Source: Sideroxydans sp.
Lineage (GTDB): Bacteria; Pseudomonadota; Gammaproteobacteria; Burkholderiales; Gallionellaceae
DNA: 41,273 nt
NCBI GenBank assembly: GCA_028687425.1
Contig: JAQUAD010000025.1
Coordinates: 1 to 41,273 of the forward strand
Reading direction: 5' to 3'
A model generated the notes under the pieces. That model was not told the origin of the DNA. It did not search any database and worked only from the letters and a program-made list of their open reading frames with translations. The translations under genes and the position numbers were made by a program. Positions 1 through 41,273 of the stretch are shown here, piece by piece (position 1 is the first letter of the stretch; every line of letters starts with the position of its first letter).

Positions 1-334
1 CGCCAAGAAGCCGGTAGCGAAGAAAGCCGTCGCCGCTAAGAAGCCGGTAGCGAAGAAAGCCGTCGCCGCTAAGAAGCCGGTAGCGAAGAAAGCTGTCGCC
101 GCCAAGAAGCCGGTAGCGAAGAAAGCCGTCGCCGCTAAGAAGCCAGTAGCGAAGAAAGCTGTCGCCGCCAAGAAGCCGGTAGCGAAGAAGCCCGTCGCCG
201 CCAAGAAGCCAGCAGTGGCAAGCAAGCCGGCAGCAGCTCCAGTGGTAACAGCTCCGGCACCTTCAGCGCCGCCGCCTGTGCGTCCGGCTGCGACCTGGCC
301 CTTCCCAACGCCGGGTATCGGCAAGCCTAACTAA
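1..334 (+). CDS. Histone H1-like Lys/Ala/Pro-rich DNA-binding protein (C-terminal part)
   Basis: The frame enters from the left edge (first full codon at 2) and stops with TAA at 332-334. The visible 110 residues are almost only Ala, Lys, Pro and Val, arranged as an 11-residue unit AKKPVAKKAVA repeated six times. A Pro/Ala-rich linker and the tail TWPFPTPGIGKPN follow. Strongly basic repeats of this kind are typical of bacterial histone H1-like and AlgP-like proteins, which bind DNA without sequence specificity and compact the nucleoid. The aromatic-proline tail resembles the end of AlgP-type proteins. The N-terminus lies outside the window, so the domain before the repeats cannot be judged. 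Composition alone supports the role; homology of low-complexity proteins is a weak argument. Confidence 0.72.
   Translation, partial: AKKPVAKKAVAAKKPVAKKAVAAKKPVAKKAVAAKKPVAKKAVAAKKPVAKKAVAAKKPVAKKPVAAKKPAVASKPAAAPVVTAPAPSAPPPVRPAATWPFPTPGIGKPN
2..199 (+). repeat. Tandem 33-bp coding repeat, six copies
   Basis: Six near-identical 33-bp units start at 2, 35, 68, 101, 134 and 167, and a degenerate seventh begins at 200. Each codes for AKKPVAKKAVA. Differences between units are mostly silent third-position changes (gcc/gct, gcc/gtc neighbours), so the unit is conserved at both DNA and protein level. The array probably continues left of the window. In-frame copy-number change by recombination or slippage would alter protein length without breaking the frame. 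Confidence 0.9.
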
Positions 335-841
335 GGCTGACGGGAGGCTGTGAAAGCAGCCCCGACTCGTAGTACAAAGTAGGGGCTGATTCACTTTATA
401 TACGCAAGCAGGTGCTTGCAGGAGCGGTGCTCTCTGCGTAGATAGTATGCGCGGCTCTTCGCTTGCCAGTACGTTGTGTGTCGTGCGACACCGTTCGTAT
501 TGCGGCGCTACGCTACTGGCGTAGTGCATAGGGCGTCTCATTCTCTGGTGCTGAAAGGCGCCGGGGAGGCATTTTGCTGGTGGCCCCTTCAGCAATCCGG
601 CAGAGTCCAATGGGGCTCATCATTCTTTGAAAGAACCTTCGCTTTCTCTGCAATATCAGCAGCTAAACGGCGCTTGAGCTGGATAAGGCTGCGCTAGCAC
701 GTCCTGTACAGCTGCACCAGGCATGAATCGCAGCAGTGAGCCGAGCAGCAATTGGTTATCCATTAAATAGCAGACCTGAGGGATTCTGCTAAAGTCAGCC
801 TTGAATATTTTTCCTGAATGCAGGATGCGGAATAATTGCAA
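335..841. other. Gene-free stretch with clustered hairpins
   Basis: I find no convincing gene in these 507 bases. Open frames exist on both strands but lack recognisable protein character. Several stem-loops are visible: 346-350 with 357-361; 357-363 with 382-388, which competes with the first for the same bases; 404-409 with 414-419; 478-482 with 487-491; a 9-bp stem 505-513 with 519-527; 560-564 with 597-601 enclosing 574-579 with 590-595; and 768-774 with 785-791 just before pabB. No run of T follows any of them closely, so none is a clear terminator. The stretch may hold untranslated leaders or a structured RNA. I do not recognise a known RNA family. Confidence 0.4.
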
Positions 842-2203
842 ATGTTATTTAGTTCACCCGTTCCCTATCTGGAAGATGCTGCCCCATATTTTGCAGCAGT
901 GCGAGATTGGCCGTGGGCAGTTTGGCTGGATAGCGGGAATATTGGTCGGTTCGACATCGTTGTGGCCAACCCGGTGCGCACACTGGTGACACAGGGAGAG
1001 GCAACCACCATATGCGCGGCATCGGAAATCCAGAAATCAAGTGACGACCCGTTCGATTTGATCCGAGCCGAATTGGGTGCAGTGCTTGTTGAGAACCCTG
1101 ACATCACATTCGCTGGCGGAGCGCTGGGATATTGGGGTTATGACTTGGCTGATCGATATCTGCACGCATCTCGAAGCGAATCAGACACAGAGCACATGGC
1201 ACAGATGGCGGTAGGTATTTATGACTGGGCCATTCTTCTGGATCATCAAAAGAAGGAGGCGCGTCTTGTGTCTCACCGGAGATATCCGCAGACCGAGGCG
1301 GTGCTGGATCAAGTGCTGCGCAGAATTGAAACTGCACTTACGCCAGGGAATAGTCAGCCAAGATTCAGCGTGCAAGGGGGCATTAACTCCAACTTCACCC
1401 AAGATGAGTATCAGCAATCCTATGAGCAAGTGCAGGCATATTTGCGTGAAGGTGATTGCTACCAGGTGAATCTGGCGCAGAGATTCACAGCGAGAGCAAC
1501 GGGAGATGCCTTCGGAGCATATCAGTCGCTCCGAAAACTTAGTCCAGCCCCGTACTCCGCCTTCCTGGATCTGCCACAAATGCAGATACTTTGTGTATCA
1601 CCGGAGCGCTTTCTTCAAGTTCAGGGGCGGCATGTGGAAACAAAGCCGATCAAAGGCACGCGGGCACGCGCTCAAGATAAAAAAGAGGATGAGCGCCTGG
1701 CACACGATCTGCTGAACAATACTAAAGACCGCGCAGAGAATCTGATGATCGTTGATCTGCTACGTAACGATCTGAGCAAGAGTTGCGAGGTGGGCTCTGT
1801 GCAGACGCCCAAACTGTTCGAATTGGAAAGCTATTCCAATGTGCATCATCTGGTCAGCACGGTGGAGGGCAGGCTGCGAGAAGGGTGCGATGCCTTACAT
1901 GTGCTGCGAGACTGTTTTCCTGGGGGGTCAATTACGGGCGCGCCCAAGCGGCGAGCAATGGAGATCATTGAGCAGCTGGAGCCGAATCGACGCGGCGTAT
2001 ATTGCGGCAACATCGGCTACATCGGCTTTGATGGGCGAATGGATACCAATATTGCTATCAGGACCATGGTGTATTCGTGCGGAGAGATAAGCTGCTGGGC
2101 GGGCGGTGGCATCGTCGCCGACTCACGTTGCGATGAGGAATATCAGGAGACTTTTGACAAAGCCAGCGCGATGCTGGAGATACTGAAGCGGTATTCGAGT
2201 TAG
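842..2203 (+). CDS. pabB: Aminodeoxychorismate synthase component I (PabB)
   Basis: This chorismate-binding enzyme makes 4-amino-4-deoxychorismate from chorismate and ammonia for folate synthesis in the cytoplasm. The protein is about 453 aa, normal for the family. The C-terminal two thirds carry the chorismate-utilising fold, including ENLMIVDLLRNDL, a PGGSITGAPK segment, and GGGIVADS near the end. The motif PIKGT has Lys at about residue 271. That lysine marks PabB, whereas anthranilate synthase TrpE has PIAGT, which decides between the two. I place the start at ATG 842; an in-frame TTG at 836 sits 10 nt after AGGA (822-825) and is a possible alternative. The glutaminase partner pabA is not in the window. 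The gene converges on spoT with only 8 bp between the stop codons. Confidence 0.9.
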   Translation: MLFSSPVPYLEDAAPYFAAVRDWPWAVWLDSGNIGRFDIVVANPVRTLVTQGEATTICAASEIQKSSDDPFDLIRAELGAVLVENPDITFAGGALGYWGYDLADRYLHASRSESDTEHMAQMAVGIYDWAILLDHQKKEARLVSHRRYPQTEAVLDQVLRRIETALTPGNSQPRFSVQGGINSNFTQDEYQQSYEQVQAYLREGDCYQVNLAQRFTARATGDAFGAYQSLRKLSPAPYSAFLDLPQMQILCVSPERFLQVQGRHVETKPIKGTRARAQDKKEDERLAHDLLNNTKDRAENLMIVDLLRNDLSKSCEVGSVQTPKLFELESYSNVHHLVSTVEGRLREGCDALHVLRDCFPGGSITGAPKRRAMEIIEQLEPNRRGVYCGNIGYIGFDGRMDTNIAIRTMVYSCGEISCWAGGGIVADSRCDEEYQETFDKASAMLEILKRYSS

Positions 2204-2211
2204 TTGCGCGT

Positions 2212-4329
2212 TCAGGCGGTATTCTTCAAGCGGGCGATACGGACCACTTCCGGGATCTTGCGCAGATTGCGCATGATATTGGCCAGATGAAGGCGGTTGT
2301 TGACCTGCAGGGTAAAGTAGGTCGCCGTGTATTCACCTTCATTGCTGAAGTTGACGTTCTCGATGTTCGAGTCCGCGTCAGCGATTGCAGCCGCTACTTT
2401 CGCCAAGACACCGCGCCGGTTGGCGACGATCAGCTTGATGCTGACATCGAAAGAGCGGCTGATGTTCTTGTCCCACATCACATCCAGCCATTGCTCGCTG
2501 CCCCGGCCTTTACGCAGTGTCGGGCAGTCATGGGTATGCACGATCAAACCCTGGCCGCTCTTGATGATGCCTATGATGGGGTCGCCTGGGATCGGGCGAC
2601 AGCATTTGGCGAATTGCACCGCCATGCCTTCCGTGCCCTGGATGGTGACCACGGCATTGCCCAATGCATCGCTGGAAATAGTGTCGCCTATGCTGGCGAG
2701 CTGCTTGGCGACCACCATGTTCAGGCGACGCCCCAATCCGATATCAGCAAAGATTTCCTGCTGAGATTTGACGCCGGTATCGCGTAATAATTTCTCCCAG
2801 TGTGCCTCATCCATATCCTGCAGCTTCAAGCCGAGTGCATTGAAGGCTTGCGATAGCAAGCGCTCTCCGAGACGTGCGGATTCATTCAGATGCATGGTCT
2901 TCAAGGCGTGGCGGATCTCGCTCCGTGCCTTGCTGGTAACGACGTATCCCAGCCAAGCCGGATTAGGGTGTGCCTGCGGTGCAGTTACGATCTCAACGCG
3001 ATCGCCATTGCGCAGTTCGGTGCGCAGTGGCACTAATTCTGAATTGACCTTGCAGGCAACACAGCGATTGCCGATATCGGTATGAACCGAGTAGGCAAAG
3101 TCGACTGTCGTAGCCCCGCGAGGCAAGGCAAAGATCTTGCCCTTGGGAGAGAAAACATAAACCTCGTCCGGGAACAGATCGATCTTGAGATGTTCCAGGA
3201 ATTCGACCGAATCGCCGCTTTGCGCCAGACTTTCCAGCAAATTCTGCAACCACTGGTGAGTTTTTTGTTGCAGTTCATTGATCTGCGTGTCGCTGGCTTT
3301 GTACAGCCAATGCGAAGCCACGCCGCTCTCTGCAAGCTTGTTCATTTCATGGGTGCGGATCTGCACTTCGATCGGAGTGCCGAACGGACCGAAAAGTGTC
3401 GTGTGTAGAGACTGATAACCATTGGCCTTGGGAATGGCGATATAGTCTTTGAACTTGCCGGGGAACGGTTTGTACAGACTGTGCAGGACGCCCAGTGCAA
3501 AGTAGCAGGATGGGATGTCGTCGACCAGGATGCGAAAGCCGTAAATATCCAGCACCTGTGCAAAAGCAAGCGATTTGCTTTGCATCTTCTGATAGATGCC
3601 ATAAAGATGCTTTTCGCGTCCTTTGACTTCAGCCTTGATGTTGTTCGCATCAAGGCGTTGTCCGATGGATTCCAGAATCTTGCTGACCACTTCGCGCCGA
3701 TTGCCGCGCGCGACCTTGAGCGCCTTGGAGAGCACGGCATAGCGGTTGGGATGCAGATACTTGAAGCTGAGATCCTCAAGCTCCTGATAGATCGTGTTCA
3801 GGCCAAGACGGTTTGCAATGGGCGCATAGATGTCCATCGTCTCTCGGGCGATGCGCGCACTCTTATGGGCTGACACGGAGTCCAGTGTGCGCATATTGTG
3901 CAGGCGGTCGGCCAGCTTGATCAGGATCACGCGCACATCGCGAGCCATCGCCATCAGCATCTTGCGGAAGTTCTCCGCCTGGGCATCTTCCAGCGTATCG
4001 AACTTCAGTTTGTCGATCTTGCTGAGGCCTTCGACGAGCGCAGCAACAGCCGGTCCGAATTGGCTTGAGATTTCCTCTATCGTGACCGTGGTATCTTCAA
4101 CGACGTCATGCAACAACGCGGCATTAATGGCGTGCACATCCAGGTGCAAAGGAGTAAGGATGCGTGCGACAGCAATGGGATGTGTAACGTATGGGGCGCC
4201 CGACTGGCGCATTTGCCCGGCATGGGCGGCGTGACTGAAATCCAGTGCTGATTGAATCTGTGCAACATCCTCCGCTTTGAGGTAGGCGGAGACTTCCTGC
4301 AGGAGCGCTTCAGCATCGGCTTGGGACAT
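2212..4329 (-). CDS. spoT: Bifunctional (p)ppGpp synthetase/hydrolase SpoT
   Basis: This protein makes and degrades the alarmone (p)ppGpp and sets the stringent response. The 705-aa product has the full Rel/Spo architecture. First comes an HD hydrolase domain with HDVVEDT (His74-Asp75, Glu78-Asp79). The synthetase domain follows, with YGFRILV, the KANGYQSLHT segment and EVQIRT. A TGS domain around residues 385-450 and a C-terminal ACT domain complete it. The intact HDxxED motif argues for an active hydrolase, so this is SpoT/Rel rather than a hydrolase-dead RelA. The order gmk-rpoZ-spoT matches the E. coli operon. The start is ATG 4329, preceded by GGAG seven bases upstream. rpoZ ends 36 bp upstream, so the genes are probably co-transcribed. 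Confidence 0.96.
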   Translation of the reverse strand: MSQADAEALLQEVSAYLKAEDVAQIQSALDFSHAAHAGQMRQSGAPYVTHPIAVARILTPLHLDVHAINAALLHDVVEDTTVTIEEISSQFGPAVAALVEGLSKIDKLKFDTLEDAQAENFRKMLMAMARDVRVILIKLADRLHNMRTLDSVSAHKSARIARETMDIYAPIANRLGLNTIYQELEDLSFKYLHPNRYAVLSKALKVARGNRREVVSKILESIGQRLDANNIKAEVKGREKHLYGIYQKMQSKSLAFAQVLDIYGFRILVDDIPSCYFALGVLHSLYKPFPGKFKDYIAIPKANGYQSLHTTLFGPFGTPIEVQIRTHEMNKLAESGVASHWLYKASDTQINELQQKTHQWLQNLLESLAQSGDSVEFLEHLKIDLFPDEVYVFSPKGKIFALPRGATTVDFAYSVHTDIGNRCVACKVNSELVPLRTELRNGDRVEIVTAPQAHPNPAWLGYVVTSKARSEIRHALKTMHLNESARLGERLLSQAFNALGLKLQDMDEAHWEKLLRDTGVKSQQEIFADIGLGRRLNMVVAKQLASIGDTISSDALGNAVVTIQGTEGMAVQFAKCCRPIPGDPIIGIIKSGQGLIVHTHDCPTLRKGRGSEQWLDVMWDKNISRSFDVSIKLIVANRRGVLAKVAAAIADADSNIENVNFSNEGEYTATYFTLQVNNRLHLANIMRNLRKIPEVVRIARLKNTA

Positions 4330-4365
4330 GTAATGGCTCCGCTGAGGTCCTGCAGGGATAAAAAA

Positions 4366-4572
4366 TCAAGCCATACCGCGATTCAATATCTCGATGCCGA
4401 CTTTGCCTTCGCTGATCTCGCGCAGTGCGACAACAGTAGGCTTGTCCTTGCTGGTTTCTACCAGATGGTTTGCGCCGTTGGCCAGCTGACGCGCGCGATA
4501 AGCAGCGGCCAGTGTCAGTTCGAAACGGTTGGGGATGTTAGCCATGCAGTCTTCAACGGTGATGCGAGCCAT
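4366..4572 (-). CDS. rpoZ: RNA polymerase omega subunit
   Basis: This small subunit (68 aa) helps fold and assemble the beta-prime subunit of RNA polymerase and, in proteobacteria, forms part of a ppGpp binding site. The start MARITVEDC and the following [16 protein letters not shown] are the classic omega signature. Length is a little short of the 91 aa of E. coli but usual for betaproteobacteria. The gene starts 3 bp after the gmk stop, and a GGAGA within the end of gmk serves as ribosome binding site. spoT follows. Linking the ppGpp-binding subunit and the ppGpp enzyme in one operon is a conserved arrangement. Confidence 0.96.
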
Positions 4573-4575
4573 GAT

Positions 4576-5196
4576 TCAATTCTCCGGTGTCTGTAATTGG
4601 TTGATAAGTTGCTGGTGCCTTGCGATCTGACTGGATCCGCGCAGGCGGGCGGCCAGCACGACGGATTCAAGCTCGTGCAGTGCCCTGTTCAGGTCTTCGT
4701 TGATAATAACATAATCAAATTCAGCAACGTGAGAGACGTCGTCACGCACAGCTGCAAGCCGCTTCGAGATCACACTGGCATCGTCCGTGCCGCGGCCGTT
4801 CAGTCTCTGCGCCAGGGCTTCCCGAGAAGGCGGCAGGATGAATATGGAGATGCATGCCGGGAATATCTTGCGCACCTGCGCAGCGCCCTGCCAGTCGATC
4901 TCAAGCAGGATGTCGCGTCCCTTGGCCGTTTCGTCAGCGATCCATTTTTGCGAAGTGCCATAGTAGTTCCCGTAGACTTCTGCACTCTCAAGGAACTCGC
5001 CGCGCTTGGCCATTTCGAGAAATGTTTCACGGCTGATGAAGTGATAGTGCTTGCCGTTAATCTCTCCCTCGCGAGGGGCGCGCGTAGTGTAGGAAACGGA
5101 AAGCCCGATCTGCGGGTTGTGTTCGAGCAGGGCATGCACCAGACTGGTTTTGCCTGCGCCGGAAGGGGCGCTGATGACGATTAGACTTCCTGGCAT
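4576..5196 (-). CDS. gmk: Guanylate kinase
   Basis: The enzyme phosphorylates GMP to GDP with ATP, an essential step of guanine nucleotide supply. The 206-aa protein has the P-loop SAPSGAGKT at residues 9-17 and the GMP-binding stretch with SVSYTTRAPREGE and GKHYHFIS. The lid region contains ILLEIDWQGAAQVR. Length is standard. ATG 5196 is preceded by AGGAGA, which overlaps the stop of yicC, so translation of the two is probably coupled. The operon reads yicC-gmk-rpoZ-spoT. Confidence 0.97.
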   Translation of the reverse strand: MPGSLIVISAPSGAGKTSLVHALLEHNPQIGLSVSYTTRAPREGEINGKHYHFISRETFLEMAKRGEFLESAEVYGNYYGTSQKWIADETAKGRDILLEIDWQGAAQVRKIFPACISIFILPPSREALAQRLNGRGTDDASVISKRLAAVRDDVSHVAEFDYVIINEDLNRALHELESVVLAARLRGSSQIARHQQLINQLQTPEN

Positions 5197-5205
5197 TTGA
5201 TTCTC

Positions 5206-6072
5206 CTATTCGATGTTCTGCACTTGCTCGCGCATCTGTTCGATCAACAACTTGATATCCATCGCGCAGCGTGAAACTTCAGCATCCACAGATTTCGAGC
5301 CTAATGTGTTGGCTTCCCGGTGCAGCTCTTGCATCATGAAATCCAGACGCTTGCCAACGATGCCGCCTTTATCGATGACACGCTGCACTTCAGCAAGGTG
5401 GGTATGCAGGCGCGAAAGCTCTTCGTCCACATCAATTTTGCTGGCATACAGCGTGATCTCTTGTCGTACGCGCTCGTCATCGTCACTACCCAGTGCTTCA
5501 AGCAGACGTGCACGCAATTTGGCTTCATAGGCGGCGATGGCGCCTGGGATGCGTGGCGCGACGGTAAGTCGCAGCTTTTCGATGCCTTCCACTCGCTCAA
5601 GCAAAAAACTGGCGAGTTTCCCGCCTTCGCGTTGACGGGCGGCAGTGAAATCGTGCAAAGCTTGCTGCAGCGCGGCAGCAACTGCGGTGCGCAGCATCTC
5701 GTCGGAAACGGCTGGATTCTCGGTCACTCCGTGCCATTTCAGTACCTCGGCAATGGTCAACTCTCCAGCGGTTGGCAGTATTTTGCGTATCTGGACACTC
5801 CATGCGGCCAGCTGTTTTACGGTGTCAAGGTTGATGTTGCTGCCTGCTTGTGCAGAAGCGCGGCTAAGCAGATTAATACGGCATTCGATCTTGCCGCGGC
5901 TGATCCGTGCTGAAATTTGCTCACGCAGCATGGGCTCCAGCGAGCGCAACTCATCTGGCATCCTTAATTGCAGGTCTAGATAGCGATGATTGACGGAGCG
6001 TAACTCGAGCGAAAGGGAGCCGACATCAAGTTCGGCGCTAGCAACGGCATAGCCGGTCATGCTGAAAATCAT
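5206..6072 (-). CDS. yicC: YicC family endoribonuclease
   Basis: Members of this family are RNA endonucleases that help turn over certain regulatory RNAs. The 288-aa protein begins MIFSMTGYA, the family hallmark, has RSVNHRYLDLQLRMP soon after, and ends with the DUF1732 region (GKRLDFMMQELHREANTLGSK, then DIKLLIEQMREQVQNIE). I chose ATG 6072 with GGAG (6078-6081) five bases upstream rather than the TTG one codon earlier. The gene is first in the leftward yicC-gmk-rpoZ-spoT unit and diverges from the phosphatase gene across 114 bp, which must hold promoters for both directions. Confidence 0.93.
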   Translation of the reverse strand: MIFSMTGYAVASAELDVGSLSLELRSVNHRYLDLQLRMPDELRSLEPMLREQISARISRGKIECRINLLSRASAQAGSNINLDTVKQLAAWSVQIRKILPTAGELTIAEVLKWHGVTENPAVSDEMLRTAVAAALQQALHDFTAARQREGGKLASFLLERVEGIEKLRLTVAPRIPGAIAAYEAKLRARLLEALGSDDDERVRQEITLYASKIDVDEELSRLHTHLAEVQRVIDKGGIVGKRLDFMMQELHREANTLGSKSVDAEVSRCAMDIKLLIEQMREQVQNIE

Positions 6073-6186
6073 CAAAACTCCAGGCGGGAGGAAAAAAGAC
6101 GGACTGAACCATGCACATTATATTACGATTGTGCCCAGTCGCCTTGTCCGCACTTTGTTGCGGGTAGGTAATCAGCGGGAAAATGA

Positions 6187-6990
6187 ATGAAGTTCGCTAT
6201 TCACCAAGCCAACCATATTGGCGGGCGCAAATACAATCAGGATCGTGTGGGCTATGCCTATACCAATGATGCCTTGCTGCTCGTACTTGCCGACGGCATG
6301 GGTGGGCATCTGCATGGTGAGATCGCAGCGCAGATTGCCGTATACACGTTCATGCGAGCTTTCAGCCGTCTGGAGTCGGGGCGCACGAAAGAACCTGAGG
6401 TGTTTTTGCGTGCAACGATGCGAGCAGGTCATGATGCCATCATCGACTATGCGCGCGAACAAAACCTTGGCGGCAGTCCTGGCACCACCTGTGTGGCGGC
6501 GCTGGTGCAGGACGGCAAGGTGTGGTTCGCCCACGCCGGCGATTCGCGCTTCTACCTGTTGCGACAAGGGGGGGTGCATAGCGTCACGCACGACCACTCG
6601 GTCGTTCAGCAATGGGCGGACTGGGGCATCATCAGTCCGGAAGAGATGCGTACCCATCCTGACCGCAACAAGATCACCAACTGTTTAGGCGGCGTGGAGG
6701 ACATGTTCTATGCCGAGGTCGCGCCCAGCGTCGACATGCAGGATGGCGATATGTTGCTGCTATGCAGCGACGGTTTCTGGAGCCCGCTGGAGGAAAGCGA
6801 GCTGGCTAAATTGCACGCAACCAGCTATTTGCAAACGACACTGGGCGAATTGATCGATGTCGCCATCTATCGCGAAGGTGCTCGTGCCGACAACACAACG
6901 GCCGTTGTAGCCAGGCTGGGGGCGGCAGAAATGGAACATGCAACAGAATCGCCGGTTTGCATCATCCTCGAAGAAGGCGCTGCCGCTTAG
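6187..6990 (+). CDS. PP2C family protein serine/threonine phosphatase
   Basis: This is a metal-dependent phosphatase that removes phosphate from Ser/Thr of proteins. All core PP2C motifs are visible in the 267-aa protein: NQDR near residue 18, LADGMGGH near 37, TTCVAALV with AGDSRFYLLR, HDHSVVQQ, LLLCSDGFW near 199, and ADNTTAVV near the end. The aspartates in these motifs bind the two Mn/Mg ions. There is no membrane or sensor domain. The start is ATG 6187 with GCGGGA six bases before it. It leads the rph-rdgB-hemW group. Its usual partner, a Ser/Thr kinase, is not in the window, and its targets are unknown. Confidence 0.92.
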   Translation: MKFAIHQANHIGGRKYNQDRVGYAYTNDALLLVLADGMGGHLHGEIAAQIAVYTFMRAFSRLESGRTKEPEVFLRATMRAGHDAIIDYAREQNLGGSPGTTCVAALVQDGKVWFAHAGDSRFYLLRQGGVHSVTHDHSVVQQWADWGIISPEEMRTHPDRNKITNCLGGVEDMFYAEVAPSVDMQDGDMLLLCSDGFWSPLEESELAKLHATSYLQTTLGELIDVAIYREGARADNTTAVVARLGAAEMEHATESPVCIILEEGAAA

Positions 6991-7003
6991 AACTCCGTGC
7001 GAG

Positions 7004-7017
7004 GCGGTATAATCCGC
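7004..7017 (+). promoter_or_regulatory. Predicted rph promoter -10 with symmetric flanks
   Basis: A perfect TATAAT lies at 7008-7013, 31 bp before the rph start, flanked by GCGG on the left and CCGC on the right as an inverted repeat. No good -35 hexamer is seen at 16-18 bp upstream; the best is the weak CTTAGA at 6986-6991. The following bases CCGC recur after the -10 of three other promoters in this window. Confidence 0.55.
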
Positions 7018-7044
7018 TTTCGAAATTTTTCACGGATTCAAGCC

Positions 7045-7761
7045 ATGCGTCCCAGCCAAAGACAGCCAGATCAACTCCGCAACATCCGCATCACCCGTCA
7101 CTACACCAAGCATGCCGAAGGTTCGGTGCTCATCGAGTGCGGCGATACCAAAGTCATTTGTACGGCCAGTGTGGAAGAACGTGTTCCACCTCACAAGAAA
7201 GGCAGCGGCGAGGGCTGGGTGACCGCTGAATATGGCATGTTGCCGCGCTCGACCGGCAGCCGTATGGGGCGCGAAGCGGCCAAGGGCAAGCAATCAGGGC
7301 GTACGCAAGAAATTCAGCGCTTGATCGGGCGCAGCCTGCGTGCGGTAGTGGATCTTGCCAAACTTGGCGAGCGCACCATCACCCTGGATTGCGATGTGAT
7401 TCAGGCTGATGGGGGTACGCGTACCGCCAGCATCACCGGCGCATATGTCGCTTTGCACGATGCGGTGAGCAGCTTGATGCAGCAAGGTGCAGTTAAAGAA
7501 AATCCTCTCAAGGATTCCGTTGCGGCCATCTCGGTCGGCATCTACCAAGGCACGCCAGTGCTTGATCTGGATTACCCCGAGGATTCTGATTGCGACACCG
7601 ATATGAACGTGGTGATGCTGGGCAGCGGCCACTTCGTCGAGGTGCAGGGTACGGCTGAGGGGCACCCATTCTCGCGAGAAGAAATGGATACGCTGCTTGA
7701 ATTGGCTAAGCTCGGTATCGAGCAACTGGGCGAGATGCAACGCACAGCCTTGGCACAATGA
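7045..7761 (+). CDS. rph: Ribonuclease PH
   Basis: RNase PH is a phosphate-dependent 3'-to-5' exoribonuclease that trims the 3' ends of tRNA precursors. The 238-aa protein starts [12 protein letters not shown], the conserved N-terminus, and has [13 protein letters not shown], a [16 protein letters not shown] segment, [16 protein letters not shown] and [12 protein letters not shown]. The start is ATG 7045, since an upstream in-frame GTG at 6997 would add a non-conserved extension. The protein is full length, unlike the frameshifted rph of E. coli K-12. The stop overlaps the rdgB start in an ATGA. Confidence 0.97.
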
Positions 7762-8348
7762 ACAAGCTGGTCATCGCTTCCAACAATCAGGGCAAGCTGC
7801 GCGAGTTCCAGCGCATGCTGGCCCCGCTGGGCATCGAGGTGCTGACGCAGTCGCAGCTGGGCATCTCGGAGGCGGAAGAGCCGCATTGTACTTTTGTCGA
7901 AAACGCGCTGGCCAAGGCGCGACATGTCAGCCGCGCCAGTGGATTGCCTGCATTGGCCGATGATTCTGGCATCTGCGTGGAGGCGCTGGGCGGTGCGCCC
8001 GGCGTGATCTCTGCCCGCTACGCTGGCGACAATCCCAAATCCGATGCGCGCAACAACGAAAAATTGCTGCGAGACATGCAGGGCGTGACGGATCGTCGTG
8101 CACATTATTACTGTGTACTGGTGCTGGTACGCCATGCCGACGATCCGCAGCCCTTGATCGCCGAAGGCGAATGGCAAGGCGAGATTTTCCATGAGCAGCG
8201 CGGCGACGGCGGCTTCGGCTACGACCCGATGTTCTGGTTGCCGCAATTCGGCAAGACCGCGGCTGAACTGTCGCATGACGAAAAAGCCCAGATCAGCCAT
8301 CGCGCCAAGGCGCTGCAGGTGTTGATGCAGCGCTTTCCGCGCACATGA
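7758..8348 (+). CDS. rdgB: Non-canonical purine NTP pyrophosphatase (RdgB/HAM1)
   Basis: The enzyme hydrolyses XTP, ITP and dITP to the monophosphates, keeping deaminated purines out of nucleic acids. The 196-aa sequence begins with the signature [11 protein letters not shown], and has [22 protein letters not shown] and [11 protein letters not shown], which form the nucleotide and metal site. It overlaps rph by 4 nt and hemW by 4 nt (ATGA at both junctions), so translation is coupled along the operon. The rph-rdgB-hemW order is common in proteobacteria. Confidence 0.97.
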
Positions 8349-9544
8349 GCGCGCAAATCCTGCAACCATTCGGCACCAAGTCGCAGCCGGTGAATTTTCA
8401 GGCGCTGCCGCCTTTATCTCTTTACATACATATCCCATGGTGCGTGCGTAAATGTCCGTACTGCGACTTCAATTCGCATGAGGCGCACGGTGCGATACCG
8501 GATCGGGAATATGTGGAGGCACTGCTGCGCGATCTGGATTCGGCATTGCCCTTGGTCTGGGGACGCAAGGTCTATTCCATCTTTATCGGCGGCGGCACGC
8601 CCAGTTTGTTGTCGGGCGATGCGCTTTCATATTTGTTGACGCAGGTGCGCATGCGCTTGCCATTGGCGCACGAAGCCGAGATTACCCTGGAGGCGAATCC
8701 CGGTGCGGTCGAGGTGAGTAAGTTCGCCGCATTCCGCGGCGCCGGGGTGAATCGGCTTTCACTCGGCATTCAGAGTTTCAACGATGTGCATCTGCAAGCA
8801 TTGGGTCGCATCCATTCCGGCGACGAAGCAAGGCGTGCCATCGAGGTGGCTCAAGCACGCTTCGACAATATCAATCTGGACATGATGTACGCCTTGCCTG
8901 ATCAATCGCAGGAAGAGGCGATGCATGATCTGCAATCAGCCCTGTCTTTTGCGCCGCAACATATGTCGTGCTATCACCTGACGCTGGAGCCGAACACGCT
9001 GTTTGCGCACCAACCGCCCCAGTTGCCGGACGATGATGCAAGTAGCGAAATGCAGCAAGGGATAGAAACGCTCATGGCGGCACATGGTTACGAGCACTAC
9101 GAGACGTCAGCATTCGCCAAGCCGGGCAGGCACGCTCGGCACAATCTGAATTACTGGCAATTCGGCGATTACCTCGGCATCGGTGCCGGGGCGCACAGCA
9201 AGTTGAGTTTCCACGACAAGGTGATACGCCAAGCGCGGCACAAGCAACCGAAGGCGTATATGGAAGGTGTGGCGCAGGGTGTGCAGGTGCAAAGTGAGCA
9301 CGTGCTGGACAAAGACGACCTTGCCTTCGAGTTCATGATGAATGCACTGCGACTGAATGGCGGATTCGAAGAGCGCCTGTTTCAGGAACGCACCAGTCTG
9401 CCCCTGTTATTGATTCGGCGCGAGTTGGAGAGGGCTGAGCAACAAGGATTGCTGGTGCGCGAAGTGGGGCGAATCGCGCCGACCGAGATGGGGCGGCGCT
9501 TTCTGAACGATCTGTTACAGATTTTCCTTGCGGCGGAAAACTAG
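8345..9544 (+). CDS. hemW: Radical SAM haem chaperone HemW
   Basis: HemW binds haem and a 4Fe-4S cluster and delivers haem to proteins such as respiratory oxidases. It was formerly annotated as a second coproporphyrinogen dehydrogenase. The radical-SAM motif is [10 protein letters not shown], with cysteines at residues 33, 37 and 40 and Asp-Phe after the third; true HemN enzymes have CxxxCxYCxC, as in the paralogue at 22003. Other family segments include [20 protein letters not shown] and a [11 protein letters not shown] stretch. The protein is 399 aa. The last 30 bp overlap, tail to tail, the end of trmB on the other strand. Confidence 0.92.
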
Positions 9545-10210
9545 ATCCCAGACGCCGTGACCAAGCCGTATTCCGCGCTGTTCGAATTTTGTCAGAGGGC
9601 GATATTCGGGACGGGGCGCGTAATCGGCGGCAGTATTTTCCAATTGCTGCGCTGAACTCAAAACATCCAGTATCTGTTCTGCATACTCCTGCCAGTCTGT
9701 CGCTGCATGGATGTAGCCGCCGGGTTTGAGTTTAAGTACAAGCTTTTCGATGAACGGCGATTGGATCAGGCGGCGTTTATGGTGGCGCGCCTTATGCCAT
9801 GGATCTGGAAAGAAGATATGCACGCCGTCCAGGGAGGCGTCGGGGATCATGTCGCGCAGCACTTCCACAGCATCGTGCTGGATGATGCGGATGTTGTTAA
9901 TCGCTTGCGCGTCGATCAGCTTGAGCAGATTGCCGACACCGGGCGTGTGCACTTCCAGAGCCAGGTAATCGATCTCGGGGTGGGCGGCCGCAATGGTGGC
10001 TGTGCTGTCGCCCATGCCAAAACCGATCTCAAGTATCTTGGGCGCACTGCGACCAAAAGCATGTTCAAGATCAAGTGGTCGAGCCACATAAGGAATGCCA
10101 TAGCGAGGCAACAGTGTATCGACTGCTCGTCGCTGGGCCGTTGAGAGGTGGCCCTGACGCAGAACGAAACTTCGGATGTGTCGCTGGCGAAGGTCTTCTG
10201 GCGCTGTCAT
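9515..10210 (-). CDS. trmB: tRNA (guanine-N7-)-methyltransferase
   Basis: TrmB methylates N7 of G46 in the variable loop of tRNAs using SAM. The 231-aa protein has an N-terminal [11 protein letters not shown], the SAM-binding [10 protein letters not shown], the family motif [15 protein letters not shown], and [10 protein letters not shown] near the end. It starts inside the stop of thiG (1-nt overlap, shared ATGA) and ends within hemW, so coding sequence on both strands is shared over 9515-9544. Its placement after thiS-thiG is a common betaproteobacterial arrangement. Confidence 0.96.
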
Positions 10211-11004
10211 CAGCTACGGGTCGAAGCGATGATGCCGGCGGTCGGCGAACTGGGGCTGGCGCTATAGAGCTTTCTGGGCATGCGCCCTGCAAGAAAGGCT
10301 TCGCGCCCGGCTTCTACGCCTTTCTTCATGGCTGAGGCCATCAATATCGGGTTCTGGGCTGAGGCAATCGCTGTGTTCATCAGCACGCCGTCGCAGCCAA
10401 GTTCCATGGCGATAGCGGCATCGGAAGCTGTTCCCACGCCCGCATCCACGATAACTGGCACTTGTACGCGTTCCATGATCAGTTGCAGGTTCCAGGGATT
10501 CAGGATGCCCATGCCTGAGCCGATCAGTGATGCCAGTGGCATGATCGCGGCGCAGCCGATGTCTTCCAATTGCTTGGCTACGATAGGATCGTCCGAGGTG
10601 TAAACCATAACCTGGAAGCCCTCCGCGACCAGTGTTTTGGCGGCGGCAATGGTTTCAATCACATTCGGATAGAGGGATTGCGGATCGCCCAGCACTTCCA
10701 GTTTGACCAGCGAATGCCCATCCAATAATTCGCGTGCCAGACGTAGCGTGCGCACAGCGTCATCGGCACTGTAGCAACCGGCAGTATTGGGCAGATAGGT
10801 GAACTTGGATGGCGGCACTGCATCAAGCAGATTGGGTTCGTTGGCATTCTGGCCCAGATTGGTGCGACGGATCGCCACGGTGACGATCTCCGCCCCGCTT
10901 GCATCCAGTGCGGCGCGTGTCTCAGTGAAATCCTTGTATTTGCCAGTGCCGACCAGCAATCGGGAAGAGTAGTTCTTGCCCGCAATGGTTAATGTGTCGT
11001 TCAT
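10210..11004 (-). CDS. thiG: Thiazole synthase
   Basis: ThiG forms the thiazole phosphate of thiamine from 1-deoxyxylulose phosphate, dehydroglycine or iminoglycine, and sulfur carried as ThiS thiocarboxylate. The 264-aa TIM-barrel sequence has RLLVGTGKY at the start, the Schiff-base lysine in LVKLEVLGD, the phosphate-binding [10 protein letters not shown] and [13 protein letters not shown], and GVLMNTAIA. Length is normal. It follows thiS by 28 bp and overlaps trmB by one base. Confidence 0.97.
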
Positions 11005-11032
11005 ATATTATTAAGTGTATTCCGTTTTGTGC

Positions 11033-11236
11033 TTACCCGCCCCCAACGGCGGCTACGATTTCAAGTTTGTCGCCATCTGCAAGCAGATGAGATGTGAACT
11101 GGCTTCGCGGAACGATCTCGCCGTTTCGCTCAAGCGCAACGCGTTTGCCGGTTAGTCCCATGTCTTCAATCAATGAAGCGATGCTGATGCTATTTGGCAG
11201 TTGCCGAATGACGCCGTTGATGCTGACTGTGATCAC
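11033..11236 (-). CDS. thiS: Sulfur carrier protein ThiS
   Basis: ThiS is a 67-aa ubiquitin-like protein. Its C-terminal glycine is adenylated by ThiF and converted to a thiocarboxylate that feeds sulfur to ThiG. The sequence shows the small beta-grasp pattern (MITVSINGVIR, then GKRVALERNGEIV, then GDKLEIVAAV) and ends in GGG. The start codon is GTG at 11236, with no strong ribosome binding site. A ThiF/MoeB-like activating enzyme is present at 24730-25482 and may serve this protein. Confidence 0.94.
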   Translation of the reverse strand: MITVSINGVIRQLPNSISIASLIEDMGLTGKRVALERNGEIVPRSQFTSHLLADGDKLEIVAAVGGG

Positions 11237-11258
11237 TTTAGTAGATGAATGTCCGTGT

Positions 11259-11279
11259 TAGAATCCGCGTCGCATTCTA
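11259..11279. promoter_or_regulatory. Symmetric bidirectional -10 pair between thiS and tRNA-Gly
   Basis: TAGAAT lies at 11259-11264 reading right, and its exact inverse ATTCTA at 11274-11279 gives TAGAAT reading left, with 9 bp between. The right-hand reading would start the tRNA transcript near 11271, about 15 nt before the tRNA. The left-hand one would start near 11267, about 30 nt before thiS. No good -35 hexamer is visible for either. The -10 matches are seen; the start points are inferred. Confidence 0.45.
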
Positions 11280-11285
11280 CACCAT

Positions 11286-11359
11286 GCGGGTGTAGCTCAA
11301 TGGCAGAGCAGAAGCTTCCCAAGCTTACGACGAGGGTTCGATTCCCTTCACCCGCTCCA
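11286..11359 (+). tRNA. tRNA-Gly (anticodon CCC)
   Basis: A complete cloverleaf is visible. The acceptor stem GCGGGTG (11286-11292) pairs perfectly with CACCCGC (11349-11355). The D stem is GCTC/GAGC, the anticodon loop TTCCCAA has CCC at 11318-11320, the T stem is GAGGG/CCCTT around TTCGATT, the discriminator base is T, and CCA is encoded at 11357-11359. The anticodon stem GAAGC/GCTTA has four pairs plus a G-A mismatch at its top. The anticodon reads GGG glycine codons. Confidence 0.96.
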
Positions 11360-11659
11360 GCAATCCTCTCCCACCTGCTTTGAGATCGACCACGAAATTT
11401 GTAGGGGCAAATTTTGACATATATCAAATTGCGCCTATTGATAATTCCATAGTATCCGCTCCGTTTTCGTCATGCCTCAACCCGACAATTTTAGTGGGGT
11501 ATGCTTGTGTCGGAACCAATTTAGGCTTTACTTGTCGCGCTCGCACTGCGACAATTTGCCGCGCTGTAGGTTTGCAACAAAGGGTGCGTCTGGCACGCAG
11601 GAACATTTGGGTGCTCGGCGCATTGGTTTTTTTAACTTCGCTCTGGGGAGGAGACTACT
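11360..11659 (+). other. Upstream region and long leader of the cco operon
   Basis: There is no gene in these 300 bases. They contain the FNR-dependent promoter described separately (11411-11455) and, if transcription starts near 11462, an untranslated leader of about 198 nt before ccoN. Within the leader CCGACA (11482-11487) can pair with TGTCGG (11508-11513). No recognised riboswitch is seen. A strong ribosome binding site, GGAGGAG, ends six bases before the ccoN start. Confidence 0.5.
11411..11455 (+). promoter_or_regulatory. FNR/Anr box and -10 of the ccoN promoter
   Basis: The box is TTGAC-ATAT-ATCAA at 11414-11427, one base from the FNR consensus TTGAT-N4-ATCAA. TAGTAT at 11450-11455 is a plausible -10. 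Its centre is 32 bp from the box centre, which puts the box at -41.5 if transcription starts at 11462, exactly the class II activator position. The 17 bases 11411-11427 are identical to 21934-21950 in front of hemN. Activation of cbb3 oxidase by an FNR-type protein under low oxygen is well established in proteobacteria. Confidence 0.85.
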
Positions 11660-13093
11660 GTGGAAGCTAATCAAGCGACACCAGTAAAGTACGATATGGA
11701 GGTTGTGCGCTGGTTCACCATCGCTGCCGCCATTTATGCATGTGTAGGTACGCTCATCGGTGTGTACGTCGCATCGGAGCTGGCTTGGCCGTTCCTGAAC
11801 TTTGACTTGGAATGGATCACCTTCGGTCGCCTGCGTCCGTTGCACACCAATGCCGTGATCTTCGCGTTTGGCGGTTGTGCGCTGATGGCAACAGGCTTTT
11901 ACATCGTGCAACGCACCGGTGCTACCAAGTTGTGGAGCAACGGTCTTGCTTGGGCAACCTTCATTGGCTGGAACCTGATCATCGTTTCCGCAGTGATCAC
12001 TCTGCCACTGGGCTGGACTTCCGGTAAGGAATACGCCGAACTGGAATGGCCGATCGATATCGCGATCGCAGTTGTATGGTTGATGTACGGTTTCAACTAC
12101 ATCATGACCATCGGCATCCGCAAGACATCGCACATCTATGTGTCTAACTGGTTCACCATGGGCATGATCGTGATGATCACCTATCTGCACGTGGTTAACA
12201 GCATGGCTATCCCCGTCAGCATGACCAACTCCTTCTCCATCTACTCTGGCGTGCAAGACGCTATGATTCAGTGGTGGTGGGGTCACAACGCTGTTGGTTT
12301 CTACCTGACTGGTGGCTTTCTGGCGATCATGTACTACTTCGTTCCGAAGCAGGCTGGCCGTCCGGTGTTCTCTTATCGTCTTTCCGTTCTGCACTTCTGG
12401 GCATTGACATTCGGCTATGTTTGGCTGGGCGCTCACCACCTGCAGTACACTGCATTGCCTGACTGGACCGGTTCTCTGGGTGCCGCTGTTTCTCTGGCGA
12501 TGATCATCCCGTCTTGGGGTGGTGCGATGAACGGTATGATGACGCTGTCCGGTGCATGGGACCGTCTGCGTACCGACTACATCCTGCGCTTCCTGGTTGT
12601 GGCTCTGGCGTTCTACGCGATGTCCACTTTCGAAGGTCCTGTGATGTCCATCAAGACTGTTAACGCGCTGTCTCACTACACTGACTGGACCGTTGGTCAC
12701 GTGCACTCCGGCGCTCTGGGCTGGATGGCAATGGTTGCCTACGGCGCGATCTATCACATGATCAAGAAGCTGTGGGGCGTGGAGAAGATGTACTCCGAAG
12801 GTCTGGTGAACGTTCACTTCTGGCTGGCTACTATCGGCACAGTGGTCTACGTTGTTGCGATGTGGGTCTCTGGCATCATGCAGGGTCTGATGTGGCGCGA
12901 CTACGATGAGTACGGCACGCTGACATATACCTTCGTTGAGTCTGTATCCGCTATGCATCCGTACTACGCGATGCGTGCGATCGGCGGTCTGATCTTCAAC
13001 ATCGGTACCTGGATCGCTCTGTACAACATCGTGATGACTGTGCGCACTGCAAGTTCTGCACGCAGTGCCAGCGCTGTTCCGGCTAATGCATAA
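11660..13093 (+). CDS. ccoN: cbb3-type cytochrome c oxidase subunit I (CcoN)
   Basis: CcoN is the catalytic subunit of the high-affinity cbb3 terminal oxidase in the inner membrane. It reduces O2 at a haem b/CuB centre and pumps protons. The 477-aa protein is strongly hydrophobic with about 12 membrane segments. Likely ligands are visible: His62 (LHTNAVIF) for low-spin haem, His209 (WGHNAV) and His259-His260 (GAHHL) for CuB, and His347 and His349 (GHVHSG) for the haems. [11 protein letters not shown] contains the tyrosine region of cbb3 enzymes. The start is GTG 11660 behind GGAGGAG. ccoO follows by 14 bp. Confidence 0.97.
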
Positions 13094-13107
13094 GGGGAGT
13101 GAATAAT

Positions 13108-13905
13108 ATGTCCGATCACGACAAAATCTATTCGACACAACTTCAGGACAAGACAGAACGCAGTACGCTCCTGATGTTCGTGCTGACCGCAATCGCCGTG
13201 GCTATCGGCGGTATCGTGGAAATCGTGCCGCTGTTCTACCTGCCGAACACGGCGATGTGCCAGAACGATCCTACCTGTAACAACACGCAGCACAAGGATC
13301 TGAACGGCAACGTCATTCCGATGGACAAGATCATTTGGAATCCGGCCACTTCGGCGCACAAGACGCTGGATGACTGGCAGCCTGGTGATGGCGTTCGTCC
13401 TTACAAGCCTCTGGAACTGGCTGGCCGCAACGTTTACATCCGTGAAGGTTGCTTCCTGTGCCACTCTCAGATGATCCGTCCCTTCCGCGACGAGAAAGAC
13501 CGTTATGGCCACTACTCCATCGCTGAAGAATCCATGTATGACCACACTTATCAGTGGGGCTCCAAGCGTACCGGTCCTGATCTGGCCCGCTTGGCAGGCA
13601 AGTACTCTGATGAGTGGCATCGTCGCCATCTGATGTACCCGCGCGATGTGGTTCCCGAGTCTGTGATGCCCAACTACTTCTGGTTGAATGACAAGAAAGT
13701 GGACGTTGCCGAGACTGTGGAAACCATGAAGGTTCTGACCATCATGCCGTTCAACCCGGTTCCGAAGACCATCTACACTGACGCGTATATCGCTGGTGCA
13801 GCTGCCGAGCTGGAAGGCAAGACCGATCTGGAAGCGCTGATCGCCTTCCTGCAGAGCCTGGGCAATCACGTCAAGTTCGAAGAAGGTGTGAACTACCGTG
13901 ATTAA
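13108..13905 (+). CDS. ccoO: cbb3-type cytochrome c oxidase subunit II, monohaem (CcoO)
   Basis: CcoO is the membrane-anchored monohaem cytochrome c of the cbb3 oxidase and passes electrons to CcoN. The 265-aa protein has one N-terminal membrane helix (LMFVLTAIAVAIGGIVEIV) followed by the typical LFYLPNTAM. It has a single haem c motif CFLCH in REGCFLCHSQMIRPFRDE; the family usually has CYNCH or similar here. RTGPDLARLAGKYSD and the methionine-bearing VMPNY are also conserved. The start is ATG 13108 with GGGGAG eight bases before it. The ccoQ start lies near its stop. Confidence 0.96.
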   Translation: MSDHDKIYSTQLQDKTERSTLLMFVLTAIAVAIGGIVEIVPLFYLPNTAMCQNDPTCNNTQHKDLNGNVIPMDKIIWNPATSAHKTLDDWQPGDGVRPYKPLELAGRNVYIREGCFLCHSQMIRPFRDEKDRYGHYSIAEESMYDHTYQWGSKRTGPDLARLAGKYSDEWHRRHLMYPRDVVPESVMPNYFWLNDKKVDVAETVETMKVLTIMPFNPVPKTIYTDAYIAGAAAELEGKTDLEALIAFLQSLGNHVKFEEGVNYRD

Positions 13906-13924
13906 TCTGTTGGAGCACTTTGGC

Positions 13925-14107
13925 ATGGATGTGCAGGCCATGACGACCAATGACTGGCTGGGGGTGTTCTTCGCCTTGGTTGCAGCGATCGGTATGGTAG
14001 TGACCTATGTCATGGTGTTTCGACCGTCCAACAAGCAAAATTTCGAAGCCCAGAGCCGTATGGCTCTGGACGACGAGGACCCTATCAAATTGGGAGATAA
14101 AAGATGA
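13925..14107 (+). CDS. ccoQ: Small cbb3 oxidase subunit, CcoQ-like
   Basis: This 60-aa protein lies in the ccoQ position between ccoO and ccoP, has one membrane helix (LGVFFALVAAIGMVVTYVMVF) and a charged C-terminal tail that includes MALDDEDP. CcoQ helps stabilise the oxidase complex and its sequence is poorly conserved, so position and topology are the main evidence. I chose ATG 13925 (GGAG ten bases before). A GTG at 13898 would extend it by nine residues and overlap ccoO by 8 bp. The stop overlaps the ccoP start (ATGA). Confidence 0.82.
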   Translation: MDVQAMTTNDWLGVFFALVAAIGMVVTYVMVFRPSNKQNFEAQSRMALDDEDPIKLGDKR

Positions 14108-14967
14108 GTGACAAACACGATGCAAGCAGCGTGCCAACGACAGGGCACGTCTGGGATGATGATCTGGGCGACTATATCAATCAGCCGCCCAAGTGGTGGA
14201 TGCTGGGCCTGACGGTCAGCGCGATCTGGTGTGTGGTGTACTTCCTGTACTACCCCTCCATCCCGCTGTCGAATGGCGGCACTTGGTTTAAGGGTGTGGG
14301 CGGTTGGACTGCGATCACCGAAATGGAAGCCGACAAGAGTGTTGTTGACGAAGTGCGCGGCAAGTATGAAGCCAAGCTGAAGGACATGACACCGGCTGCT
14401 ATTCTGGCCGATAGCGAATTGACAGAGTACGTTACCCGTTCCGGCAAAGTGCTGTTCGGTGACAACTGTGCAGCGTGCCACGGTCAGAACGGCGTTGGTA
14501 CGCATGACAAGTTTGGTCTGTTCGCACCTATCCTGAACGACGACGACTGGCTGTATGGCGGCACCATTGATGCAATCCATGAAACCATTCAGGGTGGACG
14601 TCAAGGCATGATGATGGCTCACGCTGACATGCTGTCCGAAGCTGAGATCGACACATTGGCCAATGCAGTTGCGGCAGGCAAGCCGACTTCTACACCGCTG
14701 TTCGCTGAGAAGGGCTGCACAGCTTGTCATGGCGAAGATGGCAAGGGTATGCAAGCAATGGGTTCTGCCAACCTGACTGATAGCGTATGGCGCTTCGATG
14801 GTTCCGTAGAGGGCATCAAGTACACTATCAAGAACGGTGTCAACGCTGGTACGCCTGACACGCGCGTGGCGGTGATGCCTGCATTCCAAGGCAGCAAGCT
14901 GTCGGATGCAGAGATCAAGAAGCTGGCTGTGTATGTTTACAAGTTCGGCGGTGGTCAAGCGCAGTAA
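14104..14967 (+). CDS. ccoP: cbb3-type cytochrome c oxidase subunit III, dihaem (CcoP)
   Basis: CcoP is the dihaem cytochrome c that takes electrons from soluble or membrane cytochrome c. The 287-aa protein has a cytoplasmic start containing HVWDDDLGDYINQPPKWW, a membrane helix (about residues 33-50), and two haem c motifs, CAACH at residues 122-126 and CTACH at 205-209, each in a GxxxCxACHG context. Axial methionines are probably in the MMMAH and VMPAF segments. It overlaps ccoQ by 4 nt. The small ORF at 15024 follows after 56 bp. Confidence 0.97.
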   Translation: MSDKHDASSVPTTGHVWDDDLGDYINQPPKWWMLGLTVSAIWCVVYFLYYPSIPLSNGGTWFKGVGGWTAITEMEADKSVVDEVRGKYEAKLKDMTPAAILADSELTEYVTRSGKVLFGDNCAACHGQNGVGTHDKFGLFAPILNDDDWLYGGTIDAIHETIQGGRQGMMMAHADMLSEAEIDTLANAVAAGKPTSTPLFAEKGCTACHGEDGKGMQAMGSANLTDSVWRFDGSVEGIKYTIKNGVNAGTPDTRVAVMPAFQGSKLSDAEIKKLAVYVYKFGGGQAQ

Positions 14968-15023
14968 TCTAGTGCGGCCTGCATGAGCGAGCTTGTGCAG
15001 GCCATAACGTAAGGAGAGCAGCT

Positions 15024-15143
15024 ATGAATCAGGATATGGTTTTCTGGGGTGTGATCATCGCACTCGTTGGATCAATTGCAGTCGTTGCTTGGTTGTTCTA
15101 TATGGCCTTCCGCAACGCTACAAAAGGTCAAGACAAGAAGTAA
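15024..15143 (+). CDS. 39-aa single-helix membrane microprotein in the cco operon
   Basis: An open frame of 39 codons starts with ATG 15024, preceded by AAGGAGAG with seven bases to the start, and ends with TAA. The product begins MNQDMVFWGVIIALVG, has one membrane helix of about 22 residues, and ends in a charged tail RNATKGQDKK. Thus it looks like an N-out, C-in anchor. It sits between ccoP and a strong terminator, as the last gene of the ccoNOQP transcript. A 37-aa single-helix subunit called CcoM is known from Pseudomonas stutzeri cbb3 oxidase, so a similar accessory-subunit role is a reasonable inference. I cannot claim sequence homology. No other function is evident. Confidence 0.75.
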   Translation: MNQDMVFWGVIIALVGSIAVVAWLFYMAFRNATKGQDKK

Positions 15144-15155
15144 TGATTCGCTGTT

Positions 15156-15189
15156 GAAAAAGGAGGAGAGCTTGCTCTCCTCCTTTTTC
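15156..15189 (+). terminator. Strong intrinsic terminator after ccoNOQP
   Basis: A perfect 15-bp stem (15156-15170 with 15175-15189) closes a 4-nt loop CTTG. The right arm ends in CCTTTTTC, giving a T-tract for rightward transcription. The matching A-tract on the left arm could also stop leftward transcription. It separates ccoNOQP plus the microprotein from ccoGHIS. Confidence 0.93.
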
Positions 15190-15296
15190 TTTGTACGAAA
15201 TATCACTGAACTGCAACGGGTTAAGAAGTAGAATCATAAACATTTGGAATGTCTCTAAGGTTGTAGAGACGGCGTAATGCGCATTCAGGAGGCGGT

Positions 15297-16727
15297 ATGA
15301 ATCAGGAAGTCGGAAAAAAAGAGCCGGGTGAAGTCACCACGCTTTACAACGAATTTGAAACCTGGACGGTCAATACTGGCGGGCAAACCATTCATGCCAA
15401 ACGCATGCCAGGCTTCTTCAGGTCGTTCAAAGACAAAGCTCAATTGGCGATGTGGCTCCCATTCTTTCTGGTTCCATACCTGCGCTGGAACGGCAGCCAG
15501 GCGATCCTGTTCGATATTCAACACAGACAGTTCAAGTTTTTTGGCCTTACGGTGTTGCCACAGGACATCTGGATGCTTTCCCTGGTTCTGCTTGTTGCCG
15601 CAATGACGCTGTTTGCGGTGACGTCAGTCGCATCGCGAGTCTGGTGTGGGTACTTCTGTTTTCAGACCGCTTGGACAGACTGGTTTACATGGCTGGAAGA
15701 TAAGATCGAGGGCAATCCCACCGCCCGACGCAAGCTGGATGTTGCCCCCTGGACGTTTGACAAGATAAAAAAGAAGCTCATCAAACATACACTATGGATG
15801 CTGATTGCACTGTTGACAGGTATCAGCTTTTCGATTTGGTTTGTTGATGCTTTTGAATACTGGCATGACCTGATTCATCTGCAATTGCCCACGGTTGGTT
15901 GGGTGGTCATTGTGATGTTCTTTTTGGGTACATACATTCTGGCTGGATTCCTGAGAGAGCAGACCTGCTTCTGGCTATGCCCGTATGCGCGCATTCAGGG
16001 CGTGATGACTGACAATCAGACCATTCTTCCAACTTACGACTACACGCGTGGCGAACCTCGCGGAAAAATCAGGCGGGGTGGAGAAGCAGTGGCGCCGCAA
16101 GGCGACTGTATTGACTGCTTCCAATGCGTACAGGTTTGTCCAACTGGCGTGGATATTCGCAACGGCCAGCAATTGGGCTGCATTACCTGCGGTCTATGCA
16201 TCGACGCTTGCGATGTTGTGATGGATAAAATCAATAAGCCGCGCGGCTTGATTCGATACGCCTCTCTGGATGAACTATCTGGGAAGCCAGCCAAAAAAAT
16301 ATACCAGCATCCGCGAACATTGGTATATCTCAGCATCATTCTTCTCGCACTGGTGGGTATCGTATGGGGGCTGACGCATATGGGGGCCATGACGCTGAAG
16401 ATCGTACATGAGCGCCAGCCCTTGTTTGTTCAAATGAGCGATGGTTCAATCCAGAACAAGTTCGACTTCAAAGTATTAAACAAAACTGACAAGGATTTTC
16501 GCGTCAAGGTAACCGCGGAAGGCGGAGTCAAGGGCTTGGTTATTATCGGTGCAGAGCAGCATCCCATGACGCATCACGGACGAGGAACTTCCTTTACGAT
16601 CTTTGCAAGAGCGCCGGCAGCAAATGTGGAGAAGGACGTCGTGCCGATACAGTTCAGGGTTGAGAGCCTGGATGATGCAAAGGTGTTTGCTGAATACACC
16701 AGTAAATTCTACGGCCCGAACAAATAA
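15297..16727 (+). CDS. ccoG: Cytochrome c oxidase accessory protein CcoG (polyferredoxin-like)
   Basis: CcoG (RdxA/FixG) is a membrane iron-sulfur protein needed for cbb3 oxidase maturation. Work in other bacteria links it to reduction of copper for insertion into CcoN. The 476-aa protein has about five membrane helices. Two 4Fe-4S motifs, CIDCFQCVQVCP and CITCGLCIDACD, lie around residues 275-305. Membrane cysteine pairs in WCGYFCF and TCFWLCPYARIQG are also present. The C-terminal 110 residues form a periplasmic domain. The start is ATG 15297 with AGGAGG upstream. It opens the ccoGHIS unit after the terminator. I see no FNR box in the 107 bp before it. Confidence 0.95.
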   Translation: MNQEVGKKEPGEVTTLYNEFETWTVNTGGQTIHAKRMPGFFRSFKDKAQLAMWLPFFLVPYLRWNGSQAILFDIQHRQFKFFGLTVLPQDIWMLSLVLLVAAMTLFAVTSVASRVWCGYFCFQTAWTDWFTWLEDKIEGNPTARRKLDVAPWTFDKIKKKLIKHTLWMLIALLTGISFSIWFVDAFEYWHDLIHLQLPTVGWVVIVMFFLGTYILAGFLREQTCFWLCPYARIQGVMTDNQTILPTYDYTRGEPRGKIRRGGEAVAPQGDCIDCFQCVQVCPTGVDIRNGQQLGCITCGLCIDACDVVMDKINKPRGLIRYASLDELSGKPAKKIYQHPRTLVYLSIILLALVGIVWGLTHMGAMTLKIVHERQPLFVQMSDGSIQNKFDFKVLNKTDKDFRVKVTAEGGVKGLVIIGAEQHPMTHHGRGTSFTIFARAPAANVEKDVVPIQFRVESLDDAKVFAEYTSKFYGPNK

Positions 16728-16731
16728 CGGA

Positions 16732-17250
16732 ATGATGATGATTTCACAAGATCACAAATCGGGTTTACGCAATCCTTGGTTGCTGGGCATGTTGCTGCTT
16801 ATCGTGCTTGTTCTTGCTGTCAATGCGACATTTATCTGGTTTGCAACTCACAATCAGTCCTCGCTGATTGATCGTGAGTACAAAACCAAGGATCGCAAGA
16901 CAAATACTCAGATGCTTAGCGAGCTGGGGAAACAACAGGCTCTGGGCTGGCAGACAACTATTAACAAGCCGAAGAAGCTTATCCAAGGCCAGCCAACGAT
17001 GTATGAAATTTCCGTGAAAGACCGAGATGGCCGGCCCGTCAGCGGTGAGATGGAAGTGGAAGCTTATCGCGCATCCGACGCAAGTAAGGACTTCACTACA
17101 TCCTTCAAAGAAGTGGCCACAGGCAGCTATCAGGGTTACATCAGCTTTCCGCTGAAAGGGTACTGGGAACTGCACATCCACCTAAAGCGAGGCAGCGACG
17201 AGTTTGCAGTAGACACAGACCGTTTCATGGTGGCCGAAGCGGAACACTGA
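16732..17250 (+). CDS. ccoH: FixH/CcoH family cbb3 oxidase assembly protein
   Basis: CcoH (FixH) is a small bitopic membrane protein that associates with cbb3 oxidase and is needed for its assembly. The 172-aa protein has one N-terminal helix (LLGMLLLIVLVLAVNATFIW) and a periplasmic domain with the FixH pattern, including the typical GWQTTI stretch and WELHIHLKRG. The start is ambiguous among three consecutive ATG codons (16732, 16735, 16738), with no strong ribosome binding site. It lies 4 bp after ccoG, so translation is probably coupled. The assignment rests on position and domain pattern. Confidence 0.88.
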   Translation: MMMISQDHKSGLRNPWLLGMLLLIVLVLAVNATFIWFATHNQSSLIDREYKTKDRKTNTQMLSELGKQQALGWQTTINKPKKLIQGQPTMYEISVKDRDGRPVSGEMEVEAYRASDASKDFTTSFKEVATGSYQGYISFPLKGYWELHIHLKRGSDEFAVDTDRFMVAEAEH

Positions 17251-17265
17251 ACTTGAATTTCGTAA

Positions 17266-19722
17266 ATGAGTCACGGCGATAACGTTTTGACAGGCTGCTT
17301 CCATTGCAGCCTGCCGATTCCCTTGGATGCGGAATTCTCCACAGAAATAGAAGGGCAGAAGAGAGCATTTTGCTGCTTTGGTTGCCAATCGGTATGCGGC
17401 GCAATCTACGAAGCTGGCTTGCAGGGATACTATCAGCGCACACCTGATGGAGTCTTGCTCGGGCCGCCGCCTGAACCTCCCAAAGACATCGATATCTACG
17501 ACTTCGATGAAGTTCAGCAGGAATACACATCATGCGCAGGTGATGTGCGCTCCATACATTTGCTGGTGGAGGGCATCCATTGCGCAGCGTGCGTATGGTT
17601 GATTGAGCGGGGTCTTAAAAGAGCTCCTGGAGTTCTCTCGGTAGAGGTCAATCTGGCAACCAAGCGGTTGCATCTGAAATGGGATAACAGCAAAACCAAG
17701 TTGTCGGAGCTGATCAAGGCTTTGGTGCGTATTGGCTATTCTGCCGTGCCATATGATCCTGAAAGCGCGGAAGGCGTAATTAAGAGAACTAACCGTGCCA
17801 TGCTGTTCAGACTGTTTTTCGCCGGTTTTGCTGCGATGAACATGATGTGGATAGCCATAGCACTGTACAGCGGTGCCAACCAGGATGAATTCCGAAGCTT
17901 TTTTCACTGGATGGGTCTGGTGTTGGCGACACCGACATTGCTCTATTCCGGCTATCCCTTCTTTAAAGGAGCAGCTGGCGGCCTGAAGGCGGGCCACCTG
18001 ACAATGGATTTGCCTATCGTACTTGGCTTGTCCGTCACCTTTGTCTATTCACTATATGTCACGCTAACCAATAACCAGCACGGCGAAGTCTACTTCGATA
18101 CTGTTACAAATCTGACCTTCGTTATTCTGATCGGACGCTACCTGGAAGGGATGTTCAGGCACCAAGCGCTGTCAGCTACCAAACGACTGATGGAACTCCA
18201 GCCAAGAGTTGCAATGGTGATCAAGGATGGTGTTGAAAAGATGACGCCGATCCGCGCAGTCATGCTGGGTGACCAGGTAATGGTGAAGCCTGGTTACACT
18301 GTGCCAGTGGATGGCGTGGTGCTAGAAGGACGAAGTGCAGTGGATGAAGCGATGCTGAGCGGTGAATCAGCCCCGGTGCACAAGCAGGCAGGTGATGTCG
18401 TCTCAGCGGGGACAGTAAATACGACAGGTGCATTGCTGGTTGAAGTAAGGACCCAGTTACAAGACACGACCCTTTCCAAGATCATTCGTCTGGTAGAAGA
18501 AGCGCAATCTTCAAAAGCGCCAATCCAGCGCTTGGCAGACACGATCGTGCCGTGGTTCGTTCTGGTTACATTACTGTGTGCCTGTCTGACATTCTTTTTG
18601 TGGAATGCGCAGGATTTTGAAGTGGCGCTGATGGCTGCAACCTCGGTGCTCATCATCACCTGTCCGTGCGCATTAGGCATGGCTACCCCGATGTCGATTG
18701 CAGTTGCCTCAGGCCTCGGCGCAAAACATGGAATTCTCGTAAAAAATGGACTGGTGTTGGAGACCTTGTCCAAGGTAACGCACTTTGTGTTCGACAAAAC
18801 CGGTTCCTTGACCGAAGGGAAGATGAGTGTAGTCAGATCGGACATGGTGCAGGGCATAAATGCTCAGGAGATGATTGCGAAAGCGGCAGCCGCTGAGCGG
18901 TACAGCGAACATAGTACGGCGCGCGCACTTGTAAAATTTGCTGAACAGCAGGAGCTTCTTTACCGAACGATTGAGGTGAGTGACTTTCATGCGACAGCGG
19001 GTTTGGGGGTCGCAGCAATTGTTGATGGGCAGGAAGTCAGGCTGGGGAGCGCTAGCTGGCTGACTCTGTCTGGAATAGAGCTGGACGAGATATTGCAGAA
19101 GCAGGTACACGAGCTGGAATCGCAAGCAATGAGTTGCGTGTACATGGCCTGTGCAGGGCGTCACGTCGCGATATTCGGTTTGGCAGATCAGCTGAGGGCG
19201 GATGCTCAGCAATTGGTTAGCACACTGCGGGAGGCCGGTATAAGCATGACCTTGCTAAGCGGCGACCGGCGCCCAGTCGTCGAGGCGATTGCGCGTCAAC
19301 TGGGTGGAATGGAGGTGATTGCCGAAGTGATGCCACAGGATAAGGATCAGGTAATCCAGAGACTGCAACAACGGGGCGAGATCGTTGCGATGGTGGGCGA
19401 TGGCGTAAATGACGCGCCGGCCTTGATTCGATCCAATGTAGGCATTGCCTTGGGTTCGGGAACCGATGTGTCCCTGGATAGCGCTGACATCGTGTTGATG
19501 CACAATGAGTTGAGTAAAGTCCTGCAGGCAACTCAACTATCGCAACGTACATTGCTTACAATCAAGCAGAATATAGGCCTATCATTCGTCTATAACCTTA
19601 TTATGGTGCCCTTGGCCATGATGGCTAAAGTTAGTCCGCTGGTGGCGGCAATCACAATGCCCATCAGTTCGCTGATTGTTATAGGGAATGCGGCACGTAT
19701 CCGCACTATGTTCAGGAAGTGA
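17266..19722 (+). CDS. ccoI: Copper-translocating P1B-type ATPase for cbb3 oxidase (CcoI/FixI)
   Basis: CcoI exports Cu(I) across the inner membrane for assembly of the haem-CuB centre. The 818-aa protein has an N-terminal cysteine-rich zone (GCFHC, then CCFGCQSVC), a heavy-metal domain with CAAC at about residues 106-109, eight predicted helices, the transport motif CPC at 466-468, the phosphorylated Asp510, and GDGVNDAP near residue 710. Two positions deviate from the family: the phosphorylation motif reads DKTGS rather than DKTGT, and the usual His-Pro pair of P1B enzymes reads His549-Ser550. It follows ccoH by 15 bp and precedes ccoS by 7 bp. Confidence 0.94.
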   Translation: MSHGDNVLTGCFHCSLPIPLDAEFSTEIEGQKRAFCCFGCQSVCGAIYEAGLQGYYQRTPDGVLLGPPPEPPKDIDIYDFDEVQQEYTSCAGDVRSIHLLVEGIHCAACVWLIERGLKRAPGVLSVEVNLATKRLHLKWDNSKTKLSELIKALVRIGYSAVPYDPESAEGVIKRTNRAMLFRLFFAGFAAMNMMWIAIALYSGANQDEFRSFFHWMGLVLATPTLLYSGYPFFKGAAGGLKAGHLTMDLPIVLGLSVTFVYSLYVTLTNNQHGEVYFDTVTNLTFVILIGRYLEGMFRHQALSATKRLMELQPRVAMVIKDGVEKMTPIRAVMLGDQVMVKPGYTVPVDGVVLEGRSAVDEAMLSGESAPVHKQAGDVVSAGTVNTTGALLVEVRTQLQDTTLSKIIRLVEEAQSSKAPIQRLADTIVPWFVLVTLLCACLTFFLWNAQDFEVALMAATSVLIITCPCALGMATPMSIAVASGLGAKHGILVKNGLVLETLSKVTHFVFDKTGSLTEGKMSVVRSDMVQGINAQEMIAKAAAAERYSEHSTARALVKFAEQQELLYRTIEVSDFHATAGLGVAAIVDGQEVRLGSASWLTLSGIELDEILQKQVHELESQAMSCVYMACAGRHVAIFGLADQLRADAQQLVSTLREAGISMTLLSGDRRPVVEAIARQLGGMEVIAEVMPQDKDQVIQRLQQRGEIVAMVGDGVNDAPALIRSNVGIALGSGTDVSLDSADIVLMHNELSKVLQATQLSQRTLLTIKQNIGLSFVYNLIMVPLAMMAKVSPLVAAITMPISSLIVIGNAARIRTMFRK

Positions 19723-19729
19723 GATAGAT

Positions 19730-19912
19730 ATGGAAGTGATCTACAGTTTGATACCAGGCATGATGTTTTTCGGTGTCCTATTCGTCATCGTATTAATCCT
19801 GGCAGTGAAAAAAGGGCAGTACGAGGATATGGAAGGCGGTGGCCAACGCATCCTTATGGATGACGATGAGGACATGATGCCGCATCCGAACAGAAGAGCG
19901 GATGCGGAATAA
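19730..19912 (+). CDS. ccoS: cbb3 oxidase maturation protein CcoS
   Basis: CcoS is a short membrane protein required for cofactor insertion into cbb3 oxidase. The 60-aa product has a single N-terminal helix (LIPGMMFFGVLFVIVLILAV), then the characteristic KKGQYEDMEGGGQRIL segment and an acidic tail. Proteins of this family typically show such a helix followed by a GQFDDLEGPA-like stretch. It closes the ccoGHIS unit and converges with the leftward gene at 19916, leaving 3 bp between stops. Confidence 0.92.
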   Translation: MEVIYSLIPGMMFFGVLFVIVLILAVKKGQYEDMEGGGQRILMDDDEDMMPHPNRRADAE

Positions 19913-19915
19913 GAA

Positions 19916-20593
19916 CTACTTGGTGCTTTGAGCCGCTTGCTTTAACAGAGGTTTAACAAGTTTTTCGAACTCTGCGGGTGAGACGTATTGCAACAGCGGC
20001 TTCTCACCGCCGCCCATCGAGATATCCAAGCCATGCTGCGGGTACAGCCAGTGAGTGGTATCGCGTCCTTCCTCCTTGATGACCTGTGAAGGCTCGCCGA
20101 AGCGCTTCAGAAATAGCGTCTCGTCGACTTTCACGCCCGGCATATAGGTCAGGCTGCTGATGGGGGACTTGCGCAATACGGCAATGTCGTCCGGCGTGAG
20201 GGTAATCTTCTTGCCACTGCCAGTTCCAGCCATGCGTAAACCGCGTTCATACATCGCCTTCAGCTCCGCATCCGGGATTTCTGCGGTCAACACGACGCGT
20301 GAGCGCAAACCAGCCAGATTGAGTTGCTCAAAGAACAGTTCAGCAGACAGCGCACCAGTCGGAGATTTGAACAGGCTTGGTTCTCCCTCTTCCTTGAAGC
20401 GAGCTTCTGCATCCCCCGGTGTCGACTGGCCCAAGGTAAGGCCGAATATCCTTACGGAATTTGGTGCGGGATGTTCGATATGCCAAGGCAGGTCTTCCTT
20501 GTCCGGGCGGTTTCCGGGAATCAGGAAGGCACCAAGGATGATGACGACGGAAAAAATCCCGACGCCCCAATAGATTTTGCTTTCAGTTGTCAT
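19916..20593 (-). CDS. Uncharacterised membrane-anchored protein downstream of fnr
   Basis: I do not recognise a named family. The 225-aa protein has one N-terminal membrane helix (IYWGVGIFSVVIILGAFLIP) followed by a soluble domain, probably periplasmic. The domain contains VRIFGLTLGQSTPGDAEARF, a pattern seen where a short motif precedes a helical segment, and later WLYPQHGLDI. I prefer ATG 20593 to the TTG at 20605. It is third in the leftward fnr unit, 21 bp after the membrane protein gene. Its location between the cco cluster and fnr suggests a link to low-oxygen respiration or electron transport; that is inference from position only. Confidence 0.78.
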   Translation of the reverse strand: MTTESKIYWGVGIFSVVIILGAFLIPGNRPDKEDLPWHIEHPAPNSVRIFGLTLGQSTPGDAEARFKEEGEPSLFKSPTGALSAELFFEQLNLAGLRSRVVLTAEIPDAELKAMYERGLRMAGTGSGKKITLTPDDIAVLRKSPISSLTYMPGVKVDETLFLKRFGEPSQVIKEEGRDTTHWLYPQHGLDISMGGGEKPLLQYVSPAEFEKLVKPLLKQAAQSTK

Positions 20594-20614
20594 TTCGATC
20601 GGCAATCAGTTCGT

Positions 20615-21109
20615 TCATGCTGCAACAGTGGCAGTGCCCTTTGGAAGCTTGCTGCTTTTGGCTTGATGGACAGCGTCGTTACCCAACACGATCAAAATCA
20701 AAAGCGACACCATGAACGGCAGCAGGCCGATGCCTCCCAGCAATGCAATAGTTGCAATCTTGGACCAGCCCATGGCGGTGGAGATCCATAGTCCGCCAGC
20801 CATTACTCCGCAAGTGATACTCAATAGCCACATAAAATGGGAATTGCGCTTGTGCGCAAGGCCCCAGTGGGCTTTGACGAAAATAGTGTCATCACTGGCG
20901 GCGACATTGCGCGCCTTGATGAGGATATAGCCAGTAATGGCAAACGAAGTGATGGGAACGATCAGAACCATCAACGGAAAGGTGCTGAAGACACCGAATG
21001 TGGAAGCGAACACAAGAATATGGTTGAAAACCAGATTGATGAGGAATATCTCGTGAGGCCACTTGGCGCGCACGATTTCATCAGGGGTGGCATGGTATTT
21101 TTCGCTCAT
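20615..21109 (-). CDS. Uncharacterised four-helix membrane protein downstream of fnr
   Basis: I do not recognise a named family. The 164-aa protein has about four hydrophobic segments: two near residues 25-65, one near 90-110, and one near 120-145. There are no clear haem- or metal-binding cysteine or histidine pairs; a few histidines (EKYHATPDE, KWPHEI, VKAHWGLAHKRNSHF) cluster at membrane borders. The start is ATG 21109, with GAGG six bases upstream, rather than the TTG at 21121. It lies 66 bp after the fnr stop and probably shares its transcript. Confidence 0.78.
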   Translation of the reverse strand: MSEKYHATPDEIVRAKWPHEIFLINLVFNHILVFASTFGVFSTFPLMVLIVPITSFAITGYILIKARNVAASDDTIFVKAHWGLAHKRNSHFMWLLSITCGVMAGGLWISTAMGWSKIATIALLGGIGLLPFMVSLLILIVLGNDAVHQAKSSKLPKGTATVAA

Positions 21110-21175
21110 GGAATACCTCAAAATTGAAGTGGAAATTCAGGATAATGATTCTGCATGATTAAAGGAACAAATATA

Positions 21176-21913
21176 TCACTTGCCAACCATCTCCCGCAGT
21201 TTGGGCAAGGCCAGGATTTCAATCGCGCGCGCTTTGACTTGTATCAAGCCTTCATCCTGAAAATGGGAGAATGCCCGACTGACGGTTTCCAGTTTGAGTC
21301 CAAGATAGCTGCCGATCTCCAAGCGCGACATGCGCAACCGCAACTGGGTGGCTGACATGCCGTGTATGGCATTGCGCTGCGACATATTAAGCAAGAAGGC
21401 AGCCAGACGCTCTTCGGCACGCATGGAGCCGAGCAGCAGCATGATGCCTTGGTCGCGAACGATCTCCCTGCTCATTATCTTGTGCAGGTGCCGTTGCAGA
21501 CTGGGGATTTCACGACTCAACTCGGCCAGTTTTCCATAGGGGAGTTCGCAGACCTCGCTATCCTCCATCGCCAGAGCTTCGCAGGTATGAACATCAGTGC
21601 TGATCGCCTCCAGGCCGATGATTTCACCGGGCATCAGGAAGCCTGTGACCTGTTCGCGCCCGTCTTCATGCAACACACGTGTCTTGAACGAACCACTACG
21701 AATCGCGTGCAATGACTTGAAGCGGTCGCCAGAGCGATAAAGGTAGTCGCCAGTCTCGTAGCTGCGTTTTTGGTTGCTGAGTTCTTCAAGGCGCACCATC
21801 TCCTTGGGCGTCAGATCCACGGGAAGGCACAACTCCCGCAGATTGCAATTGGAGCAAGCGACCCGCAGGCGAGTGATTTCGGTTTGGTTTATGTCGTTCA
21901 AAGCCACATTCAT
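21176..21913 (-). CDS. fnr: FNR/Anr-type oxygen-sensing transcription regulator
   Basis: This CRP/FNR-family regulator senses oxygen through a 4Fe-4S cluster and activates low-oxygen genes when the cluster is intact. The 245-aa protein has cysteines at 20, 23, 29 and 122, the same numbering as the four cluster ligands of E. coli FNR. A cyclic-nucleotide-like domain follows, then a dimerisation helix and a C-terminal helix-turn-helix (EIGSYLGLKLETVSRAFSHF) with the E-xx-S-R pattern that reads TTGAT half sites. Such half sites occur in front of ccoN and hemN in this window. The box at 21937-21950 starts 24 bp before its start codon, so it may also repress itself. Confidence 0.95.
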   Translation of the reverse strand: MNVALNDINQTEITRLRVACSNCNLRELCLPVDLTPKEMVRLEELSNQKRSYETGDYLYRSGDRFKSLHAIRSGSFKTRVLHEDGREQVTGFLMPGEIIGLEAISTDVHTCEALAMEDSEVCELPYGKLAELSREIPSLQRHLHKIMSREIVRDQGIMLLLGSMRAEERLAAFLLNMSQRNAIHGMSATQLRLRMSRLEIGSYLGLKLETVSRAFSHFQDEGLIQVKARAIEILALPKLREMVGK

Positions 21914-21933
21914 TGAAGGGTTGCTACGGGGCT

Positions 21934-21979
21934 ATTTTGACATATATCAAGTCAAACGGGCAGCAAACTGGCATAGTTA
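21934..21979 (+). promoter_or_regulatory. FNR/Anr box of the hemN promoter, shared with fnr
   Basis: TTGAC-ATAT-ATCAA occupies 21937-21950, embedded in 17 bases identical to the ccoN promoter. A further GTCAA at 21951-21955 forms a second inverted repeat with the same left half (TTGAC-N9-GTCAA). For hemN, TAGTTA (21974-21979) or CATAGT (21972-21977) lies about 30-33 bp from the box centre, consistent with class II activation. For the divergent fnr, the box centre is about 30 bp before the start codon, which fits repression better than activation. Confidence 0.82.
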
Positions 21980-22002
21980 CACCCTTGCGAGAGGAGGAGA
22001 GG

Positions 22003-23397
22003 ATGAACAAAGCAGTAAATCAACTGGTTGTGGATTTGGAACTGATACGCCGGCTGGATAAGAATGGGCCGCGCTACACTTCTTATCCCACGGCAGACAG
22101 GTTTGTCGAGGCATTCAACGCCGAAAGTTACAGTCACTGGCTGGCAAAGCGCGAAATAGGTGGAGTAGGCCGTCCGCTTTCGCTGTACATCCATATTCCA
22201 TTCTGCAATACGCTCTGTTTCTATTGTGCATGCAATAAGGTCATCACCAAGGATCGCAGTAAATCAGCGGAATACGTGCGTTACTTGGTCAAGGAAATGG
22301 CCATGCAGGCTGAGCTGCTGGGCCAAGGTCAAGTAGTTGAGCAGCTGCATTTTGGTGGCGGTACGCCGACCTTTATGAGCGACGACGAGATTCGCGAAGT
22401 AATGACGGCAATCGGCAAGTACTTCAAGCTGGTCAAAGATGGCGAATATTCCATCGAGATCGATCCGCGCAAGGTCAGCGATGAAACCATCGCGCTGCTA
22501 GGTGCCACCGGCTTTAATCGCATCAGTATCGGCGTGCAGGATTTTGATGATGAAGTGCAAAGGGCGGTCAATCGTATCCAGAGCGAAGAAGAGACGTTGC
22601 GCGTCATCAAGGCAGCACGCGCCAACGGATTCAAATCGGTCAGTATCGATCTGATCTATGGATTGCCCAAACAGACGCTGGAAGGTTTCGAACGCACACT
22701 GGATCGTGTGATCGCAGCCAATCCGGATCGTCTCTCTATCTACAACTATGCGCACATGCCCACCATTTTCAAGCCGCAGCGGCGCATCCATGAAGAGGAC
22801 CTGCCGGCACCGCAGGTAAAGCTGGACATCCTGAGCATGGCGGTCAACAAGCTGACTGGCGCCGGATATGTGTATATCGGCATGGACCACTTTGCGAAGC
22901 CGGAAGATGAACTGGCTGTTGCGCAACGCGAAGGAAGGCTGCATCGTAACTTCCAGGGTTATTCAACTCACTCGGATTGCGATCTTGTCGCCCTGGGTGT
23001 CAGCGCCATCGGCAAGATCGGCCCAACTTACAGCCAGAACTATCGAGAACTGGAACCGTATTACGATGCGCTGGATCGCAACGAGCTGCCCATCATGCGC
23101 GGGCTGGAATTGAACTCGGATGACCTGGTGCGGCGCGCCATCATCCAGGCGCTGATGTGTCACTTCGAGATATCCAAGGAATCCTTCAATATCTCTTACC
23201 TGATCGATTTTGACAGTTACTTCGCGGACGAGATGAAGGAACTGGAAGAGTATGCCCGTGAAGGTCTGCTTGAACTGTCGCCGCAGTGGATCACCGTCAC
23301 CCCCAAAGGGCGCATGCTGATCCGCAACATCTGCATGGTATTCGACAAATATCTGCGCACACGCCAGGAACACGCACGTTACTCTAAGGTAATATAA
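22003..23397 (+). CDS. hemN: Oxygen-independent coproporphyrinogen III dehydrogenase (HemN)
   Basis: HemN is a radical-SAM enzyme that oxidatively decarboxylates coproporphyrinogen III to protoporphyrinogen IX without oxygen, serving haem synthesis in low oxygen. The 464-aa protein has CNTLCFYCAC, with Cys68, Cys72, Cys75 and Cys77; the fourth cysteine is typical of HemN and absent from HemW. The N-terminal GPRYTSYPTADRF region, FGGGTPTFM and GVQDFDDEVQ are also typical. The start is ATG 22003 behind GAGGAGGAGAGG. The FNR box upstream explains induction in low oxygen, where haem for the cbb3 oxidase is needed. Confidence 0.96.
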   Translation: MNKAVNQLVVDLELIRRLDKNGPRYTSYPTADRFVEAFNAESYSHWLAKREIGGVGRPLSLYIHIPFCNTLCFYCACNKVITKDRSKSAEYVRYLVKEMAMQAELLGQGQVVEQLHFGGGTPTFMSDDEIREVMTAIGKYFKLVKDGEYSIEIDPRKVSDETIALLGATGFNRISIGVQDFDDEVQRAVNRIQSEEETLRVIKAARANGFKSVSIDLIYGLPKQTLEGFERTLDRVIAANPDRLSIYNYAHMPTIFKPQRRIHEEDLPAPQVKLDILSMAVNKLTGAGYVYIGMDHFAKPEDELAVAQREGRLHRNFQGYSTHSDCDLVALGVSAIGKIGPTYSQNYRELEPYYDALDRNELPIMRGLELNSDDLVRRAIIQALMCHFEISKESFNISYLIDFDSYFADEMKELEEYAREGLLELSPQWITVTPKGRMLIRNICMVFDKYLRTRQEHARYSKVI

Positions 23398-23402
23398 GTC
23401 CG

Positions 23403-23458
23403 GAACGCCGCCCGCGCCTCGCTGTTGCAAGCGAGTGTTGGCGGTTCTAAGGAGGAGG
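23403..23458 (+). promoter_or_regulatory. Intercistronic hairpin and strong ribosome binding site
   Basis: Between hemN and the next gene, CTCGCT (23418-23423) pairs with AGCGAG (23430-23435) around the loop GTTGCA. Outer bases GAAC (23403-23406) and GTTC (23444-23447) can extend the structure. A very strong ribosome binding site AAGGAGGAGG (23449-23458) follows at once. It is seven bases from ATG 23466, not from the start of the downstream oxidoreductase at 23479. Confidence 0.5.
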
Positions 23459-23465
23459 CCCCGTC

Positions 23466-23498
23466 ATGCGGGGAGAATATGACAATAAAAGTAGATGA
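23466..23498 (+). CDS. Possible 10-codon leader peptide overlapping the next start
   Basis: ATG 23466 has the best ribosome binding site in this area (AAGGAGGAGG, seven bases upstream). Its frame reads MRGEYDNKSR and then TGA at 23496-23498. The true oxidoreductase start at 23479 lies inside it in another frame. A ribosome finishing the short frame stops 17 bases beyond that start and could reinitiate, giving translational coupling. It may equally be chance. The short length offers no independent proof. Confidence 0.35.
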   Translation: MRGEYDNKSR

Positions 23499-24726
23499 TT
23501 TTCGCCTGAAGCTTGGCAAGCACGAGTTGGTGCCGATCATGATCGGCGGCATGGGGGTCGATATTTCCACCGCGGATCTGGCGCTGGAAGCCGCTCGCTT
23601 GGGCGGCGTGGGGCATATTTCCGATGCAATGTTGCCGACTGTATCCGATCGCCGCTACGACACCGGCTTCGTCAAGGAAAAGCTGCAGCAGTACAAGTAC
23701 AACATAGACAATTCAGACAAAGCGGACATCAAGTTCGATCTGGGACATATCGCCGAATCCACTCGACTGCACGTGAGCAAAACCATGGAACGCAAACGCG
23801 GCGAGGGCATGGTGTTCATCAATATCATGGAAAAGCTGACCATGAATTCACCGCGCGATACGCTCCGCGTGCGATTGCATGAGGCTCTATCGGCGGGTAT
23901 CGATGGCATCACCCTGGCTGCCGGTCTGCATCTCGGCTCGTTCACGTTGATGGAAGATCATCCCCGCTTCCGCGATGCCAAGCTGGGCATCATCGTTTCG
24001 TCGGTGCGCGCGTTGCAATTGTTCCTGCGCAAGAACGTCAAGACCAAACGTCTGCCCGATTTCGTGGTGGTGGAAGGTCCGCTGGCAGGTGGGCACCTGG
24101 GTTTCGGCATGGACTGGGCGCAATATGATCTGCGCACCATCGTCAACGAGATACATGCTTTCCTGAACGCAGAGAATCTGGCGATCCCGGTGATTCCAGC
24201 CGGCGGCATCTTTACCGGTGGCGATGCAGCCAGCTTCCTGCAGGAAGGGGCAGGGGCGGTACAGGTCGCGACCCGCTTCACGGTAACCAAGGAATGTGGC
24301 TTGCCTGCCGAGGTGCAGCAGGAATACTTCAAGGCCAGTGAGAACGATATCGAAGTAAATGGCACTTCGCCCACCGGTTATCCGATGCGCATGCTGAAGA
24401 ACAGTCCGTCCACCGGCTCCGGAATCCGTCCCGGTTGCGAGTCATATGGATACCTGCTGGATGCCAGCGGGCGTTGCGACTACATCGACGCCTACAATCG
24501 CGAAGTGGCCGCGCATCCCGGGGAAAAGAAGATCGCGGTATACGACAAGACCTGCCTGTGTACACACATGCGCAACTTCAAGTGCTGGACCTGTGGCCAA
24601 ACGACCAGTCGTTTGAAAGACACCACCAGGAAACTGGCAGACGGCAGCTACCGGGTGCTGAGCGCGGAACATGTGTTCAAGGACTACCAGTTCAGTACCG
24701 GCAACAAGATCGCCCTGCCCGAGTAA
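23479..24726 (+). CDS. Nitronate monooxygenase-family flavin oxidoreductase with C-terminal Cys cluster
   Basis: The 415-aa protein belongs to the 2-nitropropane dioxygenase-like FMN TIM-barrel family (COG2070). PIMIGGMGVDIS near the N-terminus, GLHLGSF, VVEGPLAGGHLGFG with the candidate catalytic histidine, IPAGGIFTGGDAAS and GAGAVQVATRF are the flavin-binding landmarks. The last 60 residues add CLCTHMRNFKCWTCG, a Cys-x-Cys and Cys-x2-Cys arrangement that suggests a metal or Fe-S site and is not part of standard nitronate monooxygenases. The substrate is unknown. I chose ATG 23479, only three bases after GGGGAG. It follows hemN by 81 bp and may share its FNR control. Confidence 0.82.
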   Translation: MTIKVDDFRLKLGKHELVPIMIGGMGVDISTADLALEAARLGGVGHISDAMLPTVSDRRYDTGFVKEKLQQYKYNIDNSDKADIKFDLGHIAESTRLHVSKTMERKRGEGMVFINIMEKLTMNSPRDTLRVRLHEALSAGIDGITLAAGLHLGSFTLMEDHPRFRDAKLGIIVSSVRALQLFLRKNVKTKRLPDFVVVEGPLAGGHLGFGMDWAQYDLRTIVNEIHAFLNAENLAIPVIPAGGIFTGGDAASFLQEGAGAVQVATRFTVTKECGLPAEVQQEYFKASENDIEVNGTSPTGYPMRMLKNSPSTGSGIRPGCESYGYLLDASGRCDYIDAYNREVAAHPGEKKIAVYDKTCLCTHMRNFKCWTCGQTTSRLKDTTRKLADGSYRVLSAEHVFKDYQFSTGNKIALPE

Positions 24727-24729
24727 TCT

Positions 24730-25482
24730 TCAATTCGATCGGGAGCAGACTGCGCAATGCGGGTCGCGCGCCAGCTTCATGACGCGCGGCTGCATGCGCA
24801 GCGCATCCAGTGTCAACAGCTTTCCGTGCAGCGTACTGTCTATACCCGCCAGTAATTTCAGGGCCTCGGCAGCCTGCATGCTGCCGACGATGCCGACCAG
24901 CGGGGCGAACACGCCCATCACCGCGCAACGCGTTTCTTCAGCTTCACTATCCTCCGGGTACAGGCAGTTGTAGCAGGGGCTGTCCGGACGGCGAAAGTCG
25001 AAGACACTTACCTGGCCATCGAAGCGCGTCGCGGCGCCTGAAACCAGCGGTTTGCCGGCTGCGGCACAAACGCGATTCAAGGCATAGCGCGTAGGGAAAT
25101 TGTCGCTGCAATCCAGCACGATATCGGCTTCATCCACCAGCTCGGCCAAGCGCATTTCATCAGCTCGTTCCTGCAGGGGGCGTACATGGACCTCCGGGTT
25201 GATCGCGTTCAGTGTTTGTTGCGCAGATTCAACCTTGGCCGTACCGATACTCGTTGTTCGATGCGCCAGCTGGCGTTGCAGATTTGTGAGGTCAACATGG
25301 TCATCATCACACAGGGTGAGGTTGCTCACGCCGGCAGCGGCAAGGAACATGGCTGCAGGAGAGCCCAAGCCTCCCGCGCCCAGGATCAGTACCCTGGCAT
25401 CGAGAAGTGATTGCTGGCCCTCAATGCCGATCTCCGGCAAGAGGATATGGCGGCTGTAGCGCAGCAGCTGATTGTCGTCCAT
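24730..25482 (-). CDS. moeB: MoeB/ThiF family adenylyltransferase
   Basis: This E1-like enzyme adenylates the C-terminal glycine of a ubiquitin-like sulfur carrier (MoaD or ThiS). The 250-aa protein has RYSRHILLPEIG at the start, the nucleotide-binding LGAGGLGSPAAMFLAAAG, DxxDLTNLQRQ, and the zinc-binding pairs CYNC and CAVC. There is no rhodanese domain. Sequence alone does not separate MoeB from ThiF. No moaD is in the window, while thiS is at 11033, so a role in thiamine synthesis is possible. It is last in the gpmI operon. Confidence 0.88.
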   Translation of the reverse strand: MDDNQLLRYSRHILLPEIGIEGQQSLLDARVLILGAGGLGSPAAMFLAAAGVSNLTLCDDDHVDLTNLQRQLAHRTTSIGTAKVESAQQTLNAINPEVHVRPLQERADEMRLAELVDEADIVLDCSDNFPTRYALNRVCAAAGKPLVSGAATRFDGQVSVFDFRRPDSPCYNCLYPEDSEAEETRCAVMGVFAPLVGIVGSMQAAEALKLLAGIDSTLHGKLLTLDALRMQPRVMKLARDPHCAVCSRSN

Positions 25483-25488
25483 CCTGCG

Positions 25489-25896
25489 TTATTTCGTCCT
25501 GGCGGAAGAAGGCGGGATGTCGAGGTGGTCACCGTGCGGGTGTTGCTCGTAGGCCTTGACGAAGACTTCTTGGGAATTGTTCTTGGTGCGCGGCTCCGGC
25601 GTCTTCAGGTTGTGGTACTGCACATCCTCGCAATAATGGATGAGCGAGTGCTTGACGCGCTGGAAGAGGCTGAAGTTGAAAACGAAGCCTTCTTTCTGCA
25701 GTGCCTTTTGCAGGCCCTCCAGCGAATAATGAACAATGCTGTAGCGGATGCACAGAGTTCGGTGAGTGGGCCCGCGTTCCACTTCGAAATTCTTCAGCCC
25801 GCCAAGCAGCAGATAGGCCTGCTCGACTTGATCGGCCGGTTCATCTGCAAATACGAGAATGCGTTCTTTGTGCAGCTCAAACGGATTCATATTCAT
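25489..25896 (-). CDS. Uncharacterised small protein between ctpA and moeB
   Basis: I do not recognise a characterised family. The 135-aa protein begins MNMNPFELHKERILVFADEP and its first 75 residues alternate predicted strands and helices in the order strand-helix-strand-strand-helix-strand. That resembles a ferredoxin-like or heavy-metal-associated fold, but without a CxxC metal site. The tail is polar and likely flexible. There is no signal peptide or membrane helix. Its start overlaps the ctpA stop (ATGA) and it ends 6 bp before moeB, so it is embedded in the operon and translated with its neighbours. Confidence 0.8.
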   Translation of the reverse strand: MNMNPFELHKERILVFADEPADQVEQAYLLLGGLKNFEVERGPTHRTLCIRYSIVHYSLEGLQKALQKEGFVFNFSLFQRVKHSLIHYCEDVQYHNLKTPEPRTKNNSQEVFVKAYEQHPHGDHLDIPPSSARTK

Positions 25897-27284
25897 TTCC
25901 CCCGCAGAATGCTCATCCCTTTCAAGAGATTCAGCGCCTGATTCAGCTGATAGTCGTTCTTGGCACCGAATTCCGCCACCTCGACCTTTTCGGAATTCTC
26001 TTCCTTGTTCTTTTGTGTGGCTTTGTGTGCCGGCTTGGTCAGGTTGCCGGACTGCTCTGACTGTCCATTGCTTAAGTGCTTGTCCAGGTCTGCCTCGCGT
26101 AAGCGCAAGGTGCTGTCGAAAACAGCGGTCGCGGGATCTTCGACCATAATATCCGGCTCAATACCCTTGGCCTGAATGGAGCGGCCGCTTGGTGTGTAAT
26201 AACGCGCGGTAGTTAGCTTGATCGCGGTGTTGTTGCCGAGCGGGAGTATGGTTTGCACCGAACCTTTACCGAAAGACTGGGTGCCCATGATAACTGCACG
26301 CTTATGGTCTTGCAGGGCACCGGCAACAATCTCGGAGGCTGAAGCGGAACCGCCGTTCACCAGCACCACCATCGGCACATTGGTGAACTCTCCGGGCAGA
26401 TCTTTCAGGTAGTCCTCCTTGTTGCCGCGCAGATAATATTCCGGGCTGGCCAACAGGCGCATATGCGCATCGTCGGTACGGCCTTCGGTGTAGACCACCA
26501 AGGCATCCTTGGGCAGAAAGGCGGCCGACACACCGACGGCGGCAGTCAGCAATCCGCCCGGATCGTTACGCAGGTCCAGCACCAGTCCTTGCAGCGGGGC
26601 TTTGTTCTGCTTGCGCAGGTTCTCAAGCGCAGTCGCGAGGTTCTCGCCGGTATGTTCCTGGAACTGAGTGATGCGCACGAATCCGTAGCCCGGCTCGGGC
26701 ATCTTGTATTTCACGCTCTGTACCTTGATCACCGCACGCACGATATCGACCTGGAAGGGCTTGGGCTCGCTCTTGCGCACAACGGTCAGGCGGATGGTAC
26801 TGCCGGGTTTGCCACGCATGCGCTTGACGGCGTCGTTCAGGGTGAGGCCTTTCACCAGAGTGTCATCCAGTTTGATGATCAGGTCGCCACTCTGGATGCC
26901 TGCCTTGAATGCCGGCGTGTCCTCGATGGGAGAAATCACTTTGACCAGGCCGTCTTCCATGCCGACTTCTATGCCGAGGCCGCCGAACTCACCCTGGGTG
27001 CCGACTTGCAGCTCCTTGAAGCCTTCGGCGTCGAGATAGGCCGAGTGCGGATCAAGTCCGGAAAGCATACCGTTGATCGCTTCGGTAATCAGCTTCTTGT
27101 CGCTCACCGGCTCCACGTAGTCACTCTTGATGCGACCGAACACATCCGAGAACGCGCGCAATTCCTCCACCGGTAGAGGCAGAGGCAATTCCTTTTCGGC
27201 AACGGCGGAGAAATGCAGGCTGACAGCAACGCCTGCCACCAGACCGATACTGATCAGACCCAATTCCTTGAAGCGACGACTCAT
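25893..27284 (-). CDS. ctpA: Carboxyl-terminal processing protease (S41 family)
   Basis: CtpA-type proteases act in the periplasm on C-terminal ends of proteins, including enzymes of peptidoglycan turnover. The 463-aa protein has an N-terminal signal/anchor helix (LISIGLVAGVAVSLHFSAVA), a PDZ domain (GLGIEVGMEDGLVKVISPIE onward), and the S41 catalytic core. In the core, the nucleophile Ser lies in NGGSASASEIVAGAL and the general-base Lys in GTQSFGKGSVQ. I chose ATG 27284 with GAGGAAA before it, rather than a TTG ten codons upstream. It overlaps envC and the next gene by 4 nt each (ATGA). Confidence 0.95.
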   Translation of the reverse strand: MSRRFKELGLISIGLVAGVAVSLHFSAVAEKELPLPLPVEELRAFSDVFGRIKSDYVEPVSDKKLITEAINGMLSGLDPHSAYLDAEGFKELQVGTQGEFGGLGIEVGMEDGLVKVISPIEDTPAFKAGIQSGDLIIKLDDTLVKGLTLNDAVKRMRGKPGSTIRLTVVRKSEPKPFQVDIVRAVIKVQSVKYKMPEPGYGFVRITQFQEHTGENLATALENLRKQNKAPLQGLVLDLRNDPGGLLTAAVGVSAAFLPKDALVVYTEGRTDDAHMRLLASPEYYLRGNKEDYLKDLPGEFTNVPMVVLVNGGSASASEIVAGALQDHKRAVIMGTQSFGKGSVQTILPLGNNTAIKLTTARYYTPSGRSIQAKGIEPDIMVEDPATAVFDSTLRLREADLDKHLSNGQSEQSGNLTKPAHKATQKNKEENSEKVEVAEFGAKNDYQLNQALNLLKGMSILRGK

Positions 27285-28417
27285 CTTGTTTTTCCTCGTG
27301 GAAGCTTGATCCACTTGTCTGGGTTGAAAGGACTGCCTTTATAGCGTAGTTCAAAGTATAAACCGGAATCCACGTTGCCGCCGCTGTTGCCCACGCTGGC
27401 CACGATATCACCGGTCTGTATGTTGTCGCCTACCTGTTTGTACAGCGTCTCGTTGTTGCCATACAGGCTCATGAAGCCCTGTCCGTGATCGACGATCAGC
27501 AGGTTGCCGAAGCCGCGCAGCCAGTCTGCATATACCACGCGCCCTGCCGCCACGGCCAGCACGGGCTGGCGAGCTGCGGCGCGCACGAACCATCCGGTCC
27601 ATGGCAGATTGCTCTCTGCGCGTCGCTCTCCATAGCGGTTACTTACTTCTCCGCTGACGGGCAGTGCCAGCTTGCCTTTGAGTGCCTTGAATGCTGTGCC
27701 GTCACCATCGCTGGAGAGTTGCCCCAGCTCGCCGACCAGTTTGGTCAGACGGGCTTCGTTGCGTTTCAGGCGATCTATCTCGTGTTGTTGCTTCTTCAAC
27801 TGCAGGGCGATCTTGCGCAAAGTGCTGCGGCGTTTGTCCTGCTCACGCTGCAGTTGGTTCAACTCTTTTTTTTCGGAGGCTTGCAGTGCTGCAATTTCCT
27901 GCTGCTTGGCTTGAGTATCGCGCGATGCAGTCTGAAGTTCGGCCAGTCCGCTACGCAACTTTTGTAAAGTGTCGGCGCGCTCACGTGCGATGTAGTCGTA
28001 ATAGCGTAATTCGCGTGCCAGCTGGCTGGGTTCCTGGCTGTTTAGCAGCAACTTGAGATAGTCCTGATCGACACCGCCGATGTATTGCCGGTAGAGCAAG
28101 CGCCCCAGCAAGGATTGCTGTTTACTGTAATTGGCGCTCAGCTCGGCAGAGCGCTGTTGCAAACGGTCTAGATCGCGGTCGGCTTGATGGCGCTGGCGCG
28201 TCAGTTGGGACAGGTTGCGATTACTGTCGCTGATGGCACGTTCTGAATCACGCAGGGCATCGGCGACTTCGGAGCGTGATTCGCTGGCTTGCTCAAAATC
28301 GCGCTGGATAGCGGCGAGACGCTGGCGGAGTTTTTCCAGATCGGATTCCTGCGATGCAAACGCGCTTGAGGGCAGCAGTAGTACTGCCAACAAGCACGAA
28401 TGCAGTCTGCGTATCAC
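27281..28417 (-). CDS. envC: EnvC-like murein hydrolase activator
   Basis: EnvC activates the amidases AmiA/AmiB for septal peptidoglycan splitting during cell division. The 378-aa protein has a signal peptide (cleavage probably after SSAFA), a long coiled coil from about residue 25 to 240, and a C-terminal LytM (M23) domain. Zinc ligands of active LytM enzymes appear to be missing: the first motif reads SNRYGERR and the HxH position reads YFE in GLYFELRY. That fits an activator rather than an enzyme. The start is GTG 28417, overlapping the gpmI stop. The gpmI-envC-ctpA order is widely conserved. Confidence 0.94.
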
Positions 28418-29964
28418 TTGAGCCGGATCAGAGAATGGCCGGTCATTTCCGGCGGTTGCGGCAAGCCCATCATGGCAAGTAACGTCGGGGCGACATCCTG
28501 CAGTGCGCCATCACCAGCCGGCGCCATTTCGGCCTTGCGCCCGATGTAGAGGAATGGCACGTGGTTCAGTGTGTGCGCGGTGTGCGCCTGATTGGTGCCG
28601 CGGTCCATCATCTGCTCGGCATTGCCGTGGTCGGCAGTGATCAAGACTTCTCCGCCGCATTCCAGCATCGCATTCACCACGCGTCCGATACACTCATCCA
28701 GAGCCTCGACCGCCTTGACGGCCGCTTCCATCACGCCGCTGTGGCCGACCATGTCGCCGTTGGCGTAGTTGCACAGAATGGCTTGGTACTGCTTGCTGCG
28801 GATCGCTTCTTCAAGCTTGTCAGTCACCTCGTAGGCGCTCATCTCGGGTTTCAGGTCGTAGGTGGCAACCTTGGGGGAAGGTACCAATACGCGGTCCTCA
28901 CCGGGATAGGGCTGCTCGCGGCCGCCGCTCATGAAGTAGGTCACATGTGCATATTTCTCGGTTTCGGCTATGCGTAGCTGCTTCAGTCCAAGGTTGGAGA
29001 GGTACTCGCCGATGCCGTTATGGATGGTGTCTGCGCTATAGGCGCTAGGCAGATGGAAATCCGCGCCATAACTGCTCAGGGTGGAGAAATTGGCCAGTTT
29101 GGGGAAGCGCGTACGGGGAAAACCGTCGAAAGCTTCATCCGTCAGCGCGCGGGTGATCTCGCGAGCACGGTCGGCGCGGAAGTTCATGAACACCGCTACA
29201 TCGCCATCCTGCATCGCGCAGGGTTCACCGATCACGGTAGCCTGCACGAACTCGTCGTTCTCGCCGCGCGCATAGGCAGCTTCCAGTCCGGTTTGCGCAT
29301 CCGGCGCGCTGAACGGTGCGACACCTTGGGTCAGCAAATCATAGGCGATCTGCACACGTTCCCAGCGGTTGTCGCGGTCCATCGCGAAATAGCGTCCCAC
29401 GATGCTGGCGATGCGACCTGCGCCCAGTTGTTTGCATTGCGTGTCCAGCGCCTGCAAGGATTGCGCGGCACTGCGCGGTGGGGTGTCGCGCCCGTCGAGG
29501 AAGGCATGCACATAGATCTTGTCCAGTCCCGCTTGGGCGGCCATCTTCACCATGGCAAGGATATGTGTCTCATGGCTGTGTACGCCGCCGGGCGAGAGCA
29601 GGCCCAAGATATGGAAAGCACTGCCGTTGCGCTTGGCGGTCGCCACGGCTTCAGTGAAAACCGGATTGGCGTAAAAACTGCCATCTTCGATGGCCAGATC
29701 CACCTTGGTCAGTTCCTGATACACCACGCGTCCGGCACCGATGTTGAGGTGACCGACCTCGGAGTTTCCCATCTGGCCGCGCGGCAGGCCGACATGCAGC
29801 TCCGACGTGTTGATCAACGTGTGCGGGTACTCACGCCACAGCTTGTCCCAGTTTGGCTTGCGCGCGTGGGAGATGGCGTTGAAGTCGCTGTCCTCGCGAT
29901 AGCCGAAGCCATCGAGGATAAGCAGGAGTACGGGCGTGATAGCTTGAGTAGAACGGTCGGTCAT
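28414..29964 (-). CDS. gpmI: Phosphoglycerate mutase, 2,3-bisphosphoglycerate-independent
   Basis: This enzyme interconverts 3- and 2-phosphoglycerate in glycolysis and gluconeogenesis using two Mn ions and a phosphoserine. The 516-aa protein is full length. [12 protein letters not shown] gives the first metal aspartate, the catalytic Ser68 lies in MGNSEVGH, and the C-terminal [10 protein letters not shown] and [12 protein letters not shown] supply further metal ligands. It is the first gene of the leftward gpmI-envC-ctpA-X-moeB operon. No strong ribosome binding site is seen before ATG 29964. The upstream 136 bp separate it from the divergent arsR-like gene. Confidence 0.97.
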
Positions 29965-30100
29965 GCTGGATTTTTTTTCACCAAAATATCAGAATATGAG
30001 CAGTTGCTAATTAATCGGCATGCGATGCTCGTTGCGAGTTGTGATTTTAGCTGATTTCGGCGGGTAACAAGCCGCCACCTCCAAATGATAGCTGACGAAT

Positions 30101-30403
30101 ATGACGAACAAACTGATCGATAAAGACGAAGACATCCTGCAAGCATCGCTGGCGATGAAGGCCATTGCGCACCCGTTGCGGCTCAAGGTGCTGTGCGTGT
30201 TGAGCGACGGCGAGCTCAGTGTGCAAGAGATCGTCGATAGCGTCGGCACATCCCAAAGCAATATTTCCCAGCATCTCGCCATCCTGCGCGACAAAGGCGT
30301 GCTCGCCACGCGCAAGGATGCCAATCGCGTCTTCTACCGCATCGGCGACCCGCGTACCGTCAAACTGGTGGGTATGATGCGGGACGTATTCTGCTCAATC
30401 TGA
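30101..30403 (+). CDS. ArsR-family repressor with SqrR/BigR-type cysteine pair
   Basis: The 100-aa winged-helix protein has the ArsR core: AIAHPLRLKVLCVLSDGE, SVQEIVDSVGTSQSNISQHL (recognition helix), then the wing residues TRKDANRVFYRIGD. Only two cysteines exist, Cys32 in helix 2 and Cys98 at the end of helix 5, 66 residues apart. In SqrR (Cys41, Cys107) and BigR (Cys42, Cys108) the same pair with the same 66-residue spacing reacts with persulfides and releases DNA. No CxC metal motif of arsenic or cadmium sensors is present. A persulfide-sensing role is therefore well supported by pattern but unproven. It precedes the RND pump in the same direction by 86 bp. Confidence 0.9.
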   Translation: MTNKLIDKDEDILQASLAMKAIAHPLRLKVLCVLSDGELSVQEIVDSVGTSQSNISQHLAILRDKGVLATRKDANRVFYRIGDPRTVKLVGMMRDVFCSI

Positions 30404-30431
30404 AATAATTACCCTACTATTCGAGTGGGGC

Positions 30432-30469
30432 TTGCCATGCATATTAGAATTCGCTAATATGCGCATATT
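30432..30469 (+). promoter_or_regulatory. RND operon promoter overlapped by two palindromic operators
   Basis: TTGCCA (30432-30437) and TAATAT (30455-30460) with a 17-bp spacer form a good sigma-70 promoter. A perfect palindrome GCATATTAG-N6-CTAATATGC spans 30439-30462, covering the spacer and -10. A second perfect palindrome AATATGCGCATATT spans 30456-30469, covering the -10 and likely start site. Such AT-rich inverted repeats over a core promoter are typical ArsR-family operators, so the regulator encoded just upstream is the natural candidate to bind here. Confidence 0.8.
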
Positions 30470-30489
30470 CTTTTTTTCCGAGGTGTGAC

Positions 30490-31527
30490 ATGAAGCTTGA
30501 TTCCCGTGTGTTGTTCGGTCTTTCGGCCATGTTATTCGGTGCTTCCGTGCAGGCGGCTGAGCCGCTGGCGCTGGCACCCGTGCAATATCGCGAGGTGGAG
30601 CAAACCTACAGCGTGGACGGCGTGGTCGAAGCGACGCGCCAGTCCACCGTGTCGGCGCAGATCTCGGGTCGGGTGAAGGCGATCTTCTTCGACGTGGGCG
30701 ACCGGGTCAGCAAAGGCCAGATCCTGCTCAAGATCGACGAGCGCGAAGCTGAGCAGGCTCTGGCCGGCAGCCGTGCGCAACTCTCGCAGGCGCAGGCCGC
30801 CCTGCAGAACGCCCGACTGAACTACGAGCGCTCGCAGGAACTGTTCAAGCAGAAGTTCATCAGCCAGGCCGCTTTGGACAAGGCCAAGTCGGACTACGAG
30901 ATGGCCAAGGCACAAGCAGAAGCCAGCGAAGCCGGTGCACAGCAATCCGCCCTGGCGCAGAGCTATACCTCGGTCATCGCGCCTTATGCGGGCGTGGTAT
31001 CGGCACGCATGGTCGAGATGGGCGAGATGGTCACGGTCGGCAAACCGCTGATGACCGGTTTCGATCCCTCCCAGTTGCGCGTGATCGCCAATGTGTCGCA
31101 GGACCGCCTGAAAGACATCGGTGCACGCCCCGACGTGACGGTAGAGGTGCCCTCACTGAACCGCTGGATCAAGGCCGCATCGGTTACTGTGCAACCATCA
31201 GCCGACTTGCGCACGCACAGCACACAGGTGCGTATCGATCTGCCAGCGAACCAGGCCAATCTCTATCCCGGCATGTTTGTGCGCACCCATTTCGTGGTGG
31301 GCAAGGAAAACAAGATGCTGATCCCGACCAGTGCCGTGGTGCGCCGTAGCGAAGTGGTGGCGGTGTATGTGGTCGACGAGAAAGGCGCGCCCCGCCTGCG
31401 TCAGGTGCGTCTGGGCGAAGCGAATGCGCAGAACGAGATCGAAGTGTTGGCCGGACTGAACATCGGCGAGCGCGTTGCGCGTGAAGCGGTCAAGGCCGGC
31501 ATGGTCGCCTCGGAGATGAAGCGATGA
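30490..31527 (+). CDS. RND efflux periplasmic adaptor subunit
   Basis: This membrane fusion protein (HlyD/AcrA type) bridges an inner-membrane RND pump and an outer-membrane channel. The 345-aa protein has a signal peptide cleaved probably after ASVQA, with no lipobox cysteine. Two half-lipoyl segments (VSAQISGRVKAIFFDVGDRVSKGQ and the later VIAPYAGVVSARMVEMGEMV) flank a short coiled-coil hairpin (about residues 80-150). A beta-barrel and membrane-proximal domain follow (LYPGMFVRTHFV, LIPTSAVVRR). GAGGTG lies four bases before ATG 30490. The stop overlaps the pump gene by 4 nt. Confidence 0.93.
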   Translation: MKLDSRVLFGLSAMLFGASVQAAEPLALAPVQYREVEQTYSVDGVVEATRQSTVSAQISGRVKAIFFDVGDRVSKGQILLKIDEREAEQALAGSRAQLSQAQAALQNARLNYERSQELFKQKFISQAALDKAKSDYEMAKAQAEASEAGAQQSALAQSYTSVIAPYAGVVSARMVEMGEMVTVGKPLMTGFDPSQLRVIANVSQDRLKDIGARPDVTVEVPSLNRWIKAASVTVQPSADLRTHSTQVRIDLPANQANLYPGMFVRTHFVVGKENKMLIPTSAVVRRSEVVAVYVVDEKGAPRLRQVRLGEANAQNEIEVLAGLNIGERVAREAVKAGMVASEMKR

Positions 31528-34500
31528 GCATGGGCGTATCCGGTCGTATCGCTCGCGTATTCCTGCATTCGCAGATGACACCGCTGCTGGCGCTGGTTGC
31601 TATGCTGCTGGGCATCTTTGCAGTCGCTGTCACGCCGCGCGAAGAAGAGCCGCAGATCAACGTGACCATGGCCAACGTGCTGATTTCATATCCCGGTGCA
31701 TCAGCACAGGATGTGGCAAATACGGTCGCCACACCTGCTGAACAAGTGCTGTCGCAGATCGCGGGCGTGGATCATGTCTATTCCGTCTCGCAGCCGGGCA
31801 TGGCCGTGCTCACCGTGCAATTCAAGGTGGGCGAAGAGCATGTGCCGTCGCTGGTGAAGTTGTACGACGTGATCTGGTCGCATGCCGACTGGCTGCCGTC
31901 CACGCTAGGCGTGGCACAGCCCATCATCAAGGCCAAGGGCATCGATGATGTGCCGGTACTGGCGTTAACCCTGTGGCGCGAGCAGGGCGCGGGCAATGCG
32001 GTCGCATTGTCACAGGTCGCACATGCCATCGAGTCCGAACTGAAACGCGTACCAGGCACTCGTGAGGTGAATACCTTGGGCCAGACACCGCGCGTGGTGC
32101 GGGTGCTGCTTGATCCGGAAGCACTGAATGCGCACCAGCTTTCGGCGCAGGAAGTGCGGGCCGCGTTGCAAGCATCCAATGTGTCGCACAGTGCTGGGAC
32201 ACTGGTACAGAACAACCGCGAAGTGCTGGTGCAGACCGGTACTTTCCTGAGCGATGCGACCGAAGTCAGCCAGCTGGTCGTCGGTGTGACCGCGGGCAAG
32301 CCGGTGTTCCTGCGCGATGTGGCGGAAGTACGCGACAGCGCCGATCAACCGAAGAGCTATGTGTGGATGGGCACCGGCGCTACGGCGGCCGACAAGCAGA
32401 TCACTGCGCAGGGTGAATATGGCGCGGTGACGCTGGCAGTGACCAAGAAGCCGGGCGAGAACGCTGTGGATGTTGCCAACAAACTGCTGCATCGTGTGGA
32501 TGAGTTGAAAGGCAGCGTCATTCCCGATGATGTGCAGGTGACGGTCACGCGCAACTATGGTGAGACTGCCAACGACAAGGCGATGAAGCTGATCAAAAAA
32601 CTGTTCTTCGCTACTTTCGCAGTGGTGGCGCTGGTGTGGTTTGCGTTGGGTCGCCGCGAGGCCTTCATCGTGGGTGTGGCGGTGTTGCTGACTCTGGCGG
32701 TGACCTTGTTCGCTTCCTGGGCCTATGGCTTCACGCTGAATCGCGTGTCGCTGTTTGCGCTGATTTTCTCCATCGGCATCCTGGTGGACGATGCCATCGT
32801 GGTGGTGGAGAACATCCACCGTCGTCGCGAATTGGCGCAGCATCAACCCTTGTCAGAGATCATTCCTGAAGCGGTGGACGAGGTCGGCAGTCCGACCATC
32901 CTGGCCACCTTCACCGTGATTGCTGCGCTGCTGCCGATGGCCTTCGTGAGCGGACTAATGGGGCCCTACATGAGCCCGATCCCGATTAATGCCAGCATGG
33001 GTATGCTGATCTCGCTGGCGATCGCCTTCATCGTCACGCCCTGGTTGGCGCACAAGTTCGCGGGTGCGCACCACGAGGTGGTGAAGAACGAAGAGGACAC
33101 AGCCATTGCGCGTTTCTTCCGTATGCGCCTCGGGCCATTCCTGAACAAGGAGCACGGTAAGGCAGCCCGCCGCAAGCTGTGGCTGGGCATATTGGGCGGT
33201 TTGCTGTTCGCGGTGTCGCTGGCGGTGGTGAAACTGGTCGTGCTGAAGATGCTGCCGTTCGACAACAAGTCCGAGTTCCAGGTGGTGGTGGACATGTCGT
33301 CCGGGACCGCTGTAGAGCAGACCGCTGGCGTGATGCGCGAGATCGGCGCTTATCTGGCGACCGTGCCGGAAGTCACCGACTATCAGGCCTATGCGGGCAC
33401 CGCATCGCCGATCAACTTCAACGGCCTGGTGCGCCAGTACTACCTGCGCAGCACACCGGAACAGGGCGACATCCAGGTCAATCTGCAGGACAAGCATCTG
33501 CGCGATCGCAGCAGTCATGAGATCGCCACCTCGGTACGTGAGCCGGTAGAAGAGATCGCCCAACGTTGGAATGCCAAGGTGAAGGTGGTCGAAGTGCCGC
33601 CGGGCCCGCCTGTGATGTCGCCTATCGTGGCCGAGATCTATGGTCCGGACTATGAAGGTGCGCGGCAGGTCGCGACCAAGGTACATGAGCAGTTCGTCGC
33701 CACCGCAGACATCGTCGGTATCGATGACACAGTGAGCGAAGCTGCACCGAAGATGGTCCTGCGTGTGATGCAAAGCAAGGCAGCGCTGCTGGGTGTGGCG
33801 CAGAGCGATATTGTGGACGCAGTGCAGATCGCCTTGTCCGGTCAGGATGTGACGGCATTGCATGCACTCGACGCGAAATATGCGCCGCCGTTACGGCTCG
33901 GACTGGCAGCGGAAAAGCGCAGCCGTATCGATGATGTACTGAAACTCAAAGTGCGCTCGCGCGACGGGGCGTTGGTGCCGCTGTCGGAAGTGGTGCAGGT
34001 GGTGAAGACAGAGCGTGACTACCCGATCCATCACAAAGACCTGTTGCCGGTGGTGTATGTGACCGGCGACATGGCCGGCGATCTGGACAGCCCTCTGTAC
34101 GGCATGTTCGACATCAACGGCAGGACAGGTGGCATGGCGCTGGAGCAGGGCGGCACGCTGGAGCCGTACTTCTTCAAGCAACCGTCCGATCCGTATGCAG
34201 GTTACGCACTGAAGTGGGATGGCGAATGGCAGGTGACGTTCGAGACCTTCCGCGACATGGGTATCGCCTATGGCGTGGGATTGATACTGATCTACCTGCT
34301 GGTGGTGGCGCAGTTCAAGAGTTACGTCGTGCCGCTGGTGATCATGGCGCCGATTCCACTCACCATCATCGGTGTGATGCCCGGTCATGCCTTGTTCGGC
34401 TCGCAGTTCACTGCGACCTCGATGATCGGCATGATCGCGCTAGCCGGCATCATCGTGCGTAATTCCATCCTGCTGGTGGACTTCGTCAACCTGCAACTGC

Positions 34501-34730
34501 GAGATGGCGTGGATCTGCAGCATGCAGTGGTGAATGCTGCCGCCGCGCGCGCCAAGCCCATCCTGCTGACAGGCTTGGCGGCGATGTTGGGCGCGTTGTT
34601 CATCCTTGACGACCCGATCTTTAATGGTCTGGCGCTGGCCCTGATCTTCGGCATCCTGGTCTCGACCGTGCTGACCTTGATCGTGATCCCGGTGTTGTAT
34701 TACGCCACTTTGTACAAGCAATTCCCATAA
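31524..34730 (+). CDS. RND efflux transporter permease subunit (AcrB/HAE1-like)
   Basis: The 1068-aa protein is a proton-driven inner-membrane exporter of the AcrB superfamily, with 12 predicted helices and two large periplasmic loops. The proton-relay pair Asp422-Asp423 is present in SIGILVDDAIVVVENIHRR. The helix 10 position that is Lys940 in AcrB appears to be Arg979 here (GIIVRNSILLVDF). The N-terminus with TPREEEPQINV is common in HAE1-type pumps of environmental bacteria. It is translationally coupled to the adaptor (ATGA). No outer-membrane channel gene lies nearby, so a TolC-like protein from elsewhere must be used. The substrate is unknown. Confidence 0.93.
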   Translation: MSMGVSGRIARVFLHSQMTPLLALVAMLLGIFAVAVTPREEEPQINVTMANVLISYPGASAQDVANTVATPAEQVLSQIAGVDHVYSVSQPGMAVLTVQFKVGEEHVPSLVKLYDVIWSHADWLPSTLGVAQPIIKAKGIDDVPVLALTLWREQGAGNAVALSQVAHAIESELKRVPGTREVNTLGQTPRVVRVLLDPEALNAHQLSAQEVRAALQASNVSHSAGTLVQNNREVLVQTGTFLSDATEVSQLVVGVTAGKPVFLRDVAEVRDSADQPKSYVWMGTGATAADKQITAQGEYGAVTLAVTKKPGENAVDVANKLLHRVDELKGSVIPDDVQVTVTRNYGETANDKAMKLIKKLFFATFAVVALVWFALGRREAFIVGVAVLLTLAVTLFASWAYGFTLNRVSLFALIFSIGILVDDAIVVVENIHRRRELAQHQPLSEIIPEAVDEVGSPTILATFTVIAALLPMAFVSGLMGPYMSPIPINASMGMLISLAIAFIVTPWLAHKFAGAHHEVVKNEEDTAIARFFRMRLGPFLNKEHGKAARRKLWLGILGGLLFAVSLAVVKLVVLKMLPFDNKSEFQVVVDMSSGTAVEQTAGVMREIGAYLATVPEVTDYQAYAGTASPINFNGLVRQYYLRSTPEQGDIQVNLQDKHLRDRSSHEIATSVREPVEEIAQRWNAKVKVVEVPPGPPVMSPIVAEIYGPDYEGARQVATKVHEQFVATADIVGIDDTVSEAAPKMVLRVMQSKAALLGVAQSDIVDAVQIALSGQDVTALHALDAKYAPPLRLGLAAEKRSRIDDVLKLKVRSRDGALVPLSEVVQVVKTERDYPIHHKDLLPVVYVTGDMAGDLDSPLYGMFDINGRTGGMALEQGGTLEPYFFKQPSDPYAGYALKWDGEWQVTFETFRDMGIAYGVGLILIYLLVVAQFKSYVVPLVIMAPIPLTIIGVMPGHALFGSQFTATSMIGMIALAGIIVRNSILLVDFVNLQLRDGVDLQHAVVNAAAARAKPILLTGLAAMLGALFILDDPIFNGLALALIFGILVSTVLTLIVIPVLYYATLYKQFP

Positions 34731-34753
34731 ACTTTATATCAGGAGCTTTAAAC

Positions 34754-34963
34754 ATGAATGCAGAACGTATCGTCCGTATCGTCGCCGGTTTCTTTGTGAT
34801 GTTGTCGTTGGCGCTGGGTGCACAGGCCAGTCCGCTGTTCGTCAGCGAGTATTTCCTGCTCTTCACTGCTTTCGTTGGTCTGAACCTGTTCCAGAGCGGA
34901 TTCACACAAATCTGCCCATTGAACAATATTCTTGCCAAGTTCGGCGTCAAGGGCAGTTGCTGA
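34754..34963 (+). CDS. DUF2892 (YgaP-like transmembrane) protein
   Basis: This 69-aa protein matches the DUF2892 pattern: MNAERIVRIVAGFFVMLSLAL with a first helix, then a second helix FLLFTAFVGLNLFQSGFTQICPLNNILAKFG. It has Cys54 in the typical CPL motif and a C-terminal Cys69. In E. coli YgaP the same two-helix domain is fused to a rhodanese that handles sulfane sulfur, and its gene is controlled by the BigR homologue YgaV. AGGAG precedes ATG 34754, 24 bp after the pump stop. It is last in the cassette before a hairpin terminator. Confidence 0.9.
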   Translation: MNAERIVRIVAGFFVMLSLALGAQASPLFVSEYFLLFTAFVGLNLFQSGFTQICPLNNILAKFGVKGSC

Positions 34964-34983
34964 ATCGGCTCGTGAGCTTTATC

Positions 34984-35035
34984 TTGCAAAACCCACAACA
35001 GTCTGGCTTTTGTCAGTCTGATGTGGGTTTTGCAA
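34984..35035 (+). terminator. Long hairpin terminator after the RND cassette
   Basis: TTGCAAAACCCACA (34984-34997) pairs perfectly over 14 bp with 35022-35035. The loop of 24 nt contains CAGTCTG twice as a direct repeat (34999-35005 and 35014-35020). The right arm carries GGGTTTT, so pairing of A and T tracts could end transcription in both directions. It isolates the pump cassette from yibN. Confidence 0.72.
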
Positions 35036-35128
35036 TTCTGCCCCTGTATCGTGACTACATATACACGGACTTAAAGACCGGGATAAAGGCGTTGGCAGTG
35101 CAGCATCCCGCACAGTTCCAGCCTCTGT

Positions 35129-35138
35129 TAGAATCCGC
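35129..35138 (+). promoter_or_regulatory. Predicted -10 of the yibN-grxC-secB promoter
   Basis: TAGAATCCGC matches exactly the -10 plus following bases of the tRNA-Gly promoter and closely those of rph and ccoN. No good -35 is seen at 16-18 bp. It lies 30 bp before the yibN start and after the terminator, where a promoter is expected. Confidence 0.45.
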
Positions 35139-35164
35139 AGCCCGGAATTATGAGGAGTACCGTC

Positions 35165-35584
35165 GTGCAGCAGTTCCTGCTAGATAACCTGTTTACCCTG
35201 TCGATCACGCTGATCAGCGGCTATATGCTGTTCTGGAGCTATTTCGGCAACCGCATTCTTGGCGTCAAGGAAGCAGATACCCTGCAAGCGATGAACCTGA
35301 TCAATCGCAACGACGCGCTACTGGTCGACGTGCGCGAACAAAGCGAATACGACAGCGGTCATATCATCAACAGCAAACTGATGCCTGCGGGCAAGTTGAA
35401 AGAGCGAGTCGGCGAGTTGGAGAAGTATCGCGAGCGTCCCATCATCCTGGTATGCCGTAGCGGCGCGCGTGCGACGCCCATCGCATCATGGCTGGGCAAG
35501 CAGGGCTTCGGCCAGGTATATCTGCTGTCCGGCGGCGTGCTGGCCTGGCAGAAAGCCAAGCTGCCTTTGGAAAAAAAGAAATAG
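35165..35584 (+). CDS. yibN: Membrane-anchored rhodanese-like protein (YibN)
   Basis: The 139-aa protein has one N-terminal membrane helix (FTLSITLISGYMLFWSYFG) and a rhodanese domain with LVDVREQSEYDSGHI and the active-site loop CRSGARA, with Cys97 as the expected sulfur-accepting residue. I chose GTG 35165, because GAGGAG (35152-35157) sits seven bases before it and overlaps the alternative ATG at 35150. Position and topology match E. coli YibN, whose gene also precedes grxC-secB-gpsA. Its sulfur substrate is unknown. Confidence 0.9.
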   Translation: MQQFLLDNLFTLSITLISGYMLFWSYFGNRILGVKEADTLQAMNLINRNDALLVDVREQSEYDSGHIINSKLMPAGKLKERVGELEKYRERPIILVCRSGARATPIASWLGKQGFGQVYLLSGGVLAWQKAKLPLEKKK

Positions 35585-35592
35585 GAGCCGCC

Positions 35593-35850
35593 ATGGCTAA
35601 AGTCGTGATGTATTGCACCGCCGTCTGTCCGTATTGTGTGAACGCCGAGCGTCTGCTCAACAACCGCGGTGTCACCGAGATCGAGAAGATACGCATCGAT
35701 CTGGATCCCGATCAGCGCGAGATCATGGAATCGCGCAGCAATCGCCGCACCGTGCCGCAGATATTTATCGACGGCCGCCACATCGGCGGTTTCGACGACA
35801 TGGCCGAACTGGATCGTGCCGGCGGCTTGCTGCCCCTGCTTCAACAATAA
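35593..35850 (+). CDS. grxC: Glutaredoxin 3
   Basis: GrxC is a small thiol-disulfide oxidoreductase using glutathione. The 85-aa protein has the dithiol active site CPYC at residues 12-15, the TVPQIFIDG segment with the cis-proline, and GGFDDMAELDR, which binds glutathione. AGGAG lies five bases before ATG 35593. It is co-transcribed with yibN (8-bp gap) and secB (17-bp gap), as in E. coli. Confidence 0.96.
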   Translation: MAKVVMYCTAVCPYCVNAERLLNNRGVTEIEKIRIDLDPDQREIMESRSNRRTVPQIFIDGRHIGGFDDMAELDRAGGLLPLLQQ

Positions 35851-35867
35851 TCAACCGAGGAAGAAAA

Positions 35868-36353
35868 ATGACCGAGAATACCGCCGCGCCACAGAATAAC
35901 GCGCCTATCTTCAACATCGAGAAATTGTATGTGAAAGACATGTCGCTGGAGATCCCCAATGCGCCTGCGATCTTCCTGCAGCGCGAGAATCCGCAGATCG
36001 ATCTGCAACTGCAAACCAAGGCAGGGCAATTGGAAGAGGGCGTGTTCGAAGTCGAAGTCACCGTTACCGTGACGGCGAAGGTGCCTGAGAAAGATCAGGT
36101 GATGTTCCTGATCGAAGTCAAACAGGCGGGCATCTTCCAGGTGCGCAACATCGCCGCGGAAGAGATGGAAGGCATTCTGGCCGTGATGTGCCCGAACATT
36201 CTCTATCCCTACCTGCGCGAAGCCGTATCCGATGTGGCTGTACGCGGCGGATTCGCCCCGGTACTGCTGAGCCCGATCAATTTCGAAGTGATCTATCAAC
36301 AACAAAAGCAGCAGGCGCAAGCCCAGGCTGAGGGCGCCGCGGTCAAGCACTGA
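35868..36353 (+). CDS. secB: Protein-export chaperone SecB
   Basis: SecB is a tetrameric chaperone that keeps preproteins unfolded and hands them to SecA. The 161-aa protein contains NIEKLYVKDMSLEIPNAP, the FEVEVTVTVTAKV strands, AGIFQV, the CPNILYPYLRE segment and GGFAPVLLSPINFEVIY, all typical. The glutamine- and alanine-rich C-terminal tail is flexible. AGGAAGA precedes ATG 35868. The stop overlaps the start of the next gene by one base (TGATG). Confidence 0.97.
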   Translation: MTENTAAPQNNAPIFNIEKLYVKDMSLEIPNAPAIFLQRENPQIDLQLQTKAGQLEEGVFEVEVTVTVTAKVPEKDQVMFLIEVKQAGIFQVRNIAAEEMEGILAVMCPNILYPYLREAVSDVAVRGGFAPVLLSPINFEVIYQQQKQQAQAQAEGAAVKH

Positions 36354-36787
36354 TGGCAAGACTGCTGGCAACGTTATTGTTGTCCGGCCTGTGCCTTTCA
36401 GCGCAGGCCTATGATTTCGTCTCGGTGGCCGAGCCGGCAATCCTGTATGACGCCAATTCACTCAAGGCGAAGAAGCTCTACGTCGCCACACGCTTCCTGC
36501 CTCTGGAGCAACTGGTGGTATTGGAAGCCTGGGTCAAGGCGCGCGATTCCACCGGCAAGGTGTTCTGGATCGAAAAGCGCAATCTGAGCAGCAAACGCTA
36601 TGTCGTCGTGACGGCGCAAGTGGCCAACGTGCGCAGCAGCTGGAGCAACAGCGCATCCGTGGCATTCGTTGCGCCGCGTCAACTGGGACTGGAGTGGCTG
36701 GGAAATGCGGGCGGCGGCTGGGTCAAGGTGCGCCACCGCGATGGTTCCATCGGCTATATCAAGGCATCGGAAGTCTGGGGTGACTGA
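36353..36787 (+). CDS. SH3-domain protein with signal peptide
   Basis: The 144-aa protein has a signal peptide (MARLLATLLLSGLCLSAQA) and two short SH3-like repeats: one around AILYDANSLKAKKLYVATRF and one around VANVRSSWSNSASVAFVAPR, ending with GWVKVRHRDGSIGYIKASEVWG. Bacterial SH3 domains of this type often bind cell-wall material in the periplasm. A precise role is not known. It lies between secB and gpsA and is tightly coupled to both (1-nt overlap and 3-bp gap), an arrangement seen in other betaproteobacteria. Confidence 0.87.
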   Translation: MARLLATLLLSGLCLSAQAYDFVSVAEPAILYDANSLKAKKLYVATRFLPLEQLVVLEAWVKARDSTGKVFWIEKRNLSSKRYVVVTAQVANVRSSWSNSASVAFVAPRQLGLEWLGNAGGGWVKVRHRDGSIGYIKASEVWGD

Positions 36788-36790
36788 GGC

Positions 36791-37807
36791 ATGAACATCG
36801 CAGTATTAGGTGCAGGCGCATGGGGAACAGCGCTGGCGATCAGTCTGGCGGAGCGCCATGCCGTTAAGCTCTGGGCAAGGGATGCCGCGCAAGTGGCGGC
36901 GATGCGTGAGACGCGGCGTAACCGCCGCTACCTGCCGGATATCGCTTTGCCTGACAGTCTTGCGTTGGATGGCGATCTGCAGACCGTATTAAATGGGGCG
37001 CAATTGGTCATTGTGGCCGTGCCGGTCTCGGGATTGCGTGCCACGTTGCAGCAGATTGCAAAACTGCCGTCGCCGGTCGGAGTGATCTGGCTTTGCAAAG
37101 GATTCGAAACGGAAACTTCGCTACTGCCGCACCAGATCGTCAACGAGATCTTGCCAGCTGAATTCCCGCGCGGCGCATTGACTGGTCCCAGCTTTGCACA
37201 GGAAGTGGCGCGCGGACTGCCGACTGCGTTGACGCTGGCCTCGAACGATGGCGCATTCGCGCAACAGACAGCCAAAGCGCTGCACCACTCTCGCTTGCGT
37301 ATCTACTCCAGCACCGATGTGGTCGGTGTGGAGATAGGTGGGGCGATCAAGAATGTTTTGGCGATCGCGGCAGGTATCTGTGATGGTATGCAGATGGGGC
37401 TGAATGCACGCGCTGCCTTGCTCACGCGTGGCCTGGCCGAGATGACGCGCCTGGGACTGCTGATGGGCGGCAAGGCCGAAACGTTGGGTGGTCTGTCCGG
37501 CGTGGGTGACCTCATCCTCACCTGTACCGGTGACCTGTCGCGCAATCGTCAGGTCGGCATGTTGCTGGCGCGCCACCAATCCTTGCCCAATATCCTCAAA
37601 GAGCTCGGCCATGTGGCGGAAGGTGTTTACACCGCCCGCGAAGTGCAGAGCGTCGCACGCCAATATCAGGCGGACATGCCGATCTGTCAGGCAGTCTACC
37701 GCGTGCTATACGAAGAGCTTGATGCCGACAAGGCAGTCGAGATGCTGTTGAGCCGCCAGCCCGGCGAGGAGTTCTCCTCCAGCGGCAAGCATCCAGCGTT
37801 GAACTAA
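36791..37807 (+). CDS. gpsA: Glycerol-3-phosphate dehydrogenase [NAD(P)+]
   Basis: GpsA reduces dihydroxyacetone phosphate to sn-glycerol-3-phosphate for phospholipid synthesis. The 338-aa protein has the Rossmann motif GAGAWGTA at residues 7-14, the CKGFE and TGPSFAQEVA segments, the catalytic lysine region GGAIKNVLAIAAG, and the conserved GLSGVGDLILTCT near residue 235. Length is normal. The stop overlaps that of trmL on the other strand by 4 bp. Confidence 0.97.
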   Translation: MNIAVLGAGAWGTALAISLAERHAVKLWARDAAQVAAMRETRRNRRYLPDIALPDSLALDGDLQTVLNGAQLVIVAVPVSGLRATLQQIAKLPSPVGVIWLCKGFETETSLLPHQIVNEILPAEFPRGALTGPSFAQEVARGLPTALTLASNDGAFAQQTAKALHHSRLRIYSSTDVVGVEIGGAIKNVLAIAAGICDGMQMGLNARAALLTRGLAEMTRLGLLMGGKAETLGGLSGVGDLILTCTGDLSRNRQVGMLLARHQSLPNILKELGHVAEGVYTAREVQSVARQYQADMPICQAVYRVLYEELDADKAVEMLLSRQPGEEFSSSGKHPALN

Positions 37808-38265
37808 CTCCCTGCGAATCCGTTCTGCCGCCAGGCTTCGAACACCGTCACCGCTACAGTATTCGACAGGTTCAAACTCCGGTTGTCCGGCAGCATGGGC
37901 AAACGCAAACGCCTTTCAGGCACGAAAGCTGCTAATACCTCTGCCGGCAGGCCACGGCTTTCCGGCCCGAACAGGAATGCATCCCCGCGCTGGTAGCTGA
38001 CTTGGTGGTAAGGGTGGGATGCTTTGGTAGTGAAAGCGAAAACGCGTGCATCGGGCAAAGTGTCCAGACATTCGACAAGTGTGTCGTAAACCCGAACACT
38101 TGCGTATTCATGATAGTCCAGTCCGGCACGACGCAGATGTTTGTCGTCCAGTTCGAAACCAAGCGGGCGGATCAGGTGCAACTGTGAACCGGTATTGGCG
38201 CAAAGGCGGATGACGTTGCCTGTGTTGGGCGGTATTTCGGGCTGGAAAAGAATGATGTTAAACAT
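37804..38265 (-). CDS. trmL: tRNA (cytidine(34)-2'-O)-methyltransferase
   Basis: TrmL is a SPOUT-fold enzyme that methylates the ribose of wobble base 34 in certain tRNA-Leu isoacceptors. The 153-aa protein has MFNIILFQPEIPPNTGN at the start, LHLIRPLGFELDDK, FLFGPESRGLP, and the knot motif RSLNLSNTVAVTVFEAWRQ near the end. I chose ATG 38265 over the GTG four codons upstream because homologues begin with this sequence. It is convergent with gpsA. Confidence 0.95.
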   Translation of the reverse strand: MFNIILFQPEIPPNTGNVIRLCANTGSQLHLIRPLGFELDDKHLRRAGLDYHEYASVRVYDTLVECLDTLPDARVFAFTTKASHPYHQVSYQRGDAFLFGPESRGLPAEVLAAFVPERRLRLPMLPDNRSLNLSNTVAVTVFEAWRQNGFAGS

Positions 38266-38371
38266 GCGCAAAGTCACGAAAGGTCTTGTCAGAAAAGGGG
38301 AAAACGGCTAAGTTCCGTTCCCATAGTTTGGTGCGTACATTTTCGCATCGCAGAAATTTTCAGGGGGAATT

Positions 38372-40075
38372 ATGGCGCGTCCGGAAAAAGTTCGCCTAGG
38401 CGACTTGCTGGTACAGCAGAAACTCATCTCGCTAGACCAGCTGCAATTCGTGCTGGAACAGCAAAAGCGCAGCGGCCGGAAACTGGGGCGTGTGCTGGTG
38501 GATAACGGCTTCATCAGTGAAGACCAGATCTCCGAAGCGCTGGCCAAGCAGCTCAACATCCCCTACATCAACCTGAAGTACTACAACCCGAACCTCGAGA
38601 TCGTGCGCAGCCTGCCTGAGAATCAGGCGCGGCGTTTCCGTGCCGTGGCACTCGAAGAGCGCAACGGGGCAGTCCTGATCGGCATGACCGATCCAACCGA
38701 TCTGTTTGCATTCGACGAGATCTCGCGCATTCTCAAACGCGACATCGATTTGGCAGTGGTGACTGAAGGCCAGTTGCTGGAGACCATTGACCGCGTCTAC
38801 CGCCGCACTGATGAGATCAGCGGTCTGGCGCGCGAGATTTCCGAAGAGTTGGGCGAGGGGTACATCGACTTCGGGGCGTTGAGCGATACGGTCGGCACCG
38901 AAGAAGCGCCGGTCGTGAAATTGCTGCAGACCATGTTCGAAGATGCGGTACAGGTCGGCGCTTCCGACGTGCATATCGAGCCGCAGGAGACGCGCCTGCA
39001 GATTCGCTTCCGTATCGACGGTGCGTTGCACCTGCAGACCGAAGCCGACAGCAAGATCGCCAGCGCCATCGCCCTGCGACTGAAGCTGATGTCCGGTCTG
39101 GATATTTCCGAGAAGCGCCTGCCGCAGGACGGCCGCTTCAACGTACGCGTGCGTGAACAGGCGATCGATGTGCGTATCTCCACCATGCCGACGCAATATG
39201 GCGAGTCGGTGGTGATGCGTCTGCTTAACCAGAGCGGCAGTTTCCTGACGCTGGACAAGCTGGGCATGCCGCCCGACATGCTCAAGCGCTTCCGCGAGAT
39301 CATTCAGCGCAGCAACGGCATGGTGCTGGTGACCGGTCCGACCGGTTCCGGTAAAACGACCACGCTGTACGCTGGCCTGTCCGAGATCAACACCGTCGAC
39401 CAGAAGATCATCACCGTGGAAGACCCGGTGGAATATCGCCTGCCCGGCATCAACCAGGTGCAGGTGAATGAAAAGATCGAACTCAGTTTCTCCAAGGTAT
39501 TGCGCGCAGCCTTGCGTCAGGACCCGGACGTGATCCTGGTCGGCGAAATGCGCGATGCCGAAACCGCGCAGATCGGTATGCGCGCCGCCATGACCGGTCA
39601 CCTCGTGTTCTCCACGCTGCACACGCGTGATTCCGCAGGTACCCTGTTCCGTCTGGTCGATATGGGCGTGCCGAAATACATGGTGGCTTCCTCGGTGCAG
39701 TGCGTGCTGGCGCAGCGTCTGCTGCGTCGCGTCTGCGAAAGTTGCCGCGAGGCGCACGTGCCCACACCGCAGGAAGTCGAGTGGCTGCAAGCGGAAGGCG
39801 TGGAAAAAGGATCGTGGGGCGAGTTGGTGCATGGTCGCGGCTGTTCGCACTGCAACGGCACTGGCTATCACGGCCGCATGGGAGTCTATGAAATGCTGGA
39901 GATGACGCAGGATTTGGTAGATGCAGCCGCACATGACGATAACGCTCATTTCATGCAGGCCGCGCGGAATTATCTGAAAGACCGCACGCTGCTCGACGCC
40001 GCATTACGCGAGATGAAGCTCGGGCATACCAGTATCGCTGAAGTGATGCGCATCAGTAACCAGGTTGAGGATTAA
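38372..40075 (+). CDS. mshE: MSHA/type IV pilus extension ATPase (MshE-like)
   Basis: This cytoplasmic ATPase powers pilus assembly. The 567-aa protein starts with two consecutive 24-residue repeats, RLGDLLVQQ... (residues 8-31) and KLGRVLVDN... (37-60). These follow the RLGxxLV...IxxxxLxxxLxxQ pattern of the c-di-GMP-binding MshEN domain. The T2SE core has Walker A GPTGSGKTTT, an Asp box (ITVEDPVEYRLPG), Walker B VILVGEMRD and a His box (TGHLVFSTLHTRDS). Four cysteines near residue 455-495 (CESC, CSHC) bind zinc. The following gene is mshG-like, which supports MSHA rather than general secretion. PilB or GspE remain alternatives. Confidence 0.88.
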   Translation: MARPEKVRLGDLLVQQKLISLDQLQFVLEQQKRSGRKLGRVLVDNGFISEDQISEALAKQLNIPYINLKYYNPNLEIVRSLPENQARRFRAVALEERNGAVLIGMTDPTDLFAFDEISRILKRDIDLAVVTEGQLLETIDRVYRRTDEISGLAREISEELGEGYIDFGALSDTVGTEEAPVVKLLQTMFEDAVQVGASDVHIEPQETRLQIRFRIDGALHLQTEADSKIASAIALRLKLMSGLDISEKRLPQDGRFNVRVREQAIDVRISTMPTQYGESVVMRLLNQSGSFLTLDKLGMPPDMLKRFREIIQRSNGMVLVTGPTGSGKTTTLYAGLSEINTVDQKIITVEDPVEYRLPGINQVQVNEKIELSFSKVLRAALRQDPDVILVGEMRDAETAQIGMRAAMTGHLVFSTLHTRDSAGTLFRLVDMGVPKYMVASSVQCVLAQRLLRRVCESCREAHVPTPQEVEWLQAEGVEKGSWGELVHGRGCSHCNGTGYHGRMGVYEMLEMTQDLVDAAAHDDNAHFMQAARNYLKDRTLLDAALREMKLGHTSIAEVMRISNQVED

Positions 40076-40077
40076 GC

Positions 40078-41273
40078 GTGCCGGTTTTTTCCTATAAAGG
40101 CAGAAGCAATCGCGGTGGTGAGTTGGTGCAAGGCACGCTGGAAGGTGCCGACAGCGGTGTCATCGCCGATCAGTTGCTGAATACCGGCATCACCCCGACC
40201 GAGATCAAGATTTCGCATAATGCCCGCACTACACTGGCAAACCAGCCTACGTTGTGGCAGCGCCTGAACCAGGACAAAAAGGTTGACCCGCTGGAGCTGA
40301 TGTTGTTCTCGCGTCAGATGTACACCCTGCTCAAGTCGGGCGTGCCCATCATGCGTGCATTGGCAGGCTTGCAGGAATCTTCGCAGAACCCGACTTTCGT
40401 CACCATGCTGCAAGACTTGCGCGAAAGTCTGGACAGTGGTCGCGAGCTTTCCACAGCCATGCGCCGCCATCCCAAGATTTTTTCCCCGTTCTATCTCAGC
40501 ATGGTACAGGTCGGCGAAATGACCGGCATGCTCGATCAGACCTTCTTGCGCCTGTACGAGCATCTGGAATTTGAAAAAGACATGCGCGAACGCATCAAGG
40601 GTGCAATCCGCTATCCGATGTTCGTGGTCATCGCCATGGCGATCGCCATCGTCATCGTGAATATCTTCGTCATCCCTGCTTTCGCCAAAGTCTTTGCAGG
40701 CTTCCATGCCGAGCTGCCCCTGATGACCAAGATACTGATGGGCTTTTCCAACTTCATGGTGAATTACTGGCCGATCCTTCTGGCAGGGATCATCGGGGCA
40801 GTGGTCGGCTTCCGGGCATGGATCAATACGCCCGACGGGCGCTACAAATGGGATCGCTATAAATTCAAATTGCCTATCGCCGGCAAGATCATTCTCAAAG
40901 GCACGCTGGCACGTTTTGCGCGCAGCCTGGCCCTGTCGTTCAAAAGCGGCATCCCCATCGTGCAAGGTTTGAACACGGTCGGCATGGTGGTGGACAACGA
41001 ATACATGCGCAGCAAGATCGAGCAGATGCGTGACGGCGTCGAGCGCGGCGAAAGCATCCTGCGCACTGCGCATACCACCGGCGTATTCAATCCCACGGTG
41101 ATGCAGATGATCGCGGTGGGTGAGGAGACCGGTGATCTGGATGGCCTGATGTTCGAAGTGGCTGGTATGTACGAGCGCGATGTTGAATACGAAGTCAAAA
41201 CGCTCTCCGCGCAGATCGAACCCATCATGATCGTGCTGTTGGGGGCGCTGGTATTGGTGCTGGCATTGGGCAT
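40078..41273 (+). CDS. mshG: MSHA/type II secretion inner-membrane platform protein (MshG-like), truncated by the window
   Basis: The frame opens with GTG 40078, two bases after the mshE stop, and runs off the right edge after 398 codons. The protein begins with MPVFSYKGR when GTG is read as Met, followed by two T2SF domains: LFSRQMYTLLKSGVPIMRAL and LARFARSLALSFKSGIPIVQGL. Each is followed by a QVGEMTGMLD or AVGEETGDLD motif and membrane helices (MFVVIAMAIAIVIVNIFVIP; the last at the edge). Such proteins form the membrane platform on which the ATPase acts. Only a few residues at the C-terminus are likely missing. Confidence 0.9.
   Translation, partial: MPVFSYKGRSNRGGELVQGTLEGADSGVIADQLLNTGITPTEIKISHNARTTLANQPTLWQRLNQDKKVDPLELMLFSRQMYTLLKSGVPIMRALAGLQESSQNPTFVTMLQDLRESLDSGRELSTAMRRHPKIFSPFYLSMVQVGEMTGMLDQTFLRLYEHLEFEKDMRERIKGAIRYPMFVVIAMAIAIVIVNIFVIPAFAKVFAGFHAELPLMTKILMGFSNFMVNYWPILLAGIIGAVVGFRAWINTPDGRYKWDRYKFKLPIAGKIILKGTLARFARSLALSFKSGIPIVQGLNTVGMVVDNEYMRSKIEQMRDGVERGESILRTAHTTGVFNPTVMQMIAVGEETGDLDGLMFEVAGMYERDVEYEVKTLSAQIEPIMIVLLGALVLVLALG

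Follow-up and report, generated by a model that had tools for sequence, protein, structure and literature searches.

Through one conserved palindrome, ATATTAG-N6-CTAATAT, an ArsR-type repressor of Sideroxydans sp. appears to control an RND efflux pump, its outer-membrane channel, and several genes of sulfur handling, an arrangement which suggests that these bacteria expel something as reactive sulfur accumulates. The repressor and pump lie in a 41,273-nucleotide stretch of DNA (contig JAQUAD010000025.1), which was analyzed at its full length and is referred to here as the window. Removal of excess sulfane sulfur has so far been described mostly as enzymology, comprising oxidation, transfer, and reduction. 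A conserved operator shared by an RND pump, TolC, rhodaneses, and thioredoxin would make export a testable part of sulfur defence, here in the setting of iron- and sulfur-oxidising bacteria, and would give a natural reason for the link of a multidrug-type pump to reactive sulfur. The operator word can also serve directly to map the regulon wherever a genome has this repressor.

The cassette at positions 30101-34963 encodes, in order, an ArsR-type repressor, an RND adaptor, an RND permease, and a YgaP-like transmembrane (DUF2892) protein (Table 1). An earlier note on this DNA had described this four-gene order with a complete adaptor and permease, and the description holds, as all of the reading frames are open as claimed and their Pfam matches lie above cut-off; the assignment of the last gene to the DUF2892/YgaP type is likewise borne out by its PF11127 match. 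The adaptor and permease frames share 4 nt at their junction, and the ACR_tran domain is present at full length (residues 18-1060, corresponding to model positions 11-1018 of 1021). The permease falls below the NCBIfam subfamily cut-offs (best 436 of 1250), and its best match among solved chains is 8gjj (223 bits), with MexK and MdtB within the best seven. A search of solved structures with the DUF2892 protein returned no relative at E 1. The four-gene stretch contains no outer-membrane factor, and a TolC-family gene located away from it carries the same palindrome as the pump. In 8 of 40 order loci there is no pump and the YibN-like rhodanese comes immediately after the repressor, in a comparison around the repressor and rhodanese from which grx and secB rows were left out.

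Table 1. Genes and predicted regulatory elements of the cassette and its flanks (window positions).
Feature	Position	Strand	Remarks
Weaker operator copy, 3 mismatches	29994..30013	.	PWM 12.9; ~87 bp upstream of repressor start
ArsR-type repressor	30101..30403	+	100 aa; HTH_5 52.7 bits, above Pfam cut-off
Sigma-70-like promoter TTGCCA-17-TAATAT of pump operon	30432..30460	+	1 found, 0.7 expected in shuffles
Operator palindrome ATATTAGAATTCGCTAATAT, ATATTAG-N6-CTAATAT (predicted)	30441..30460	.	Covers spacer and -10 of pump promoter
RND periplasmic adaptor	30490..31527	+	345 aa; HlyD_D23 77.6 bits, above Pfam cut-off; NCBIfam RND_mfp 216 bits (cut-off 94.9)
RND permease, HAE-like	31524..34730	+	1068 aa; Pfam ACR_tran 494.5 bits, above cut-off
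YgaP-like TM (DUF2892) protein, without rhodanese domain	34754..34963	+	69 aa; PF11127 49.8 bits (cut-off 25.3)
TM-anchored rhodanese (YibN-like), downstream neighbour	35150..35584	+	Pfam Rhodanese 63.6 bits

The palindrome in the repressor-adaptor gap is the best-scoring site of the window (PWM 33.8), and ATTAG-N6-CTAAT is present in this gap in 24 of 29 loci. Because a promoter-operator is predicted between the repressor and the adaptor, the cassette probably consists of two transcription units; a joint repressor-pump operon was set aside, as the pump has promoter-like sequence of its own. Of 19 pump sites, 11 have a -35-like hexamer with 5/6 positions matching at 17-18 bp. The tolC and trxC sites (17 and 8 sites, respectively) lack this -35/-10 arrangement, and one uniform geometry of repression was dropped on that account. 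The weaker copy upstream of the repressor, second in the window ranking, is a probable site of autoregulation; its position scores 8.5 or above in 18 of 20 genus rows (a count that excludes rows L019 and L021) and about 0 in L125 and L163.

The system extends past the window to other contigs of the same genome, where the palindrome also precedes tolC, a rhodanese pair, and thioredoxin 2. Among the genus loci, it lies upstream of the rhodanese orthologs in 24/24 cases and of trxC in 19/27 (a count that leaves out L319, which has the same upstream region as L297), both being candidate targets that handle sulfane sulfur, and upstream of tolC in 23/29; two of the 27 trxC loci and six of the 29 tolC loci have no site. 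Further candidate targets are AhpD/CMD-like, C_GCAxxG_C_C, and SoxA/TsdA-like genes and, more rarely, an SQR-like flavoprotein with a weak family match, where one member per target group was family-scanned and several of the names rest on sequence reading. Across 150 genomes of the order, the 60 with a repressor ortholog carry 74 sites (control 1) and the 90 without one carry 17 (control 16), with orthologous sites in related genomes being non-independent; the strict site is absent from 21 of the 60 repressor-positive genomes. One genome of the same family (G146) carries three sites, including one before tolC, but neither a repressor ortholog (its closest match reaches 24% identity) nor, at the thresholds applied and in a pump search run without a positive control, a pump.

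Read directly from the DNA are the genes and the palindrome, which recurs and co-occurs with the repressor. These observations are best explained by a model, held to be probable, in which a reduced repressor dimer would bind the palindrome and block the pump and rhodanese promoters to RNA polymerase, and at tolC and trxC would sit directly 5′ of the ribosome site. Rising persulfides or polysulfides, the putative inducers, would drive formation of a Cys32-Cys98 bridge and release of the repressor from DNA, upon which the RND pump, presumably in a tripartite assembly with TolC, the YgaP-like transmembrane protein, the rhodaneses, and thioredoxin 2 would be made, and sulfane sulfur would be relayed, reduced, and/or its products expelled. 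A further-reaching reading is a dedicated sulfane-sulfur efflux system in which the pump, TolC, and the YgaP-like protein would export persulfides or polysulfides, or what these give rise to, under joint control with the rhodanese/thioredoxin branch by a distinct ArsR subfamily that has recruited RND pumps at least twice at the same chromosomal spot; this is advanced tentatively, as a possible but rather doubtful reading.

Sulfane sulfur could instead be the signal only, with the pump serving as a general exporter of drugs or lipophiles whose cargo is not a sulfur compound. Such a role, a serious possibility that falls somewhat short of even, differs from the model above in cargo alone, and the odds of the two overlap. 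It has a precedent in Pseudomonas, where MexAB is reported to be under sulfane-sulfur control via MexR (PMC8614764). The TolC-family regulon member, the sole match at threshold in 21 of 27 genus genomes, could serve several pumps, and the same pump clade is widespread and also occurs with a different, divergent ArsR protein without the Cys pair (16/110 pump loci). Conversely, the pump neighbours in other lineages are sulfur-linked, with DUF2892 and rhodanese genes (DUF2892 frames being counted only outside the permease, whose shadow frames also matched the profile) and, in L058, an ORF that resembles TrxC by eye. The survey of gene order suggested in the earlier note showed that the repressor-adaptor-permease order recurs beyond chance, with a Cys-pair repressor on the adaptor strand upstream of both pump genes in at least 29 of 110 pump loci, including the window copy; this is a lower bound, since many loci end early, and a few loci may be one genome twice. 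Both cysteines are kept in 29/29 of these loci, and the repressor-to-pump gap reaches 1069 bp (L041). Approximately 60 of the 110 have neither ArsR type within the locus DNA examined. Loss of Cys32 was seen in 7/26 loci without a pump versus 0/14 with one, which is suggestive only.

New here are the operator, its candidate regulon, and the connection to TolC; the adjacency of pump and sensor is already published. The description of the cassette as a distinct system was overstated, because RND pumps have been listed beside sulfane-sulfur ArsR regulators (Li et al., 2025, PMC12423496, section 2.1) and MexR/MexAB is reported to respond to sulfane sulfur (PMC8614764). The loci of Li et al. share the regulator type and the RND pump, are likewise inferred from neighbourhood, and were required to have two cysteines, but for these pumps section 2.1 describes neither an operator nor a regulon nor an outer-membrane partner (PMC12423496). 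In the MexR-MexAB and MarR cases, sulfane sulfur similarly relieves a repressor and turns on an RND pump; however, MexR and MarR belong to the MarR family rather than ArsR, and the portion of that report drawn on here does not describe the pump as sharing an operator with rhodanese, trxC, and tolC (PMC8614764). The predicted operator resembles the SqrR site, ATTC-N8-GAAT, in being a palindrome with an ATT-N10-AAT core, and resembles YgaV, whose footprint covers the promoter, in lying over a promoter (PMC9774250, in the sections cited). In ygaVP, a SqrR/BigR homologue also stands beside the YgaP transmembrane domain, although YgaP has a rhodanese domain, whereas here the transmembrane protein stands alone with the pump in between. 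A pyrite transcriptome paper was set aside, as the part considered concerns metal-efflux RND genes (PMC11267869).

The repressor itself is probably a sulfane-sulfur-responsive regulator of the SqrR/BigR/HlyU type that stands as a subfamily apart and acts on the pump regulon via ATATTAG-N6-CTAATAT. As the earlier note had stated, its only cysteines are Cys32 and Cys98, 66 residues apart; counted in the reading frame and aligned, they match the cysteines of BigR, SqrR, HlyU, and YgaV in helix 2 and the last helix, with spacing equal to that of the sensing pair of SqrR, BigR, and YgaV. The structural model (pLDDT 88) matches HlyU, SqrR, and BigR best, and identity is 29-35% to YgaV and to BigR/HlyU-like rows of other loci. 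The score against the NCBIfam BigR equivalog (NF040642) stays below its curated cut-off (78.8 bits, cut-off 155), and the protein is not classed as BigR proper. Aligned cysteines, fold, and rhodanese and sulfur targets are shared with SqrR (Rhodobacter capsulatus), BigR (Xylella, Acinetobacter), YgaV (E. coli), and HlyU, whereas the separate clade, the half-site ATATTAG, and a candidate regulon that adds an RND pump and tolC are not. Homology and fold back the sensor reading, and the content of the regulon (rhodaneses, thioredoxin, TolC, and the rarer SQR-like flavoprotein) does so most strongly. The same dithiol can form a disulfide, and thioredoxin, AhpD/CMD-like, and C_GCAxxG_C_C genes among the targets would also suit a general thiol-redox or electrophile switch oxidized by peroxide, HOCl, or organics without selectivity for sulfane sulfur; this is unlikely, given that rhodanese is the most constant target and that the SQR-like and SoxA/TsdA-like targets point to sulfur.

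Known metal sites of ArsR/SmtB regulators carry either a CxC motif in alpha3 or a D-x-H...H motif in alpha5. The repressor has no CxC in the alpha3 region (ELSVQEIVD) and no D-x-H/H site in the last helix (DPRTVKLVGMMRDVFCSI), it matches BigR at 68.6 bits versus 38.2 for SmtB, and its regulon is one of rhodaneses and thioredoxin, all of which make a sensor of metals, metalloids, or organotin over a metal-efflux RND pump very improbable, despite HTH_metalloreg being its top NCBIfam family (87.3 bits, cut-off 55) and the derepression of E. coli ygaVP by tributyltin described in PMC9774250 (sections cited). The tree check came out divided: the repressor forms its own clade in both trees (99/99, 100/100) and was not placed inside a metal-sensing clade, but that clade leans toward the metal side (83/81) in the first tree, in which one long row, that of E. 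coli ArsR, was poorly placed, and toward the persulfide side (85/80) in the second, which had fewer rows and left out E. coli ArsR, SrnR, and Rv0081, among others. An AU test does not reject a clade with SmtB/NmtR/CzrA (p 0.33).

That the palindrome is the terminator of the repressor gene rather than an operator is scarcely credible and was dismissed on its recurrence before unrelated genes: a T run follows the stem and positions 30438-30463 score terminator-like, but the stem contains just 3 G-C pairs, copies of the word on other contigs keep a fixed spacing to the tolC, rhodanese, and trxC genes that they precede, and the palindrome tracks the repressor across genomes.

The gap between the repressor and adaptor genes of the window holds a candidate operator, a palindrome of the type ATTAG-N6-CTAAT, which overlaps the spacer and -10 element of a promoter, TTGCCA-17-TAATAT. 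The same word lies in this gap at 24 of the 29 loci pairing this repressor type with the pump and was not found there at the other five (L013, L014, L032, L034, and L039), while a second, weaker copy ∼87 bp upstream of the repressor is present in 18 of 20 rows from the genus. The YgaV footprint is reported to cover that regulator's own promoter (PMC9774250).

Across the order, a repressor ortholog (called at E below 1e-30) was present in 60 of 150 genomes, which together carry 74 strict sites vs. 1 for the control, whereas the 90 repressor-negative genomes carry 17 vs. 16. With the own genus excluded, a site occurs in 36/57 repressor-positive vs. 14/90 repressor-negative genomes (p 4e-9). No strict site was found in 21 of the 60 repressor-positive genomes, and three sites occur in G146, from the family to which the window belongs, where neither a repressor nor a pump ortholog was found at the thresholds used. 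G146 also encodes, at locus L376, an ArsR-type HTH apparently fused to a rhodanese-like domain, as judged by eye.

The assembly containing the window has four occurrences of the word (≤1 mismatch), and the 34 genomes of the genus have 131 sites vs. 6 with the reversed control; 79 of the 131 (75 listed from other genomes plus the 4 own) were mapped. For the rarer target groups, one member each was scanned against families and the remaining members were grouped by eye.

Candidate operator sites, their targets, and associated loci
Feature	Position or loci	Sites among 79 mapped
Candidate operator palindrome ATATTAGAATTCGCTAATAT	30441-30460, gap repressor/adaptor	
Own-genome site 1	before pump	
Own-genome site 2	16 bp upstream of TolC-family gene	
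Own-genome site 3	∼31 bp upstream of rhodanese pair	
Own-genome site 4	∼7 bp upstream of thioredoxin 2	
Adaptor		19
tolC		17
Rhodanese		14
trxC		8
C_GCAxxG_C_C protein	L153 1535-2017	6
SQR-like flavoprotein (weak family match, 53 bits)		3
Uncharacterised 256-aa protein	L121 1450-2220	2
AhpD/CMD-like		2
CcoG-like		2
SoxA/TsdA-like cytochrome		1
No gene assigned		5
ArsR-type HTH with rhodanese-like domain	L376 1090-1767	
Pump loci with divergent ArsR	L060, L062, L073, L077, L078, L079, L082, L083, L085, L088, L089, L093, L098, L101, L102, L027 (partial locus)	

The C_GCAxxG_C_C putative redox protein of L153 is a recurrent operator target, with relatives at L135, L166, L184, L195, L205, L275, and L277. 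A conserved 256-aa protein (L121, L160, L181) has an imperfect operator copy ∼30 bp upstream; its L121 copy, when scanned, had no match in Pfam or NCBIfam.

Because the mapped sites had been picked by the word, the test was repeated starting from genes, with orthologs found by protein search and their upstream regions then checked for the site. Loci were obtained for 24/24 rhodanese, 30/33 tolC, and 30/32 trxC matches, from which three loci ending at contig edges and one repeat were removed. The site was present at 24/24 rhodanese loci (≤2 mismatches), 23/29 tolC loci (≤1 mismatch), and 19/27 trxC loci (≤2 mismatches; 24/27 at ≤3). For four of the six tolC loci without it, the genome's other tolC copy bears the site; the remaining two, L363 and L364, belong to genomes with a second tolC copy.

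That repressor, word, and targets form a regulon is well supported, with inducer and cargo putative. In the proposed mechanism, the reduced repressor would block the promoters of its target genes, sulfane sulfur would bridge Cys32 and Cys98, and derepression would lead to production of the pump, TolC, the YgaP-like TM protein, rhodaneses, and thioredoxin. The cysteine chemistry is proposed by analogy with characterised homologues, which form a tetrasulfide bridge (PMC12423496, section 2.1). Thiocyanate passage, proposed for the YgaP TM domain (PMC4730233), may serve as a lead for the lone YgaP-like TM protein.

The earlier note had suggested that such a sensor coupled to an RND pump would be a distinct system. 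The pairing was not new, as RND pumps adjoining such sulfane-sulfur sensors are stated in one paper (PMC12423496); MexR/MarR work also ties sulfane sulfur to RND pumps (PMC8614764). In the literature searched, largely open-access main texts, neither this operator nor a regulon for this repressor subfamily was found described, and tolC and trxC were not assigned to such a regulon.

The distribution of the pump counts against a purely sulfur pump. Among 110 loci found by permease (adaptor recognised in 106), this repressor type occurs at 29, window included, a divergent ArsR at 16, and other BigR/HlyU-like neighbours at a few, with neither ArsR type at ∼60 within the stretch examined; the pump clade thus extends beyond the loci under this repressor. 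The divergent ArsR carries a CDLVC- or CELVC-like motif in its last helix and no SqrR-type cysteine pair, and the best PDB match of the L078 protein is SmtB (45.7 bits). At L058, from a Burkholderiales MAG, a TrxC-like ORF (by eye) directly upstream of the pump, 9 to 461 bp before the adaptor, reads like an independent thioredoxin link to the pump.

Repressor neighbourhoods were examined at 40 of the 60 loci from the order survey. The repressor is followed by a pump of the window's type at 10, by another RND operon at the corresponding position at 4 (L211, L212, L217, L218), and directly 3′ by a YibN-like rhodanese, without a pump, at 8; at L213, a DUF2892 gene alone separates repressor and rhodanese. 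Upstream, gpmI is found at 27/40 (within the 1.5 kb examined). The alternative operon of L212 and L218 has a permease 38–39% identical and is preceded by a long ORF resembling an outer-membrane factor (by eye). An operator site precedes three of the four alternative operons, with none above threshold at L217. We infer that an older repressor-rhodanese pair received RND pumps between its genes on at least two occasions.

Both cysteines are kept at 14/14 repressor loci with a pump, and Cys32 is missing at 7/26 without one, replaced by Tyr (L226, L231, L242), Ser (L235, L236, L238), or Ala (L239). These seven orthologs, from other families of the order, all retain Cys98 and are natural candidates for a repressor no longer forming the bridge. 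At L231 and L242, a TrxC-like gene lies ∼450–480 bp downstream.
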